Part shown: positions 1-64,000 of the stretch, one piece after another
Position numbering within the stretch: the stretch's first letter is position 1
Layout: the number at the start of each line of letters is the position of its first letter
From: Chloranthus sessilifolius
Lineage: Eukaryota > Streptophyta > Magnoliopsida > Chloranthales > Chloranthaceae
Assembly (NCBI GenBank): GCA_021018995.1
Contig: CM037590.1
Span: 39,806,287-39,870,286 of the forward strand
Length of the DNA stretch: 64,000 nucleotides
Reading direction: 5' to 3'
Position numbers and translations under genes: made by a program
The notes under the pieces: model-generated
What the model was told of the DNA's origin: nothing
What the model saw: the letters and a program-made list of their open reading frames with translations, nothing else
The model's database searches: none

Positions 1-595
1 TTCGTGGATTATGTGAGGAAAATTTAGAGCATTTGTTCCTCATATGTCAGTTTGCAAGTTGTATATGGATAATTTCCTACTAAGCTTCGGGGTTAGTGGT
101 TGGATGTATGAATCTTGAGCGACGGTACTGGCAGAATCGCGGGTTGGTCAAAGGACCCTTCTATGGCAATAAGTGCATCTCTAGAGGGCGCTGCCAACAG
201 CGATTTTTTGGGGAATTTTGAAGGAAAGGAATCTTAGGATTTTCAAAAAGAGGTTTGATACATGCAATGATACCAAGGCTTTATTCTCCAGGATCTGACT
301 GAGAGGTGCTAGGCATCTCCTCTTGCTCCGCTCCCACTGTCGAGGAAGTTTTTAGGGATTGGGATCAGCTGAGGCTCTCATAGTAGTCGATTCGTGCTAC
401 TCGCTCTCTGAGCATCTCTTTGAGCACTCACTTTTTCTTTTTATCTTTTTTCACGTGTTTCTTTATTTTCTCTGCTTTTGCCTTCTTTTTTGTTTTTATT
501 TGGAAAAGCATGTCACTGCACCCCTTTGGATATGCTGTACTTTTGTCTTAATTAATGAAATTTTGGTGTTGCACCAATTTAAAAAAAAAAAAAGA
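1..595 (+). mobile_element. 3' end of an L1-type LINE (zf-RVT region, 3' UTR, poly-A)
   Basis: The plus-strand translation, broken by stops, reads like the zinc-binding tail that follows the reverse transcriptase of plant L1 elements: a stretch EHLFLICQFASCIWI near the left edge, then WGILKERNLRIFKKRF at about 204-252. A T-rich 3' UTR follows and ends in a 12-base A run at about 581-592, the normal LINE tail. The rest of the element lies left of the window. In-frame stops show that it is dead. It sits in the PheRS-beta intron after exon 5. Confidence 0.7.
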
Positions 596-878
596 TTATA
601 TTTACAAAAAATCATTTAACATTCAAGTTTATGATATAGTTTTAAATATATTAGATAAGAAAAATCTGAAGAAATCTTGTAGATGTAAAAGATTTCGAAT
701 TGACATATTTTGAACGTATCACAAACAGGAAGCATAACTTCTATACTATAAGAGAGCACACAAACACGCCTATGCTATTGTATAGAATTAATATAAAAGC
801 TCATAAAAAAACCTTCCATTTATGGGATGAAGTAACATGAATGAGTGAAAAAAAAAAACAGTAAGTTGGAGGCTTTAC

Positions 879-3800
879 CGACAGATGTTCTGATGGAGCC
901 TATCTTGAAGATCAATGAAGCTATTATACCTCGCTTCGTCAAAGGTTATTCCTCGTAAAACAGCACAAACAATGAAGGGGCGAATGGAAGAGGTCTGTAA
1001 AAACAATTCTACTTCAAATTGCATGGATAAAAATCACAATAAAATATTCTCAAATAAATTTTTTTAAAAGTAACTAACGTATTAACTCTCCATAAGCAAC
1101 TCAAAAAATTAAAAAAGTTACTACCTCTGGTTTTACATGCATCTTAAGCATGCATTTGACAGGAATGCCAGACATGGTGTAAATGGGTATCTCATCTTTA
1201 CCAACAAAAATGCGGAGGGCTTGTACAAGCCCTTCGAGACATAGTAAATCATATCTGTTCATGATTACAAGAAATGCAGGACTGGGATTAGGCATAATTG
1301 ATAGTTAGAATTAATTATAGTACTTCTTAGTTGAACAGTCTATTTATTGCAATGAAATCTTTCATAATTGGATTCCAAATTAGCAACTTCTATTTATTTT
1401 TCGTTCCTTTCTTCTTTTTTAATCACTATTTTTGAATAAAGCTTCCAAGTGTGGAGTGTAGAAGTTCTCAGACAAGCAATAGTAGCATGGTTCAAGGGAT
1501 CACCAAAATTATAGAGTAGAACATCTCTCAATTCTCACCAATTAATATAACAAAATTGGTATCTCTAGATGTGAGTTGAGATCATTTCAAAAATATAGAG
1601 TTGCTTCAACAAAATCCTGAGATCATAATTTTTTTTATAGGACAATGAGACATGTATTTTTATGAAACTCTCCTCAAAACGCAACCACTAACAATTCAAC
1701 TACTCTGGGAACTAATATGGTTAGTCATGCCTAGTTTAGTAATTTAGAAAAACTAGGTCTGACATCATTGTTGTAAAAAGGCACGACTCATCATAAAAGC
1801 TTATATGATGCCAAGATTTATGATGTCAGCGCAGTTTTTGCAAGTTGCAACCAACCACGACGTACCTGAGCCTTTTTAAATTCAGGCTGATGAATTTATC
1901 TAACTTTATTAGTCCACTATGCATGAATCAGATACTGAACCTACCAATCAAGTCTTTGCAACCCTAAAATAGGAACTCAATTGACTAACTTCAGGTGATA
2001 AGAAAACTATGTTATCCAATTAAATGATAAAATAATACAAAAACTCAATGCCTTTTCACAAGAGTGATCAGTTCCAGCTGAAAAACCAGTATCTAGGATT
2101 GCCGGCTGGCCAACCAATATAATTAAGGTAAAAAGAGGCCCAAGCCCGACACATTATGCATGCAGGCCTGCAATGGGTATTATTGATTTATTAGCTGATT
2201 ATACCCTGAACCAGGCCCGTTGCCAACTGAGCCTGTAGCTTCTGCTCAAGGATGCTATGGGAGAAGCCAAGCATTAAAGACCAGCCCGGTCTGGTCCATT
2301 TCTGGCCCTACCGACACGGTGACTCTCGCACAGTTTTCAAATAAAAAATGTAGTCAAAGGAAGGGGACCAACCAACCAACTACAAGGAACAAGAAGAAAG
2401 AGTGGAAAGGAAGAGGACGAGCCTTCTTAAATCAGGCCAGTTATAAGAATAAGAGGCTAAAAAACTAATGGGCCAGTAAACAGAATTGTTGGGCCACGAT
2501 TAGAGACCTATACTACCTAAAAGAAGGCACGTGATCACTGTTGCGCGTTCATGCGCAACCATGACTTTGCAAGTAACGTCATCACATAAGTGATCATGTG
2601 AAAGTCCAGTCATGTGAAAATTTGCAACTGTGACTTTTCAAAATATTGGTCCTCTATTTATTTAATGTCCCTATTTGGTAGCAGTTAGATATGTTAGACT
2701 ATTTTGAAATTGAAATGGTTCCGCCATATTTTAGGGTTTTTTTTTAATAAATCAATGGGTATTTGATATTTTTATGTTTCTGAATGCCGAGGTATTATAT
2801 ATGACGTCAGGTTAGTGTTTTTTTTCTTTATTTTGTTAGTTCTCTTAGGTTACCTTCTCTGCCCTTATTTTATCGTTTATATGCCGGAGCGAGCCAAGGT
2901 TCAAGTGAAAGAAATCACAAAGATTTCTATTTCACAATTTTGGTCTTTTATTCATTAAGTTATTAAGACTCGTCATTTTCGTAAGAGTTAGATATTTAGA
3001 CTCTTTCTCTCTTGGGTTATCTTTTTTGCTTTTATCTTATAGTTTATTTGTCGGAGGCTCAGATTAAACTGAGGTTCGCCTCAACTGGTATCAGAGATAG
3101 CTCACTCTTTAAGGATTGAGTTGTGATTCAAGAGGCTGCCAAGAAGACCCTCCAACACAAACCATTGGTTTGATCGATTAGAGCAAGCAATATAGGAGAT
3201 CTGCAAAATGGTAGATCTTAAGCGAGTGCGTAGAGAAGAACCGGAGATCAAAGATGGTTTCAATGACGATGACCATCAGAGTGACTATGATCTATCCATC
3301 ATCAACATTTGTCATCAACGAGAGGAGTAATATAGGAGATCTGCAAAATGGTAGATCTTAAGTGGGTGCGTAGAAAAGAACAGGAGATCAAAGATGGTTT
3401 CAATGACGATGACCATCAGAGTGACTATGATCTATCCATCATCAACATTTGTCATCAACGAGAGGCTCTAAGACCATTTCGAGCAAATGATACCACCAAC
3501 TGCCCTAGATCATCAGCGAAATTATAGAGTGAAGGTGGGGATTTCAGAATTTCATGGAAGAATGAACCTGGAGGAGTTTGTTCCGTAGCTAGGGATGGTA
3601 GAAAATACTTTCGATCTGAAAGAGGCTGAATCACTATAGAGTGAAGTCTGTGGTGGCCAAATTTTACATTAGCCTTATTTTGTTAGTTCTCTTAGGTTAC
3701 CTTCTTTGCTCTTATTTTATCGTTTATTTTGTTAGTTCTCTTAGGTTACCTTCTTTGCTCTTATTTTATCGTTAATATGCCGGAGCGAGCCAAGGTTCAA

Positions 3801-6800
3801 GTGAAAGAAATCACAAAGATTTCTATTTCACAATTTTGGTCTTTTATTCATTAAGTTATTAAGACTCATCATTTTCGTAAGAGTTAGATATTTAGACTCT
3901 TTCTCTCTTGGGTTATCTTTTTTGCTTTTATCTTATAGTTTATTTGTCGGAGGCTCAGATCAAACTGAGGTTCGCCTCAACTGGTATCAGAGATAGCTCA
4001 CTCTTTAAGGATTGAGTTGTGATTCAAGAGGCTGCCAAGAAGACCCTCCAACACAAACCATTGGTTTGATCGATTAGAGCAAGCAATATAGGAGATCTGC
4101 AAAATGGTAGATCTTAACAGAGTGCGTAGAGAAGAACCGGAGATCAAAGATGGTTTCAATGACGATGACCATCAGAGTGACTATGATCTATCCATCATCA
4201 ACATTTGTCATCAACGAGAGGAGCAATATAGGAGATCTGCAAAATGGTAGATCTTAAGTGGGTGCGTAAAAAAGAACCGGAGATCAAAGATGGTTTCAAT
4301 GACGATGACCATCAGAGTGACTATGATCTATCCATCATCAACATTTGTCATCAACGAAAGGCTCTAAGACCATTTTGAGCAAATGATACCACCAACTGCT
4401 CTAGATCATCAGCGAAATTATAGAGTGACTATGATCTATCCATGACGATGACCATCAGAGTGACTATGATCTATCCATCATCAACATTTGTCATCAACGA
4501 AAGGCTCTAAGACCATTTTGAGCAAATGATACCACCAACTGCTCTAGATCATCAGCGAAATTATAGAGTGAAGGTGGGGATTTCAGAATTTCATGGAAGA
4601 ATGAACCTGGAGGAGTTTGTTGAGTAGCTAGGGATGGTAGAAAATACTTTCGAGTTGAAAGAGGCTGAATCACTATAGAGTGAAGTCTGTGGTGGCCAAA
4701 TTTTACATTAGCATGGTAGGAAGATGTCCAATTAGATCATCTTAACCAAGAAAAAGAGAAGATTCCGATGTGGGAGAAAATGAATTCACCCCTTCAATGC
4801 AAGTTTTGCTAGCTAATTATGCTAGAGATCTCTATTAATTATGCGAAAATTTACAGCATTGTGATAAGAGTGTGATGAAGTATACAATCCTTACTACACG
4901 GACTGATTTATGAGTTGGAAGAACGAGTAACTCGATATATCAATAAGTTACGATCTCAAATTCAAGATGAGATAGGTATGCACAGCATTTAGAGAGTGGA
5001 TGATGTGTACCAAGAGACTTTAAAGCTAAAGAGATCTTCATCAGAGCTTCAATAAGGGGTGTGGTTTGATAGGAGGCAACCTACAATCTCAAGTTAACCA
5101 AACCCTCAAAAGGGGGTGGAAGATGTGATTTCCCGGGTAAACCTCCATGATCAACCCAAGCAAATCAACGGAGGATCAAGTGGGTATCGTTCCTTTGAAT
5201 GCCCTAAGTAGCAAAATGTGTTGTGGATAAACCTAGCACAAGAAGGGGAGAGTCGTGACTCGTGACACTAAGATAAAAGAGGAAGAACTAACATACGATG
5301 GGGGCAAAGATGAAGCAGAAAATGAGCTGGATGTAGAAGATGGAGAGAGTTCGCACATTCAAAGAGCACTTATCTACCCAAAAAAGGATCAACAAATGAA
5401 AGTGCCGATGGTGAATATATTGCACTAAGTGCACATTGAGTGGCCGATTGTGCACTATCATCATTATGGCAGTAGTCAAGAGAACAATGTGGCACGGGAA
5501 ATGGTTGAAAGTTGATATTGAAGGAAGAAATCTATTCTTACCCTTACAAGATCCAATGGTTTAAGAAGGGTGACGAGATTCGAGTCACAATGTTATGTTT
5601 GATACCATTCTCAATTGGATTGACATATCTAATGAGGTATGCTAACTATGGTGTGATGTAGTGCTTATGGATGCATGTCAAATACTTCTTGCAAGATTGT
5701 AGAAATGCGATCGAGACATCGAGATCACAGACAAGAGAACACATACACATTTGCAAAAACAGGATTTAAGTAAAGTTCCAACCACCAGGAGAAAATCCTA
5801 TACCCTAGTCTTGTAAGTAAGGCTCTCCTCAATTTGTGTTAAGGAGTCGAGGACAAGGGAAGGACATGCGATAAAGTCAACTTGCCAGGTACCAACTACA
5901 ATAAAGAAGAAAGAGTGGATGAGGCTCTGCTCAATTTGTGTTACGAGGAGTCGAGGACAAGGGAAGGACATGCGATAAAGTCAACTTGCCGGGTACCAAC
6001 TACAGTAAAGAAGAAAGGGTGGATGAAGAGAAATAAGAGGAAGGATGCTTTGATGAAGGGATTTTGGGCCTTGAAAAACATCTTTTAACCAGGCCAATTA
6101 TAATTTATAAGAATAACAGGCTAGAGACTAATGGACGAATAAACAGAATTACTAGGCCTCAATTAAGATGCTCAATAGTGCCTAAAAGAAGGAATGTAAT
6201 CACTGCTAAATGATCATGTGCAACCATGACTTAACAAGTCTCACGATCACTTTAGTGATCATGCATATGTCAAGTCACTTGAAACAGAATTTCCGTTTCA
6301 AGTCTCACCTATTCTTTAGGAGTCAGACAGTTTAGATTATTAAACATTGGTATTTGAGTGGCTTAATTAAATTAGTGCTCCCATTAAAAAGAAGTGATCT
6401 ACACTATGACTGGTTGGCTGCAATAGTTTTATGTTGCTGAATATTGAAGTCTGATAAAAGACAGCAGGTTAGTGCTTATCTTTTTCTATTCTAAGTATCC
6501 TGGATTATCTGGTTTAGTTTTATTTTATTGTTTATTTTCCAGAGTGAGCTAAGGTTCGCATAAAAGAAAAAGTAATTAATTGGCTGCAAAATGACAGGAA
6601 AAGTGAAGTGATGCCAAGTTGACATCATTGTTTTCTCGCAATTCACATTGGGCCTGATATTTTAAAATCTTAGGCACAAATTGCAGTGGCCTGACATTTA
6701 AAGATCTTAGGTATAATGATCTTATATTTGATTTACTTCAAAATTACATTATTGCAATAATCTGATCACAGACATATCAGAAAATAAAATGAAATCCAAT

Positions 6801-8626
6801 AATTTAATTTAATTAATGTGGACTGCTGATGTCACTTCCTGAAACCAATCATGCCATGATTTTTTATAGCCGGGTGTGAAAAATTATTACTCCCTTCCTT
6901 TGTAAGTATGTTATTGCATTAATCAAATTATGATAAATTATTACTCCCTTCCTTTGTAAGTACGTTATTGCATTAATCAAATTATGAAACTATCAAATTT
7001 TCACGTGCTAAGCAAAGTCTTTTGTTTAATCAAACTATACCTGTTTGCAGGAACCTCAATTTTGTAAATAACTTCTTCATCGTCTGTAGCATCTTCATCT
7101 TCCAAGTGCTTTTCTTTTCTAATAATTGCCTTCTCTGTCGTCTTCACACCAATTGAATATAATTATCAATTCAAAATGGAAATAAAAAAACCATATTGGA
7201 AACAATACAAAATCAATGTATGAGGGGATGTTTAGTTGTACCATATTTTACAGATGCAATTGCATGTCACATAAACCAAAGGTGCCTGTTTCCCAAATCC
7301 AATATGAATGCATCCTTGGTTTCTGTGACCTGCCAACCATCCCATACATGTATAAAGAGAGGGAGAGATTTGACTCTCCTAAGAGGTAACAAAAGGTTGT
7401 GAAATGTGAAGCACCTTTTATCCACCGAATCTCATTAAGGACAACATCCAAGGATTTTAGGGGGACAAAAAATTTGTCATGGACCCATGGTAATCTTTTG
7501 ACAGGATTCAGTGGCTAAGAGGCGCTATATTAGTTGATGATGCCTCTGGCCACCCATTAATCCTTATCAAACTTTCCCCCCATTAATCCTTATAATAAAT
7601 TTCAACTTTACAACCAATGCAAGAAAAATGAGAAATTGATGAAACCAGATATACTCTCCTCAACATTGTCATGACATTATCAAGCTTGTGAATAGCATTT
7701 TAGTCACCTAAACCTATCAATAGCTGGATTTAACGGATGTTCAGGGTTTGTGGAAGTTTACACCTCACAAGATTGATGGGTGAAAGGCTCCTAAGCTTAA
7801 TAATCTTATGATGCCAGTGATGGAAAAGAAGCAAGTAGGTTTGTGGTAAAATTCATATAATTGTGATTTAAAAATCCTAATAAGGGTGTACCTATAGTTG
7901 CACCCACCGAATCTTTGAATGCAGATATACTAAAAATCATTGACTGCTTTGAATAGGATGATAGAGATCGTTTTTTATCCCAATCTTCCACACAATGGAT
8001 CGTGAGTTCGTGGGCATATCCTCATATGGTCAGTTTTTTATTCCACATGGCATACATCCTAAAAAGTGACTTGAAAGTCACATTTGAGCATGATGTGTGC
8101 CACATGATCGTCTGGTCATTTTTTGTATGTGTGCCACATGTAATCAAAAACTGACCGTCTGATGGTAAACCCATGATCTCAGCATCCACTGTGTGGAAAA
8201 TTGGGACGAAAAACAATCTCATTCCTTCGATTCAAAGCAGTCAATGGTTTTCAGTGTAGGTGCCCTCAAAGATTCAGCGGGTGCAAATAATAAGTTTACA
8301 AATATATTTAAATTTATTTATAGCGGGGTTGGTTAACACGGTTAATTTAATATTTTTTAGCAAAAAAAGAAGTTTTACAAACATTTGCACTCTCAGCAAT
8401 TAATATCATTTTGGATTTTTTTGTGATCGTACATGCAAACAGTACCTAAATGCAATGATAATAACCACGATTCTAGCAGGCATCTAAACAGCAATATATA
8501 AGAATGAATCATCCCTCAGTTTCAGTATCAGAATAGAATAGACAGATGTAACAATTAGGCATTTATCTATCTACACGTACATGTGCCTCAAAAACGATCT
8601 CGAGTCTAATATATTTCAAATTCGGT

Positions 8627-8718
<92 letters not shown>

Positions 8719-8973
8719 CAAAATCTCGAAATCAATGAATAAGCTCGTAGCTTTATTCGAAGTACTTACAACGTCGTCGAGTTCAATTCCAAAGTCGAAA
8801 CAGAGTTCTTCGAACTCTTCTTGAGCTGAAATTGATATCAATTTAAGCGAGTGAATAAGTCTACATGAATCCAAAACCCTAAAGTTTATAAATTTAAAAA
8901 AATATATATGCTTACTGTAAGTTTTTCCTAGGGCATCAAAGAGGCGATCTCTCCCGACGCTTACTGTAGGCAT
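879..8973 (-). CDS. Phenylalanine--tRNA ligase beta subunit, cytosolic (5' part, exons 1-5; continues past left edge)
   Basis: Beta subunit of cytosolic PheRS, which with alpha charges tRNA-Phe. Five minus-strand exons join in phase: 8973-8916 ([22 protein letters not shown]), 8825-8770 ([19 protein letters not shown]), 7141-7041 ([15 protein letters not shown], ending PAN), 1254-1125 ([16 protein letters not shown], ending VKPE) and 994-879 ([14 protein letters not shown], ending LHQNIC). All borders are GT/AG, and the codon splits agree (A|CT, AG|A, CG|...). This is the start of the eukaryotic beta subunit, about 154 of roughly 590-600 residues; the remaining exons lie left of position 1. 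Lengths 58, 56, 101, 130 and 116 nt keep one frame with no stop, so the gene looks intact here. Intron 2 carries a (TA)n tract and intron 4 (1255-7040) a Ty3-like relic. The exon 3 acceptor is pyrimidine-poor. The match is by recall of the family, without alignment. Confidence 0.93.
1300..2390. other. Intronic sequence of PheRS beta without recognisable feature
   Basis: AT-rich intron 4 sequence. From about 2095 to 2330 there is a patch rich in GGCC/GGCCC (gccggctggcc, ggcccaagcccgac) like the GC-rich MITE-like patches near 9.3, 49.2, 51.1, 59.7 and 60.5 kb, but no clean ends were found. Confidence 0.4.
2832..4709 (+). repeat. Internal tandem duplication in the Ty3-like relic
   Basis: A block from ttagttctcttaggttacc through gtggtggccaaattttaca occurs twice in a row (about 2835-3670 and 3680-4709), nearly identical. 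Inside each copy a ~115-bp segment starting caatataggagatctgc is itself repeated (about 3190 and 3330; 4085 and 4225). The second copy also repeats a stretch around 4440-4560. The near identity says the duplications are much younger than the element. Confidence 0.8.
5830..6015 (+). repeat. Tandem repeat of ~105 bp, two units
   Basis: The stretch ctcaatttgtgtta ... gaagaaag-gtggatga occurs twice in succession (about 5830-5925 and 5930-6023) with few differences. It lies just before the right LTR-like repeat of the Ty3-like relic. Confidence 0.8.
6884..6990 (+). repeat. Tandem duplication of ~56 bp
   Basis: The stretch aaattattactcccttcct ... attaatcaaattatga is present twice head to tail. It lies in PheRS-beta intron 4 between the Ty3-like relic and exon 3. 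Confidence 0.85.
7893..8288. mobile_element. Palindromic long-TIR MITE, copy A (PheRS-beta intron 3)
   Basis: The two halves are inverted repeats of each other over more than 100 bp. The left arm begins ttgcacccaccgaatcttt; the reverse complement of the right arm begins ttgcacccgctgaatcttt. Both then run through cattgactgctttgaat and cacacaatgga-type blocks. No coding capacity. The same core (tgaatcagatg, gtgtggaagatggggacga) recurs near 31, 43.8, 44.2, 46.4, 49.0 and 62.0 kb. Long inverted arms suggest a Mutator-like or foldback MITE. The target duplication is unclear. Confidence 0.75.
8630..8716. repeat. (TA)n microsatellite, ~87 bp
   Basis: Uninterrupted TA dinucleotides in PheRS-beta intron 2, about 50 bp downstream of exon 2 on the minus strand. 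Confidence 0.98.
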
Positions 8974-9099
8974 GGCGGGAGTTGGAGGGACACAAAAAAG
9001 GCGACTTGGGTGCTCTCTCTTCAACTACACTCGAGATAAAGCATGCAAAGCTGCAAAACCTAGCGTTGATACCTGGTTTTGAAATTAACTAATTGGTAT

Positions 9100-9800
9100 T
9101 AGTTGCGCAGCCCGTGTTCCAAGAGTCGTGTACGTGTCAATCTCTGTTCACTAATCTCTTTGACGGATTTTTAGCAGGATACCAATAAGGTTAGAATCGT
9201 ACTTTCACTTATTTACATGCATTTTATGCATGTGCTATGGCTTTGAAGGGTCGGGTCGACCTTACAGCCGACCCGCCGGACTTGAATTTTTTTTGGGGAC
9301 AGGCACATAAACTTGGTCCTTCAAGTGAGGTCGGGCATGGATGGGACCAGGGGTTTTGTCTCTAATCGGGTCTGTTTTCATGTTGGATCGGACAAGTTAA
9401 GGATGTTGATAACGTTGGGCTGGCCCGTTGGCTCGGCATGATATTGAATTCTAAGGGCTAAACTTAAAAAATGGGGCAAGTCGGTTGGGCTATGGCCTCA
9501 AAATCGAAAGCCCAATCTGCGTTGAGCCCGATGGAGGCTTATAAGTTAAAGTTCGTTAGTTCAACTCAGCTTGTGCATTTCTTTTAATTATATATGTTAT
9601 ATTTTTTTATAATCGAATTACACTGTTTATGCACCTCTTTTAATTATATAAGTTGTGTTTTTTACAGTCAAACTACTGAAGCAAGTTTCAGTATTACTAC
9701 TAGTCATCAAACATATAACTATAGGGATATTTCGGTAGTTTAAATATTTATAAAGAGAGATTTTAGCATGTTTTCTTTTCCCTTATTTTAACTATCTCTC
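9100..9800. other. Upstream of PheRS beta: GC-rich MITE-like patch, otherwise no feature
   Basis: The PheRS-beta promoter should lie here, reading leftwards from about 9050. No clear TATA box was picked out. From about 9245 to 9560 the sequence is rich in gggtcgggtcgacc, ggcccgttggctcgg and similar words, of the class of GGGTC/GGGCC-rich MITE-like sequences seen at 49.1, 51.1, 59.6 and 60.4 kb. Confidence 0.4.
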
Positions 9801-9801
9801 T

Positions 9802-10968
9802 ATCTTTGATTAGAAAAGAATAAAAAATTTAGAAAATATAATAATATACAATTAAACTTGAAGCCCGACCGAAGCTTATTCCGACATGCTTACGTTAGGG
9901 CTATAGGGCTGGGTATATCAAAGCCATAGTCACTTAAGTTTGTGCCTTGCTCATATTGACAAATTCCTTTGACGATATATATATATATATATTTGGTATT
10001 TCCTAAAAAAAATTCATTTTTTTTTTGAAATTTTCCCAAAATGAGCCGAAATGAATCCCAACCAAAATAAAGCCGGAAATGAAATTTGTCACTATGATCT
10101 TGGTAGGGCCTAGTCTTGGCTTCTAGGGTCAGGCTAGGTTTTAAGGGGGGTTTCGTTGACAACTCTAGGACATATTATATGAAATTGGAAATGGATGAGA
10201 CTTTGATTTAAAAGAGAAGATAGTTTAATAAATATAATGAGCTCGTCGATAGAATTGATTACCAAACTCATCGTACACCGAAACTATCTTCGTTTTTGTA
10301 ATAAATTTTTATCCATTTTTACCTTCATATATTCATATGGCCTTTATATGTCCGGCAACAAATAATATGGCCTGATCCGATCTTCGATTAGAAAAGAATA
10401 AAAAATTTAGAAAACATAATAATATACAATTTAACTTGAAGCCCGACTGAAGCTTTTCCCGACATGCTTAAGTTAGGGCTATAGGGCTGGGTATAACAAA
10501 GCCATAGTCACTTAAGTTTGTGCCTTGCTCGTATTGATAAATTCCTTTGACGATATATATATATATATATATATTTGGTATTTCCTAAAAAAAATTCAAA
10601 TTTTTTTCGAAATTTTTCCGAAATGAGCCGAAATAAATCCCAACCAAAATAATTCCAGAAATGAAATTTGTCACTATGATCTTGGTAGGGCCTAGTCTCG
10701 GCTTCTAGGGTCAGGCTAGGTTTTAAGGGGGGGTTCATTGACAACTCTAGGTCATATTATATGAAATTGGAAATGGATAAGACTTTGATTTAAAAGAGAA
10801 GACAGTTTAATAAATATAATGAGCTCGTCGATAGAATTGATTACCAAACTTATCGTATACCGAAACTATCTTCGTTTTGTAATAAATTTTTATCCATTTT
10901 TACCTTCATATATTCATATGGCCTTTATATGTTCGGCAACAAAAAATTTGGCCTAACTCGATCCATTG
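9802..10968 (+). repeat. Tandem duplication, two ~578-bp units
   Basis: Unit 1 (about 9802-10379) and unit 2 (about 10380-10968) share the order gattagaaaagaataaaaaa, gaagcccgac, cttaagtttgtgccttgctc, a short (TA)n run, ggcctagtct, gacaactctagg, gagctcgtcgatagaattg and atggcctttatatgt. Differences are few and spread out. Neither unit codes for a recognisable protein. Confidence 0.9.
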
Positions 10969-11033
10969 GCCGCCCTACTTGTGAACGACTCAAGATTTCA
11001 TCATAAATTGATTGATCCTTTTACGCTTTAGAG

Positions 11034-11245
11034 CAAGGTGTCCAAATCGATATTAAGGTATCGGCTGAAACAAATACCGTATCGGCCGATACCAATACCA
11101 AGTTGAGTTACCGACACATATCGAGGCCGATATGTATCGATTTATCGAAAAAGCGTTACGTATCGGCCAATACCGATGCTGAGTTGAGATACCGATATGT
11201 ATCAAGACCGATAAGAATCGGTATCGACCAATTTTTTATACCATG
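11034..11245. mobile_element. MITE with 8-bp target duplication (subfamily CAAGGTGT)
   Basis: Ends are caaggtgtccaaatcg and cgaccaattttttataccatg, matching the 37417-37577 element (reverse complement of the right end starts catggtataaaaaattgg). Inside are repeated ggtatcggc and ccgatac words. Flanks ctttagag and cttgagag agree at 7 of 8 bases, as expected of an hAT-type 8-bp target duplication. Confidence 0.75.
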
Positions 11246-11279
11246 CTTGAGAGTGAAAGGTTTCGTTGGCATACACTAA

Positions 11280-11489
11280 GGTTGTGTTTGGGATTGCTCT
11301 TTGGAGGCAAAGAGCAGCCCACTTAAAAAGAGTAGGTTTAAATTGCTCTTTTAAAGATACCGAAATTCAACTTTTCACTCTTTGAAAGAGCTAAGAGCAC
11401 TTACAATCAAACACAGCCCCATATTAAAGTGCTTTGCGGAAGAGCAGAGAGCTGCTCTTTGCCTCCAAAGAGCAATCCCAAACACAGCC
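11280..11489. mobile_element. Tourist-like (PIF/Harbinger) MITE, 210 bp
   Basis: The terminal 39 bases (ggttgtgtttgggattgctc ...) and the reverse complement of the right end differ at one position. Flanks are TAA on both sides (11277-11279 and 11490-11492), the 3-bp duplication of PIF/Harbinger elements. The near-perfect arms suggest a recent insertion. No coding capacity. Confidence 0.88.
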
Positions 11490-11549
11490 TAAATTAATTT
11501 TATGGAGCTAATATTTGCACACGAGATTTATACTGTGGTAGACGAGTTA

Positions 11550-11850
11550 AAATAAAGACTTGGTATTTTTGGGACCAATGCCACATGGGACACCATCTAA
11601 GTCATCTAATTTGACTGCCATAATGTAAAGATTTTTTATGTTAAAGATTAGTGCAAAACATGAGCTATATCTTCTGATTCAATAGAGTCAAAGCCTATCA
11701 TCTGATTTAATGGTTGACTCTAGCAAATCAAATGATAGAGATCATATTTTATGCCAATGTTTTCTACCAAAGATCACTACATCATAGCCGTCAAATCTGA
11801 TGGCTTAGAAGGAATTCCATGTGGCAGGGGCCCCAAAAATATCGTCATTT
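11550..11850. mobile_element. Palindromic MITE, about 300 bp
   Basis: The left arm tatttttgggaccaatgcca pairs with the reverse complement of the right end (tatttttggggcccctgcca). The arms continue through catctaagtcatctaatttg and its mirror, so the inverted repeat covers most of the element. A related left end (gagacttggtattttaggga) lies inside the insertion at 42583-43219. Confidence 0.65.
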
Positions 11851-11861
11851 CTTTACGATGC

Positions 11862-11935
11862 CCCCAAGTGTGTAGCATTGAGGTCGGGAGTTAAAATCCT
11901 ATGCTTATCTATAAAAAAAAGAAATAAATAAATAA
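11862..11935 (+). mobile_element. Partial tRNA-derived SINE
   Basis: The stretch gatgcccccaagtgtgtagc ... gggagttaaaatcc looks like a tRNA-derived head with a decayed B box, followed by an A-rich tail with (AAAT)n. It matches the sequence at 15107-15160 (gatgccctcaagcgtggagc, B box ggttcaaatccc). Confidence 0.45.
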
Positions 11936-12251
11936 AATGGCACCTTCCCATGGTAGAACTTAATAGGAAATGAAACAAATTGGTTATGATGGTGATTGTT
12001 GTTAAGATGATAACAGAAATATCTTTGTTGTTCAAGCCAAAATCAACTCTATCTTTTGATGAAGAAAAATGTCTTCAAAAGTTTGGTGTTTCAATAGTTA
12101 GGTGTCTCGGCCTATGGTACTTAATTTGCTCATGCACCTAGCGAACAACAAATTGCATACAATGAATCAATTCGCAGTTCAATTATGTCAGATTCAGTAT
12201 AACAAACGTATTTATTGGTTAATGGTAACTATTATATTTTAAATAAAATTT

Positions 12252-12255
<4 letters not shown>

Positions 12256-12289
<34 letters not shown>
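12256..12289. repeat. (GA)n microsatellite
   Basis: About 17 GA dinucleotides, next to sequence that resembles the 50.15-50.66 kb segment. Confidence 0.95.
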
Positions 12290-12290
<1 letters not shown>

Positions 12291-12560
12291 AGTTTAAAGT
12301 AAGACCTTATGTTTTTTAAGTTTTATAGCTAACTAAATGGTCATTTGCATTTCTTTTAATTAAGAGTGTAAAATATACCATAAACTTAATAAAAACTCTA
12401 AAAACTCATTATACCCGGTGCTAATCGAGTTTTCTTGATAGTGATGGATTGCAAAGTGCAAACCCGAATTCAAACTGCTCGAAATAGCAAACTAAGTAAC
12501 TTTGGTCTCAACAGTCAATAGCAGTGCGGTGATTTGGGCAGCCTAGATCAAGGTGATCTC
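12290..12560 (-). repeat. Dispersed repeat shared with 50.14-50.66 kb (SINE-like head)
   Basis: Words aatggtcatttgcatttctt, tgatagtgatggattgcaaa and agcaaactaagtaactttgg recur in order at 50190-50620. On the minus strand the left part resembles a tRNA-derived head (TGACCATTTAGTTAGC); the 50-kb copy also has a B-box-like GGTTCAAATCCC. The 50-kb copy is interrupted by a MITE. Confidence 0.5.
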
Positions 12561-13109
12561 AAATTAAATATCGATGGTCCATGAAAAGGAATGATTGAAA
12601 CACCGGAATTTCTAATTTAGTTAGAGGAAATATTATTTGTCATCATGATAATTCACCATTATCAATTTTCTTATTATTGATTGAGGTTGTTAGCATTCCA
12701 CAGATTAATGACGCGATTTATGTTGAACCAAGTCCAATACACGCTTGATGGTGTTCTATCCAAATTCTCTTGCATCATTTTATTTTTTCAAATAAAAAAT
12801 TATTCTAATTGTCCCTATTTTGGAAATGAATCATCTGTTGTTGGCTCAGGCATAGCTTGAGCTTTGCTTTATAAATCTAGTCATGAATTAAGGCAAGCCC
12901 TAAGTAAATATTAACATGCCTCCATTTTCTCATGAACATGCATATTGCCATTTTGATTACTATGATTTAATTACTTCCTCGTGATTCTTTGTAAGGCATA
13001 TAGTGAAGTGGTACGAGAAGAGCTGGCTGGCAGTCACAATTTAAAATGTGCGAGTTCGCCTCTTGCACCAGCTAGTAAGTACATCTAAATTTAGTGCAAC
13101 ATTGTTGGT

Positions 13110-13332
13110 GTTACATTTATTGATATTATTATTATTATTTATTGTTTTAGTATGCCATACCATATAGGCAACCAAGATGTAGTGCCTGTGCAAATTGCAC
13201 ATGGAGAGGAGTTGATTCGGCAAAGCACACTGGGAGGAGACCCGCACAAAGGATGAGAGCTGGCATGGGAATTGGAATCCATGACCTGTTGCTTCCACAA
13301 GGGAAGAAGATACCAATTGAGTCAATTTATTT
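13110..13332 (-). mobile_element. Candidate tRNA-derived SINE with (TAA)n tail
   Basis: Read on the minus strand, an A-box-like TGACTCAATTGGTATC is followed about 30 bases later by a B-box-like GGATTCCAATTCC. The unit ends in a (TAA)n run at about 13119-13145. The build resembles the plus-strand SINE at 29018-29286. The 94-codon open frame here is incidental. Confidence 0.45.
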
Positions 13333-13339
13333 TTTCTTA

Positions 13340-15090
13340 TTCACACTTTGGGTATAATTTGATTGTTCTTCAAATAATACCTAAGCATATCTAGCCATCA
13401 TATGCCCTATGATTAAATTGGGATATTATGGCCGGATATGATTATAATTTACTCTTTTATGTGTTGGATAATTTGCATTTTTATGTATTGGTTATAGACT
13501 TATGGCAAATATTAACACCTCGCACAGAGGATGGCTTGATTCAGGTGGCACTCATCTTTGGTTTATGTGCGTAGCATATAAATGCAAATTTTATGTGTAT
13601 TTTTACAACAACTCCATGTTCCTTTTGATGTGTTAGTTGATGTTACCATTTATAATATGTATTATTGCTCATTTTTAGAATATATATATATCATTTAAAA
13701 GGTTAGGTCCGTCAAGTTCAGGTCAAGAGAAGGGGTTAAAGGTCAAGATCAGGCAGACCTTAAAAATACAGCTGATATACAAATTTAGAATACATAAAAA
13801 GATCAAGCTGACCCATTGAAATATATACTATTAAATGACACTAGAACGAACTCAATATGGAAAGATGCAATTCCAATCTAAACAGATTCCACCTCATCGA
13901 CAGAGTGAAGAGCTTATTAGAAGCTGAAGACCCGGGTGTTGTTTCATGTGCCAATGTTATTTCACTGGTTGTGGGAGATGTAGTAGTAGTTGCAGTTTGT
14001 AAAATATGATTAATCTATTCACTTTCACTCATGAATAGAAATTTATTTTTATTTTTTTATGCTAGAGGAATTCAACCTCTTTAAGTTGATGCCCTTCAAT
14101 TGGGCTATGAAATTTCTTCCAAGGGAACTTTGGGTTTTAACTTGTTTTATGAAAATTTAGTTTGTAAAATAGTATTTCTTGTAACATATCACCTTGTGTG
14201 GCAAGTTCCTTAAATAAATGCCAAGATAAGCTCAACTCCAAACGGAAAAAAAAGGCATAATGACCACATTGAACAATCACGTAGAAATAAAAGAGGAACC
14301 AAAGGATTTCTAAGCACGTTTACTGGTGGTTTCAACCGTCGATGGTGTTCTAACGATGGTCGGAACAACTGCTAAAAGTCCACCTTTTCTCAGTGTTAGT
14401 GCCTTAGAGAATGCTTATAGCACTCTACGAGAGCATTTTAGTCAATGAATCATAATCTGCAATGTAGAAGTTGTTTCAGCCAAACAACAATTCCTGCAAT
14501 AGAAACTCTGAAATTGCTTTCCAGAGACTGTTACCAAACAACACTTCCAGCAATAGCAATCTTATAGTATAATTTTTTTTCAATAGCACTTCTTAGAAGT
14601 CACTTATTTAAAAAACACAAGGTTGCCAAAAAGGGCCTTAATAATACAGGTGAGACCATAAAACTACTTTGCTTACCGCACAAAATGAAAAATAAAACCA
14701 TAACCTATATACAAAGATGCTAAGATGTACAATTATACAACATGAACAATACAGTTATAGCGAAAGGGGCGATATGTGAGCCTTTTCAACCCTTCATTGA
14801 CACTGATACTATTGATAGTAACATAGATCTTCACATAATATCTTTAAAAAATTTACAGAAGCACAAAAAGGAAAGATCGCCTACGGCTTACTCTTCTTAA
14901 TTAACATAGGAAAAATAGTAGTTGAGCAATAACCTGAACAAACTGCAGCCCTAAATCACACTGATTGAACAATCATAATCATCAAATTAATGCATTTTTG
15001 CATGTTTAATGAACCTACTTTCATTGACCACTCCATGACCAACGAACTCTTGATTAGTTCACCATCAATATCTTGGTGGAATAGGGATTG
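13340..15090. other. No recognisable gene
   Basis: AT-rich sequence. A stretch at about 14380-14640 with caaacaaca and agcaatagc words may be a decayed MITE, but no matching ends were found. Confidence 0.35.
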
Positions 15091-15106
15091 GACCTTTCCC
15101 CAGGGT

Positions 15107-15156
15107 GATGCCCTCAAGCGTGGAGCATTGAGGCCAGGGTTCAAATCCCATGCTCA

Positions 15157-15193
<37 letters not shown>

Positions 15194-15214
15194 GTGTGTG
15201 TGTGTGTGTGTGTG
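15107..15214 (+). mobile_element. Partial tRNA-derived SINE with (TA)n(TG)n tail
   Basis: gatgccctcaagcgtggagc is followed by a clear B box ggttcaaatccc (15138-15149), then a (TA)n run (15159-15190) and a (TG)n run to about 15214. Same family as 11862-11935. The head upstream of the A box is not clear. Confidence 0.5.
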
Positions 15215-15219
15215 TATTG

Positions 15220-17930
15220 ATGGTATGTTATATGCTGGCCTTGAGATCCTCTACGTCATAGTGTTAGGATACTCTAACCATCTTGACCCTCTTGACCCTT
15301 CGATCGAGTTTTAGACATGTCGATATTTACCTTCAATGGTGTTAGTTGGGTGCATGAATTGAGTGCTAAGAGTCAAAAGTCATTCGCAAACAGGAGAGCT
15401 TCCCTATGAAGAAAAAAAGTTTAGAAAAGTAATAGAATCTATACCTTTTTTTAATTTTATTTTTAGAACATATATTTGTAGTGCATTAGTTTCCAAATGA
15501 AGCTTTGTAGCGTAAATAATTAAAAAACTATATAGTTGTTGCTGGAAACATTCAATCTAGTATGCCACCATATATTATTATATTATATTGTCACCCCAAA
15601 ATTGAAAAATAAAAAATTCGAAAACCCAAAATTCCATTTTATAACTTACCATAATCTTAATTTAACAATAAATTAATTGAAAAAAATATTTATATTACAT
15701 TTTTTTTAAAAACCATTAGTACACCCAATTTGCACAAATCTTACTTAATAAGAATAATAAATACTCAACTATATAGAATGGAAGGTTGTATAGAAAAGAA
15801 TAGGAAAAACTCAATAATTAATTTAAATGAAAAGTTTATTGAACTCAATTTAAACTAGATTGTAAAAAGTAAACAACCAAGAGGAAAAAATAAAAGAAAA
15901 GACTAGGGGTATGGAAATGAGATGCAAGGACAAATTCTATGTTAAGATTATTCTATAACAATGTGTGATTACATGTACTTTTTATAGATTTAAATCAATG
16001 AAAAGCTGACTTGGGGTAGTACAGTGTATTGGAAAAAAGTATGTCAGAGTAATGATACCATATTTTTTATAACAACAAAAATTTGTAGAGCACCTAGATT
16101 CTGTATGCAAGATATTCATGATATTATTAATCTAGATTATTCGATTTATGAGCTATGTATTAGATGTATCACATCCCTCAGATCATTATAATCGTATATG
16201 ATCATAATCATTCAATTGACTCAATTTTGTATTTTTATATGCTCAATAGATTATGGGCAATGTGCCATAACAAAAACCCATCGATTGTACACTTATGATG
16301 CTTTATTGCATAATTAACAAATTTTGTCCAGCACAATCATTTTGCTCATCAATAAAACACTCCTATATTGATGATAAGTGTGCATCGACTCGTGAGTAAA
16401 GGTGGGGGACACACCGAAAACTTTGGTAGTGCTAAGGAACATGCCTTAATTACTTGAATAATTATACACTATCCTAATTAGCCCTATTAATTATGACTAC
16501 ATCTTCTTCACTAAGATAAAATTACACTTAAAATAGTAGATCCCAACATATCAATAAATTCATCCTTATCATGCAATTAGAACTTTCTAATAACTTGTAT
16601 GATTATAGGGGATTAGGGGCGGCAATAGGCAAGGCTCGGGCTCGGGCTCGGGCCAGACCTATTGAAGTTCACAAAATTATAATCCCAAGTCGAGCCGGTA
16701 ACCACCTTTATGAGGAGAATCATAGCTTGGAACGCATCATTTATATCAAATTTATATTGCTTATTTCCAATATATAAACGCAACAAAAAAATAACTATTA
16801 AAAATACACACATAAATCTTATTCCAATAATTTAACTAATCACAAAGACATAAGTAATTAGCTAATCATATACAAAGGTAACATTAAGATCATGAATTAC
16901 CATAAGTTTAACCACTTAATGTCTGGAATTAAAATTAATATCAAGGTATAGTTCAACCATTAATATAAAGTTGTCTACAAATAAAATAGATAATCTAAAA
17001 TGAAAGGCTTAAAGTTATTTCTAGTGCATAAAGAAAAACCTAATCAACTAAGCTTAAAATCTTTCTTCGCTCAAATATGAATTTCCATCAATCAATGAAG
17101 TATCTACATCATCCACTCTATGTATAGTTGTACTCCTTGGAATCTCAAATAATTGATCAATTTACCAAGTAAACCGGTATGGACCAAACATGATGATGCT
17201 AATAAAAAAGATCTATAACTCAAACCAACTCATAAAATCAATCAATAACAATGATATGACATGTGACATAAATGACGAGTCAAATAATAAAATAAAACTG
17301 AAATATAACATTAAATCTAAATAAACATTGTGGCTTGCGTTTCTACCCTAATTTTATACGTGATCATTTTAATTGTGTATTTAATGCTCGTGAATTGGCA
17401 TGTATAATAGACATGATTCTCTTAATCTTCTCTTACCCTTCGATTAGTATCTACGTTAATCTTCGCATAACTTCTCTCCAGTTAAGTAGTAAACTTAAAA
17501 GTAAAGACCATTTTCTATCTCTTTAGTCTTATCATTAATGCATGGATGCATAACTTTTCTACTTATAATTCTTATTCATGTTAATTCCTCTAGAATAAGT
17601 TCATAGGAATTCTATAATAATCATAAAAATGTTTTGCTTTCATGTGTCATGTCGTAAAAGTATATTTTCACTTTTATGAATACTATGATTGTACACGCAT
17701 AGAAAAATTAAAAATAATCAATCATGCAATAGTTATTTCACTTGTTTATGCCTAATATGTCATAAACATGTAATCTCTATCGATTCTTACTTATTTTATG
17801 TTGTGTAAATCAAACATCCTAGGTTGCATGGATTCTAAGCAATAAAAAAAAAAGGATGAACATAAATAAATATTTAAGCATGATGATTAAATATAGGCAA
17901 TATTTGAATTGAAATAAAAATTTATTGCTT
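15220..17930. other. No recognisable gene
   Basis: Very AT-rich. Short words only: a (ctcggg)n patch at about 16635-16652 and a possible LTR-like start tgtcaccccaaaattg at 15590 without a partner. Open frames are short and show no family signature. Confidence 0.35.
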
Positions 17931-17936
17931 GTATCC

Positions 17937-18054
17937 AAGACAGATTTTGAAATTCTGGACAAATTCTAGATTCTAGAGAGATTCTGAAATTCTAGACAGA
18001 TTCTGGATTCTAGATAGATTCTGAAATTATGGACAGATCCTGGACAAACTATGG
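17937..18054 (+). repeat. Degenerate short tandem repeat (gattctgaaattctagacag)
   Basis: A ~30-40-bp motif built from agattctgaaattctagaca and agattctggattctaga is repeated about three to four times with changes. Confidence 0.8.
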
Positions 18055-18987
18055 ATAATATTTATAGGAACAAATGAAATTATCGAAATAAGTATTAGCC
18101 GAAACATTCGATCTGAAAATCAAACCTTGGTTAAGTATTGAATTTCATAAAAACTAGATAATTGATTGATTAATATTGTTTCTAATGTGCATGACACCGC
18201 TTTCAGATAGTTGACGGAATATTTACGATTAGGTTATCTGATTCTTTTACGTTGTAACATTGATTATTCTTATGAATGAGGAAATCAGTGGAAGTTTATA
18301 ATTGTTAATAGTTGTCATGAGTCTTGAGATTGTGCTGTTTATATCGGCTTAGTAGAGTTTGACTGCACAGTTTTAGTGTGAATTCTCTCTAGTATTGGTT
18401 AGTTTAATTTCTTATTGATGCATTATATTTTTTGTTGTTGTCCACGTGTTATTCTGAGTATATACGATTAAACTCTAACCATCTGTATGGAGATTTTATC
18501 ACATGGTAGAGTGGTGAGGTTATACCTCGCTATGCCTGATTTTGCGTCGACTAAATGTGATTAGGCACCACATCAGTAAACTTTTATTCTGATAGTTTGG
18601 TGACAGGAAGTCACAAACAGGGAGCCAGTAATATATTAGGGACGACATGTCCTTGGGGTATGAAGCATGGACAAATAAAGGAATGACACAACTATGTGTG
18701 CTGCATGGTATCACTAAGTAAAAGCTTAGGTTCATTAATTATGCTAGTTTTGTGACTATGGATGGACTAGTGTCGATTCGGTAAGATGGAATACTATGTT
18801 TGTCATGATCTTGGGCTAGTAGTATTCTTAAACCTGGCCGGTTGTTACGAAGCATCAAGGTAGTGGGGTCAATGATTTTTAGAAATATAAAATGGATGAC
18901 CATCCATTTTTCAGAGTCTGTCAATCCAAAGAGTCGTTTTTTAAACCTACTTCTCAGATGAGTTAAGGTGTAGACCAAGTGGGAGAA

Positions 18988-19363
18988 TGTTGGATATTCA
19001 TGGCCAACACCTTAACCCATCTTTGGATTTCCATAAAAACTGGGTTGGATCTCTAACCACATGTATCTCGAGGCGATAGGAAGCAAGTTGTTTCCTAATA
19101 GAAGTGATATGTCTCCACTTTTTTTCCTTGATGGGTTAGGAAAGAGAGGTGGCTATTTAAAGGAGACCGGCGTTCTCTCTTCCTCTTAATCTAGCATATC
19201 CCCATCTAGAGGCAAACTTATAGAAGATGACAGGTAACGTGGGCTCAGATTCTCTGTCAAAGATTACTAGCGCATTAATTAGAGAAGAAATCAAGGTACA
19301 TTTGTTCATAAATTTTTCTGTTTGATTGTGTGATTCGAGTTTAGATCTGTGAAAATTCTAACA
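18988..19363 (+). mobile_element. Candidate copia-type LTR (fossil; 3' LTR fragment or lone LTR)
   Basis: The stretch starts tgttggatattc and ends attctaaca (inverted TGTTRGA ends). It is preceded by the purine-rich aagtgggagaa that normally sits before the 3' LTR of plant Ty1/copia elements. Length 376 bp suits a copia LTR. No recognisable polyprotein was seen to the left, and no partner LTR was found in the window. Confidence 0.5.
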
Positions 19364-19369
19364 CCTGTA

Positions 19370-21930
19370 GTAGTTTTGATAGAAATAGCTGCATCCAATT
19401 TTCACCAAATCTATCTGTATTAAATTAAGACAATTTTTAGAACCACGGATCTGAGACACGTTTGAAGGATTAAGTTTCTTTCCTTTTAGTATTTTTGTTC
19501 CACGGCTATTGATGCTCAACTTAGGTGTTACATGGTGTCACAAAAATTTTCGTTTCTCTCATTCATATTAGTAAAGGCTGGAAGCTGCAATGATAATAAT
19601 TTTAACACTCATTGATGTTACTGTATGTCATACTAAATTATCTAAAATTTTGTAATGTTATGCTAACATGACTTTTCACCTGAACATCTCAATTGATGGT
19701 TGGACTGTGATGTGTGCTAAAATGGATGGCATTCAGGTGGAACACTAGCCTACATATCTAATACCAACTCTTAAAATGTGTTGATTGGCAAATTGGAGAT
19801 CTTTTATTGTGTGCCAAGTATATTCCATATAGTCATTTTTACTATGAAATTTATGAAATAATTGACTCTGCGAAACCTTATCAACTAAATCTATCATTAA
19901 CATCTGGTAGTTAAATAATAAAAATAATGCAGCCACTGAAAATTTAAGGCACTAAGTTGGTATTACGTTTATGGGCCAACTATGGATACTGATGGTGTAA
20001 GAGCACAAAGATTATAAAACTCCGAGGCGATGGCTGCCCTGCCAGCTCAAGTTCACCTCCGGGGGAGTGCAAGGGGGTAACATTTTCCGTATGGATGAAG
20101 TTTTAGTGAAACCTCTCTTCAGTAAGAGTTCCTCGAATGGTTTTCTTAGAAGGCGTCTCCCCCTCATCATAGACCGGCCAGCCCGCACTCAAAAAAGGGA
20201 GGGTGGTCGGGCATGTGATAGAAGGAAGTGAAGCGAAGGGAGGGATTCCCTTTATAGAAGCCTGATTGCAGTGCAATGCTTTTAGAAACACAAAGGAAAA
20301 GCTTCATTAATGTGAAGCTCGACCACATGCGATAAGGGAGAGCTTCCCCTTTACAGAAGCTCGAACGATATAATTGGCTGGGAAGAACAAAGAAAGTATC
20401 CGCTCTTTATTAACCACAATGCCATAAGTCAAGAAAATTTTTGCGCTCAACAAATAGGCAACATGACTATTTGGTAACTCTTGCTTCTTCATATTTAAAT
20501 TGTAATCATATTTTGAGTGTTTAGTCAATTAAGCTGAATTTGTATTTTCGAATATATTTTCATTGATGAGATGCCATTTGTTGATAAGATGCTACCAAAC
20601 CTCAAACTTTCAAATATTTAGTTAAAGCCATATGTGTTGTATTGTTGCAGGAATTTCTCTGGGTGAAGGAACAAGTGCACCCACTTAAGACAATGAATTT
20701 GAATTGCAGATAGATTGTAGGTTTTATCTAAATGTTGATGGGTAAATGTGATGGTATTTCATCCATTGTTTGTAGTTGAATCTAAGGGATATGGTGAGTT
20801 TTGTCGGTTGGTTATCGACATTTTCGTTATCTTGAGACCTTTTGCCTTTCTTGTTTTTATTGTGGTGGAGATTATCGAATGCTATTAAACTCTCAACTTG
20901 TAGCAATGAGAATTATGTCCTTACAGGTTTTGTAATTGTTTTTTTTGTTGATTATGGTTATATAGGTTCTCTTTATAACAAGTGGTAGACTTTCCTTATC
21001 TTTAGTATGAATTGGGAATTATGTTTTATAAGTTTTGTAAACCTTCTATTGTTTTTTATTGAACTATTTATGATTCCAGGTTTTCTTTTATAGCAGATGA
21101 CATTAAATAAAATTTTTGTATGGCATGGGAATTATATTTTACAGGTTTTGCAAAAAAAATATTATTTTTTGTTAAACTATATATGATTCCAGGTTTTCCG
21201 TTTTAGGTTAGATTGAAGGCCATGATCTAAATATCTTCGGTTCAAAAGATTGCCATGAAAGTCAATTTATAGCTTATGCCCCACCACAGTTAAAGATCGG
21301 CATTTGAGTCAATGGTTGACTAGCTGACTCTACTAACACCCACCAAAACTCTGAAAACACCCATCTAGCTCCTCATATTACATGATATGAAAGGTGGGTC
21401 AGGTGGGTGCTTTCATAGTTTTGGTAGGTGCTAATAGAGCTGCCCAATATAGGCGGGTGCCTTCACTTAAATGGAGAGCATGGCCCATTTTATATGTCCA
21501 ACTAATGGCTTAAAAAAACATGTTTTGCCGACAATTTTGTTTTCCATTATGGTGTTTGTGGTGTAGGTATTTAAGATATGATCTTTAGTTAGTTTTCCTA
21601 TGATTCCTTCCACACTGTCTATCCCTTTAACGTACATATAAATGGTAAAATAATTCTGATTGTGTCCAGATGTTCCCTATGCTTCTCAGGTGAAGAATCA
21701 CAACAACATCCTTTGCGCGTTGCCCAATATTTTTTCATCAGCGAAGATGCAATTTTATTGACACTTTTGTGGGTCGTCTCTTGTTAAATTTGGTGATATT
21801 TTTCGTGTCAAAGAATCATCCCTCTATTTGGTAAATGTTTTGCTAGTTAGAATTACTATGTGAAGATTTGATCAAATTATTCCTTGGCTAAGCTAAGAAG
21901 ATATGGTTGGAAAGAACCGAATAAAGCTTT
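19370..21930. other. No recognisable gene; a possible organelle-like patch at about 20040-20345
   Basis: Mostly AT-rich. The patch 20040-20345 differs in character (ctccgggggagtgcaagggg, gaagtgaagcgaagggaggg) and recalls plant mitochondrial intergenic DNA. This is an impression, not an identification. Confidence 0.3.
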
Positions 21931-22210
21931 CACAACATCATCATCCTCATAGCCTTATCACAACTATTTAGGGTCGGCTTATCAATACTTGGGTCAGCCT
22001 TGCAAGTTCTATTTCTCTACTCATTTCTGATCAATGCTAAACTTTCTGTGATTTTGTAATCCTGCATGTCCCTTCTCATGAATAAACTACTTTTTTTAAT
22101 CAGTGCTTGGGTCGGCCTTGTGAGTCCTATTTCTCCACTTATTTATGATAAATGTTAAACATTCTGTGACCTTGTAATCCTTCTGTCCCTTCTCACAAAT
22201 AAACCGTTCA
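21930..22210 (-). mobile_element. Candidate RTE-type LINE 3' end with a tandem duplication
   Basis: The words catcatcatcctcatagcc and ttatcacaactatttagggt followed by cggcttatca match a common plant repeat of type ATCATC...AACTATTTGGGGTCGGCT, as I recall the 3' end of RTE-clade LINEs on the opposite strand. The following ~125 bp (cttgggtcagccttg ... cttctca) is duplicated in tandem (about 21990-22085 and 22105-22200). A second relic with catcatcatcataatctta and tgaggtcgactg lies at 61276-61335. Confidence 0.45.
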
Positions 22211-22214
22211 TAGC

Positions 22215-24162
22215 ATTTTTGAAAAATTAGTCAATGGCTAAACGAACTAAATGAGTTAGTTGCGCTAAAAGATTGATAAGTGAGGGGGAAAGGAGTCTGT
22301 GTGAAATTTACTGTTAAAACTACCCCCACCTATGGCTCATCGCGCACTTGTGCCATTGAAAGGCATCTAATTGAGGAGTTTAGCAAATTTCAGGTATTAA
22401 AACTACCCTCACTTAAGGTTTATTGCTCATTTAGGTCATTAGGAAGCCTCCAATTGAAGGAGGTGGTGGCAGAATTATTAGTCATAATTAAGGAAAATTT
22501 ACGGTTTCAGTCATTCCTTATTGCATACCTTTAATTAATAGATTTGTTGAATTTTGTGCTTGTTTGGATGGACTAAGGTTAATAAGGCACTGAACGCACA
22601 TATTGCATTTTGAATTAGATTCTTTTCCATTATCACCCAAATTATTAATTGGTACAAATATTCAAATATTATTAGAAAATTTATCATAAATTTTGGGATA
22701 AGATTTTATCATGTTACCTATTGGCATGAGACATGAGCTTGTTTTCCATTGAAAACTCTCTAAACTCTAGCTACCTTTCAAGGATTCAGGTTACCATATT
22801 CATGTATGTGAGAGATTATAGTTCTCTTACCCTTTCGATTAATTAAGAAAATTAGCAAAATGGGACTACTTGAAGAAAGTTTTTTATACTAATGTAGGAA
22901 AGTTTGGAAAAAAGGGATTGACATACTTTCTAAGGTCTCCAAAAAGTCATTCGGGATGTGTGAAGGAAATAGTTAATTGAAATTACGAAAAGGTGCCATA
23001 AAAATTATTGAGTCAACGAGTAACATGTATAGTTGAAAATTATGAAAATACCCTTTTAATAAATGCCGGTGAATCGATAATTTTTACTATAAATATTTTT
23101 CACACATTGACCGAATGTCTTATTGCGACCCAAAAAAATCGTGACAATCACCTTTTCTAAATTAGTATAATATACCCAAACTTTTTATAAATAATCCTTA
23201 TTTTTTGAAATGCCCTTATTAATTTGGTGAGGCTTTATCTTTATATATGAAGTATAGAATAGGTGCTGGTTAGACAATTAATGATTTCTTAGGGATTAAA
23301 CAACATTCAATCTTTTAAAATATAAATTTCCCAAAATGTTAATATTTATCAGCATTTAAATAGGCAATATCATTGTGCATAATATGGGACAAAACCCTAA
23401 ACTACATGAATGCTTATGAGGTGATGATTTGTCGAAATTAAAGATTAATTAAACAATAAACCTGAAAATAAAGCGAATACCTTAGGGCTTCGTAATTTCC
23501 ATTGAAGAATCGTGCTTGATTTGAGTAAGGTTCAGTCCGTGCACTAAATCTGTTAGCATTACGGTGTAGATCGGTCATAGAGGTAGAACTCTAGCTATTT
23601 CAGATTAGGGCGTCGCTCGAGATTCAATGATGGAATCACGAGTCCTTTAAGAGGTTCTGATTCGGGTTGGTTAACAATTTGTATGGGATCTAGGGTTCAA
23701 ATCAGATCGATTCGATGGTTCTGATAGATCTGTGGGTTTTGAATTTCAGGGTATTTCTGGTTGGATGGCTAGGTTTTGAATTTCAGGGTATTTCTGGTTG
23801 GATGGCTGGGTTTTGGATTTATGAGATATGTTCGAATCAATGGCTCAGATGGGTGCTTGGATTTATGGTTGCGGGGATTTTGGAAAAGGTAATGACTGAA
23901 TTTAAGGTTTATGGGATCAAGCAAAGCAAAGAAAGAAAAAAAATAAAAATAAAGAGATAGATAGAAGATAGACTTTGGGCTTCACACCTTTAGCTTCACA
24001 CCAAACCCTTCTCGGGAAGCGAAGATTCACTCTTCGTAGAGGCTCATCTCAAGCACACAAGCAAAAACTATTTTCATTAATAAAAAACTAATTACAATGT
24101 TTATTTAAAGACCTTATATAAGAGGTCTCACAAAAGAAAATAAAACCTTAAAACAAACATTA

Positions 24163-24230
<68 letters not shown>

Positions 24231-25170
24231 CCTAAAACTCAACTTCGATTTCTGACGAAAACCCTTTTCTCACGAAAATTCGATCGATCGATGCACACAC
24301 ACACACACACACATATATATAGCTCTCGGGTCACTAATCAGTTGATCGATCGAAGCATGGGATCGATTGATCGACTGCGCATTGCTTTAATACGTAGGTT
24401 CTGCTCCTTTAAGCTTGGTTCTGATTTTCATTCCACTTCTTCTAATGTCGATACATACAATATGGTTCATATCCGATGTCTATGATGTCGGCGTCCTCAT
24501 CAGTGCATCAATCCAATCAGTCCACATACGATATGGTTCATATCCGATGTCTATATGTACTAAAAAATTTGATTTGATCATACAATCCTAATCAGCTAAT
24601 CAACAGTTTGTCTGAGTCCAGAAGTTAATAGTTAAATTAAATGTGGGCAGCAAGCGATTTATATTTTACTTCTGTGTGGACCATTCAAATCGAGCATCAA
24701 TATCCACCATTATACGGTGTTTACTATACTTAACCTGAACAATGTGTTCATGTCTCGGGCTCGAGCACCTACCATTGATGAACACTTCAATTTCCAGACT
24801 AAGAAGCAAGCATTTGATTGATGTAAATTTTCAAAAGCATTAGTTTGATAGGTTTGTTAGCCTTTAGAATTTAGATTAAATGCATTAGAAAAATTGATAA
24901 TGTATGCGTACAATTAGCAATCATGAAAACTTGTTTCTATGGAAAATGTCCTAGGACCTACTTTAGTATCATAGTATGGCTTTAACCCAATTGGATTTAA
25001 GAAATAGATGACATGTAAAATAAATAAGCCCACTTTCCACTTAACACTATTATAGATTCATTGTAGAGGAAGATGCATGATTAGATATTGTGGAGATGCA
25101 TGATTAGATATTGTAGCATAGGCTATTATAATTTTCTTATAGTGAAACTGGATGCTCTTAACTATGATGA
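22215..25170. other. No recognisable gene; short tandem repeats and microsatellites
   Basis: A ~41-bp tandem duplication (ttttgaatttcagggtattt ...) at 23737-23818 creates an 81-codon frame. A (TA)n tract lies at 24166-24228, an (AC)n tract at 24292-24311, and a 27-bp tandem duplication (agatgcatgattagatattg) at about 25070-25122. Nothing else was recognised. Confidence 0.45.
24166..24228. repeat. (TA)n microsatellite, ~63 bp
   Basis: Pure TA dinucleotides, followed 60 bp later by an (AC)n tract. Confidence 0.98.
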
Positions 25171-25178
25171 TTTGTTTC

Positions 25179-28100
25179 TGTCACGACCCAAAATTTTACC
25201 TCATCTCGAGGGCCTAGAATTTCGAGTTATGACCCGCACATTTTCCGGATATGCTAAGCAGGCATACACCTAATTAGAGTCCTTGCGCAAATTTGATTCT
25301 ACGAAATCCGTGAAAGCCAATAACTAAAAGTGGAATATAAAGTAGTCGTAAATAACAAAATAAAAGCAATGAATCCAAATAATCCACCAATAAAATAATA
25401 CCGAAAGTCGGAGACAAATCCAATAAAATGAAATCATATAGTCATCAACAATAATATAAACGTAACCCAATATCGAGTCTATAAACGTCAATAGCCAGCA
25501 CTCGGGTCAAGGTCAATACCAAGGTCCTCCTAGTACTCAGTTGCGCCGCTCTTCCAAGGCTCCTGGTATTCAATGCCTGCGGGATCAATGAAATCGGCGT
25601 CGACAGAATCTGGATTTACGACGTCTACTCCACTAGCGTAGTCACTTGCAGCTGTTAAATTATCGTGGAATGAGTTTACTCAGTCACGTAAACTTAGTGA
25701 ATAAACCACCAATCCACCCCATACTACTCAGGTGCATTGTGGGTGCATCAAGCGAGTGATACATATAATATCTTAATAAAATAAAAAAAAGCATGATAAA
25801 ATCAAGTACATATAGTAAAACTTATATCATGACATAAATATAAATGCAGGACTATGATCTAAACACTCATATCCTATTTTAACATACCTCATTATGACTC
25901 GTAATATATCATATCTTATCATTATTCTCACATATACGTCTGTACATCGCATGAGCATAACTAACATACTCATAAAATCCTAAACGACCTGTGTCAGAGT
26001 CGCTACTCGAGCTACCATGTGAGAGTCACCATAGTATGATACCACCATATCATAACGCCCCCGTGTCGTACTCATACTCCTCCATCCAGCCAATGGAGAA
26101 ATATAATGGCCAAAGTAACTCATAAGCAGACTTATACTCATAATCTCTCTCAGAGATCCGTCTTGGTTGAAAGATGTTATTGCCCTTAAGGTAACTACGC
26201 AAAGAACGGCACGTACAGAGACTTAAGTTCTTAATCTTATGTTAGTCTACACAGCGGTGTCTTATTATCGTACTCATAACCTATCTTATCTCATACTCGT
26301 ATCTTATCATACTCTTATACTTAATTTTAGAACAAACTATAGTGGGATAGCTTTCCTAAATCACACTTCCCAGAGAGAAGGTTCCGTGGTAACCTAGATG
26401 TACTTCATGTGGCAGCCCATACTACCATATAGGGTTACATTCATACATGGACACCAATATTTTGAGTTTCACGTGACCGTAAAAGAGACATCACCACAGC
26501 TAAAGCCTATGGTCGAATCTCATGACTTAACTCATAATTATACTATCATATTTGAACTCGGGAATCAGGTCACCGTATATGCTACCACCGTATACAAGGT
26601 TATACTGAATTCATACTTACCCGACTCGTTATCGGTCCCATTCCATTATGAGTTGTAAGGGATGTGAATACGGTATATTCCTTACTTTGATACCTTCTCA
26701 GTGCAATATTATGCCCAAGTGTAGGCATGATCTCATGCACTCTCGTACGTATGCTCTAGCTTACTCATAACTTGTATAATGTGGTCAAGATGCACACAAA
26801 AGCATTATATGTACAGAATAGTTTACACTTAGATTTTGATTATATTTATATTTATATTTATTTACATAACACTCTAATATAATTATAAGTGTGATTTCGA
26901 TAACTTGAATGTCAGAGTTTAATTTTTAAGAAATATCGATTTTCTAATATTTTGTGTTATCGAAGTGGTTGCGTTGAAGTGATAAAATGACATAAATATA
27001 AGTTATTATAATTAAGTGCTCAAGTAGAAAAATAATACAAATTAAAGTGAAGTGCATCACGACCATCGATCGAAACATCGAGTAATTAATATGCACAAAA
27101 TTTTGGTCGTGCAAGTGAAGTTATAAGATAAAATTAATATTAATAAAAGTTGTCTATTCGGACACAATCGATTGATCGATTTTGGAATCAATTAATTGGT
27201 CTTATTTATATTATATAAACTATTTAATTTTGGTACAGGTTGATCGATTGGTTTTTGAAATCGATCGGTCAAACTTAAAGTGATTTAAAATTAAGTAATG
27301 GTTCGGTCAAACTTAAAGTCGATCGATCGAACGTAAGGGTCGATTTATTGAAACACAAAACTTGAGACGGGGTGTCGATCTGATGCTTGAAATAGGATTT
27401 ACTCAATCAGGTAGTACTACACAAAATATATTATAATATTATAATATGAGATAGGTCATGTTGTAATATTAGAGTAAAGAGGTAAGTTATAATATTAAAT
27501 AAGGGGATACTTGATTACCCTTGTTTTATAGGGGGTATATAATATTATTATATAGAATGCTATTGATTTAATAATGTAAATCCTTATCCACTTTCCTTTA
27601 ACTATAATATAATAAACATTAGAAAGAGACCTTAAATATTATAATAATATATCATGAAATGCTATCATTACACTTACCAACCCATTTCAGCCAACACTGC
27701 GTTCAACGAATGGTCGATCGATCGAGAACAAGGATCGAGGGATCGAAGTTATTATTTAATTACCTTAACCGAGAATTGATGGATCGAACACAGACCTCGA
27801 TCGATCAATACTATATTTTAACAAAAAGTTTGCAATGCGATTTTGAATTAATCGATCAATCGATAGTGTAAATTGATTGATCGACTGTCGCGAATTTGAA
27901 CATATATGAGTTTCGAAATAAACCCAAAATATATTCGAAAATACTAATAAAAATATTAAAACAAGGATAAATCATATTTTCAATCCTAGAAGCATTATAT
28001 AAAAAAAAAGACTATAAGTGGCAACCAAAAACTGTCGCTATTAACAAAAAACTGCTGCTAATACCCTTGCCGCTAATAGTATTAATAAGTTTTTTTATTA

Positions 28101-28745
28101 ATAGCGCCATTTTTTTAATAAAAAAAACTGCCGCTAATAGTCTTATTTTTTGTAGTGAAGTAATATTATCTGGAAAAATAAAGCTAGATTCGTTTTATTA
28201 GCCTGTCGATACGCAATCGAATCGTATCCTACGCGACGGGATCTGAGAATGACGAGATGAATGAATGAGTATCCACCTCTTGAAGTGTGATTCAGTTGAA
28301 CAACAATGATTACGATGATAAGATCAACGTTCACGCGATGACCCATCCACGATTTCGCCTTGACGGTGGAAAATAAACCACGGTGATTCTTGTGGAAGAA
28401 CACACAATAGTTTTAGGAAAAAAAACTAAGATGTTTAGAGAGGAGATTGGTAGATAATGAAGGTGGTGACGGCTAGGATTCTCTTAAGAAGGAGAAAAAA
28501 AAGAAACGGCTAGGATTTTTAAGAATATGTGAATAAGAAGAGTTATGTGTACGTTAAATTTAAATAAAGTTTTCTCAAATTGGATAGGTTCCAGTATGGA
28601 GTGCTACCACCAAATTTAGTGGAAACACACATCTATCACCTTTAAAATAAAATAAAAAAATCCGGTATGGGGTGTTAACACCGAGCACGATGCAAAACAC
28701 ATCTAGCACAACAAATTTAAATGCACTATAAATAGGGTCGTTACA
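25179..28745 (+). mobile_element. Probable solo LTR, 3.57 kb, Ty3/gypsy type (fossil)
   Basis: The stretch begins tgtcacgaccc and ends gggtcgttaca, an imperfect 11-bp inverted pair with TG...CA termini. The flanks gtttc (25174-25178) and gttcc (28746-28750) match at 4 of 5 bases, as expected of an LTR-element target duplication. No polyprotein reading is visible. It carries many short palindromic words built on atcgatcgat (about 27060-27900) and a small CACTA-type MITE (27993-28157). Long LTRs with these ends are known to me from chromoviral Ty3 elements; the family call is inference. It looks like a recombined single LTR. Confidence 0.45.
27993..28157. mobile_element. CACTA-type MITE, 165 bp
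   Basis: The right end, read on the minus strand, starts CACTACAAAAAATAAGAC and runs into the subterminal word attagcggcagt, typical of CACTA elements. The left end (cattatataaaaaaaaagac, then tataagtggcaac) is a decayed match. Both sides are flanked by aag (27990-27992 and 28158-28160), a 3-bp target duplication. It is inserted in the probable solo LTR. Confidence 0.7.
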
Positions 28746-29017
28746 GTTCCAACTATGGATCTCCCCATTAAAAAAAAAAAAAAAACTATGGATCTCCCCA
28801 TTAAAGGTGGTTATGGGCTCGGTTTGGGCTTATAAATTTGTGATTTTTCACTAGCCTTGACTCGAGACTAGCTGATTTCTCTCCTATTGATATTGATATG
28901 TTGGCATATACTATTTTCAATATAATTTAATCTTAACTAAGAAGATATTATCATAATTAATAGGCCAAAATTTTGAAGTAAATTTTTTATGTTAGCAAAG
29001 AAGATGTAATTACTAAA

Positions 29018-29286
29018 GAGGCATTAGCCAAATTGGTATACTCCCTCCATTATAAGGGAGTAGATCATGGGTTCGATACTCGTCCTCTATGCTTTTTCCC
29101 ACCCTTGTTTTTACAAGGTGTGGGTTAGGTTCTGTTAGTTAACTCTCATCATTGTAGTTGGTGCTCCTTCATGTTGCTTCGCAACTGTCATATGTGTATG
29201 TGTGGTCCTCAGTTCTCAAGGTTGTAAATATAAATATAAATATAAATATATAAAAATATAAATATAAATATATAATTATAATTAAT
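29018..29286 (+). mobile_element. tRNA-derived SINE
   Basis: A-box ttagccaaattgg (29024-29036) and B-box gggttcgatactc (29070-29082) have tRNA-like spacing. A tRNA-unrelated body follows, and the unit ends in an (AAATATA)n tail at about 29229-29286. The target duplication is not clear. Confidence 0.65.
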
Positions 29287-29394
29287 TGGCTAAATTATAA
29301 TAGTGTATGACTGTTCAAGTAGAGCCGATATGTGTTTTATAGGAAAATTTCTCAATTCATAAATATTTCAAAAAATAGAAAGTAATGATATATT

Positions 29395-29610
29395 CATGGG
29401 TTAAAATTTCGGGTATCCGATACGTATCGTTGGAGCTCAAAACCGATACGTATTAGAATAGTAAAATATTAGATAATATATTGAATATATCATCCGAGCA
29501 TATACATACAAAATAGCGATATGGTACATTGAATGTATCGTATCGTCCAAGTCTAATACCGATATATATCGTCCGATATATATCATTATCGGATGAAATT
29601 TTGACCCATG
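29395..29610. mobile_element. MITE with 8-bp target duplication (subfamily CATGGGT)
   Basis: Ends catgggttaaaatttcggg and gaaattttgacccatg are inverted repeats. Flanks gatatatt and gatatgtc match at 6 of 8 bases. The inside holds ccgatacgtatc words. Same subfamily and almost the same length as 36015-36229. Confidence 0.75.
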
Positions 29611-29715
29611 GATATGTCCAACTCATTACACTTTGGTGATATGCCTTTATTTTATTTTATTATTATTATTTTTTATAAGAAGTGACATGCCTTCTACAAG
29701 AAGATCTCTCAATTC

Positions 29716-30060
29716 AGAAAATTTCCAAAACTAGGAAGAAACGATGACAAGTCCTAAATCATTACAGATGGCGCGCATACTATGGGCTAAAACGTCCACA
29801 CGAATGGAATTAGATTCCGAGTAGGAACAAGAATTCGATTCCACCACCTAAATGCCAACTTTACCCCTACTTACAATATTTAAATGATTATATTATAATT
29901 TTTAAATCACAGGAATTGGATTCCGCTTAGTTAGGGATTCCATTGGACTTCGAAAGTACCAAAATTGCCCTTTAAATTATTTACTCCACTTGACGCACAG
30001 GCAATTGACACTTTGGTCAATGCACATTGACCCCTTAACTAACAATGGACCAAACAATGG

Positions 30061-30095
<35 letters not shown>

Positions 30096-30423
30096 TTCCA
30101 AAAATAGGAAATAACGATGACAAGTCCTAAATCATTACAAATGGGGCGCATATTATGAGCTAAAACGTCCACACGAAAGGAATCAGAGTCTGAGTAGGAA
30201 TAAGAATTCGATTCCACCACCTAAATGCCAACTTTTCCCTTACTTACAATATTTAAATAATATATTATAATTTTTAAACCACAGGAATCGGATTCCGCTT
30301 AGTTAAGGATACCATTGGACTTCGAAAGTGCCAAAATTGCCCCCTAAATTATTTACTCCGCTTGACACACAGGCAATTGACACTTTGGTCAATGCACATT
30401 GACCCCTTAACTAACAATGGACC
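29716..30423 (+). repeat. Tandem duplication, units offset by 373 bp, with (TA)n between
   Basis: Unit 1 (about 29716-30060) and unit 2 (about 30091-30423) share nearly every block: acgatgacaagtcctaaatc, cgtccacacga, attcgattccaccacctaaa, ggattccgcttagtta, gtcaatgcacattgacccct and ctaacaatggacc. A (TA)15 run (30063-30092) separates them. A SINE has landed at the end of unit 2. Confidence 0.92.
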
Positions 30424-30427
30424 ATAT

Positions 30428-30593
30428 ATATATATTCGTGGGTGTTCGGGCTAAATTATGCGCACATTAATTAATTTTACTGAGCCCTAGAGCTAAGGAT
30501 CAGGTAATACTCCAGTGGCCTTGAGGATACTCGAATTGGTGATGATTGGAGAGCAAATCTAAGGCTTGACCAACTGAGCTACCCCTCCGAATT
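30428..30593 (-). mobile_element. tRNA-derived SINE with 14-bp target duplication
   Basis: On the minus strand the head reads GGAGGGGTAGCTCAGTTGG (A box), then a B-box-like AATTCGAGTATCC, and a body ending in (AT)n. Flanks acaatggaccatat at 30414-30427 and 30594-30607 are identical over 14 bases, the mark of LINE-driven insertion. The cloverleaf is not kept, so this is not a tRNA gene. Confidence 0.82.
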
Positions 30594-30890
30594 ACAATGG
30601 ACCATATTATATGGCGGACAAAAAACGACAGACTGCTGATGTGACACGATGCAAGTGCAGTGGGGCCAGCAATGCACATTGGAGCAGCCGTTTATATTGC
30701 GCCACGTATGCTTCCGTTGAATGGTCTGTTGTTTCTTGTTCGTTCGTTATAATTTTCCAATAACAATTACACAATATTGATCCTCTCAATGTGGAGGGTT
30801 TCGACTTCTTACTGATATTATAACAAAATATTAAAGTGAGCTATTAATCCTAGATTAAGGGTCTCAATATTTCCAATCGAAGATTTTTTC

Positions 30891-31677
30891 TTTGCAACCA
30901 CGCATAACATCACGTGAGAATTGTTGATTGCTTTGAATTAGATGAAGATCATTTTTGGCCCTAATCTTCTATACAATAGATCTTGACATTATCAGCTTAT
31001 CATAGCATGCCAAATGTTGCTTCCATGTGTCACATATCCCAAAAAGTGGCTTGAGAATTAGTTAATGGTACATCATATTTACAGGCACTTTTGAGATGTA
31101 TGCCACACGGAATCATAGATGGCTTGATGTAGGGTGGAAATTCGGTTTGGCCAAAACTGATATTGAAACTTGTCGGTTTCGGTAAACCGATTAGCAAAAA
31201 CCCATAATCGATACTGAACCGAACCGATCCATATCAGTTTTAGTCGGTTCAGTTTTCAATTTCTTTTATTTTTTAGACGGGTTTTCGATTTTTATTATTT
31301 TTTTTTATCGATTTTCTCTTCCTAGTAAATCGGTTTCCAGCACCAAAATTGATGCCAATTGATCCAAAATCAAATTTTCCTTTTTGGATCGATTCGGTAT
31401 CGGATCGATTTTGTCAGATTTCATTTTTTGGGATCTTTTTTCCACCCCTAGCCAGATGTTGCTTTCCTATTTCACACATCCCAAAAATTGACTCAAAAAT
31501 CACTTAATAGTACCTCGGGTTTAAAATCAATTTTTGGGATGTGTACCTCTTGAGAATAATATGAAACCATCTAATATAAGTTTATGATCTCAAGGTTTAT
31601 TGTGTGAAAGATGGGGATGAAAAGTGACTTAGGTCATATGAAAAGCAATTAACAATTTTCTCACATGTGTTGCAAGT
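30891..31677. mobile_element. Palindromic long-TIR MITE, copy B, interrupted by another MITE
   Basis: The left arm begins tttgcaaccacg and runs through tgattgctttgaattagatg; the right arm ends cacatgtgttgcaa and pairs with it. The central arms carry the family words cttctatacaatagatctt and gtgtgaaagatggggatga. The 321-bp element at 31130-31450 sits in the middle, so copy B is older than that insertion. Confidence 0.7.
31130..31450. mobile_element. hAT-like MITE nested in copy B
   Basis: Ends tagggtggaaattcgg and tttttccacccta (ccacccctagcc context) are inverted repeats. Flanks gcttgatg (31122-31129) and gccagatg (31451-31458) match at 6 of 8 bases. The body is made of repeated ccgaaccgaacc and atcggtt words. 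A relative begins at 58451. Confidence 0.65.
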
Positions 31678-31689
31678 AACGGTACCATA

Positions 31690-32050
31690 TAATAAATCCA
31701 TGCCGTTAAATTGAATAGGCCATGGTTTTTTTTTCTTTTCTTATAAGAAATACGCCATAATCGTAGTTTAGTTAAGAGGTGAAATATCTATTTTACCCTT
31801 AACTAAGAGCAAAATCAGAATAGCGGGAAATAAGAAGTTAGGGACTCATTTGTAATTTAGGTGTAACGCCAGGGACTTATTTGTAATTATAATTCAAAAA
31901 CTTATTCCTAATTCCTATAAAAAACTCGAGGACCTCTTCTCCCTCCTCTCATATCGATCTACAGCTCTGGAGAAAGCTCTGTTTCTTCCCCAAGCTCTTG
32001 GGTTTGCGCTTATACTTCTTTTTCGTGGCAGAATTCATTTATTTAAGTAT
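31690..32050 (+). promoter_or_regulatory. Candidate promoter and non-coding first exon of the SAM decarboxylase gene
   Basis: A TATA-like ctataaaaaa at about 31916 is followed by a pyrimidine-rich leader (cctcttctccctcctctc), and a possible donor gtatga lies at about 32046. T-rich sequence typical of a 5' leader intron follows. There is no open frame here, and the next plus-strand exon with coding signal is the uORF exon at 45375. I infer that this is the first 5' UTR exon of the decarboxylase, with all sequence between as one TE-filled intron. It could instead start an unrelated transcript. Confidence 0.45.
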
Positions 32051-32876
32051 GATCTTCTTCTAGTTCTCTTCGTTTTCGTTTATTTGATCTGCTTTGTTTT
32101 CTGATGCATGATAAGTTCGTTTTTCTTCCTTTTTATTTCATCGATATTTATTCCTTTTTTTTATTTATGAATACTTTTTTTAATATTTCATATAAGGAAT
32201 GTTAGATTTGTTGAATATATACTTGCCGCTCGTTTTGATCTCTTTTTCTTGTTTTTTCTTATTTATGCAAACTTTTCATGTGTTTATATTATTTTTCCTG
32301 AATGCATGATCAGATGTTATCATTCTCTATTCATGTTTGTTGTCTCTGTAAAAGTATAATATAGTTGTAGATAATATCAATTCCGCCAATTCAATCGATA
32401 TTTCATTCCTTTGATTTTTGGTGTTTGGTTGCAGTTTTCTTTTTCAGTCATGAAAGTTATCTGTGTAGGTTGTAGCACAACTTTTTTTTCTTTATTTTTA
32501 ATCGTTATGGGGGACCTTTTTATTTGTATCTTGTTTGGCCCATACTGACAAATTTCGTTTTCGGCAATTTTTCGGTGGGGGGATCTGTTGGGTGCATTTC
32601 GGATTAATTTCAATAACTTTCGGGGATTAAAAATATATAAAAAAAATATTTAATATTTTTAAAAAATGACTAAAATATATACTAACATATTTAATTTTTT
32701 TAAAAAAATAATATATATAATGGGTGTGTGAAACTGTGAATTATAAATTTATGATGCTTCACTAATTTACAATTCGGATACCAATATTCGACAACAACAA
32801 TCATTAAAATAACAAAGCAGAAATTTCAAATTATAAAGAGACAAATAAAATCAAAATAACAAGCATCCATCTTTCA

Positions 32877-34483
32877 TTATGAATCCATATACCCATCAAA
32901 ATCTCTCATGTTTCTAACCATTGAATCCCAAAATTTAAAAACTCTCATGTTTCTAACAAAAAGTAAAACATACACGCAACTAAATATTGATGTTTCCAAT
33001 ATAGTCCCTTTCAATATCATCATAATTGAAAGGGGAATTTTATCCTCATTTTCATCCTCCGCAATCACCAATGGATCTGGTACAACTTCGGGAAAAACAC
33101 TGATATGATCCAAAAATATTGGCTTCACACTGTCATCGTTACAACATTCATCTTCTTCAAGTGAAGGTTGACCTTCACATAGACAAGATCATTAAGAATT
33201 TTAGGCTCTAATCGGTTTCTGTTCTTGGTGTTTGCCGCCTTGAATGCACTCCAATTTCTTTCGCAAGCCGATGAACTACACGGTTGGCTTAATAATCTCA
33301 AGGCGATTTTTTTGATTTCCGCATATTTGTCAATAATAACTGCGGTTCTCCACCAATCACCTTCACAGTTCACATGATAATTTATAAAACATATATTAAT
33401 AAATATTAATTATAAAACTACAAGTCTACAAACTTAACGCTAAAAATAATGGTAATAATTTAAATTATAACTTACTTGGATGTTTAGAATGAACCGTTAT
33501 TTTTGCAAGAGATGAAGATAAGGTGGACTTCAAGCCAATGTAATTTGTAATTTGATTTCCAAATGCTTTTTTTTTTTCTGCTTCAGTAAAAAGCATCCTC
33601 TGCATAGCTTTCGAAATCCCCTCTTTGGCATGTTGGTCGTGTTTTACTAACTTGTCATAAAATAGGTATTGATTGAGAAGACCAACTAAAACATGAATAG
33701 GGTGATGCAAGTTGTCACGCCATCTTGCATCTATTTTCTCCCCGTAAGGAGCATATCTTTCGACCGATCCATTGCAATATTTAGCGATTGCATCCTTTGC
33801 GCGAATCATAACTTCATATAAGTACCCCAATGTTGCCCCTTCCCCATCAACCAATCTTAAAACCTTTACAAGTGGCTCGATCACACCTATCACTTCTTTT
33901 CCATCCTCCCAAAAAATGTTAGATTGAATAATTGCTTCAATTTCTTTTCCCTCTATGGTCTTTGTCGGTTATAAATTTCTCCACTCATTGGAGGCAACCA
34001 TAAAGCGTAAACCTTGCTCTTGTTTTACAATAGATTCTAATATTAAAAATTCGTTGCAAATCGAGTGGAATTCAAAGTAGTTTGATGTCTACCTCCACCA
34101 ACACTACTACCACTGGGTACACTAGGGCCACTTCTTCCAACATCCATGGTAAACATTGTTCCTTGAGAACTCGACCCAATTGATGAAGGAACATTTTGAG
34201 ATTCCCTTCCTACCGACATCCGCATTAATTCAATCACAGACTTCCTCCCTCTTTTTCCCATTGCCTCAACACATGCTCGTGCATATTGTTGCACTGAATC
34301 TAGAACTGAATTGCATAGTATTGCATCCTTTCCAAATATCTTTGCCAAATGATATTTCAATCTTATTGACGAGGAATATAATTCATTCTTACAATATATG
34401 CACTGTACTTTGTTATTTCCAACCTTAATCCCATAATCCCAAATCTTGTCTTCTACCCTAGGCATTCTACACATGCAAAACAT
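32877..34483 (-). pseudogene. hAT transposase remnant (BED finger plus C-terminal dimerisation domain)
   Basis: Pieces in order on the minus strand: a BED zinc finger (MPRVEDKIWDYGIKVG, CIYCKNELYSSSIRLKYHL) at about 34340-34483; a linker with VIGVIEPLVKVLRLVDGEG at about 33820-33900; RWRDNLHHPIHVLVGLLNQ around 33700; and the hAT family dimerisation domain (CSSSACERNWSAFKAANT, NRLEPKILNDLVYVKVNL) at about 33165-33300. Between the BED part and VASNEWRNL, near 33980-34040, the DUF659 and first RNase-H-like part expected in this transposase type is missing, an internal loss of several hundred bases. Stops and frame changes separate the other pieces. An intron may explain one of the breaks near 33380-33465. 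Confidence 0.85.
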
Positions 34484-34726
34484 AAAAGTAGATTACAAGC
34501 AATCCATTTATACTCAGGTTACTATCAGCCAAAAAAATAAAATAAAAAAATTAAACACATAAGAATTGATACATGATTCAAGTAAACCTTTTGCAATATC
34601 ACTCAAAAGGGAAAATGACAGCAAATTGAAAAGAAAAAAAAAAAAACTAAATAAAAGAATGGAAGACCATCAAAATACAACAAGCCAAACAGAGAACCAA
34701 TTAGATAAATGGGTTGCTGGTTAATT

Positions 34727-34727
<1 letters not shown>

Positions 34728-34789
<62 letters not shown>
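34728..34789. repeat. (CT)n(AT)n microsatellite
   Basis: Inside the hAT leader. The non-autonomous derivative has an (AT)n run at the homologous place (36423-36479). Confidence 0.95.
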
Positions 34790-34790
<1 letters not shown>

Positions 34791-35844
34791 GTTGCTGTCT
34801 TACTGAGTCCTCACCACATTTTAAACACCAAAATCGTGTTTGGAATTTGGATGATCATAGCTGATTAAATTAAACACCAAAATGGTGTTGCTGTTGGTTG
34901 GAAATAAAGCCCCATTTGATGGAAAAAAAACAGCTCCATAGTCCATTCATCCATTAAAAAACTGAAAAAAACAGAAGTATAAAAATAAAATAAAATATGA
35001 ACGCACCTGTGCTATGTTGGTTCGGAGCTTCGGAGGTTTGCCGGATGTCACAGCTTCGTTCTCGTTGAGGACTCCTAAAAAAAATAAAAATAAAACCTTG
35101 AGAAATGAGAAGAAGAAGAACAACAAGAACAAGAAGAAAAAGAAAAAGATGATGAATAGGGATTCTACCTGTGTGTTGGCCGGATCAATGGACGGGACGA
35201 CGGCGCGAGGTGGGGCTCGATGGATTTAGGGTTTGGGATTCTCAAATCTCAAGTTCGTAAGTCTCAACACTCAACAGAAATCCTCTCGTCTCAATGGGTT
35301 TTCAGTCTTTTTAAAACAACTCTTAAGTTAGGAGGCGGTTGCAAGTTATTTTTTTGGGGCTGCATCTTGTAAAAATACATTGTGGAGTTCGGGGTGCATT
35401 TACCGAAATTTACTGAAAATACTAAAAATTTACCGAAATTCGACGAAAAATAACGAAATTACTGAAATTTCGAAAATTACTGAAATTTTGGCAGACCCCC
35501 ATTTCGTCGAATTTCGGCGAAATTTGTCACTATGGTTGTGCCATGTTTTTGTTGTGTGTTTTTAAAAAAAAAAAAACAAAAAATCTTATTTGTTTGTAAT
35601 TGGCATAGTGACAAATTTCGTTTTCGGTAATTTTTCGGTGGGGGATCCTTTCGGTACATTTCGGATTAATTTCGATAACTTTCAGGAAAATTTCGGGGAT
35701 TAAAAATATATTAATTTTTTTTTTTTAATATTTTTTAAAAATTACTAAAATATTTACTAACATATTTAAAATTTAAAAAATAATTTTAAATATATAATGG
35801 GTGTGTAAATTGTAAAACTGTGAATTATGAATTTTTGATGAAAT

Positions 35845-36385
35845 CCAAAAAACTGTTGATAAAACATGAAAGATTGCTGGAACCTATGATGTCTCATATC
35901 AAGACAACAGACATGTGATGTTTAACTTTTCTAACAAGGAAGATATGGTGGCTGTTTGGATTATGCAAAGAATAGAAATCGCTGGTTATATGATGAAGAT
36001 GAATAGATGGTTCCCATGGGTTAAAATATCGGGTTACCGATACGTATCGTCCGAGCTCCAACACGATACGTATCGGACGATACGTATCGGTATCGGTCTG
36101 TATCGGACGATACATTGAATGTATCGTTCGATACATTCAATACATTTGAATGTATCGAACGATACATTCAATGTATCGTTCGAGTCCAATACCGATACGT
36201 ATCGGTATCGAACGATATTTTGATCCATGATGGTTCCTGTTGGTCAGACCGTTTGCTCAAAATCGTTCGGTGATCCCATTTTGGATTTTTTTTCTCATGC
36301 CACTCTATGATATGTTACGAAACCAAAACCTTAGATCTATTGCTAATCTAATTAGTGCTGGTCTTGCCAAACAGAAAACTAATTA
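35845..36385 (+). pseudogene. Captured fragment of a DUF4283-type (zinc-knuckle/LINE ORF1-like) gene inside the hAT derivative
   Basis: Plus-strand reading gives YDVSYQDNRHVMFNFSNKED, AVWIMQRIEIAGYMMKMNRW and, beyond the inserted MITE, short pieces such as LRNQNLRSIANLI. Pattern and spacing (RHV-F-F--EED--AVW ... I-GY-M---RW-P-F) recall the DUF4283 domain found in plant LINE ORF1-like and zinc-knuckle proteins. It has no start or end of its own and is interrupted by the 36015-36229 MITE. The family call is from memory and needs a profile search. Confidence 0.5.
36015..36229. mobile_element. MITE with perfect 8-bp target duplication (subfamily CATGGGT)
   Basis: Ends catgggttaaaatatcggg and cgatattttgatccatg are inverted repeats. 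Flanks atggttcc at 36007-36014 and 36230-36237 are identical. The body is repeated cgatacgtatcg and tcggtatcg words and can fold on itself. It is nested inside the captured fragment of the hAT derivative. Confidence 0.88.
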
Positions 36386-36417
36386 GATAAATGGGTTGAT
36401 CCATTGATGGTTAATTA

Positions 36418-36421
<4 letters not shown>

Positions 36422-36479
<58 letters not shown>
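36422..36479. repeat. (AT)n microsatellite
   Basis: AT dinucleotides in the transposase-leader-derived part of the hAT derivative. Confidence 0.97.
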
Positions 36480-36481
<2 letters not shown>

Positions 36482-37416
36482 ATGGTTGTTGTCCTGCTGA
36501 GTCGTCACCGACATTTTAAACACCAAAATCATGCTTGGAATTTGGATGATCATCAGATCATAGCCGATTAAATTAAAGCCCCATTTGAAATATAAAAAAG
36601 ACCCCATTTGATATCTATAAAAAAGCAGCTCCATTCTTCTAATCATCCATTGAAAAACTGAAAAAAAAATAAAAGTATAAAAAAATCAATATAAATTAAC
36701 ATACCTGTGCACTGTGAAGCTGTGTTGTGTGGGTTGGGAGCTTCGGACTTCGGAGGTTTACCGGCCGGATTATTAAAAAAAATAAAAATAAAACCTTGAG
36801 AAATGAGAAGAAGAAGAAGAACTAGCTAGAAGAAGAAGAAAACCTTGAGAAATGAGGTTTTACGGACAGTAGTCGGCGGTCGGCGGTGAGAAGGGGGGGG
36901 GGGGACGTCGGGAGGTGGGGCTCGACGGGTTTAGGGTTTGGGTTTCCCAAACCCTAAACAGAAATCTCTCCTCTCCTTTGAAAAGTGAAAACACGATGGG
37001 TTTTTTTGTTTTCTACCTTTTAAAAAAAAAAGCTTAAGTTACTTAAGAGTTAAGATGGTTGCAATTTTTTTTTTGGAGCTGCATTTGGTAAAAATGCATT
37101 GTGGGTTCGGGGTGCATTTACCGAAAATTGCCGAAAATTACTGAAACTCGCCGAAAAATACCGAAATTTCGAAAATTGCCGAAATTTCGTCAAAAATTTC
37201 GGCAAACCCTCATTTCACCGAATTTCGGCGAAATTTGTCACTATGGTAATTGGTTCAGTTTTGTTAATTTGATTGAAATTTTGGTTTGTTATAAATTATA
37301 TATGAAAATTTTAATTTAATTTTTTTTTTAATGAATAGTTTTTAATTATTATTAGATCAGGTATGAGGCCTGGCACGTTGTGAATTAGCATGATCTTCGA
37401 CCCAGTTAGGCGCTAC

Positions 37417-37577
37417 CAAGGTGTCAAAATCGGTATCGGTCCATGGAGGACCGATAAGTCTCAGTATCGGCCTATTTAAAAAAGGAAAACAACCGATACC
37501 GTATCGGTCAATACCCGATACTGATACCGAGTTGAGATATCGATACGTATCGGTATCAGCCGATTTTTTATACCATG
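37417..37577. mobile_element. MITE with perfect 8-bp target duplication (subfamily CAAGGTGT), 161 bp
   Basis: Ends caaggtgtcaaaatcgg and ccgattttttataccatg. Flanks ggcgctac at 37409-37416 and 37578-37585 are identical. The body holds ggtatcggt and ccgatac words. It is the shorter relative of 11034-11245. Confidence 0.9.
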
Positions 37578-37637
37578 GGCGCTACATAGCACCTAACCTG
37601 AAAATCATGATATTTGAAAAAAATTCAATGCACCATG

Positions 37638-38183
37638 TGTGTTTAGGATCTAACTTTAGAGCTCGCTCGAGCGGGAACCAAATCCGCTAGAGCGAAGTGG
37701 GTCGCCTAAAAAGGGTAAACTTACTGGTGTAAGTCGCTCGAGCGATTTTGGTACTCACTCGAGCGACCAATGCACTATTCTAAGGGCGATTTCTCTGGTC
37801 TAAGTCGCTCGATCGACCTTGGTTCATGCTCGAGTGACCCGCGACAACCCAATTGCGTTTACACTCCGTATTTGGCTAGTTTCTCTTTTAGTAGAAGTAT
37901 GATTTATGTCTATAAGGGAAAGCTCTTAGTCAAATTAGATGTGATAAAAAGCTTTGGTAAACCTATCTAGGATTTTGTGGAGAGCTTTGGTGAGGCTTGA
38001 GTGTTCTTTTATTCTTATGAAATCATCAATATAGTGAATCAACGTTGCCTGTGGACGTAGACAAATTGTCGAACCATGTAAATATTGTCTCTTGTGTGAT
38101 TGTGTTTGATTTCCTTTTATTTTATGTTCTTATTTGATCATTCATCATGGGTTAGTTGCTTAATTTGATAGCTTCGCACAACA
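37638..38183 (+). repeat. 5' LTR of the copia element (546 bp)
   Basis: Starts tgtgtttagg and ends cgcacaaca. It contains short palindromic words of the type gctcgagcga, present as several spaced copies. A TATA-like stretch was not pinned down. Confidence 0.92.
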
Positions 38184-41100
38184 AATTGGTATTAGAGCCA
38201 TTAGGTTTCTGTTCTATGATCGGAGATGGCATTGAAGTCCGCAAAAGTTTTGAATGCGAGGTTTGAGAAATTCGATGGGAAGATTAATTTTGGCCTGTGG
38301 CAAGTACAAGTCCGAGATATCTTGATTCAACAAGGGTTGTACAAGGCATTGAAAGAGCTTACGGGTAAGCCGGTGGATATGTCCGATGGTGATTGGTAAG
38401 AATTCGAACTTCAAGCGTGTAGTATGATTTAGCTGTTTTAGAGAACGAGATTACATACAATGTGATGTGAGAGAACTCAGCGGCCGCACTGTGGGCCAAA
38501 TTGGAGTCTCTATATGACGAAATCCTTGATGAGTAGTCTGTATCTTAAGAAGCAACTGTACAAGTTGCACATGAAGGAAGGTACTCCTCTCAATGAACAT
38601 CTTAATGAATTCAATAGAATTATATCTAAATTATTAAATGTTGGAGAAGAGGTTGAGGATGAAGATGAAACACTATTGATTTTATCTTTCCTCCCTAATC
38701 CCTATGAGCACCTAGTTACTACACTGCTCTATGAGAATGATACTATTGAACTGGAGTTGGTTACAACGACATTGCTTTGTAACGATATAAGGAAGAAATG
38801 TTCGTATAGTGATACACAAACAAATTACTTGTTGGTTAGGGGGAGATCAGAGCACCGTAAATATGGAAGTGGTAGATCAAAGTCCAGATCTAAATTCAGA
38901 AATAAAAAGACTGTAGAATGTTACAAGTGTCACGAGAAGGGCCACATCAGAAGGCATTGCCCTCAATTACAAACTAAGAGGGACGATGCTCAGGATAAAA
39001 TGGAGAAAGGGGTCGTTGATGAGACTAGTATAGCCGAACAAGCTCTTGATGGTGATGGAAACACATTGTCAGTGATTTCTGATACATACTCACAGAATGC
39101 ATGGATACTTGATTCAGGGTACTACATGTGTCGAAATAGGGATTGGTTCACGTCTTATAAAGAGGTGGATGGTGGAACGATTTTGATGGGTAACAATATG
39201 GTATGCAAAACAGTTGAAAATGAGAGTATTAAAATAAAGATGCACAATGGGGTTGTAAGAACATTGACTGATATACGCCATGTTCTGGAACTAAAAAAGA
39301 ATTTCATATCGCTTGGTACACCAGACTCCAATGGGCTCAAGTTTGCAGCTCAAGGTGAAGTTTTGAATATGACAAAGGAATCTCTGGTTGTGATGAAAGG
39401 GAAAAAGGTTGGGAACCTCTACTTTCTATCAGGGAGTACAGTGACAGGTGGAGCAACGGTATTTATGTCAGATGATAGCAGTTTGTCATCTTCATAGCTA
39501 TGAAACATGTGCTTAGGGCACATGTCAGAAAGAGGGATGACAAAGTTTCGTAAATAAGGCTTGTTGAAAGGTGTAAAGGCTGACAAAGTTAACTTTTGTG
39601 AGCATTGTATCTTTGGAAAACAATGCAGGATTAAGTTCAATACAATGGTTCACACTACAAAAGGCACACTGGATTATATACATTCAAATGTATAGGGCCT
39701 TCAAAAGTTCCTTATAAAGGTGGTGCCAGGTACTTCATTGACGATTACTCTTAGTATATATGGATCTACATGATGAAGAGTAAGAATGGGGTATTGAAAA
39801 TCTTCAAGAGGTGAAAAATACTATTTGAAAATCAGACTGGAAGGAAGGACAAGCGGTTGAGAACCGATAATGGTGGTGAGTACACCAATGGACAGTTCCA
39901 GGAGTTCTGTGAAGAGATCGATATTGCTAGGCACTTCATAATGAGGAATACATCGCAACAAAATGAGGTAGCAGAACGTATGAATAGAACTCTACTTGAA
40001 AATGCAAGATATATGTTATCCGATCCGGGATTGGGTAGAGAGTTCTGGGCTGAGGCAGTTAGTAAGTTGTGCTATCTAGTAAACAGATCACTGTCTACGA
40101 CAATAGAGTGCAAGACTCCGATTGAGATGTGGTAAGGGAAGCCTGCGGATTACAGTACATTAAGGGTCTTTGGTTGCGCAACTTATTATCATGTCAGAGA
40201 TAGTAAAATTGACCTAAAAGCTAAGAAGGCGACTTTCTTAGAGTATGCAAATGACATGAAAGGATATAGGTTATGGTGTTCCGAGCTGAATAAGGTTGTG
40301 ATCAACAGAGATGCGACCTTGGATGAATCTATTATGCGAACTTCTAGCAAACATAGAATGAAAACTAGAGAGGTGGCGAAAGATTAGTTTGAGGTAGAGT
40401 TAGAAACTCCTACAGTTATTACATAAGAAAAAAGTGTAGAAACAGTTGAGAGAGTTAGAGCAATCCTTAGTGGGTGGAAACCCCAAAGGAATGCAAGAGA
40501 ACCATTTGGCTACGGTTACAAGGATATGGTCGCCTACGCGTTGACGTAGGATGACGATGAGCCGTCTTCATTCAAGGATACAATCAGTGGAAGAAGTGCA
40601 GGAGAATGGAAGGCTGCAATGGGTGAAGAGATGGATTCTCTTCACAAGAATAAAACTTGGGAATTGACAGAATTAGCGAAGGGTAAGAGAGCGATTGGGT
40701 GCAAGTGAGTTTTTAAGAAGAAAGAGGGTCTCTGAAAAATAGTGGTACAAGGTACAAGGTACAAGGCACGATTGGTAGCAAAGGGCTATGCGCAAAAGGA
40801 AGGCATTGATTACAATGAGGTGTTTTCATCGGTCGTGAAGCACACTTCAATCCTGGTTTTATTGTCAATTATAGCACAATTGGACTTAGAGTTGGAGCAA
40901 CTCGATGTGAAAACGATGTTTCTACATGGTGATTTGTAGGAGGAGATCTGTATGAACCAACCTGAAGGGTTCAAGTCTCTTGGAGAAGAGAGGTTAGTGT
41001 ACAAACTGAAGAAGTCCTTGTACGGGTTGAAGCAATCGCCAAGATAGTGGTATAAGAGGTTTGACATGTTCATGGTGGGCCAAAATTATATTCGAAGTGA

Positions 41101-42242
41101 ATACAACAACTGTGTTTACTTCAAAAGGCTAGCGGATGACTCATTTATTTATCTTCTCTTGTATGTTGATGACATGCTCATAGCTACAAAGAGCATAGTG
41201 GTGATCAACAAGTTGAAGTTTCAACTTGACATAGAGTTTTTTTTTTTGAGAAAAACTTAGCATAGAGTTTGAGATGAAGGATCTTGGCGCAACGAGAAAG
41301 ATTATTGGGATGGAGATTTAGAGAGATAGAAAGAAAGGGCAGTTGTGTCTGACATATAAGAGTTATCTGGACAAGGTACTCTCACCGTTTGGGATGGAGA
41401 ACTCAAAGGCGGTGACAACTTACTTTCATCTTTCGACTAGCATGACTCCTACTATGGATGAGGAGTGTGAGTTCATGACTCGTGTTTCCTATGCGAGTGC
41501 GGTTGGTAGCTTGATGTATGCTATGGTGTGCACTTGGCCGGATATTTCACAAGCCGTTAGCATGAGTAGCATGTATATGACTAATTCGGACAATGAGAAT
41601 TGGCGGGCAGTGAAATGGATTATAAGGTACATACACGGTACCATGGATGTTGGGTTATTTTTTTTGCAGTGGTACAAATCATCATTTATGCGGTTATATA
41701 GATTCAGATTACGTTGATGATTTGGATAAACGTCGGTCTACAACGAGATATGCGTTTACACTATCAAGTGGTCCAATTAGTTGGAGGTTGATGTTACAGG
41801 ATGCAATGACTATGTCTGTTAGAGAGACAAAGTATATGGCAGTAATAGAGGTAGTGAAAGAAACATTGTAGCTTCAGGGCTTAGTTGGTGATTTGGGGAT
41901 CACACATGAATGTGTTGATGTGTTCTGCAATAACTAGAGTGCTATTTACTTAGTAAAGAATCATGTATATCATGCTCGTACCAAGCACATTGATATACGG
42001 CATCACTTCGTACGAGAAGTAATCGAAGATGACGAGATATCTTTGAAGAAGGTGAGTACGAAAGATAATCCTATGGATATGATGACAAAGGTGGTACCGG
42101 TGATCAAGTCTAAACATTGTTTGAATTTGATTAATATTCAATAGGTTTGAGTGCCCTCTGGGCACTAATGGTAGCGGTGATACGAGCTTATCGATGATCA
42201 GAAGAAAGAGTACATGGTGAAGCTTAGAGCCAGGTGGAGAAT

Positions 42243-43443
42243 TGTTGTTTAGGTTCTAACTTTAGAGCTCGCTCGAGCGGGAACTAAATCCGCTCGAGCG
42301 GGTGGGTCACCCAAAAAGGGCAAACTTACTGGTGTAAGTCGCTCGAGCGACTTTGGCACTCGCTCGAGCGACTTTGGCACTCGCTCGAGCGACTTTGGCA
42401 CTCGCTCGAGCGACTAGTGCACTATTCTAAGGGCGATTTCTCTGGTCTAAGGCGCTCGAGCGACCTGCGATGTCCCAGCTGCGTTTACATTCCGTATTTG
42501 CCTAGTTTCTCTTTTAGTAGAGTAAGATTTGTGTCTTCTATATAAGGGAAAGCTCATGGTCAAATTAGATGTAGTAAAAAGCATTGCTCTGACAGTTGCC
42601 CGGGCGCTCCGATTTAGGCCAGGGCTCCCTTGGGGCGGACCGGATTTGGGGCGCTCGCCCAAGCTGCCCGGGCGGCCGCTCCTTGCCCGCTGCCCCACTC
42701 TCCATTTTTTTTTTTTTAATTTTTAATTTTTTTCTTCTCGGGAGTCATTACTTTGCAGATTTTGAAAGGGTCCTTGCACTCGAAAAGTTGGCCCTTGCAC
42801 TGACTTTAAAGAGAGACTTGGTATTTTAGGGACATGTGACATGTGAAGACCATTGATAGCATCAAATCAGATGACAGAGGTCGTGTTTCACCCCGTTAAT
42901 CCACGCAATAGATCTTGTGAGTGTTATTAAGTGCAATTAACGCCACCTTAAGTTAGAAATTAGGGGCAAATAAGCAAAGAACCCTTCTTGGGTGCAATTA
43001 ACACAACCCTAAGTTATAGATTGATTGCAAATAACGCAAATAACCCACCCTAAGTTGTAAGCTGCAACTAACTTCACAAGAAGAAGGGTGCAAATACTAT
43101 ATATATATATATACACATTTGTGATGAAATAAAATATGTATGTATATATATACATAGCATATCGGATCTTAGGGCACTTGTCTAAGCGCCACCGATTTCC
43201 TCGAACATCCCAAACATTGGTAAAAAGCTTTGATAAACCTATCTAGGGTTTTGTGGAGAGTGTTCTTGAATTCTTATGGAATCATCCATATAGTGAATCA
43301 TTGTTTCTTGTGAACATCGGCAAATTGCCAGACCATGTAAACATTGTCTCTTGTGTGATTGCGTTTGATTTCCTTTTATTTTGCGTTCTTATTTGATCAT
43401 TCATCGTGAGATCGTTGGTTAATTTGAGAGCTTTCGTGCAACA
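42243..43443 (+). repeat. 3' LTR of the copia element, enlarged by an insertion (1201 bp)
   Basis: Starts tgttgtttagg and ends gtgcaaca. It differs from the 5' LTR by extra tandem copies of the unit cgctcgagcgactttggcac near 42340-42415 and by the 637-bp insertion at 42583-43219. Confidence 0.9.
42583..43219. mobile_element. Insertion of 637 bp with 9-bp target duplication in the copia 3' LTR
   Basis: gtaaaaagc stands on both sides (42574-42582 and 43220-43228); the 5' LTR has it once. The left ~110 bp is GC-rich (ttgcccgggcgctccgattt ... gcggccgctcc), unlike anything near it. The middle (about 42815-42925) carries words of the palindromic MITE family (gacttggtattttagggac, atcagatgacagaggtc). 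A 9-bp duplication is typical of Mutator-like elements, but clear terminal inverted repeats were not found. Confidence 0.7.
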
Positions 43444-43759
43444 CCATGTTGGGGCTGCAAATCATGATATTTGACCTACGATTTGAAGGGCGAAAATGTC
43501 CAAATAAGACCTAGGGACAGGCTGAATCTTTAGAGGATGTGAAGCAACTCGCTTGCACTCGAAGGTAGCGTGAAAATGCTACCTTTGTAGCTCATAGACA
43601 ACAACGGACCCAATTAAGGCCCAGCATGGGCATCAACCCACAGTTACTTAAAACCAAAAAAAAAAAACAGTTACCTACAAAAAACCGTTCATACTTCTTG
43701 TTTTTTTATAAAAAAAATATTCAAGTGAGTACGTAGGTTAGCACGCCACACACTAACTC

Positions 43760-43912
43760 TATCAAGCCTTTAACTGCCTAATAGGTGGGCCATGATCTCA
43801 AGATCTATCGTGTGGAAGATTGGGATGAAAAAAAATCTCCATCGTATGGTTCAAGGGAGTCAATAGTGCTAAGATTAGAACCATCAGTTGTTCAGACTGA
43901 ATCTTAGTTGCA
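43760..43912. mobile_element. Palindromic long-TIR MITE, copy C (half)
   Basis: Only one arm: ccatgatctcaagatctatc, gtgtggaagattgggatgaa, then an end agttgcaaatacc matching the tttgcaact terminus of copy F. The other arm is missing. Confidence 0.55.
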
Positions 43913-43989
43913 AATACCAGTACATTTTCTTTAATATTCTATAGCAAGGAGATGAATTTAGTTCGGCGTAATAAAAGGGCGCCATTATA

Positions 43990-44375
43990 TTCACACCAAG
44001 AGATTGCTTTCTCACCCACCTTTGAAGCAGACATGCATTGACCGCCTTTGGATTAGATTATGGAGACCATTTTTCATCTCCATCTTCCGCACAATAGATC
44101 TATAGATCGTAGGCGTATCATTAGACGGTCAATTTTTATTACATGTGGGACACATCTCTAAAACTGACCCTAAAATATGCTGTGTAATAAAAAACAGACC
44201 GTTGGATGATGTGTGTCACATGATTTGAGATCACCTTTTGGGATTCTGTGCTACGTTTAATAAAAACTGACTGTTGGATGGTAAGTCCATGATCTCTAGA
44301 TCCATTGTGTGAAAGATGGGGACGAGAAGCGATCTCTATCATCTGATTCAAAGGCCGTAAAGGCATGCCAGCTGG
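43990..44375. mobile_element. Palindromic long-TIR MITE, copy D
   Basis: Left arm gcctttggattagattatgg ... cgcacaatagatctatagat pairs with right arm ... ctagatccattgtgtgaaag ... ctgattcaaaggc. Terminal words resemble copy E (ccattatattcac against ccattatactcac). It lies in the inferred leader intron of the decarboxylase gene. Confidence 0.7.
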
Positions 44376-45384
44376 AGGTAGAGTGGAAAACAGTCTTTTT
44401 GGGTGACTAATAAATGCATATGGGTACCTTTATTTACAATGATAGTTTTGAAAAAATAATTTAGATGGGAAATATATTGGAGTGCTAGATCACGTCTGCA
44501 ACGTGGCATAGTTATTCTTTGAGTTCACCAGTCTCCTTTGGTTTAGAAAAGAAAAATGTGTACGGCGACGATTTTGAAAATATAGTTTTTTTCATTTATT
44601 TGTTTATTCTTTTCATTGGTCAAAATAGAGTTTTTTTTTTCGAAAAAAATTTCATCATGAATTTCACGCACCATTGATGATCATTTTGAATTATTTAGTT
44701 GATTGGCTTCTTGTAAATATTAATCCCTGAGAATGTTTGTGCTGGCTTTTTTCTTTAGTTTTATTTTCAGTTTACCCTAGTTTTTGTTGGTTTTAGTTGA
44801 CTTAAGGACATTTCTAAAATGTATCTGGATATATGCTGTGATAGGGTTATGGTGATAAATTGTTTATGAGCCAACACCTTTTGTATCACAAAGAGGTTCT
44901 AGTGGAGGTTAAAAATATTTGTTTTATCAAGGTACATAGGGAAGATGTTTAAACTTATAAAGCTCATAAAACTCTCAAAATTTCTGAAAAATAAGCTCTT
45001 TTCTAAGTTGGCTTTGTTACGGGCTTTCTGAGCTGCTTTGAATCCTCTCTGAAAAAAATGAGAAAAAAAGGTTTAGTGAAGAGGTTTGCTTTACACATGA
45101 AAAGTATAAAATCGTCATGTGATTTTATTGCAGTTATTCGTTCATTAGAATTTGATAATGAATTTCTTAAAAAGTTTTTCGGTGGGTATAATAAGCTTAA
45201 CGAAATAAAATGAGCCCTGTTTTTCTAAATTGTATTTTTTATTTGTCAGTCTTTCATTTATTCATGTATGGCACAAATAATTAGTGTTAAGTGTGGGTTT
45301 TCTTTAGAATGAATTTTTCTATATTAATATTTGTCTCTTATTAGGGTGTTGTTGATTTCTATATGATTTTTCAGGCAAGGCTGA

Positions 45385-45393
45385 ATGTGGTAA
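45385..45393 (+). CDS. Tiny upstream ORF of SAM decarboxylase (Met-Trp-stop)
   Basis: ATG TGG TAA, with the last A of the stop serving as the first base of the small uORF's ATG (45393). In plant SAM decarboxylase leaders a tiny uORF overlaps the small uORF by one base, as here. In the studied genes ribosomes that start on the tiny uORF bypass the small uORF when polyamines are low. The exon begins at 45375 after an acceptor ttttcag. Confidence 0.9.
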   Translation: MW

Positions 45394-47224
45394 TGGACGG
45401 AGAAAGCAGCGAGGAGTCTAGCAGTAGTAAGTCTATGTGCTACGAAGTTCCCCTAGGATACAGCATTGAATACGTTCGTCCTCACGGTGGTATCAAGAAG
45501 TTCAGATCTGCTGCTTACTCCAACGTAAGTTATACACTTTCATCTCTTTCTGATAGTATTAATTTTTTTTTGCAAAGTAACAGCTTTCAATTGTTTTGCT
45601 CATGAATGCAATCCAGCCACAGCTGTACAGAAGTCATAGGGGTTTATGCTGTTTGTACCTTTTTTGCTTGCCAATGTGCGAAGAATTCAGATTATATTTT
45701 GTTCTACTGGTAGCGTGTATTGTGCACCTTAAAAATTAAGTGTCACTTTGGGTTTCATTGGTTTTGAGAATGCTCTTTTTCCCCCTAAATATAAACCACT
45801 AGTAGTCATAGTGACAAATTTCGCCGAAATTCGGCAAAATTTCGTGAAATTTGCCGAAATGAGGGTGAAACGAAAATTTCATCGAAATTTCAACACTTTT
45901 CGTTAATTTTGAAATTTCGTTGTTTTTTGACGAAAATTCGGTAGTTTCTTTTTAATGTTTTTTTTAAAATTATTTTAAATATGGCAAATATCTATCTAAA
46001 CTATATGCGTATCACAAGTGATTCCTGCACCCCAATTTTCAGCTTTTTGGAAGCCAAAAATTAGCCGAAACGATAAATCCTAGACGACAAACAACCTGGC
46101 AGTGTCCACTTTTGACGTGGAGGATGGTGGAAAAGAACGCACAGTGGTAAAGCATGAGGAATCCACTATTATATAGGTGGCTGAGAGTGTTCTTTTCTTT
46201 TTTCTCACCGATGTGGGACTAAACGTAGTGAAAACGACTGCAGTTTGTCAATGGCTATCGTTTACGCACCCCTAAAAGCTGCTTTTTCACCCCACTTCTT
46301 CCACCTGGTATGTATTGATCGCCTTTGAATCAGATGGTGGAGGTCATTTTTTGTATCCTTCTTTTGCACACTGGATCTATGGATCATGGGCATACCATCT
46401 TTTGAGATGTGTGCCGCACACATCTCAAAAAGTGATGCTAAAATCATGTTTTTAGGTCACTTTTTGAGATGTGTACCATGTGTAATAAAAAACCAACCGT
46501 CTAATGGTACGCCCATGATCCATAGATCCATTGTACAGAAGATGGGGACAAAAAATGATCTCCACCATCTGATTCAAAGGCGGTCAATGCATGCCGAATG
46601 AAGGTGGCGTGAGTATAATGGTACCCTTTGTCAATTTGTCTTCTATAGTTCTATGCTTGAGCTCGGCGTCAGTGCTTGGCCACTTGGATCAATTGTTAAT
46701 TTTCAAAAAAAATATTAAATGTATTTTTATATATTTTTAATCCCTGAAAATTTTCCGAAATGTATCGAAATTAATCCGAAATGTACCGAAAGGACCCCCC
46801 ACCGAAAAATTACCGAAAACAAAATTTGTCACTGCTAGTAGTTCCATTTATGTTTATTTTTGCATGCATATAGGATTAAGCTATTGAATTCTCCCAGTTT
46901 TTTATACTGACATGCTCATTTAACTTAATTCAATATTATATTTAGTTTTTCTGGATTCGTCTGGTTCATGCTATATTTTTTTTACACAATTACACCCAAA
47001 TTTGTGTGTGTTTACTATCATCTTTTGCTCACCTAAACTAATTTTGCAGTTTTGATCTCGTAGTATTTTCAGAATTTGATTTTTCTATAACATTAATGAT
47101 ACTCTGGCTTAATATGATTGTGACTAATTTACTAAAAATGTAGTTTTCTATCGTATTTGTGTCCCCTTTGCGTAAATTCTGATCTCATATTTCACATGTG
47201 CAGTGTGCGCGGAAGCCATCCTGA
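45393..47224 (+). CDS. Conserved small upstream ORF of SAM decarboxylase (50 aa, two exons)
   Basis: Exon 1, 45393-45524 (44 codons), reads MDGESSEESSSSKSMCYEVP and later GYSIEYVRPHGGIKKFRSAA, ending YSN before a GTAAGT donor. Exon 2, 47204-47224, follows a tgtgcag acceptor and reads CVRKPS then stop. The RP-GGIKKFRSAAYSN|CVRKPS ending and the intron at that place are hallmarks of the plant SAM decarboxylase uORF peptide, which stalls ribosomes at the stop under high polyamine and represses the main ORF. The stop lies 150 bases before the main ATG. The 1679-bp intron is swollen by a 1028-bp hAT insertion (45807-46834). Confidence 0.95.
46169..46219 (-). promoter_or_regulatory. snRNA-type promoter pair (USE and TATA) inside the hAT element
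   Basis: On the minus strand GTCCCACATCG (46219-46209) fits the plant upstream sequence element of snRNA genes, and TATATAA (46175-46169) follows 33 bases later, the spacing of Pol II-type snRNA genes. No snRNA sequence was recognised downstream. It may be an orphan snRNA-gene fragment or chance. Confidence 0.4.
46280..46630. mobile_element. Palindromic long-TIR MITE, copy E (nested in the hAT element)
   Basis: Arms gcctttgaatcagatggtgg ... ctggatctatggatcatggg and the mirror ... atccatagatccattgt ... ccatctgattcaaaggc pair almost fully, with a shorter inner inverted repeat around gagatgtgtgccgcacacat. The right end reads gagtataatggtaccctt; the left terminus has lost its counterpart. Confidence 0.75.
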
Positions 47225-47374
47225 TACACCTTCTCCAAAATCCTCCGTGACATTATAAACTGTCATGCTTGCTAGCCTGTTATTTTTATCTTTATCCCGT
47301 TTCTTTCTTTCACCAATTCCCATAATTTTCTGGTTCTCTTCTTTCCGAGTATTTATCATCTTTGCTGTTTAGAG

Positions 47375-48346
47375 ATGGTCTTGCCTGCCTCTGCAATTGG
47401 ATTCGAGGGCTATGAAAAGAGGCTCGAGATATCCTTCTTTGAGCTGGCCATAGTCGCTGATCTCACTGGAAATGGTCTCTGCTCTCTCTCCAGATCCCAA
47501 ATTGATGAAATCTTAAATCTTGCTGAATGCACCATAGTCTCTTCTCTGTCAAATGATGAAGTGGACTCTTATGTTCTCTCTGAATCGAGCCTCTTCATCT
47601 TCCTATACAAGCTAATCATCAAAACATGTGGCACCACAAAACTTCTACTCGCGATACCACGCATCCTTGATCTCGCCGAAACACTGTCCCTCTCTGTAAA
47701 CACCATACGATACACACGTGGTAGCTTCACATTCCCCGGTGCCCAACCGTTTCCCCACCGCAGCTTCTCAGAAGAAATCTCAATCCTTAATACTCATTTT
47801 GGCAAGCTTGGTAGTTCTGAGGCATATATCATGGGTGGTCTTGCCGGGTCCCAAAAATGGCATGTTTATTCTGCTTGTGCTTCTGAACTGATTGATTGCC
47901 CCACATGCACTATGGAAATGTGTATGACTGGATTGGATGAAAGGCGTGCTTCTATATTCTACAAGACACAGACCAAATCAGCACTTGAGATGACCAATGC
48001 GTCTGGTATAAGAAAGATTCTACCAGGCTCTGAAATTTGCGATTTCGAGTTTGATCCTTGCGGCTACTCCATGAATTCAATTGAAGGGCCTGTGATATCT
48101 ACCATTCACGTTACTCCAGAAGATGGTTTCAGTTACGCGAGCTTTGAGACAGTCGGGTATGATGCAGTGGATATCGGGTTACTGGTCAAGAGGGCGCTTA
48201 AGTGTTTCCAACCGTCGGAGTTCTCTGTAGTGGTGCATGTGGGTGATGTCGCTAGTGAGGCATTCAATTTAGAAGAAGCAGGGTATGTCTGTTCTCAGAG
48301 GAGTTATCAGAAGTTGGGGGCGAGGTGGTGGTACTGTGGTTTATAA
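47375..48346 (+). CDS. SAMDC: S-adenosylmethionine decarboxylase proenzyme (C-terminus altered by frameshift)
   Basis: Makes decarboxylated SAM, the aminopropyl donor for spermidine and spermine, in the cytosol; a pyruvoyl enzyme that cleaves itself. The 323-residue frame is intronless, as usual in plants. Landmarks: [11 protein letters not shown] with E11 and E14, YVLSESSLF with the cleavage site E70/S71 that yields the pyruvoyl group, Cys85 in [20 protein letters not shown], a PEST-like [16 protein letters not shown], Ser232 in [10 protein letters not shown] and His245 in [15 protein letters not shown]. So all processing and catalytic residues I know are kept. The usual plant length is about 355-365. 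Here the end GARWWYCGL is out of frame: the +1 frame continues [15 protein letters not shown] ... SPKSILKRW ... FEEEE to 48440, the normal tail. One extra G in the GGGGG run at 48316-48320 would explain it. Two uORFs upstream imply polyamine control of translation. Confidence 0.95.
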
Positions 48347-48600
48347 AAGCTTTCGTGTCAACAAATGTAGGTCTCCTAAGTCAATTCTTAAGCGTTGGGA
48401 GAAGTTTGAAGAAGAAGAGAACACTAAACTAGTCTTTTAAGTTGGCTACTTACTTTTAAGAGTGTGGATTCGCACGTTATTTGTGAGTTATCATGGGGTT
48501 CATGATTATTATAATTGTGTATTTGGAGATAATAGCTTTATTTTTAAGACCATGGATTCATTTAATATAAATATATAATGGGTTTATGACCTTTTCTTAT
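48347..48600 (+). other. 3' end of SAM decarboxylase: out-of-frame tail and 3' UTR
   Basis: 48347-48440 holds the remainder of the displaced C-terminal frame ending TAA. An AT-rich 3' UTR follows, with AATAATAG / TTTATTTTTAAG-like polyadenylation context around 48525-48545. No other gene signal. Confidence 0.5.
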
Positions 48601-48833
48601 TATGGATGATGATGATTTTTTTAAAAATTCAAATTGTATTTTATCTGAAAGTATATGGCTATTAGGTTAGCTGGATATCAAAACAGACACCCTTTCCTGA
48701 ATGTATGCATATCATGGTGTCATGGTGAGGATGATTATAATCATTCTGGAGTTTGAAAGGTTGTATGAACCAGATCAAGAAATGGCCCATGCGACTACAA
48801 TTATGATAGTAATTCATTAAAGGATAGCGATTT

Positions 48834-49122
48834 TTGCAACCAAAGATTCTTGTTGCGCAACTTATGGTTCCACCGCTGACACTGTTGATTGCCTTGAATC
48901 AGATGCTAGAGGAAGTTTTTCGTCCTAATCTTGGACACCTTAGACCTTAACATGGCTCACATATCAGACAGTCAGATGTTGATTCCATGTGACACACATC
49001 CATGTTCAAAGTCACTTTGGGGATGTCTGCCACATGTTATCAACATTTGACCATCTGACATGTGGGGATTCACACAATCTCATTGGTATTCGGATCTCCA
49101 TTAACGATTCTTTAGTTGTATA
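48834..49122. mobile_element. Palindromic long-TIR MITE, copy F (decayed)
   Basis: Left end ttgcaaccaaagattctt pairs with the right end gattctttagttgtataa. The family words tgattgccttgaatcagatg and cgtcctaatcttggacacc are on the left only; the right arm is shortened. Confidence 0.6.
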
Positions 49123-49132
49123 ACAATGGAAT

Positions 49133-49508
49133 CATAGGGCTCTCAATGGGTTGCGAGTGGTTGGGCCAAATGTTGGTTGCCTGGGTCAAGGATTTATCAC
49201 ATATGCATGACCCAACCCCCAACCCGAGAACCCAGCTTAATTAAAAATTCCCCTATTTCCTTAATTATATATATAAAATATCAGGTGGTATCTGACCCGA
49301 CCCATTACTGTTTCGATCCAAAGGTCTGGTCGGATGCTTCATACCTGAGCCAATTCCATGAATCAAACCTATGTGCCCGAGCTTGTACATAAATCATGTT
49401 GGGATCAAGTTGAACTGAACCGACCTAACGAGTCAAGATTATGTTCCGGATTGAATGAAAAATATTGGGTCAAATATCTAGTTGACCCGACCCATTGACA
49501 ACCCCAAA
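49133..49508. mobile_element. GGGTC-rich MITE-like element
   Basis: Left gggctctcaatgggttgcg resembles the reverse complement of the right end (ggggttgtcaatgggtcggg). The inside is rich in gacccgaccca words. No certain target duplication. Confidence 0.5.
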
Positions 49509-49639
49509 TGGACATCTCTGGCCTAATGTGAAAATAAAGAAAAAAATAACCAAGAAACCAATGCATTCTAATTTTTTTGAAGCTATCAATAGTACCAAAG
49601 TACTGTAATTAGAGAGTCCCAACTCCCAACTTCCAGAAG

Positions 49640-49641
<2 letters not shown>

Positions 49642-49691
<50 letters not shown>
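49642..49691. repeat. (TA)n microsatellite
   Basis: TA dinucleotides, about 50 bp, in featureless sequence. Confidence 0.97.
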
Positions 49692-49700
<9 letters not shown>

Positions 49701-50134
49701 GAAATAAAATAAAATTGAGGAACTATATTCGAGATTCTCTTCGATCCAATGGTTGTTTAACTGGTTGAACACGATATCCAGTTCAACCAATTGGATCTGA
49801 TTATTGCCCATGAAGTGATTCTTGTTCTAGTTGAAAGAAATTTTGATGGTGACTAATCATCTGTTTTTCGGCTGCTCTTAGCAAATATGCTGATCAATCA
49901 GGATCGTTCAATCTTTCAGTCTCCTCATTTTGAAAATTTCTGTGCTACCAATATGTAGACCTTGTTGTTGGTCACAATGACTTCAATGTTTCCGTAAGAA
50001 GTTGATTGTTCTCAGCTATGTTAGTTAAATGGCCCATTCACTTAGCAAATTATGAATTGGGTACCACAAACCTGATTCGATGCGACAAGCGAATTATCTT
50101 GTTACTATTAATGTTAAGTATTTTGTTTATAATA

Positions 50135-50660
50135 AAATTTTATAAAAAAGGGATTTGAACCTAAGATTTTATAATTTTTAGTTCATCAAGTGGTCATTTG
50201 TATTTCATTTATTTAAGAATGTAAATTTTGTATTATAAAAAATTAGGGAAAATTAGGAAAACAAGCTTAAAAAACAAAGGCGTTTTAGTTAAAAATCCAG
50301 AACTTGAATATTTTAAAAAAATAATGCTTTTACAGTTTTTTGATATTCTGAGACCCGTGAGATCTCAAATCCTCATTAAAAAAATAATGTTTCACGGATC
50401 TCAGAACTTCAAAAAATCGTAAAAGCATTGTTTTTTCAAAACATTTAAGTTATGGATTTTTTGCTAAAACATTTGTTTTTTAAGTTTGTTTTTCTAAAGT
50501 GCCCATAAAATTAATATGTAATTTTAAAACTCATCCTACCTCTAGCAAATTGATTTGATTTTGATAGCAGTGAATTGCAAATGTCAAATTGAGGGATTCA
50601 GCAAACTAAGTAACTATGGTTCAAAGCACCAATCAAAACGATTTGGATTTAATTGGGCTT
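50135..50660 (-). repeat. Dispersed repeat shared with 12.29-12.56 kb, interrupted by a MITE
   Basis: Left part 50150-50225 has a tRNA-like head on the minus strand (TGACCACTTGATGAAC ... GGTTCAAATCCC). The right part 50555-50660 (tgatagcagtgaattgcaaa, agcaaactaagtaactatgg) matches 12437-12515. The MITE at 50246-50504 lies between. Confidence 0.5.
50246..50504. mobile_element. Fold-back MITE, 259 bp
   Basis: Left arm gggaaaattaggaaaacaag ... aatgcttttacagttttttg pairs along its whole length with the right arm (reverse complement gggcactttagaaaaacaaa ... aatgcttttacgattttttg). Flanks tta and ata are close to a 3-bp duplication. Confidence 0.7.
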
Positions 50661-51049
50661 CACATCCATTAGATATCACAAATGCACTTGCTTTTCCATG
50701 CAAGCATTCCTCACAAATTCAAGACATCCTTGTTGTAAATCATCATGGCACTGATGTTCGCTTAACATGAGTAACCATCAAAAGATTCTTACCACTTATT
50801 TTCACTTATTTAATAGGTTTATAACTTTATATTGAAGTGCTTGGATTGGCTGGTATTAAGCCGCGGATGGGTTTTTGGCCTAAGTGATGTTCCAATACTG
50901 TCGAACCACTTGGAAGAAGTTGATTTGGTAAAACTGAATTCTATGTGGCACACCACATGACCTAAGACTATTGCCACTGCTCAGACGATCTGATAGATCA
51001 GATTAATTGGCAGGTATGTGCGAAAAGGTAACTAAAAAAAGCCCCAAAT

Positions 51050-51415
51050 TACCGTTCTCAATAGGCTGGGCTGGGCCTTAAATGGGCGAATTACAATCAG
51101 ACGGATTACTAATCAGGCCTAGCTCCACCAATTTATGAATCAGGCCTACATACCTTAGTCCATATCCGGCCCATGATGAGCCAGACCGAGAATTTCTATA
51201 TAAAAGAACTCATTTGATGGAGAAGGCCTGGGCTCGGGAGACTTAAAACGTACTAATTTTTAATCGGTTTTTTAAAACTAGCCCATAGCCAGCCCAGCTT
51301 ACTAATTGGGCTGAGCTGGGCCAGTAAATTTATCAGGCATACCTACATAAGATCATATCCAGCCTATTGCAGACCAGTCAGGTTAGATCAGACCCAGCCC
51401 ATTGAGACCCCTACC
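51050..51415. mobile_element. GGGCC-rich MITE-like element
   Basis: Left gttctcaataggctgggctg pairs with the reverse complement of the right end (ggtctcaatgggctgggtct). Inside, ggcctaca and cagcccag words repeat. The 3' terminus gacccctac is typical of this class. Confidence 0.6.
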
Positions 51416-51599
51416 CCGAATCATCATTCAATTGACTCTGGATGGAGTAGAGCCTTCGTCCGTGTGGTAATAACTTTTGCATTTGCATGCACTTTCTGTA
51501 AATTCTCCGTCTAATTCATGTAAAAAACTATAAATAGATGGCGAGGAAACAAAGGCAAGCAACAACAGGAAAAAATGCTTTAACCAGAGCAATGTGGAG

Positions 51600-52460
51600 A
51601 CTTGGAAACAATGGACTACATTCAATAAATTTAATGCTCTAACCAGATCAGCAGTATCTTATTGAAGAAAGCAGTATTCGACTCCCTGAAGCTATAGTCA
51701 TCAGAAGCTGACATCTGAAAGTGTCTGGGAAAGTAGTGCCGGGGAGCTCACCTTCAGTTTATACCTTCAAACACGAAGATACCAACTACCTAGTTGTTTG
51801 GCAGCCTCGCTCTTCCACCTTCTCTTTGAGTAGATTGGTGAGATTGCACTAATGGTGCATGATCCGACGTTAGCATTGAGCAATGGTCATGATCTGTTTA
51901 TGAAAAGCAGCAGCAAGTTAGACCAATATTAAAACAAAAAAAAAAGTTAGATGTTAGTGACCGGACCAAGATTACTGTTTAAAATAGTTATTGGCTCACA
52001 AATAAAAAAAGGAATCCCCTGCTACGTATATCGCCACTGTTCAATGAACAATATAGAAAAATTACTATGGATCCTGTTGCATAGTAATTGCTCTTCTACC
52101 AATAAAACCTGTTAAAGATTACATAATGAAGAGCAAAAACCGAGACAACTACACAACAAATAAACTAGTCATGCAACCAAAAAAAATCTCAAATTACATT
52201 CATCTGATGCACATTAAACACAACAATCTCTTGTGTTGCTACCAGAAAACCCAACATCATACCTCATCTGATGAGAATAACACATCAATTTTCATTATTC
52301 TGCGATCAAGAAAAAAAATAACATAAGTTAACGCACGCCAAAGAAGTTCTACAAACAATAATTTTAATTTTCGCGACCAAGGAAAACAAAATTTTCCAAA
52401 TCGATAGATTTATGAGGTCTATAGGTGAAATACAATAAACAAACCTGATTTTCTTTAAGG
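51600..52460 (-). other. 3' flank of the FAR1/MULE-OTU gene, duplicated at 62.24-63.27 kb
   Basis: Words atcttattgaagaa, gtttatgaaaagcagcagca, aaacctgtta, acataatgaagagc, tgatgcacattaaacacaa and aaacctgattttctt recur in order at 62.28-63.27 kb. So the two OTU genes share about 850 bp downstream of their stops. AAAATCAG|GTTTAT-like donors just after both stops hint at a 3' UTR intron. Confidence 0.7.
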
Positions 52461-55400
52461 TCATATCATGTCTTCCGGTGTCTCACGTACTACAATCTCT
52501 AGCTCTCTCATTTTCTCCACATATATGATCCTTGGAATATATGGTGTCTGCCAATCTTCGGCAGCTGGAGCATGGTATCTGATCCAATTACAAGCGATCG
52601 GTGGTATTGGAGGGTTCTCAATCATATGTAATTGGACAAAGTGATTTCTATCGATGTAACCTATAGCGATGAGCTTATGGGTTGCAGGAGGTGGTGATCG
52701 CATAGGAAGAAACGTGAGACACTGCTCTTTTGAAATGAGTATCAATACGACATTGTAGAACGAGGCGATCAAATGACCCATGTCCGGCATAGACATCCAA
52801 AACTCGGGAGGAGCTGGAACCTCTTCATATTGTAGGCTCTTGGACAATTCACCAACCCTTTCCGGATCACCAAATATTTGGGCATAGTCAGTATTGTGTG
52901 TTTGAAGTTCATACGCTAAATCTTTTCGCACTTGACGCCAACCTTCTAATCCCATTCCCAACAATTCAGCTACTGCTCGAAATCCACAATGCCCATCTCT
53001 GACAACATCTGTAGCATCTCGGATGAAGCCAGACATAGATGCAGGGAGGCAACTGATAATCTCATGAAAGCTCATTTCTCGCTCATCTTGATTGCGTTTC
53101 TTGCCTCTCTTCGAAGGGAGCTTTTCCACACACTCAAATGTGGTAACTTCACACTTGACCATTTTGTCACATTTTTCCAATGGCTTAGTTGAACCCTTAG
53201 GTCTACCTCGTGGTTTAGTTGAAATCAATGTTTCCTTCAGTTGTGCTGCTGAAGGATCTGCAATTTCATGCAACTTTTGCTTTATTTTGGCTTTTTGAGA
53301 TGCAGTGGCCTTGCTGTATCTTGCTTTGATCATCACAAACTCTGGCATGATATCTTTATACAAGTCTATATTTGAATCTTCAACTGACATTGACAATCTA
53401 GTCCAATGCTCATGAATCATAGATTTAGGCAAAGCCACACCTTTTACGAGATAACTGACTAGTTCGTGAGCACATGGAATACCAAATGACCGTCGGATTG
53501 CATGCTGACATTTCTGTGCATCAATGATAACATCTTCGGGATTAGATTCTGCCTTTTCTTTTTGCTCATTGATCTTTGCCAATGCATGATTAGAAACAAA
53601 GCCGTAGAGTTCGCTATAGAAGTGTTCATCGTATGGGTAGTGCATCTTTATTCGATTTGCAGAAAATGAAGACTTGATGTCGGCATGTTGCTGATTAATT
53701 AGTAAATCAAAGCTTGTCCAAGCTGTAGTCAATTTTGTTGCCGACACTTGAAGATATTTTTTCAATTGGGTCTGTAAGCTCTCAACTTGACTAGTAGAAG
53801 TATTGCCAAGATGCATATGCTGATTAGTCCATGCAACCACAAAAAATTCCTTATATGGAATAAGCCATGTTTGTGAAACATAGCTAAGAACCTCGGGATA
53901 AAACGAGAAATCCTTGTTCAATTCCAAAAAAGCATCATGATAGCCTATCTCTGTAGACGAACGTGTCAATGCATGCCAATCTCTCATGAACTTCTCGAAA
54001 GTCTCCTCTTCTGCAAAATATTTCTTGCAATTTGCGACAACATCCTTCGAAATATGCTCTAGACAAAGCAAGTTCTTAGCTGAAGGAAATACTATCTGAA
54101 TTGCCTTCATTAATGCAAGCTCACGATCCGTCACCAACACTAAAGGCAGTGAACTACTATTAAAAATCGACTTAAAGCACTCCAATGCCCAAGTGTAATT
54201 TGACTCTTCCTCTGATGATAAGAACGCAAAAGCCGAAAAAAAATATTTGTCTGTTGAAGTGACCCCAATAATAGATACGAGAGGCAGATGAAATCGATTC
54301 TTCTTATTGGTGCAATCAATAAGAAACACACTTGGAAAGGCTATCGAAAGGTCGATAGAAGTCGGATGCGCAAAAAACAAATCAGTTAATCTGTTAGTCT
54401 TTTCCTCTGTGCGGTAGAAGGTGACATATCCAAGGTCGTCGAGGCATTTGAAAAGGTATTGTATTGGAGTTTTTCCATCAAGCTCTTGTAAGCGCAAGGC
54501 AGCTCGAGCATTGTAGATTGCCTTGATAGTAGTCACATTTGTAGGGTCCTTTTGCTTGAGAGTTTGTAAAACATCACGGGGTTTGATACCCACCTGAGAC
54601 ATCTCTTTCAGAAACTCTTTTTGATCTGGTTTGAGCTTCCCAGCAAAAGGGTGCTCTTCCAAGAAAAGCGATCCTCTATGATTGTGGATCCCACTAATAA
54701 CTTCAACTCTCCACTCATCTCGGCCAGCTACTTTATACCCTTTCAAAGAGAATGGACACCCACAACGTTTGGTAGTAGTACGACGCACTCTTTTATTTCT
54801 TCTATCAATTGATGCTTGGCTTTCCCGATAACCCCCTGAACGATCGCAACCAAGAAAAATCCGTGGGTAGCGACGTGAATTCACCCCATCAGATTTTTGA
54901 GTCGTTAGAACAACCCCATGCCCACGGGCGACATCGCGAGCCCATTGTAAGAGATCACTTCTCTCTTTGAAAACCTATTAATGGAGATAAACAAAACATT
55001 AGTGGTAAATGACATATCATTTTTGCTCAATCATTAATAGTCAATAATAGAGCACTATATGTCAATAAATAATAGATGAACGTTCTCATATGCTTGACAT
55101 CGATCAACAAATTTCGTGACATTCATGAAATTCCTTCATTAAGCCGAGCCCTAACACATAAAGACAAGGTGAAGATGATCGTTATGAAATCAATCTCATC
55201 AGCAAATTTTATGGACTCGTTGGGAATTCCATAGAGAGCGTTCATGTCTAATATGCTGGTGAAAATTTATGTTTTATTGACAAAGAAAAGATCAAATATA
55301 AACATTCAATTCACTCATTCAACTCATTACATTGTTGCCAATTTTAATGAGAAGATTGCATAGAGTCAAATTTATATAAATATAACAAAACAATGTCAAG

Positions 55401-55507
55401 TTGAGCCGATATACCATATCGGTTGTAAAATGCTCAGACACGTCAAACTCAAATGGTTCAGTAAAGGGTTCTAATTCTAGATCTGCATCAAATTTCTTTT
55501 TCTCCAC
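52461..55507 (-). CDS. FAR1/MULE transposase-like protein with C-terminal OTU cysteine protease domain
   Basis: Exon 55507-55415, intron 54975-55414 (GTATAT...TAG), then exon 54974-52461, joined in phase: FEFDVSEHFTTDM | VFKERSDLLQWARDVARGHG. Order: FAR1-type DNA-binding region (CGCPFSLKGYK, GIHNHRG); MULE transposase core with candidate acidic residues in VFLIDCTNK (about 54320) and LVLVTDRELALMKAI (about 54130); SWIM-like finger (KCQHAIRRSFGIPCAHEL, about 53500); AT-hook KPRGRPKGS (about 53205); OTU protease with DGHCGFRAVA (catalytic Cys, about 52990) and DRNHFVQLHM (His, about 52640). The large exon is open for 838 codons. No in-frame ATG precedes GTG at 55507; a GCAG acceptor at 55518-55520 suggests a further 5' exon. 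It is either a Mutator-like transposase that gained a deubiquitinase-type domain or a domesticated gene. The FAR1 family acts in the nucleus. No terminal inverted repeats were found. Confidence 0.88.
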
Positions 55508-55519
55508 CGTTGTTTCCCT

Positions 55520-56159
55520 GCTCCATTAACAACCTTAAAATTAAAATTAAACCAATAATTCCTGAGAACATAAATGAAACAATGCATAACTTTGAATATC
55601 CATATATATGAATTCCAGAGAAAACAATGGCAACAGAAGCATGGTTTAAAATCTCGGTTGGTAATTGGTACTGAATTAAACTGCCCACTACATTTCGGAG
55701 GTGGTACAAATCTTAAAGGGTTAACACCGCCTGGAATTACCCGTTTAGAAGTTTTTACCACTATACTAGTTATAAATGATAGCATAAGTATGATATAAGC
55801 TATGAATGGAACTGATACCAAACCGAGATTTTATACTCAGACCAGTTCCCCTACTCAGAGATTGAATAACCTTAAAGGCACACTACGGGGTATCTGAAGG
55901 GATGCATGCGTATATTCAACTGAGTAAATGGTTGGATTTGTCCATGATATGATAAGATGAAAGCCATGAGAGGGAATGTGTTAGAAGTTGGGACATGCGA
56001 ATGAGTCGTTAGAGTAAATTTTCCCTCCTAGCCCCTTTTCAAATAATGGGTAAGCTTCAATAGGCTTGGGGTAAATGCCCTAAACTGGTTCATTGATGGT
56101 TTGTCAAAGAGATGTCTAACTAAATTCGGATTGATCTGTGGCCGGATCTTATTCACATG
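55520..56159. other. Upstream of the FAR1/MULE-OTU gene; no clear exon
   Basis: An extra 5' exon and the promoter should lie here. Open frames of 60-114 codons exist on both strands but show no family signature. No GT/AG-bounded exon could be chosen. Confidence 0.35.
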
Positions 56160-56174
56160 CATCTGGTGGATGTA

Positions 56175-56264
56175 TGTTTTTTGGATAGGTACGCAAGGTT
56201 CGAACCTGCGACCTTGAGGTTGCTGTGTTGTAAACCATCCATTGTGCTACAGGCCCAAGCCCTA
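56175..56264 (-). mobile_element. Minimal tRNA-derived SINE, 90 bp, with 15-bp target duplication
   Basis: Minus strand: GGGCCTGTAGCACAATGG (A box), then GGTCGCAGGTTCGAACC (B box), then a short A-rich end (CCAAAAAACA). Flanks catctggtggatgta at 56160-56174 and 56265-56279 are identical over 15 bases. It is little more than the tRNA part plus tail, so it could also be a retroposed tRNA fragment. Confidence 0.8.
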
Positions 56265-56279
56265 CATCTGGTGGATGTA

Positions 56280-57000
56280 GAACCACAATTTTATTATGAA
56301 GTTTAGTTTTAAATCACTGTGGAGAACCCCTAATTGTCACATCAACACGTTCACGCAATTGTCGATCAAGGCCATGAGAGCCACCAATGTAAATGATCCC
56401 TACAAGAAATTAAGATGAACATTAAGATGGACAGAAGAAAGGCATAGTGATGGGAAGTATGATGGAGGCTTTGAGTCAATCCTACAATGTGGGTATTGAT
56501 TCAAATGCTAATATTAAGAAGAGCGGATCAATCCGACGGAGAGGGTCAATTCGAATGGTATGGTTTAGAGTTCGAATTTATGGAATAGAATTTAGGTGGT
56601 TTTTTACGTTGCAAGGCTGATAAAATGAATAGCATTTCCGACAAGTTTTTCAATCGTGTAAGGCTTATAATTATGGCTTTTTGGTAATAGAGGGCTTGAA
56701 ACTCTAATGGCGCGAGTGTTGATGGTATTCTGATTGCAATACAGTACATGGAGGTGCATGGAGGTGCATGGAGGAGACAAGCAACGGTGGCGGAAGACAA
56801 TGCATAGTGAATGGAGGTTTTCTGATCACACGGAGGAGTTGGGCAATGACTGAACTCATGCCATGCATGCACGACAAAATCTAACTTTTAGGTAGGTTCT
56901 CAACCAAACGGAGGAAGACAATGCACCTTCCGGTAGGTTTTCTGATGACAAAGGTTTCCTCATCAAAGGAATGGGAGGATGATGGGGTGTGCGGTGATGA
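56280..57000. other. No recognisable gene; short local repeats
   Basis: Contains a triple ggaggtgcat at about 56750-56775 and two similar blocks (gaggaagacaatgca / ggtaggttttctgatgaca) at 56790-56840 and 56910-56960. A 108-codon minus frame at 56546-56872 has no family match. Confidence 0.4.
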
Positions 57001-57004
57001 TGAT

Positions 57005-57195
57005 TTGCTATGCATTTTTATTTATGATGTTTCCTTTTTTTCCTGACTTTCCCATAAAAAGTACCTGTTCTTGCTTATGATGTCAACCCTGTCTTCAGAG
57101 ACTTGGGTAAGTGCTCCTTTGGGACTTGAACCAAGGTCCTCATCCGTGCTGAGCATTGTGTTCAATTCATCTGGCAGTGCCTTCATAACAATAGT
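57005..57195 (-). mobile_element. Candidate tRNA-derived SINE
   Basis: Minus strand: TGCCAGATGAATTGAAC (A-box-like), then CCTTGGTTCAAGTCCC (B box), a body, and an A-rich tail (GGAAAAAAAGGAAAC). A 78-codon open frame overlaps it but is explained by this element. Confidence 0.5.
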
Positions 57196-57952
57196 TTTTA
57201 GATCACGATCAGTTTGTAGTATTAGGAAATGATAGCAGGAACAAATATTTAGTTTCATATATATGATTATGGGGTGAATGCTTTAGAGGTGTAGCGTTTC
57301 AATGGTACACTAGCACCGAGATCAGGTGTCATGTGATCCAAAAACAAACATTCATTTTGGGATAATTAGCCACATGACATGTGATCTAAGAAAGAAAAGT
57401 CATTTCATTACTTCTTTTCCCCCTTAAAAACCATGGTCAAAGTTTGACCTTCCCCCCTTAGAAAGCTTCATACCATAACACTGCATTTACAAGCTCTTCC
57501 AGCTGAATCTGTTCAATGTAAGTATAGGGAACCTATGAACCTTCCAAGTTCTATTGCTCTGCAAATAAACATGTAAGTTAGATAGAGCAATTGAAATGCT
57601 ACAGAGAGGAAGACAAGATAATTAGATAGAGGAAAACTAACTATTAAAATACTAATATTTTTTTTCATTAGCTGGGAAAATCCAAAAGGGTTCATTTCAG
57701 TTCATTTCCGACTAATCTGGGAAAGTTGTCAGGTTATAAGAAACGTCATATATTATTAAAAATACAAAAACACATATTAACATATTTGAAGGTAAAAATG
57801 ATATTTTAAAGCAATAAAATAGGTGCATTATAAAATTCACAATCCACAATGCATCACAAATCGAAGATCACAAAAAGAACATTATACATAACCAAGAGAG
57901 TGGTACTATACCATGAATCCGACTTAATAACTCATAACCTAACATTTAAACC

Positions 57953-58150
57953 TCAAGGGGCTTGGCGAGCTGGCCAGGTACCCACCTTAGGAAGTGGGCC
58001 ACCTAAGTTTGAATCCCCCCTTGAGGCCACCCTAGGGATTTATATCCCATGCTGACCTGACATATGCTAACTTGGGACACACACGTGCCCTGGGATTTAC
58101 TTGGATGCTCTAAGAGGACCGGACACCCAGGTTACCAAAAAGAAAAACTA
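57953..58150 (+). mobile_element. tRNA-derived SINE, copy 1
   Basis: A-box ttggcgagctggcc (57962-57975), B-box aagtttgaatccccc (about 58003), then agggatttatatccc, gcatgctgacc-like body, ctaagaggaccggacacccag and gttaccaaaaagaaaaac tail. A second copy in opposite orientation is at 61788-61973. Confidence 0.8.
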
Positions 58151-58450
58151 AACGAAAAAAGACTCCTAACATTCTAAAATTGTTATGACCCCAAAGTAAT
58201 AAAGGTATCAGCTTTCCAATCCACTCACACCTAGGCAGTTTTAGAGTATTGATTAAGACCTTAACATATGGTAACATAGTTAGTAGCACGTCTCAAGTTC
58301 AAGTTATAGAAGGGATGAGCGGGGAAATGGCTACTTGAAGGGGAAAAGGCTACCTGAAGGCTCCAATGAGAGGTAACAGAGTGAAAGCCATCACAGAGTG
58401 AGCCACCATGGAGTCCCGGAAGGAGTGACCTGAAAAGGGCTACATGGGGG

Positions 58451-58725
58451 TAGGGGTGCAGATTCAGTTAACCGAACCGAACCAAAACTGAAATTTCCGG
58501 TTTTCGGTTTGGTTCATCCTAAACAAATGATTTGGTCTCTGTTAACCGAAAACCAGTTGGATGGGTTTAGAAAACCAACTAATTTCTTCAGATTTTTAGG
58601 ATTTTTTGTTGGTTTTCTAAACCCATCCAACTGGTTTTCGGGGCCTGCCATCCCAAACTGAAACCAAACTGACTGGGAATCAGTTCTGTTTTTCTTAGGC
58701 TTGGATCGGTCCGGTTCAGTGGGGT
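58451..58725. mobile_element. Truncated hAT-like MITE containing a perfect 34-bp inverted repeat
   Basis: The left end taggggtgcagattcag resembles the 31130 element's terminus; the body has ccgaaccgaacc words. Arms 58546-58579 and 58608-58641 are exact reverse complements (34 bases, 28-base loop). The right terminus expected (tgcaccccta) is absent. Confidence 0.65.
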
Positions 58726-58984
58726 ATCAGAGTGAAACTGCATAGAGTGAGCAAGCTAGTCAAACATTGAGTGAGAGCTGCCATAGATTGGGCAGCTGCA
58801 AACATTGGCTGCAGAGCGTGGTGGTGTGTCGTGACCCCAAAGTAATAAAGGATTAACTTTCAGCAGTTCGTCAAAATAGGAGAAATTTCGCAAATTTTCA
58901 CCCCATCTTGGAGAAATTTCAGTAAAATTCGGAGAATCTCAAGAGGGATTTGTGTGATTATGTTCAGCATTTATAGTAGCAACC

Positions 58985-59420
58985 ACTGGGCATTCATCTA
59001 TCAAACACACGTGCTCCTTTTAAACGATCTCGAGCCTATTATATTCCTAATTCCATTAAAAAAAAGAAAAAAAGTTTAGGCAACTAAAATCGCGAAAAAA
59101 ACACAAAATTATGGGATTTTCGAAGCGCATTGCCGAGTTCGATTCCAAATTCGAAGCAGAGATCTTGGAACGCTTCGTGATCTGAGAGTTAAATCAATTT
59201 AAGGAAGTGAATATGAGACCACGAGAAATTCTAAAACCCTAAGATTTATAATTTATTACGAGGATTAGAAACGGGTAATTAAAATATGACTAATTAAAAA
59301 ACAGAAAAAAAAAAAAAAAACGATCTTTTGCTAGGGCATCGAAGAGGGATCGCTTACCGCACTCCCGGTAGGTGTGGACGCTAAAATAGACTTTGGGTGC
59401 TATGTGCAGCCCCCACTGAA
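58985..59420 (-). pseudogene. Duplicated, decayed fragment of PheRS beta exons 1-2
   Basis: Minus-strand sequence matches the gene at 8555-9020: the exon 1 part (GATGCCCTAG, GTAAGCGATCCCTCTTCGAT) has lost the ATG (CACACCTAC where ATGCCTACA stands); the exon 2 part reads DLCFEFGIELGN against [12 protein letters not shown]; the intron and the flanking aacgatctcgag and ggcattcatc words are shared. No later exons are present nearby. It lies between two OTU genes, 50 kb from the source. Confidence 0.85.
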
Positions 59421-59574
59421 GAAGAAAGAATAGGAGATCCAAGAGGTGGAAAATCTAAGTTTTGGTTAGCTAAATTTGGAGCGCAGCCACTTCCACACCA
59501 AAATTTATTTATCCCTTAGCTTTTAATGGAATTACTGACGATGCACCAATTAAAAGGTTACCCATTCTTACAGG

Positions 59575-60110
59575 GCCGGGTCTGTTAAAATTGGATCCGA
59601 TAACTAATCAAGCTGGGCCAGCCTATTTATGAATCCGGCGTCCGATTTCTAATCAGGTCAGGCCAACCCATTTATGAATCGGGCCTACTTACCTTGGCAC
59701 ATACTCGGCCGATAGCCTGACAATTTCTATATAAAAAAACTCATTTGATTGATTCGGCTCGGGTTTGGGCGAACTTAAAAAGGTTAATTTGCTATTGGGG
59801 TTTTAAAACTAGCTCACACCCGACCCAAGGTACTAACAGGCCAAGGTCAGGTCAGCCCATATATATATCAGGCATACTACTGTAGCCCATGCCTAACTCA
59901 TTGCAGGTCATGTCACATCGGACGGACTTAAAAGGGCTAATTTTTAATTGGGCTTTTAAGACTAGCTCATACCCGACCGGACTTACTAATCGGTCCTGGT
60001 CAGGCCATCCCATTACAATTCAGGCTTACTACCATAAGCCACATCTGACCCATTGCAAGTTGGGCCTGGCCTAGATCAAGCTCAGCCTGTTGAGAGCCCC
60101 ATGCACTATT
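59575..60110. mobile_element. GGGCC-rich MITE-like block, partly tandem
   Basis: gggccgggtctgtt at the left and ctgttgagagccccatg at the right pair loosely. Inner segments (cttaaaaggttaattt / cttaaaagggctaattttta; ggcatactac / ggcttactac) are repeated, giving two or three related units. Confidence 0.45.
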
Positions 60111-61270
60111 AACGAAAATTGAACCTTATATATACAATGGGTGTCTACTCATTGGGTGTGTATTAAAGCAAGTCCACACATATGTGAAAGCGTGATATGC
60201 ACGGACTTACATGCATTAGAAGTCCGTGCTAGTGACATAATCACAGGGATGTATGGACTGCCCTGTCCACCTATGATGGGTGAACACTCATTATAGACTA
60301 ACTCCTAAAAAAAAACACTCTTCAGACTAGAAATTATATAACATGAATTTTAAGTAGCATCCGGAACTAGGGCATGAGTAAATGATAGTGTGAAAGTAGT
60401 TTGTCTGTAACTTTGGACAACCTATTAGTCAATAGGCTATCAATGGTCCGGGGCTTTTAGAGACCAGTTATTTTCAGACCCTAAATATTAGGCCCGAACT
60501 TGGCTCGGATACAAAATCGGGCCAGGCTCACCCAAGTGCAATTGGGTTCAAACTTTTTATTGACGTCGAAACTCGACCCAAACCGGGTTTGGATCAAGCC
60601 AAATTCATGAGAGCCCGACCTTTTCCCTTCATATAATCAGGTTTGGGCAGACCTAGTTTTTGTCAGCCCAATTATTTTAACACTAAAATTTAGGCTTGAA
60701 CCCGAACCGAATATAAATCACGCTCGGCTAGGCCAAGTGCTTTCGACTAGGACTAGCATTACATACCCAACCATTACACATGGATGTGCGGTTTCGGACT
60801 CTGGGACGCACACAAATCTTTCTGCTCTTAAAGACTATGCATGCAGACGATGGACATGCCTTCTACTGCAAACGGGTCAGATGCTGAATATGCGCTGCAT
60901 GGACCTTGAGACACAAGCGGACTTAAAGAGCATAGAGATCTGTGTCAACATGATCGCTTTTGTTATTGCTAATATTAAGCCTGGATGATAAAGGTGGTTT
61001 TTCATTAAGTTAAGACATCTGACCTATAAAGTGGCTGCTCTCTAAACTCGAGTGAATTTTAACCCTTGACAAACCAAGTCTTTTACCATTCATATGAAAA
61101 AAATCCTTTTAAATCCCTATGAAGATTCGCACATGCTTTAAAAAAATCCTACATTAAGAGCTAGTATAGTGCAATCAACCTAATTGCCTGCACACGCGTG
61201 CGCCCACACACACACACATCATACGAGCCTTACGCAACGGGGACCTTGATACATCTGTAGACTTAAAGAA
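60110..61270. other. No recognisable gene; a GGCCC-rich patch at 60430-60750
   Basis: The patch has aggcccgaacttggctcg, gcccgaccttttccc and cttgaacccgaaccgaat words of the same GC-rich MITE-like class. The rest is featureless. Confidence 0.4.
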
Positions 61271-61275
61271 TCATA

Positions 61276-61345
61276 ATCATCATCATCATCATAATCTTAT
61301 CCAATCTGTTTGAGGTCGACTGTAGTCTTTTCCAAATAAGATTGG
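61276..61345 (-). mobile_element. Candidate RTE-type LINE 3' end relic
   Basis: catcatcatcataatcttat ccaatctgtttgaggtcgact is a decayed copy of the same repeat seen at 21930-22000. Confidence 0.4.
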
Positions 61346-61787
61346 CTGCTCTATGCTAAATTACTAACTCAAATATTTGAGGGCTTATTACCCCAAAAAG
61401 GGTTAATAAGTATTACATTTTGCCTACCTGCAGGTTAAACAAATCACCATTTACCTAACAAAGTCATGACTTTCAAAAATTTTTTTACAAAAAGAACAAA
61501 AATGCACGTGTATTTTATCCATTTTAAGTGAAAATTAAAAAGTGAAAATATCCTTTAACTTAAAGCACATAACTTTTTTTTAAGAGAGAACCCAGCAGTA
61601 ACGTAAACAAATAAAAATCTCCTGGAGACAAATCGGTTTCACTTAAAAACATATGTATATTTAATTTAAATTAAACGACATTTTCTCCCTTTAAAGTAGA
61701 GAGAACATGTGTGCAATATTTAGAAAAAGTAAAAAGTAAATGACATTTTCACCCTTTAATATAGAGAGAAAACATGTGCTATCTTTT

Positions 61788-61973
61788 TTTTTATAACCTG
61801 GGTATCCAGGCCTCTTAGACCACCCGCCTAATCCGAGGGGCACATGCGCACCCCAAATTCAGCGGGCCAGCAGAGGATATAAATCCCTAAGGTGACGTCG
61901 AGGGGGTAGAGGGGATTCGAACTCAGGTCTCCCGCCTTTGGAAGCAAGTACTTGGCCAGCTCGCCCAACCGGA
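61788..61973 (-). mobile_element. tRNA-derived SINE, copy 2
   Basis: Minus strand: TTGGGCGAGCTGGCC, CCTGAGTTCGAATCCCC, AGGGATTTATATCC, CTAAGAGGCCTGG and AGGTTATAAAAAAAAAG in the same order as copy 1 at 57953-58150. Target duplication not clear. Confidence 0.8.
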
Positions 61974-61984
61974 ATAAAAAACTG

Positions 61985-62125
61985 ACATTCTGATAGCATG
62001 CCCATGGTCTAAAGATCCATTGTGTGCAAGATTGGGTTGAAAAACGAACTCCTTTACTTAATTCAAAGTAGTTGATGGTTTTCGGACATTGCCCACAGTA
62101 ATCCGGTAGGCGAGAATATAGCTAC
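61985..62125. mobile_element. Palindromic long-TIR MITE, copy G (half)
   Basis: One arm only: ctaaagatccattgtgtgca, agattgggttgaaaaacgaa, aattcaaagtagttgatgg, ending gagaatatagctacccttc, which matches the terminal words of copies D and E. Confidence 0.6.
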
Positions 62126-62239
62126 CCTTCATAAAAACACCACATAAAAAATTTACAAAAAATATTTCGGCAGGGCCGAATGTAGCTTGCCTTCATAAAA
62201 ACACCATTCACATAATTTTTTATAAAATAGATAGGAGAA

Positions 62240-62893
62240 GAAGAAGAAGAAGAAGACCCAGATCAATTAAATGCTCTAAAAGTTCACCAATATCTTATTG
62301 AAGCATGTCGTGTTAACAGAAGGTGACATTGAAAGGTCGCTGGAAACATGCTGCATATCACCTTTCATGACTAAAAAAGTCAGATATTTATGCCATAAGT
62401 TCAGTTTAGTCTTAACATGAGCATGACTGCATGAGAGGAGTTTTGATCAAATTGGGATCAGCCATTCGGCTTTTGCAGTTAGTTTTTTGGCGGACACAAC
62501 CTCCCACCTTCTCGTGGAACGGATTGTTGAGATTGTCTAACTGGTGCACGATCTGGTAGAGGCCTTGGGCAATGACCATAATCTGTTTATGAAAAGCAGC
62601 AGCAAAATAAGAAGGAAACCCCCACTAAGTATATTACCAGTCCAATGAACATCATAGAGACAGACCAAAGATCCTATTACAGATTAATTGTTCTTCAGCC
62701 AAAAAAACACTAAAACCTGTTAGATAATACATAATGAAGAGCCAGAAATCTAAAAACCTCATTTACAAGCAACCAAAAATCTAAAATTACATATATCTGA
62801 TGCATATTAAACACAACCATCTCGAGTTGCTACTAAAGATACCGAGCATCATATCTCATCTGATGATAATAACACATCAATCTTCTTATTCTG

Positions 62894-62946
<53 letters not shown>

Positions 62947-63268
62947 AAATGATCCCGTCACTGACTCATAGTATATAATCGCATGACTCGAGCTACTATT
63001 GCAGCATATCATTTTCAACTGCCATTGAAATATCAGAGGCAGTTCCTGTTACCAATAGCAGCTCGAGACATGGGATATAATTCCATAGTCCGATGCGGGG
63101 ATCATTTCCCTTATATATATAACTGACATAAGCCACATACACAACAATGAACACATCATACATAGAAGGAAATATAGTTTCTCCATCCAAACAAAAGGAA
63201 ATTTTCAATTGACAGATTTATGGGGCATGTAGGTGATATTCAATAAATTAATAAAAACCTGATTTTCT
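62240..63268 (-). other. 3' flank of the second OTU gene, duplicate of 51.6-52.46 kb
   Basis: Shares ordered blocks with the first OTU gene's flank. It contains a (TA)n run (62896-62941) and a short (aag)n run near 62235 that the first lacks. Confidence 0.7.
62896..62941. repeat. (TA)n microsatellite
   Basis: TA dinucleotides in the 3' flank of the second OTU gene. Confidence 0.97.
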
Positions 63269-64000
63269 TCAAAGGCATATCACGTCTTCTGGTGTCTCAT
63301 GTACTGCAATCTCTGGCTCTGTCTCTTTCTCCATAGTTATAATCCTTGGAATATATGGTGTCTGCCAACCTTCAGCAACTGGAGCATGGTGTCTAATCCA
63401 ATCAGAAGCAATCGGTGGTACTGGATGATTCTCAATCATATGCAACTGGACAAAGTGATTTCTATCAATGTGACCTATGGCGATGACTTCATGGGTGTCA
63501 GGAGGTGGAGATCGCAAAGGAAGGAACGTCAGACACTGCACTTTTGAAATGTGTATCAATACAACGCTATAGAATGAGGCAATCAAATGCCCCATGTCTG
63601 GCATTGACATCCAAAAATCGGGGCCAGCTGGAACATCTTCGCATTCTAGGCTCTTGGCTAATTCACCAATCCTTTCTGAATCACCAAATATTTGGGCATA
63701 CTCGATGCTGTGTCTTCGAAGTTCACGAGCTAAATCCTTTCGCACTTGAGGCCAACCTTCTAATCCCATCCCCAACAATCCGGCTACTGCCCGAAATCCA
63801 CAATGGCCATCTTTAACAACATCTGTAGCATCTTGGATGAAGCCAGACATGGATACAGGGAGAAAACTGACAATCTCCTGAGAGCTCATCCCACGCTGAC
63901 CTCGATTGCATCTTCTGGCTCTCTTTGAAGGGAGCTTTTCTATATGCTCAAAAGCAGGAGGTTCACACTTTACTGTTCTGTCAACTTTTTCCAATTGCTT
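63269..64000 (-). CDS. Second FAR1/MULE-OTU gene, C-terminal part (continues past right edge)
   Basis: Open frame from the right edge to TGA at 63269. It holds the OTU domain: VKDGHCGFRAVAGLLGMGLE (catalytic Cys), FWMSMPDMGHLIASFYSVVL and HIDRNHFVQLHMIENHPVPP (His). It aligns without gaps to the end of the 52461-55507 protein (EKLPSKRARR against EKLPSKRGKK; ASDWIRHHAPVAEGWQTPYI against ACNWIRYHAPAAEDWQTPYI), by eye about three quarters identical. It ends VICL where the first ends MI. The FAR1 and MULE parts, if present, lie to the right. The kept catalytic residues and open frame suggest selection, or recent duplication. Confidence 0.88.
   Translation of the reverse strand, partial: KQLEKVDRTVKCEPPAFEHIEKLPSKRARRCNRGQRGMSSQEIVSFLPVSMSGFIQDATDVVKDGHCGFRAVAGLLGMGLEGWPQVRKDLARELRRHSIEYAQIFGDSERIGELAKSLECEDVPAGPDFWMSMPDMGHLIASFYSVVLIHISKVQCLTFLPLRSPPPDTHEVIAIGHIDRNHFVQLHMIENHPVPPIASDWIRHHAPVAEGWQTPYIPRIITMEKETEPEIAVHETPEDVICL

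Follow-up and report, generated by a model that had tools for sequence, protein, structure and literature searches.

The window, a 64-kb stretch of DNA (G000:C7:39806287-39870286) from a plant genome assembly of 2.17 Gb in 32 contigs, carries on its minus strand a gene that we refer to as W. Its tandem copy, which runs past the end of the window, is called T, and other loci of the same genome are given L-numbers. All of the domains of W occur in a single long exon, in the order finger, MULE transposase core, SWIM-like variant, AT-hook and OTU (Table 1). This is preceded by a short upstream exon with a GT donor at 55414, and the long exon begins, following an AG, at 54974. The upstream exon and the splice sites are common to W and T. 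A short upstream exon, ending FATDM, is present at L011, too. The upstream exon of W has no opening ATG and an in-frame TAA is found at 55528-55526, so the start codon lies in an unseen exon, or elsewhere.

A first, sequence-only reading of this DNA had all of the domains in one frame, 52461-55507. The long frame with every domain is there, but it is limited to 54974-52461 of the minus strand; the remainder, 55507-54975, is not continuous, and comprises the upstream exon and the intron. Both motifs quoted in that reading, DGHCGFRAVA and DRNHFVQLHM, are present in the 837-aa frame, and the proposed fusion of MULE and OTU appears to be real: its containment in one exon speaks against separate MULE and OTU genes. 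At a distance of 4 kb from W lies an ordinary host gene, for adenosylmethionine decarboxylase (47375-48346, plus strand; PF01536, E 4.4e-106), and the surroundings also include a fragment of a Copia-type retrotransposon gag/pol (38514-39497, plus strand; PF14223 and PF22936). Scans of the 64-kb window for tRNAs and Rfam families gave no match, and the sole NCBIfam match, to IS256, was sub-threshold.

Table 1. Positions, in window coordinates, of the parts of W and of the regions that it has in common with T
Feature	Position	Strand	Remarks
Long exon of W	52461..54974	-	837 aa plus stop
Phase-0 intron of W	54975..55414	-	440 bases, GT...AG
Upstream exon of W	55415..55525	-	open over 37 codons, the last five FTTDM; not headed by an ATG
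Putative WRKY-GCM1/FAR1-type finger	54675..54971	-	C43, C73, H97, H99; AFT above, FAR1 below cut-off
MULE transposase domain (PF10551)	54045..54329	-	contains D220 and D283 of the presumed DDE triad
Putative catalytic E398 of the DDE triad	53781..53783	-	motif-based
SWIM-like finger, variant	53466..53510	-	C489-x-H491 ... C501-x-H503
AT-hook	53193..53213	-	motif, PRGRPKG
Probable divergent OTU domain of W	52464..53060	-	D660, C663 (52986-52988), H778 (52641-52643)
Probable OTU domain of T	63278..63874	-	remainder of T past window end (G000:C7:39869562-39871982)
3' flank common to W and T	51625..52458	-	four pieces, 74-84%
5' flank common to W and T	56690..56944	-	two pieces, 74%

The N-terminal finger of W belongs to a fold class that we take to be WRKY-GCM1. 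In Pfam it scores 25.6 bits against AFT (PF08731; cut-off 21.6) and 25.1 bits against FAR1 (PF03101; cut-off 28.1). The transposase core is unambiguous (PF10551; E 3.9e-20, 72.6 bits, cut-off 27.6). D220, D283 and E398, which were assigned by motif and are presumably the DDE triad of MULE transposases, are all present, and a CxxH motif (C304/H307) occurs just inside the end of the domain. The standard SWIM finger has the form C-x-C-xn-C-x-H. This pattern is not found in W, where the finger that we name ‘SWIM-like’ reads C-x-H ... C-x-H. No Ulp1 (C48) family occurs among the Pfam matches of W and of the relatives examined. Of the domains listed from the sequence at the outset, then, the MULE core (above cut-off) and the AT-hook hold as described, the SWIM finger survives as a variant, the FAR1 assignment falls below the Pfam cut-off, and the OTU domain is without a Pfam match.

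The C-terminal domain is divergent. The catalytic Asp, Cys and His expected of an OTU protease are present in W, and yet Pfam finds no family in this domain at E<=10, PF02338 (OTU) included. PF02338 reaches one of ten members of the family to which the domain belongs, at E 0.17, and a whole-genome search with it (12 candidates) yielded eight places, none of them at the coordinates of W's OTU family. Used singly against the PDB, the OTU domain of W gave six rows, with a best E of 0.32 and VCPIP1 at 1.1. The OTU assignment comes from profiles. We assembled a profile, A1, from ten OTU domains of the family, chosen by a pattern in which the Cys motif is included; because of this choice, invariance of the Cys within A1 proves nothing. 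Searched against 177,635 PDB sequences, A1 gave nine rows at E<=5. Seven of these are OTU proteins of three kinds, namely VCPIP1 with three rows, OTUD5 with two, and a pair of entries that bear the title RNA-dependent RNA polymerase and that we take to be nairovirus OTU domains. The best rows, to VCPIP1 and to the nairovirus entries, have E-values of 0.0022 each, and the similarity falls mainly around the Cys; the other two rows are West Nile virus NS1, both at 1.7. When A1 was compared by hhalign with L071, an exon of this genome that encodes a canonical OTU, DGHC paired with DGHC over 57 columns, with a local score of 37.5, a probability of 75% and an E-value of 2.6e-5 (for one comparison). 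A second canonical OTU exon, L072, failed the motif filter and did not enter this comparison. None of 200 column-shuffled profiles scored above 24.2, and the reversed profile scored 15.2; in another of the program's modes, the probability was 8.2%. AlphaFold2 modelling of the OTU region without an alignment gave a mean pLDDT of 38.9, too low for the model to be of use, and a scan of viral contigs with the OTU alignment gave 15 pattern matches and no relative. The absence of an OTU profile match, which had been named as grounds for abandoning the OTU assignment, thus holds literally for Pfam, and is outweighed by the comparisons of A1 with the PDB and with L071. By these comparisons the C-terminal domain is probably a divergent OTU, with modest support for a homology that is more than chance.

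Whether such a domain could be catalytic can be judged in part from its residues. The Asp and His are invariant in all ten aligned A1 domains, and all six intact genes examined (W, T, L011, L042, L043 and L045; hand count) retain Asp, Cys and His. The Cys has been lost, by hand count, in 5 of 20 other mapped loci. In OTU proteases, the residue two after the catalytic His is as a rule Asp or Asn. Here it is neither, and together with the distance of the sequence from canonical OTUs this could mean that the domain is a non-catalytic module for binding ubiquitin or a partner, in a gene that acts as a transcription factor like FHY3/FAR1. We regard this as quite improbable given the conservation of the three residues. 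VCPIP1, moreover, reads HYI at the same place, albeit in a second stretch of the alignment that is insignificant.

T lies 10.8 kb from W on the same strand, and is also free of stops. The two are 84% identical in DNA and 78% in protein, and they resemble one another in non-coding DNA on both sides (Table 1). When 14 other loci were compared, with up to 1.5 kb of flank each, L003 matched these flanks over 52 bases, L015 over 32 bases, and the other twelve not at all. Since the flanks of W and T are alike and those of the other loci match over 52 bases at most, T most likely arose by duplication in place. By the NG86 method the pair has a dS of 0.448, a dN of 0.116 and an omega of 0.258 (bootstrap 0.203-0.323). 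Omega is 0.27 in the finger, 0.22 in the linker, 0.25 in the MULE domain, 0.19 in the SWIM stretch, 0.37 in the AT-hook stretch and 0.31 in the OTU. The OTU value is not below those of the MULE domain or the SWIM stretch, which indicates selection on the whole protein, transposase core included. At a dS of 0.45, neutral drift is expected to produce 18.5 stops per copy, where none is observed, and both copies stayed intact in none of 2000 runs of a neutral simulation of substitutions. Omega by itself was rejected as proof of selection by the host. Eleven pairs of decayed copies, not all of them independent, give values of 0.47-0.81, but L011 paired with the decayed L012 gives 0.30, so a low omega in a pair can be a legacy of constraint in the past. 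The argument that the host has retained W and T is based instead on their duplication in place and their intact frames.

Most relatives of W in the genome are decayed. The whole protein gave 64 rows, stop-free in two (W and T), with 56 of 3820 candidates scored. The OTU part alone gave 150 scored places of 440 candidates, and 129 of the 150 contain at least one stop (hand count). In the best 60 locus pairs compared, those formed by separate places show a DNA similarity of 79-93% over 2.6-4.8 kb, as expected of a transposon family. One could suppose from these stops, and from the fact that the first ATG of W was not found, that W is itself a pseudogene or a functionless relic. We consider this extremely improbable: two copies have remained open at a divergence at which the neutral simulation never preserved both, and their exons align whereas their introns do not. 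At L011, a single TAG ends the 827-aa frame about 14 residues short of W's end, after the catalytic His. L011 is the nearest intact copy tested besides T, at a dS of about 1.5.

Terminal inverted repeats (TIRs) were sought around W by comparing 10 kb to the left with 11.7 kb to the right, in the window and the sequence contiguous with it, and none were found. The best inverted pair there, at 72%, is a dispersed repeat (44046-44137/61977-62068), and the nearest 3 kb on each side contain no inverted pair longer than 26 bases at 81%. The same dispersed repeat is present as inverted copies, 75-88% alike, at 44032-44386 and 46290-46595, and matches again at 61977-62068. A pair at 57959-58144/61784-61970 was considered as TIRs and rejected, as both arms lie between W and T. 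It consists of two opposite copies of a repeat of ~180 bases, 70-71% alike, possibly a dispersed SINE-like element. Of the 196 pairs in a general inverted-repeat list of the window, the 25 listed are mostly AT microsatellites, and long ones occur at 8628-8722, 24164-24229, 36414-36480, 49642-49718 and 62894-62942. Within 1.5-kb flanks, L034 has one 35-base inverted pair, the 5' ends of the family lying beyond the stretch compared, and a search for target-site duplications at L012 and L013 gave only 7-base, chance-like matches. MULEs without TIRs exist (PMC13317346), and the absence of TIRs is therefore compatible with a MULE origin for W.

W might still be a mobile MULE, of the kind without TIRs, in which the OTU aids transposition, for instance by protecting the transposase or repair factors from being lost in a ubiquitin-dependent way. 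Its DDE triad and CxxH are complete, so transposition may still be possible, and this counts against domestication. The repeat family with the same domains is large, and the core of W and T is as constrained as the OTU. There is precedent, too, in the OTU domains of Ginger1 transposases and the Ulp1 domains of MULEs, which have been proposed to act in transposition (PMC2836005). We nonetheless consider continued mobility unlikely. W has no TIRs; it is in tandem with T, with flanks in common; and there is no sign of a recent jump, given that the closest intact copy tested other than T is as distant as L011. The CxxH kept in W has been disrupted in T, by a change of H to R, and in L011, by one of C to S. 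Two of the three intact genes that bear a MULE core thus have a broken motif, versus 1 of the 19 other loci that have sequence at this site (hand counts). Finally, the OTU has been kept in intact relatives that have no MULE core at all.

These core-less relatives are of two kinds. L042, on C6, has an open frame of 801 aa, from G000:C6:111457833, with a finger, AT-hook-like repeats and an OTU. L043 and L045, a tandem pair on C7 of 494 and 504 aa, are also open and comprise a finger, a linker, an AT-hook and an OTU. Pfam finds no MULE domain in any of the three (L042 was submitted minus its first 102 residues). Their fingers score 22.4, 26.0 and 31.0 bits, respectively, against AFT, and like that of L070 they are above the AFT cut-off and below the FAR1 cut-off. 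L070 (G000:C7:50032137-50032703) is a third tandem copy by L043 and L045; its open frame of 216 aa encodes finger and linker and no OTU. L042, and with it L069, has nine AT-hook-like repeats between finger and OTU, seven of them with a GRP core, a tandem expansion inside the gene.

In a tree of ten OTU domains, with L015 on a long branch, L042 groups with the MULE-bearing L011 (98/98), and L043 with L045 (98/97). In a tree of 26 fingers, in which 15 of 23 inner branches are open, L042 falls with L011 and L012, and L043, L045 and L070 fall together (97/93). By parsimony, on these trees with unresolved forks and within one genome, the MULE core was probably lost at least twice, once toward L042 and once toward L043/L045. 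L043 and L045 have an omega of 0.379 (0.283-0.501), and the OTU is their most constrained part, at 0.219, compared with 0.351 for the finger, 0.472 for the linker and 0.99 for the AT-hook stretch. Neutral simulation left both open in none of 2000 runs. The suggestion, made from the sequence of W, that DNA binding is tethered to an OTU is strengthened in a way that it did not foresee: two lineages appear to have dropped the MULE core and the SWIM finger, and yet retain finger, AT-hook or AT-hooks, and OTU in open frames.

A transposon-borne defence against host ubiquitin control, suggested as an alternative in the sequence-only reading, is less supported for W, which has no TIRs and whose in-place tandem duplicate stayed intact. 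In a related version, the OTU would be a device of the element against silencing or degradation, like the VANC/KIU proteins of Vandal MULEs, and W a relic of it. In MULEs, Ulp1-bearing VANC (KIU) proteins bring about a loss of methylation in the element class to which they belong (PMC13317346), and the OTU region turns up all through the repeat family. Since W and the genes that lack MULE have remained intact and show no sign of amplification, we view this version as rather improbable.

The reading that we prefer, and hold at about even confidence, is that W is a domesticated MULE gene whose retained work is that of a DNA-addressed OTU protease at chromatin. The ancestor would have been a MULE transposase with an OTU protease domain already present at its C-terminus, in a gene then retained by the host and no longer transposing. 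The W protein would enter the nucleus and bind DNA by means of its WRKY-GCM1/FAR1-type finger and its AT-hook. There, the OTU would strip ubiquitin from the proteins present, such as histones, transcription factors or DNA-bound repair proteins, and W would in this way be a deubiquitinase with its own DNA address. A broader proposition, which we put forward tentatively as somewhat less than an even bet, is that MULEs with an OTU seeded a series of host genes, in which the core was lost at least twice while finger, AT-hooks and OTU were kept, giving rise to chromatin deubiquitinases that consist of one protein and do without a recruiting factor. The core-less relatives may hint that such genes turned into enzymes capable of locating themselves on DNA. 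If W is such a protein, domestication of MULEs would extend from transcription factors to enzymes, the enzyme having been brought by the transposon itself.

Database entries with the FAR1-MULE-OTU architecture exist in other plants. Among the literature matches listed, mostly from outside subscription journals, no description of a FAR1-MULE-OTU gene was present, and the texts listed that name both sets of terms, when searched inside, mention them apart. The main texts of a survey of FAR1 genes in 80 species (PMC8599713) and of a survey of MULEs (PMC6446971) contain no word beginning ‘OTU’. The known systems closest to W include the FHY3/FAR1 (FRS) proteins, transcription factors derived from transposases, which likewise combine a WRKY-GCM1-type finger, a MULE core and a SWIM-like finger in single genes without terminal repeats (PMC2528002). 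W differs in its additional AT-hook and C-terminal OTU, and in a FAR1 Pfam score below the cut-off. Ulp1-bearing MULEs (Kaonashi/KIU) resemble W in combining a MULE with a cysteine protease that belongs to the ubiquitin/SUMO system (PMC13317346 and PMC2528002). In W, by contrast, the protease is an OTU rather than an Ulp1, and a single exon encodes it together with the transposase; the element of KIU is described as having three genes, of which KIU is one. W's family, furthermore, includes open copies without the transposase core.

Ulp1 in MULEs has been published already (PMC2836005, PMC13317346 and PMC2528002). PMC2836005 also describes Ginger1 transposases that end in an OTU or Ulp1 domain, and Helitrons with an OTU, and suggests a role for these domains in transposition. 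These are like W in that a transposase or Helitron protein carries an OTU, C-terminal in the case of Ginger1. The core of Ginger1 is nevertheless a Gypsy-integrase-like DDE domain, and Ginger1 occurs in the animals that PMC2836005 lists, whereas W has a MULE core and a FAR1-type finger.

Among OTU proteins, VCPIP1 and the nairovirus domains, the best PDB rows for A1, resemble W mainly in the Cys region, and have no transposase parts. OTLD1 and other plant OTU histone deubiquitinases are of the same class, with an action at chromatin like that proposed for W. OTLD1 has no intrinsic DNA binding and acts with partners such as LSH10, and target recognition by most of the known plant histone deubiquitinases is stated to be unknown (PMC9845307). 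W differs in carrying putative DNA-binding parts of its own. With these and the OTU predicted in one chain, it would make the targeting of a deubiquitinase testable with one gene.
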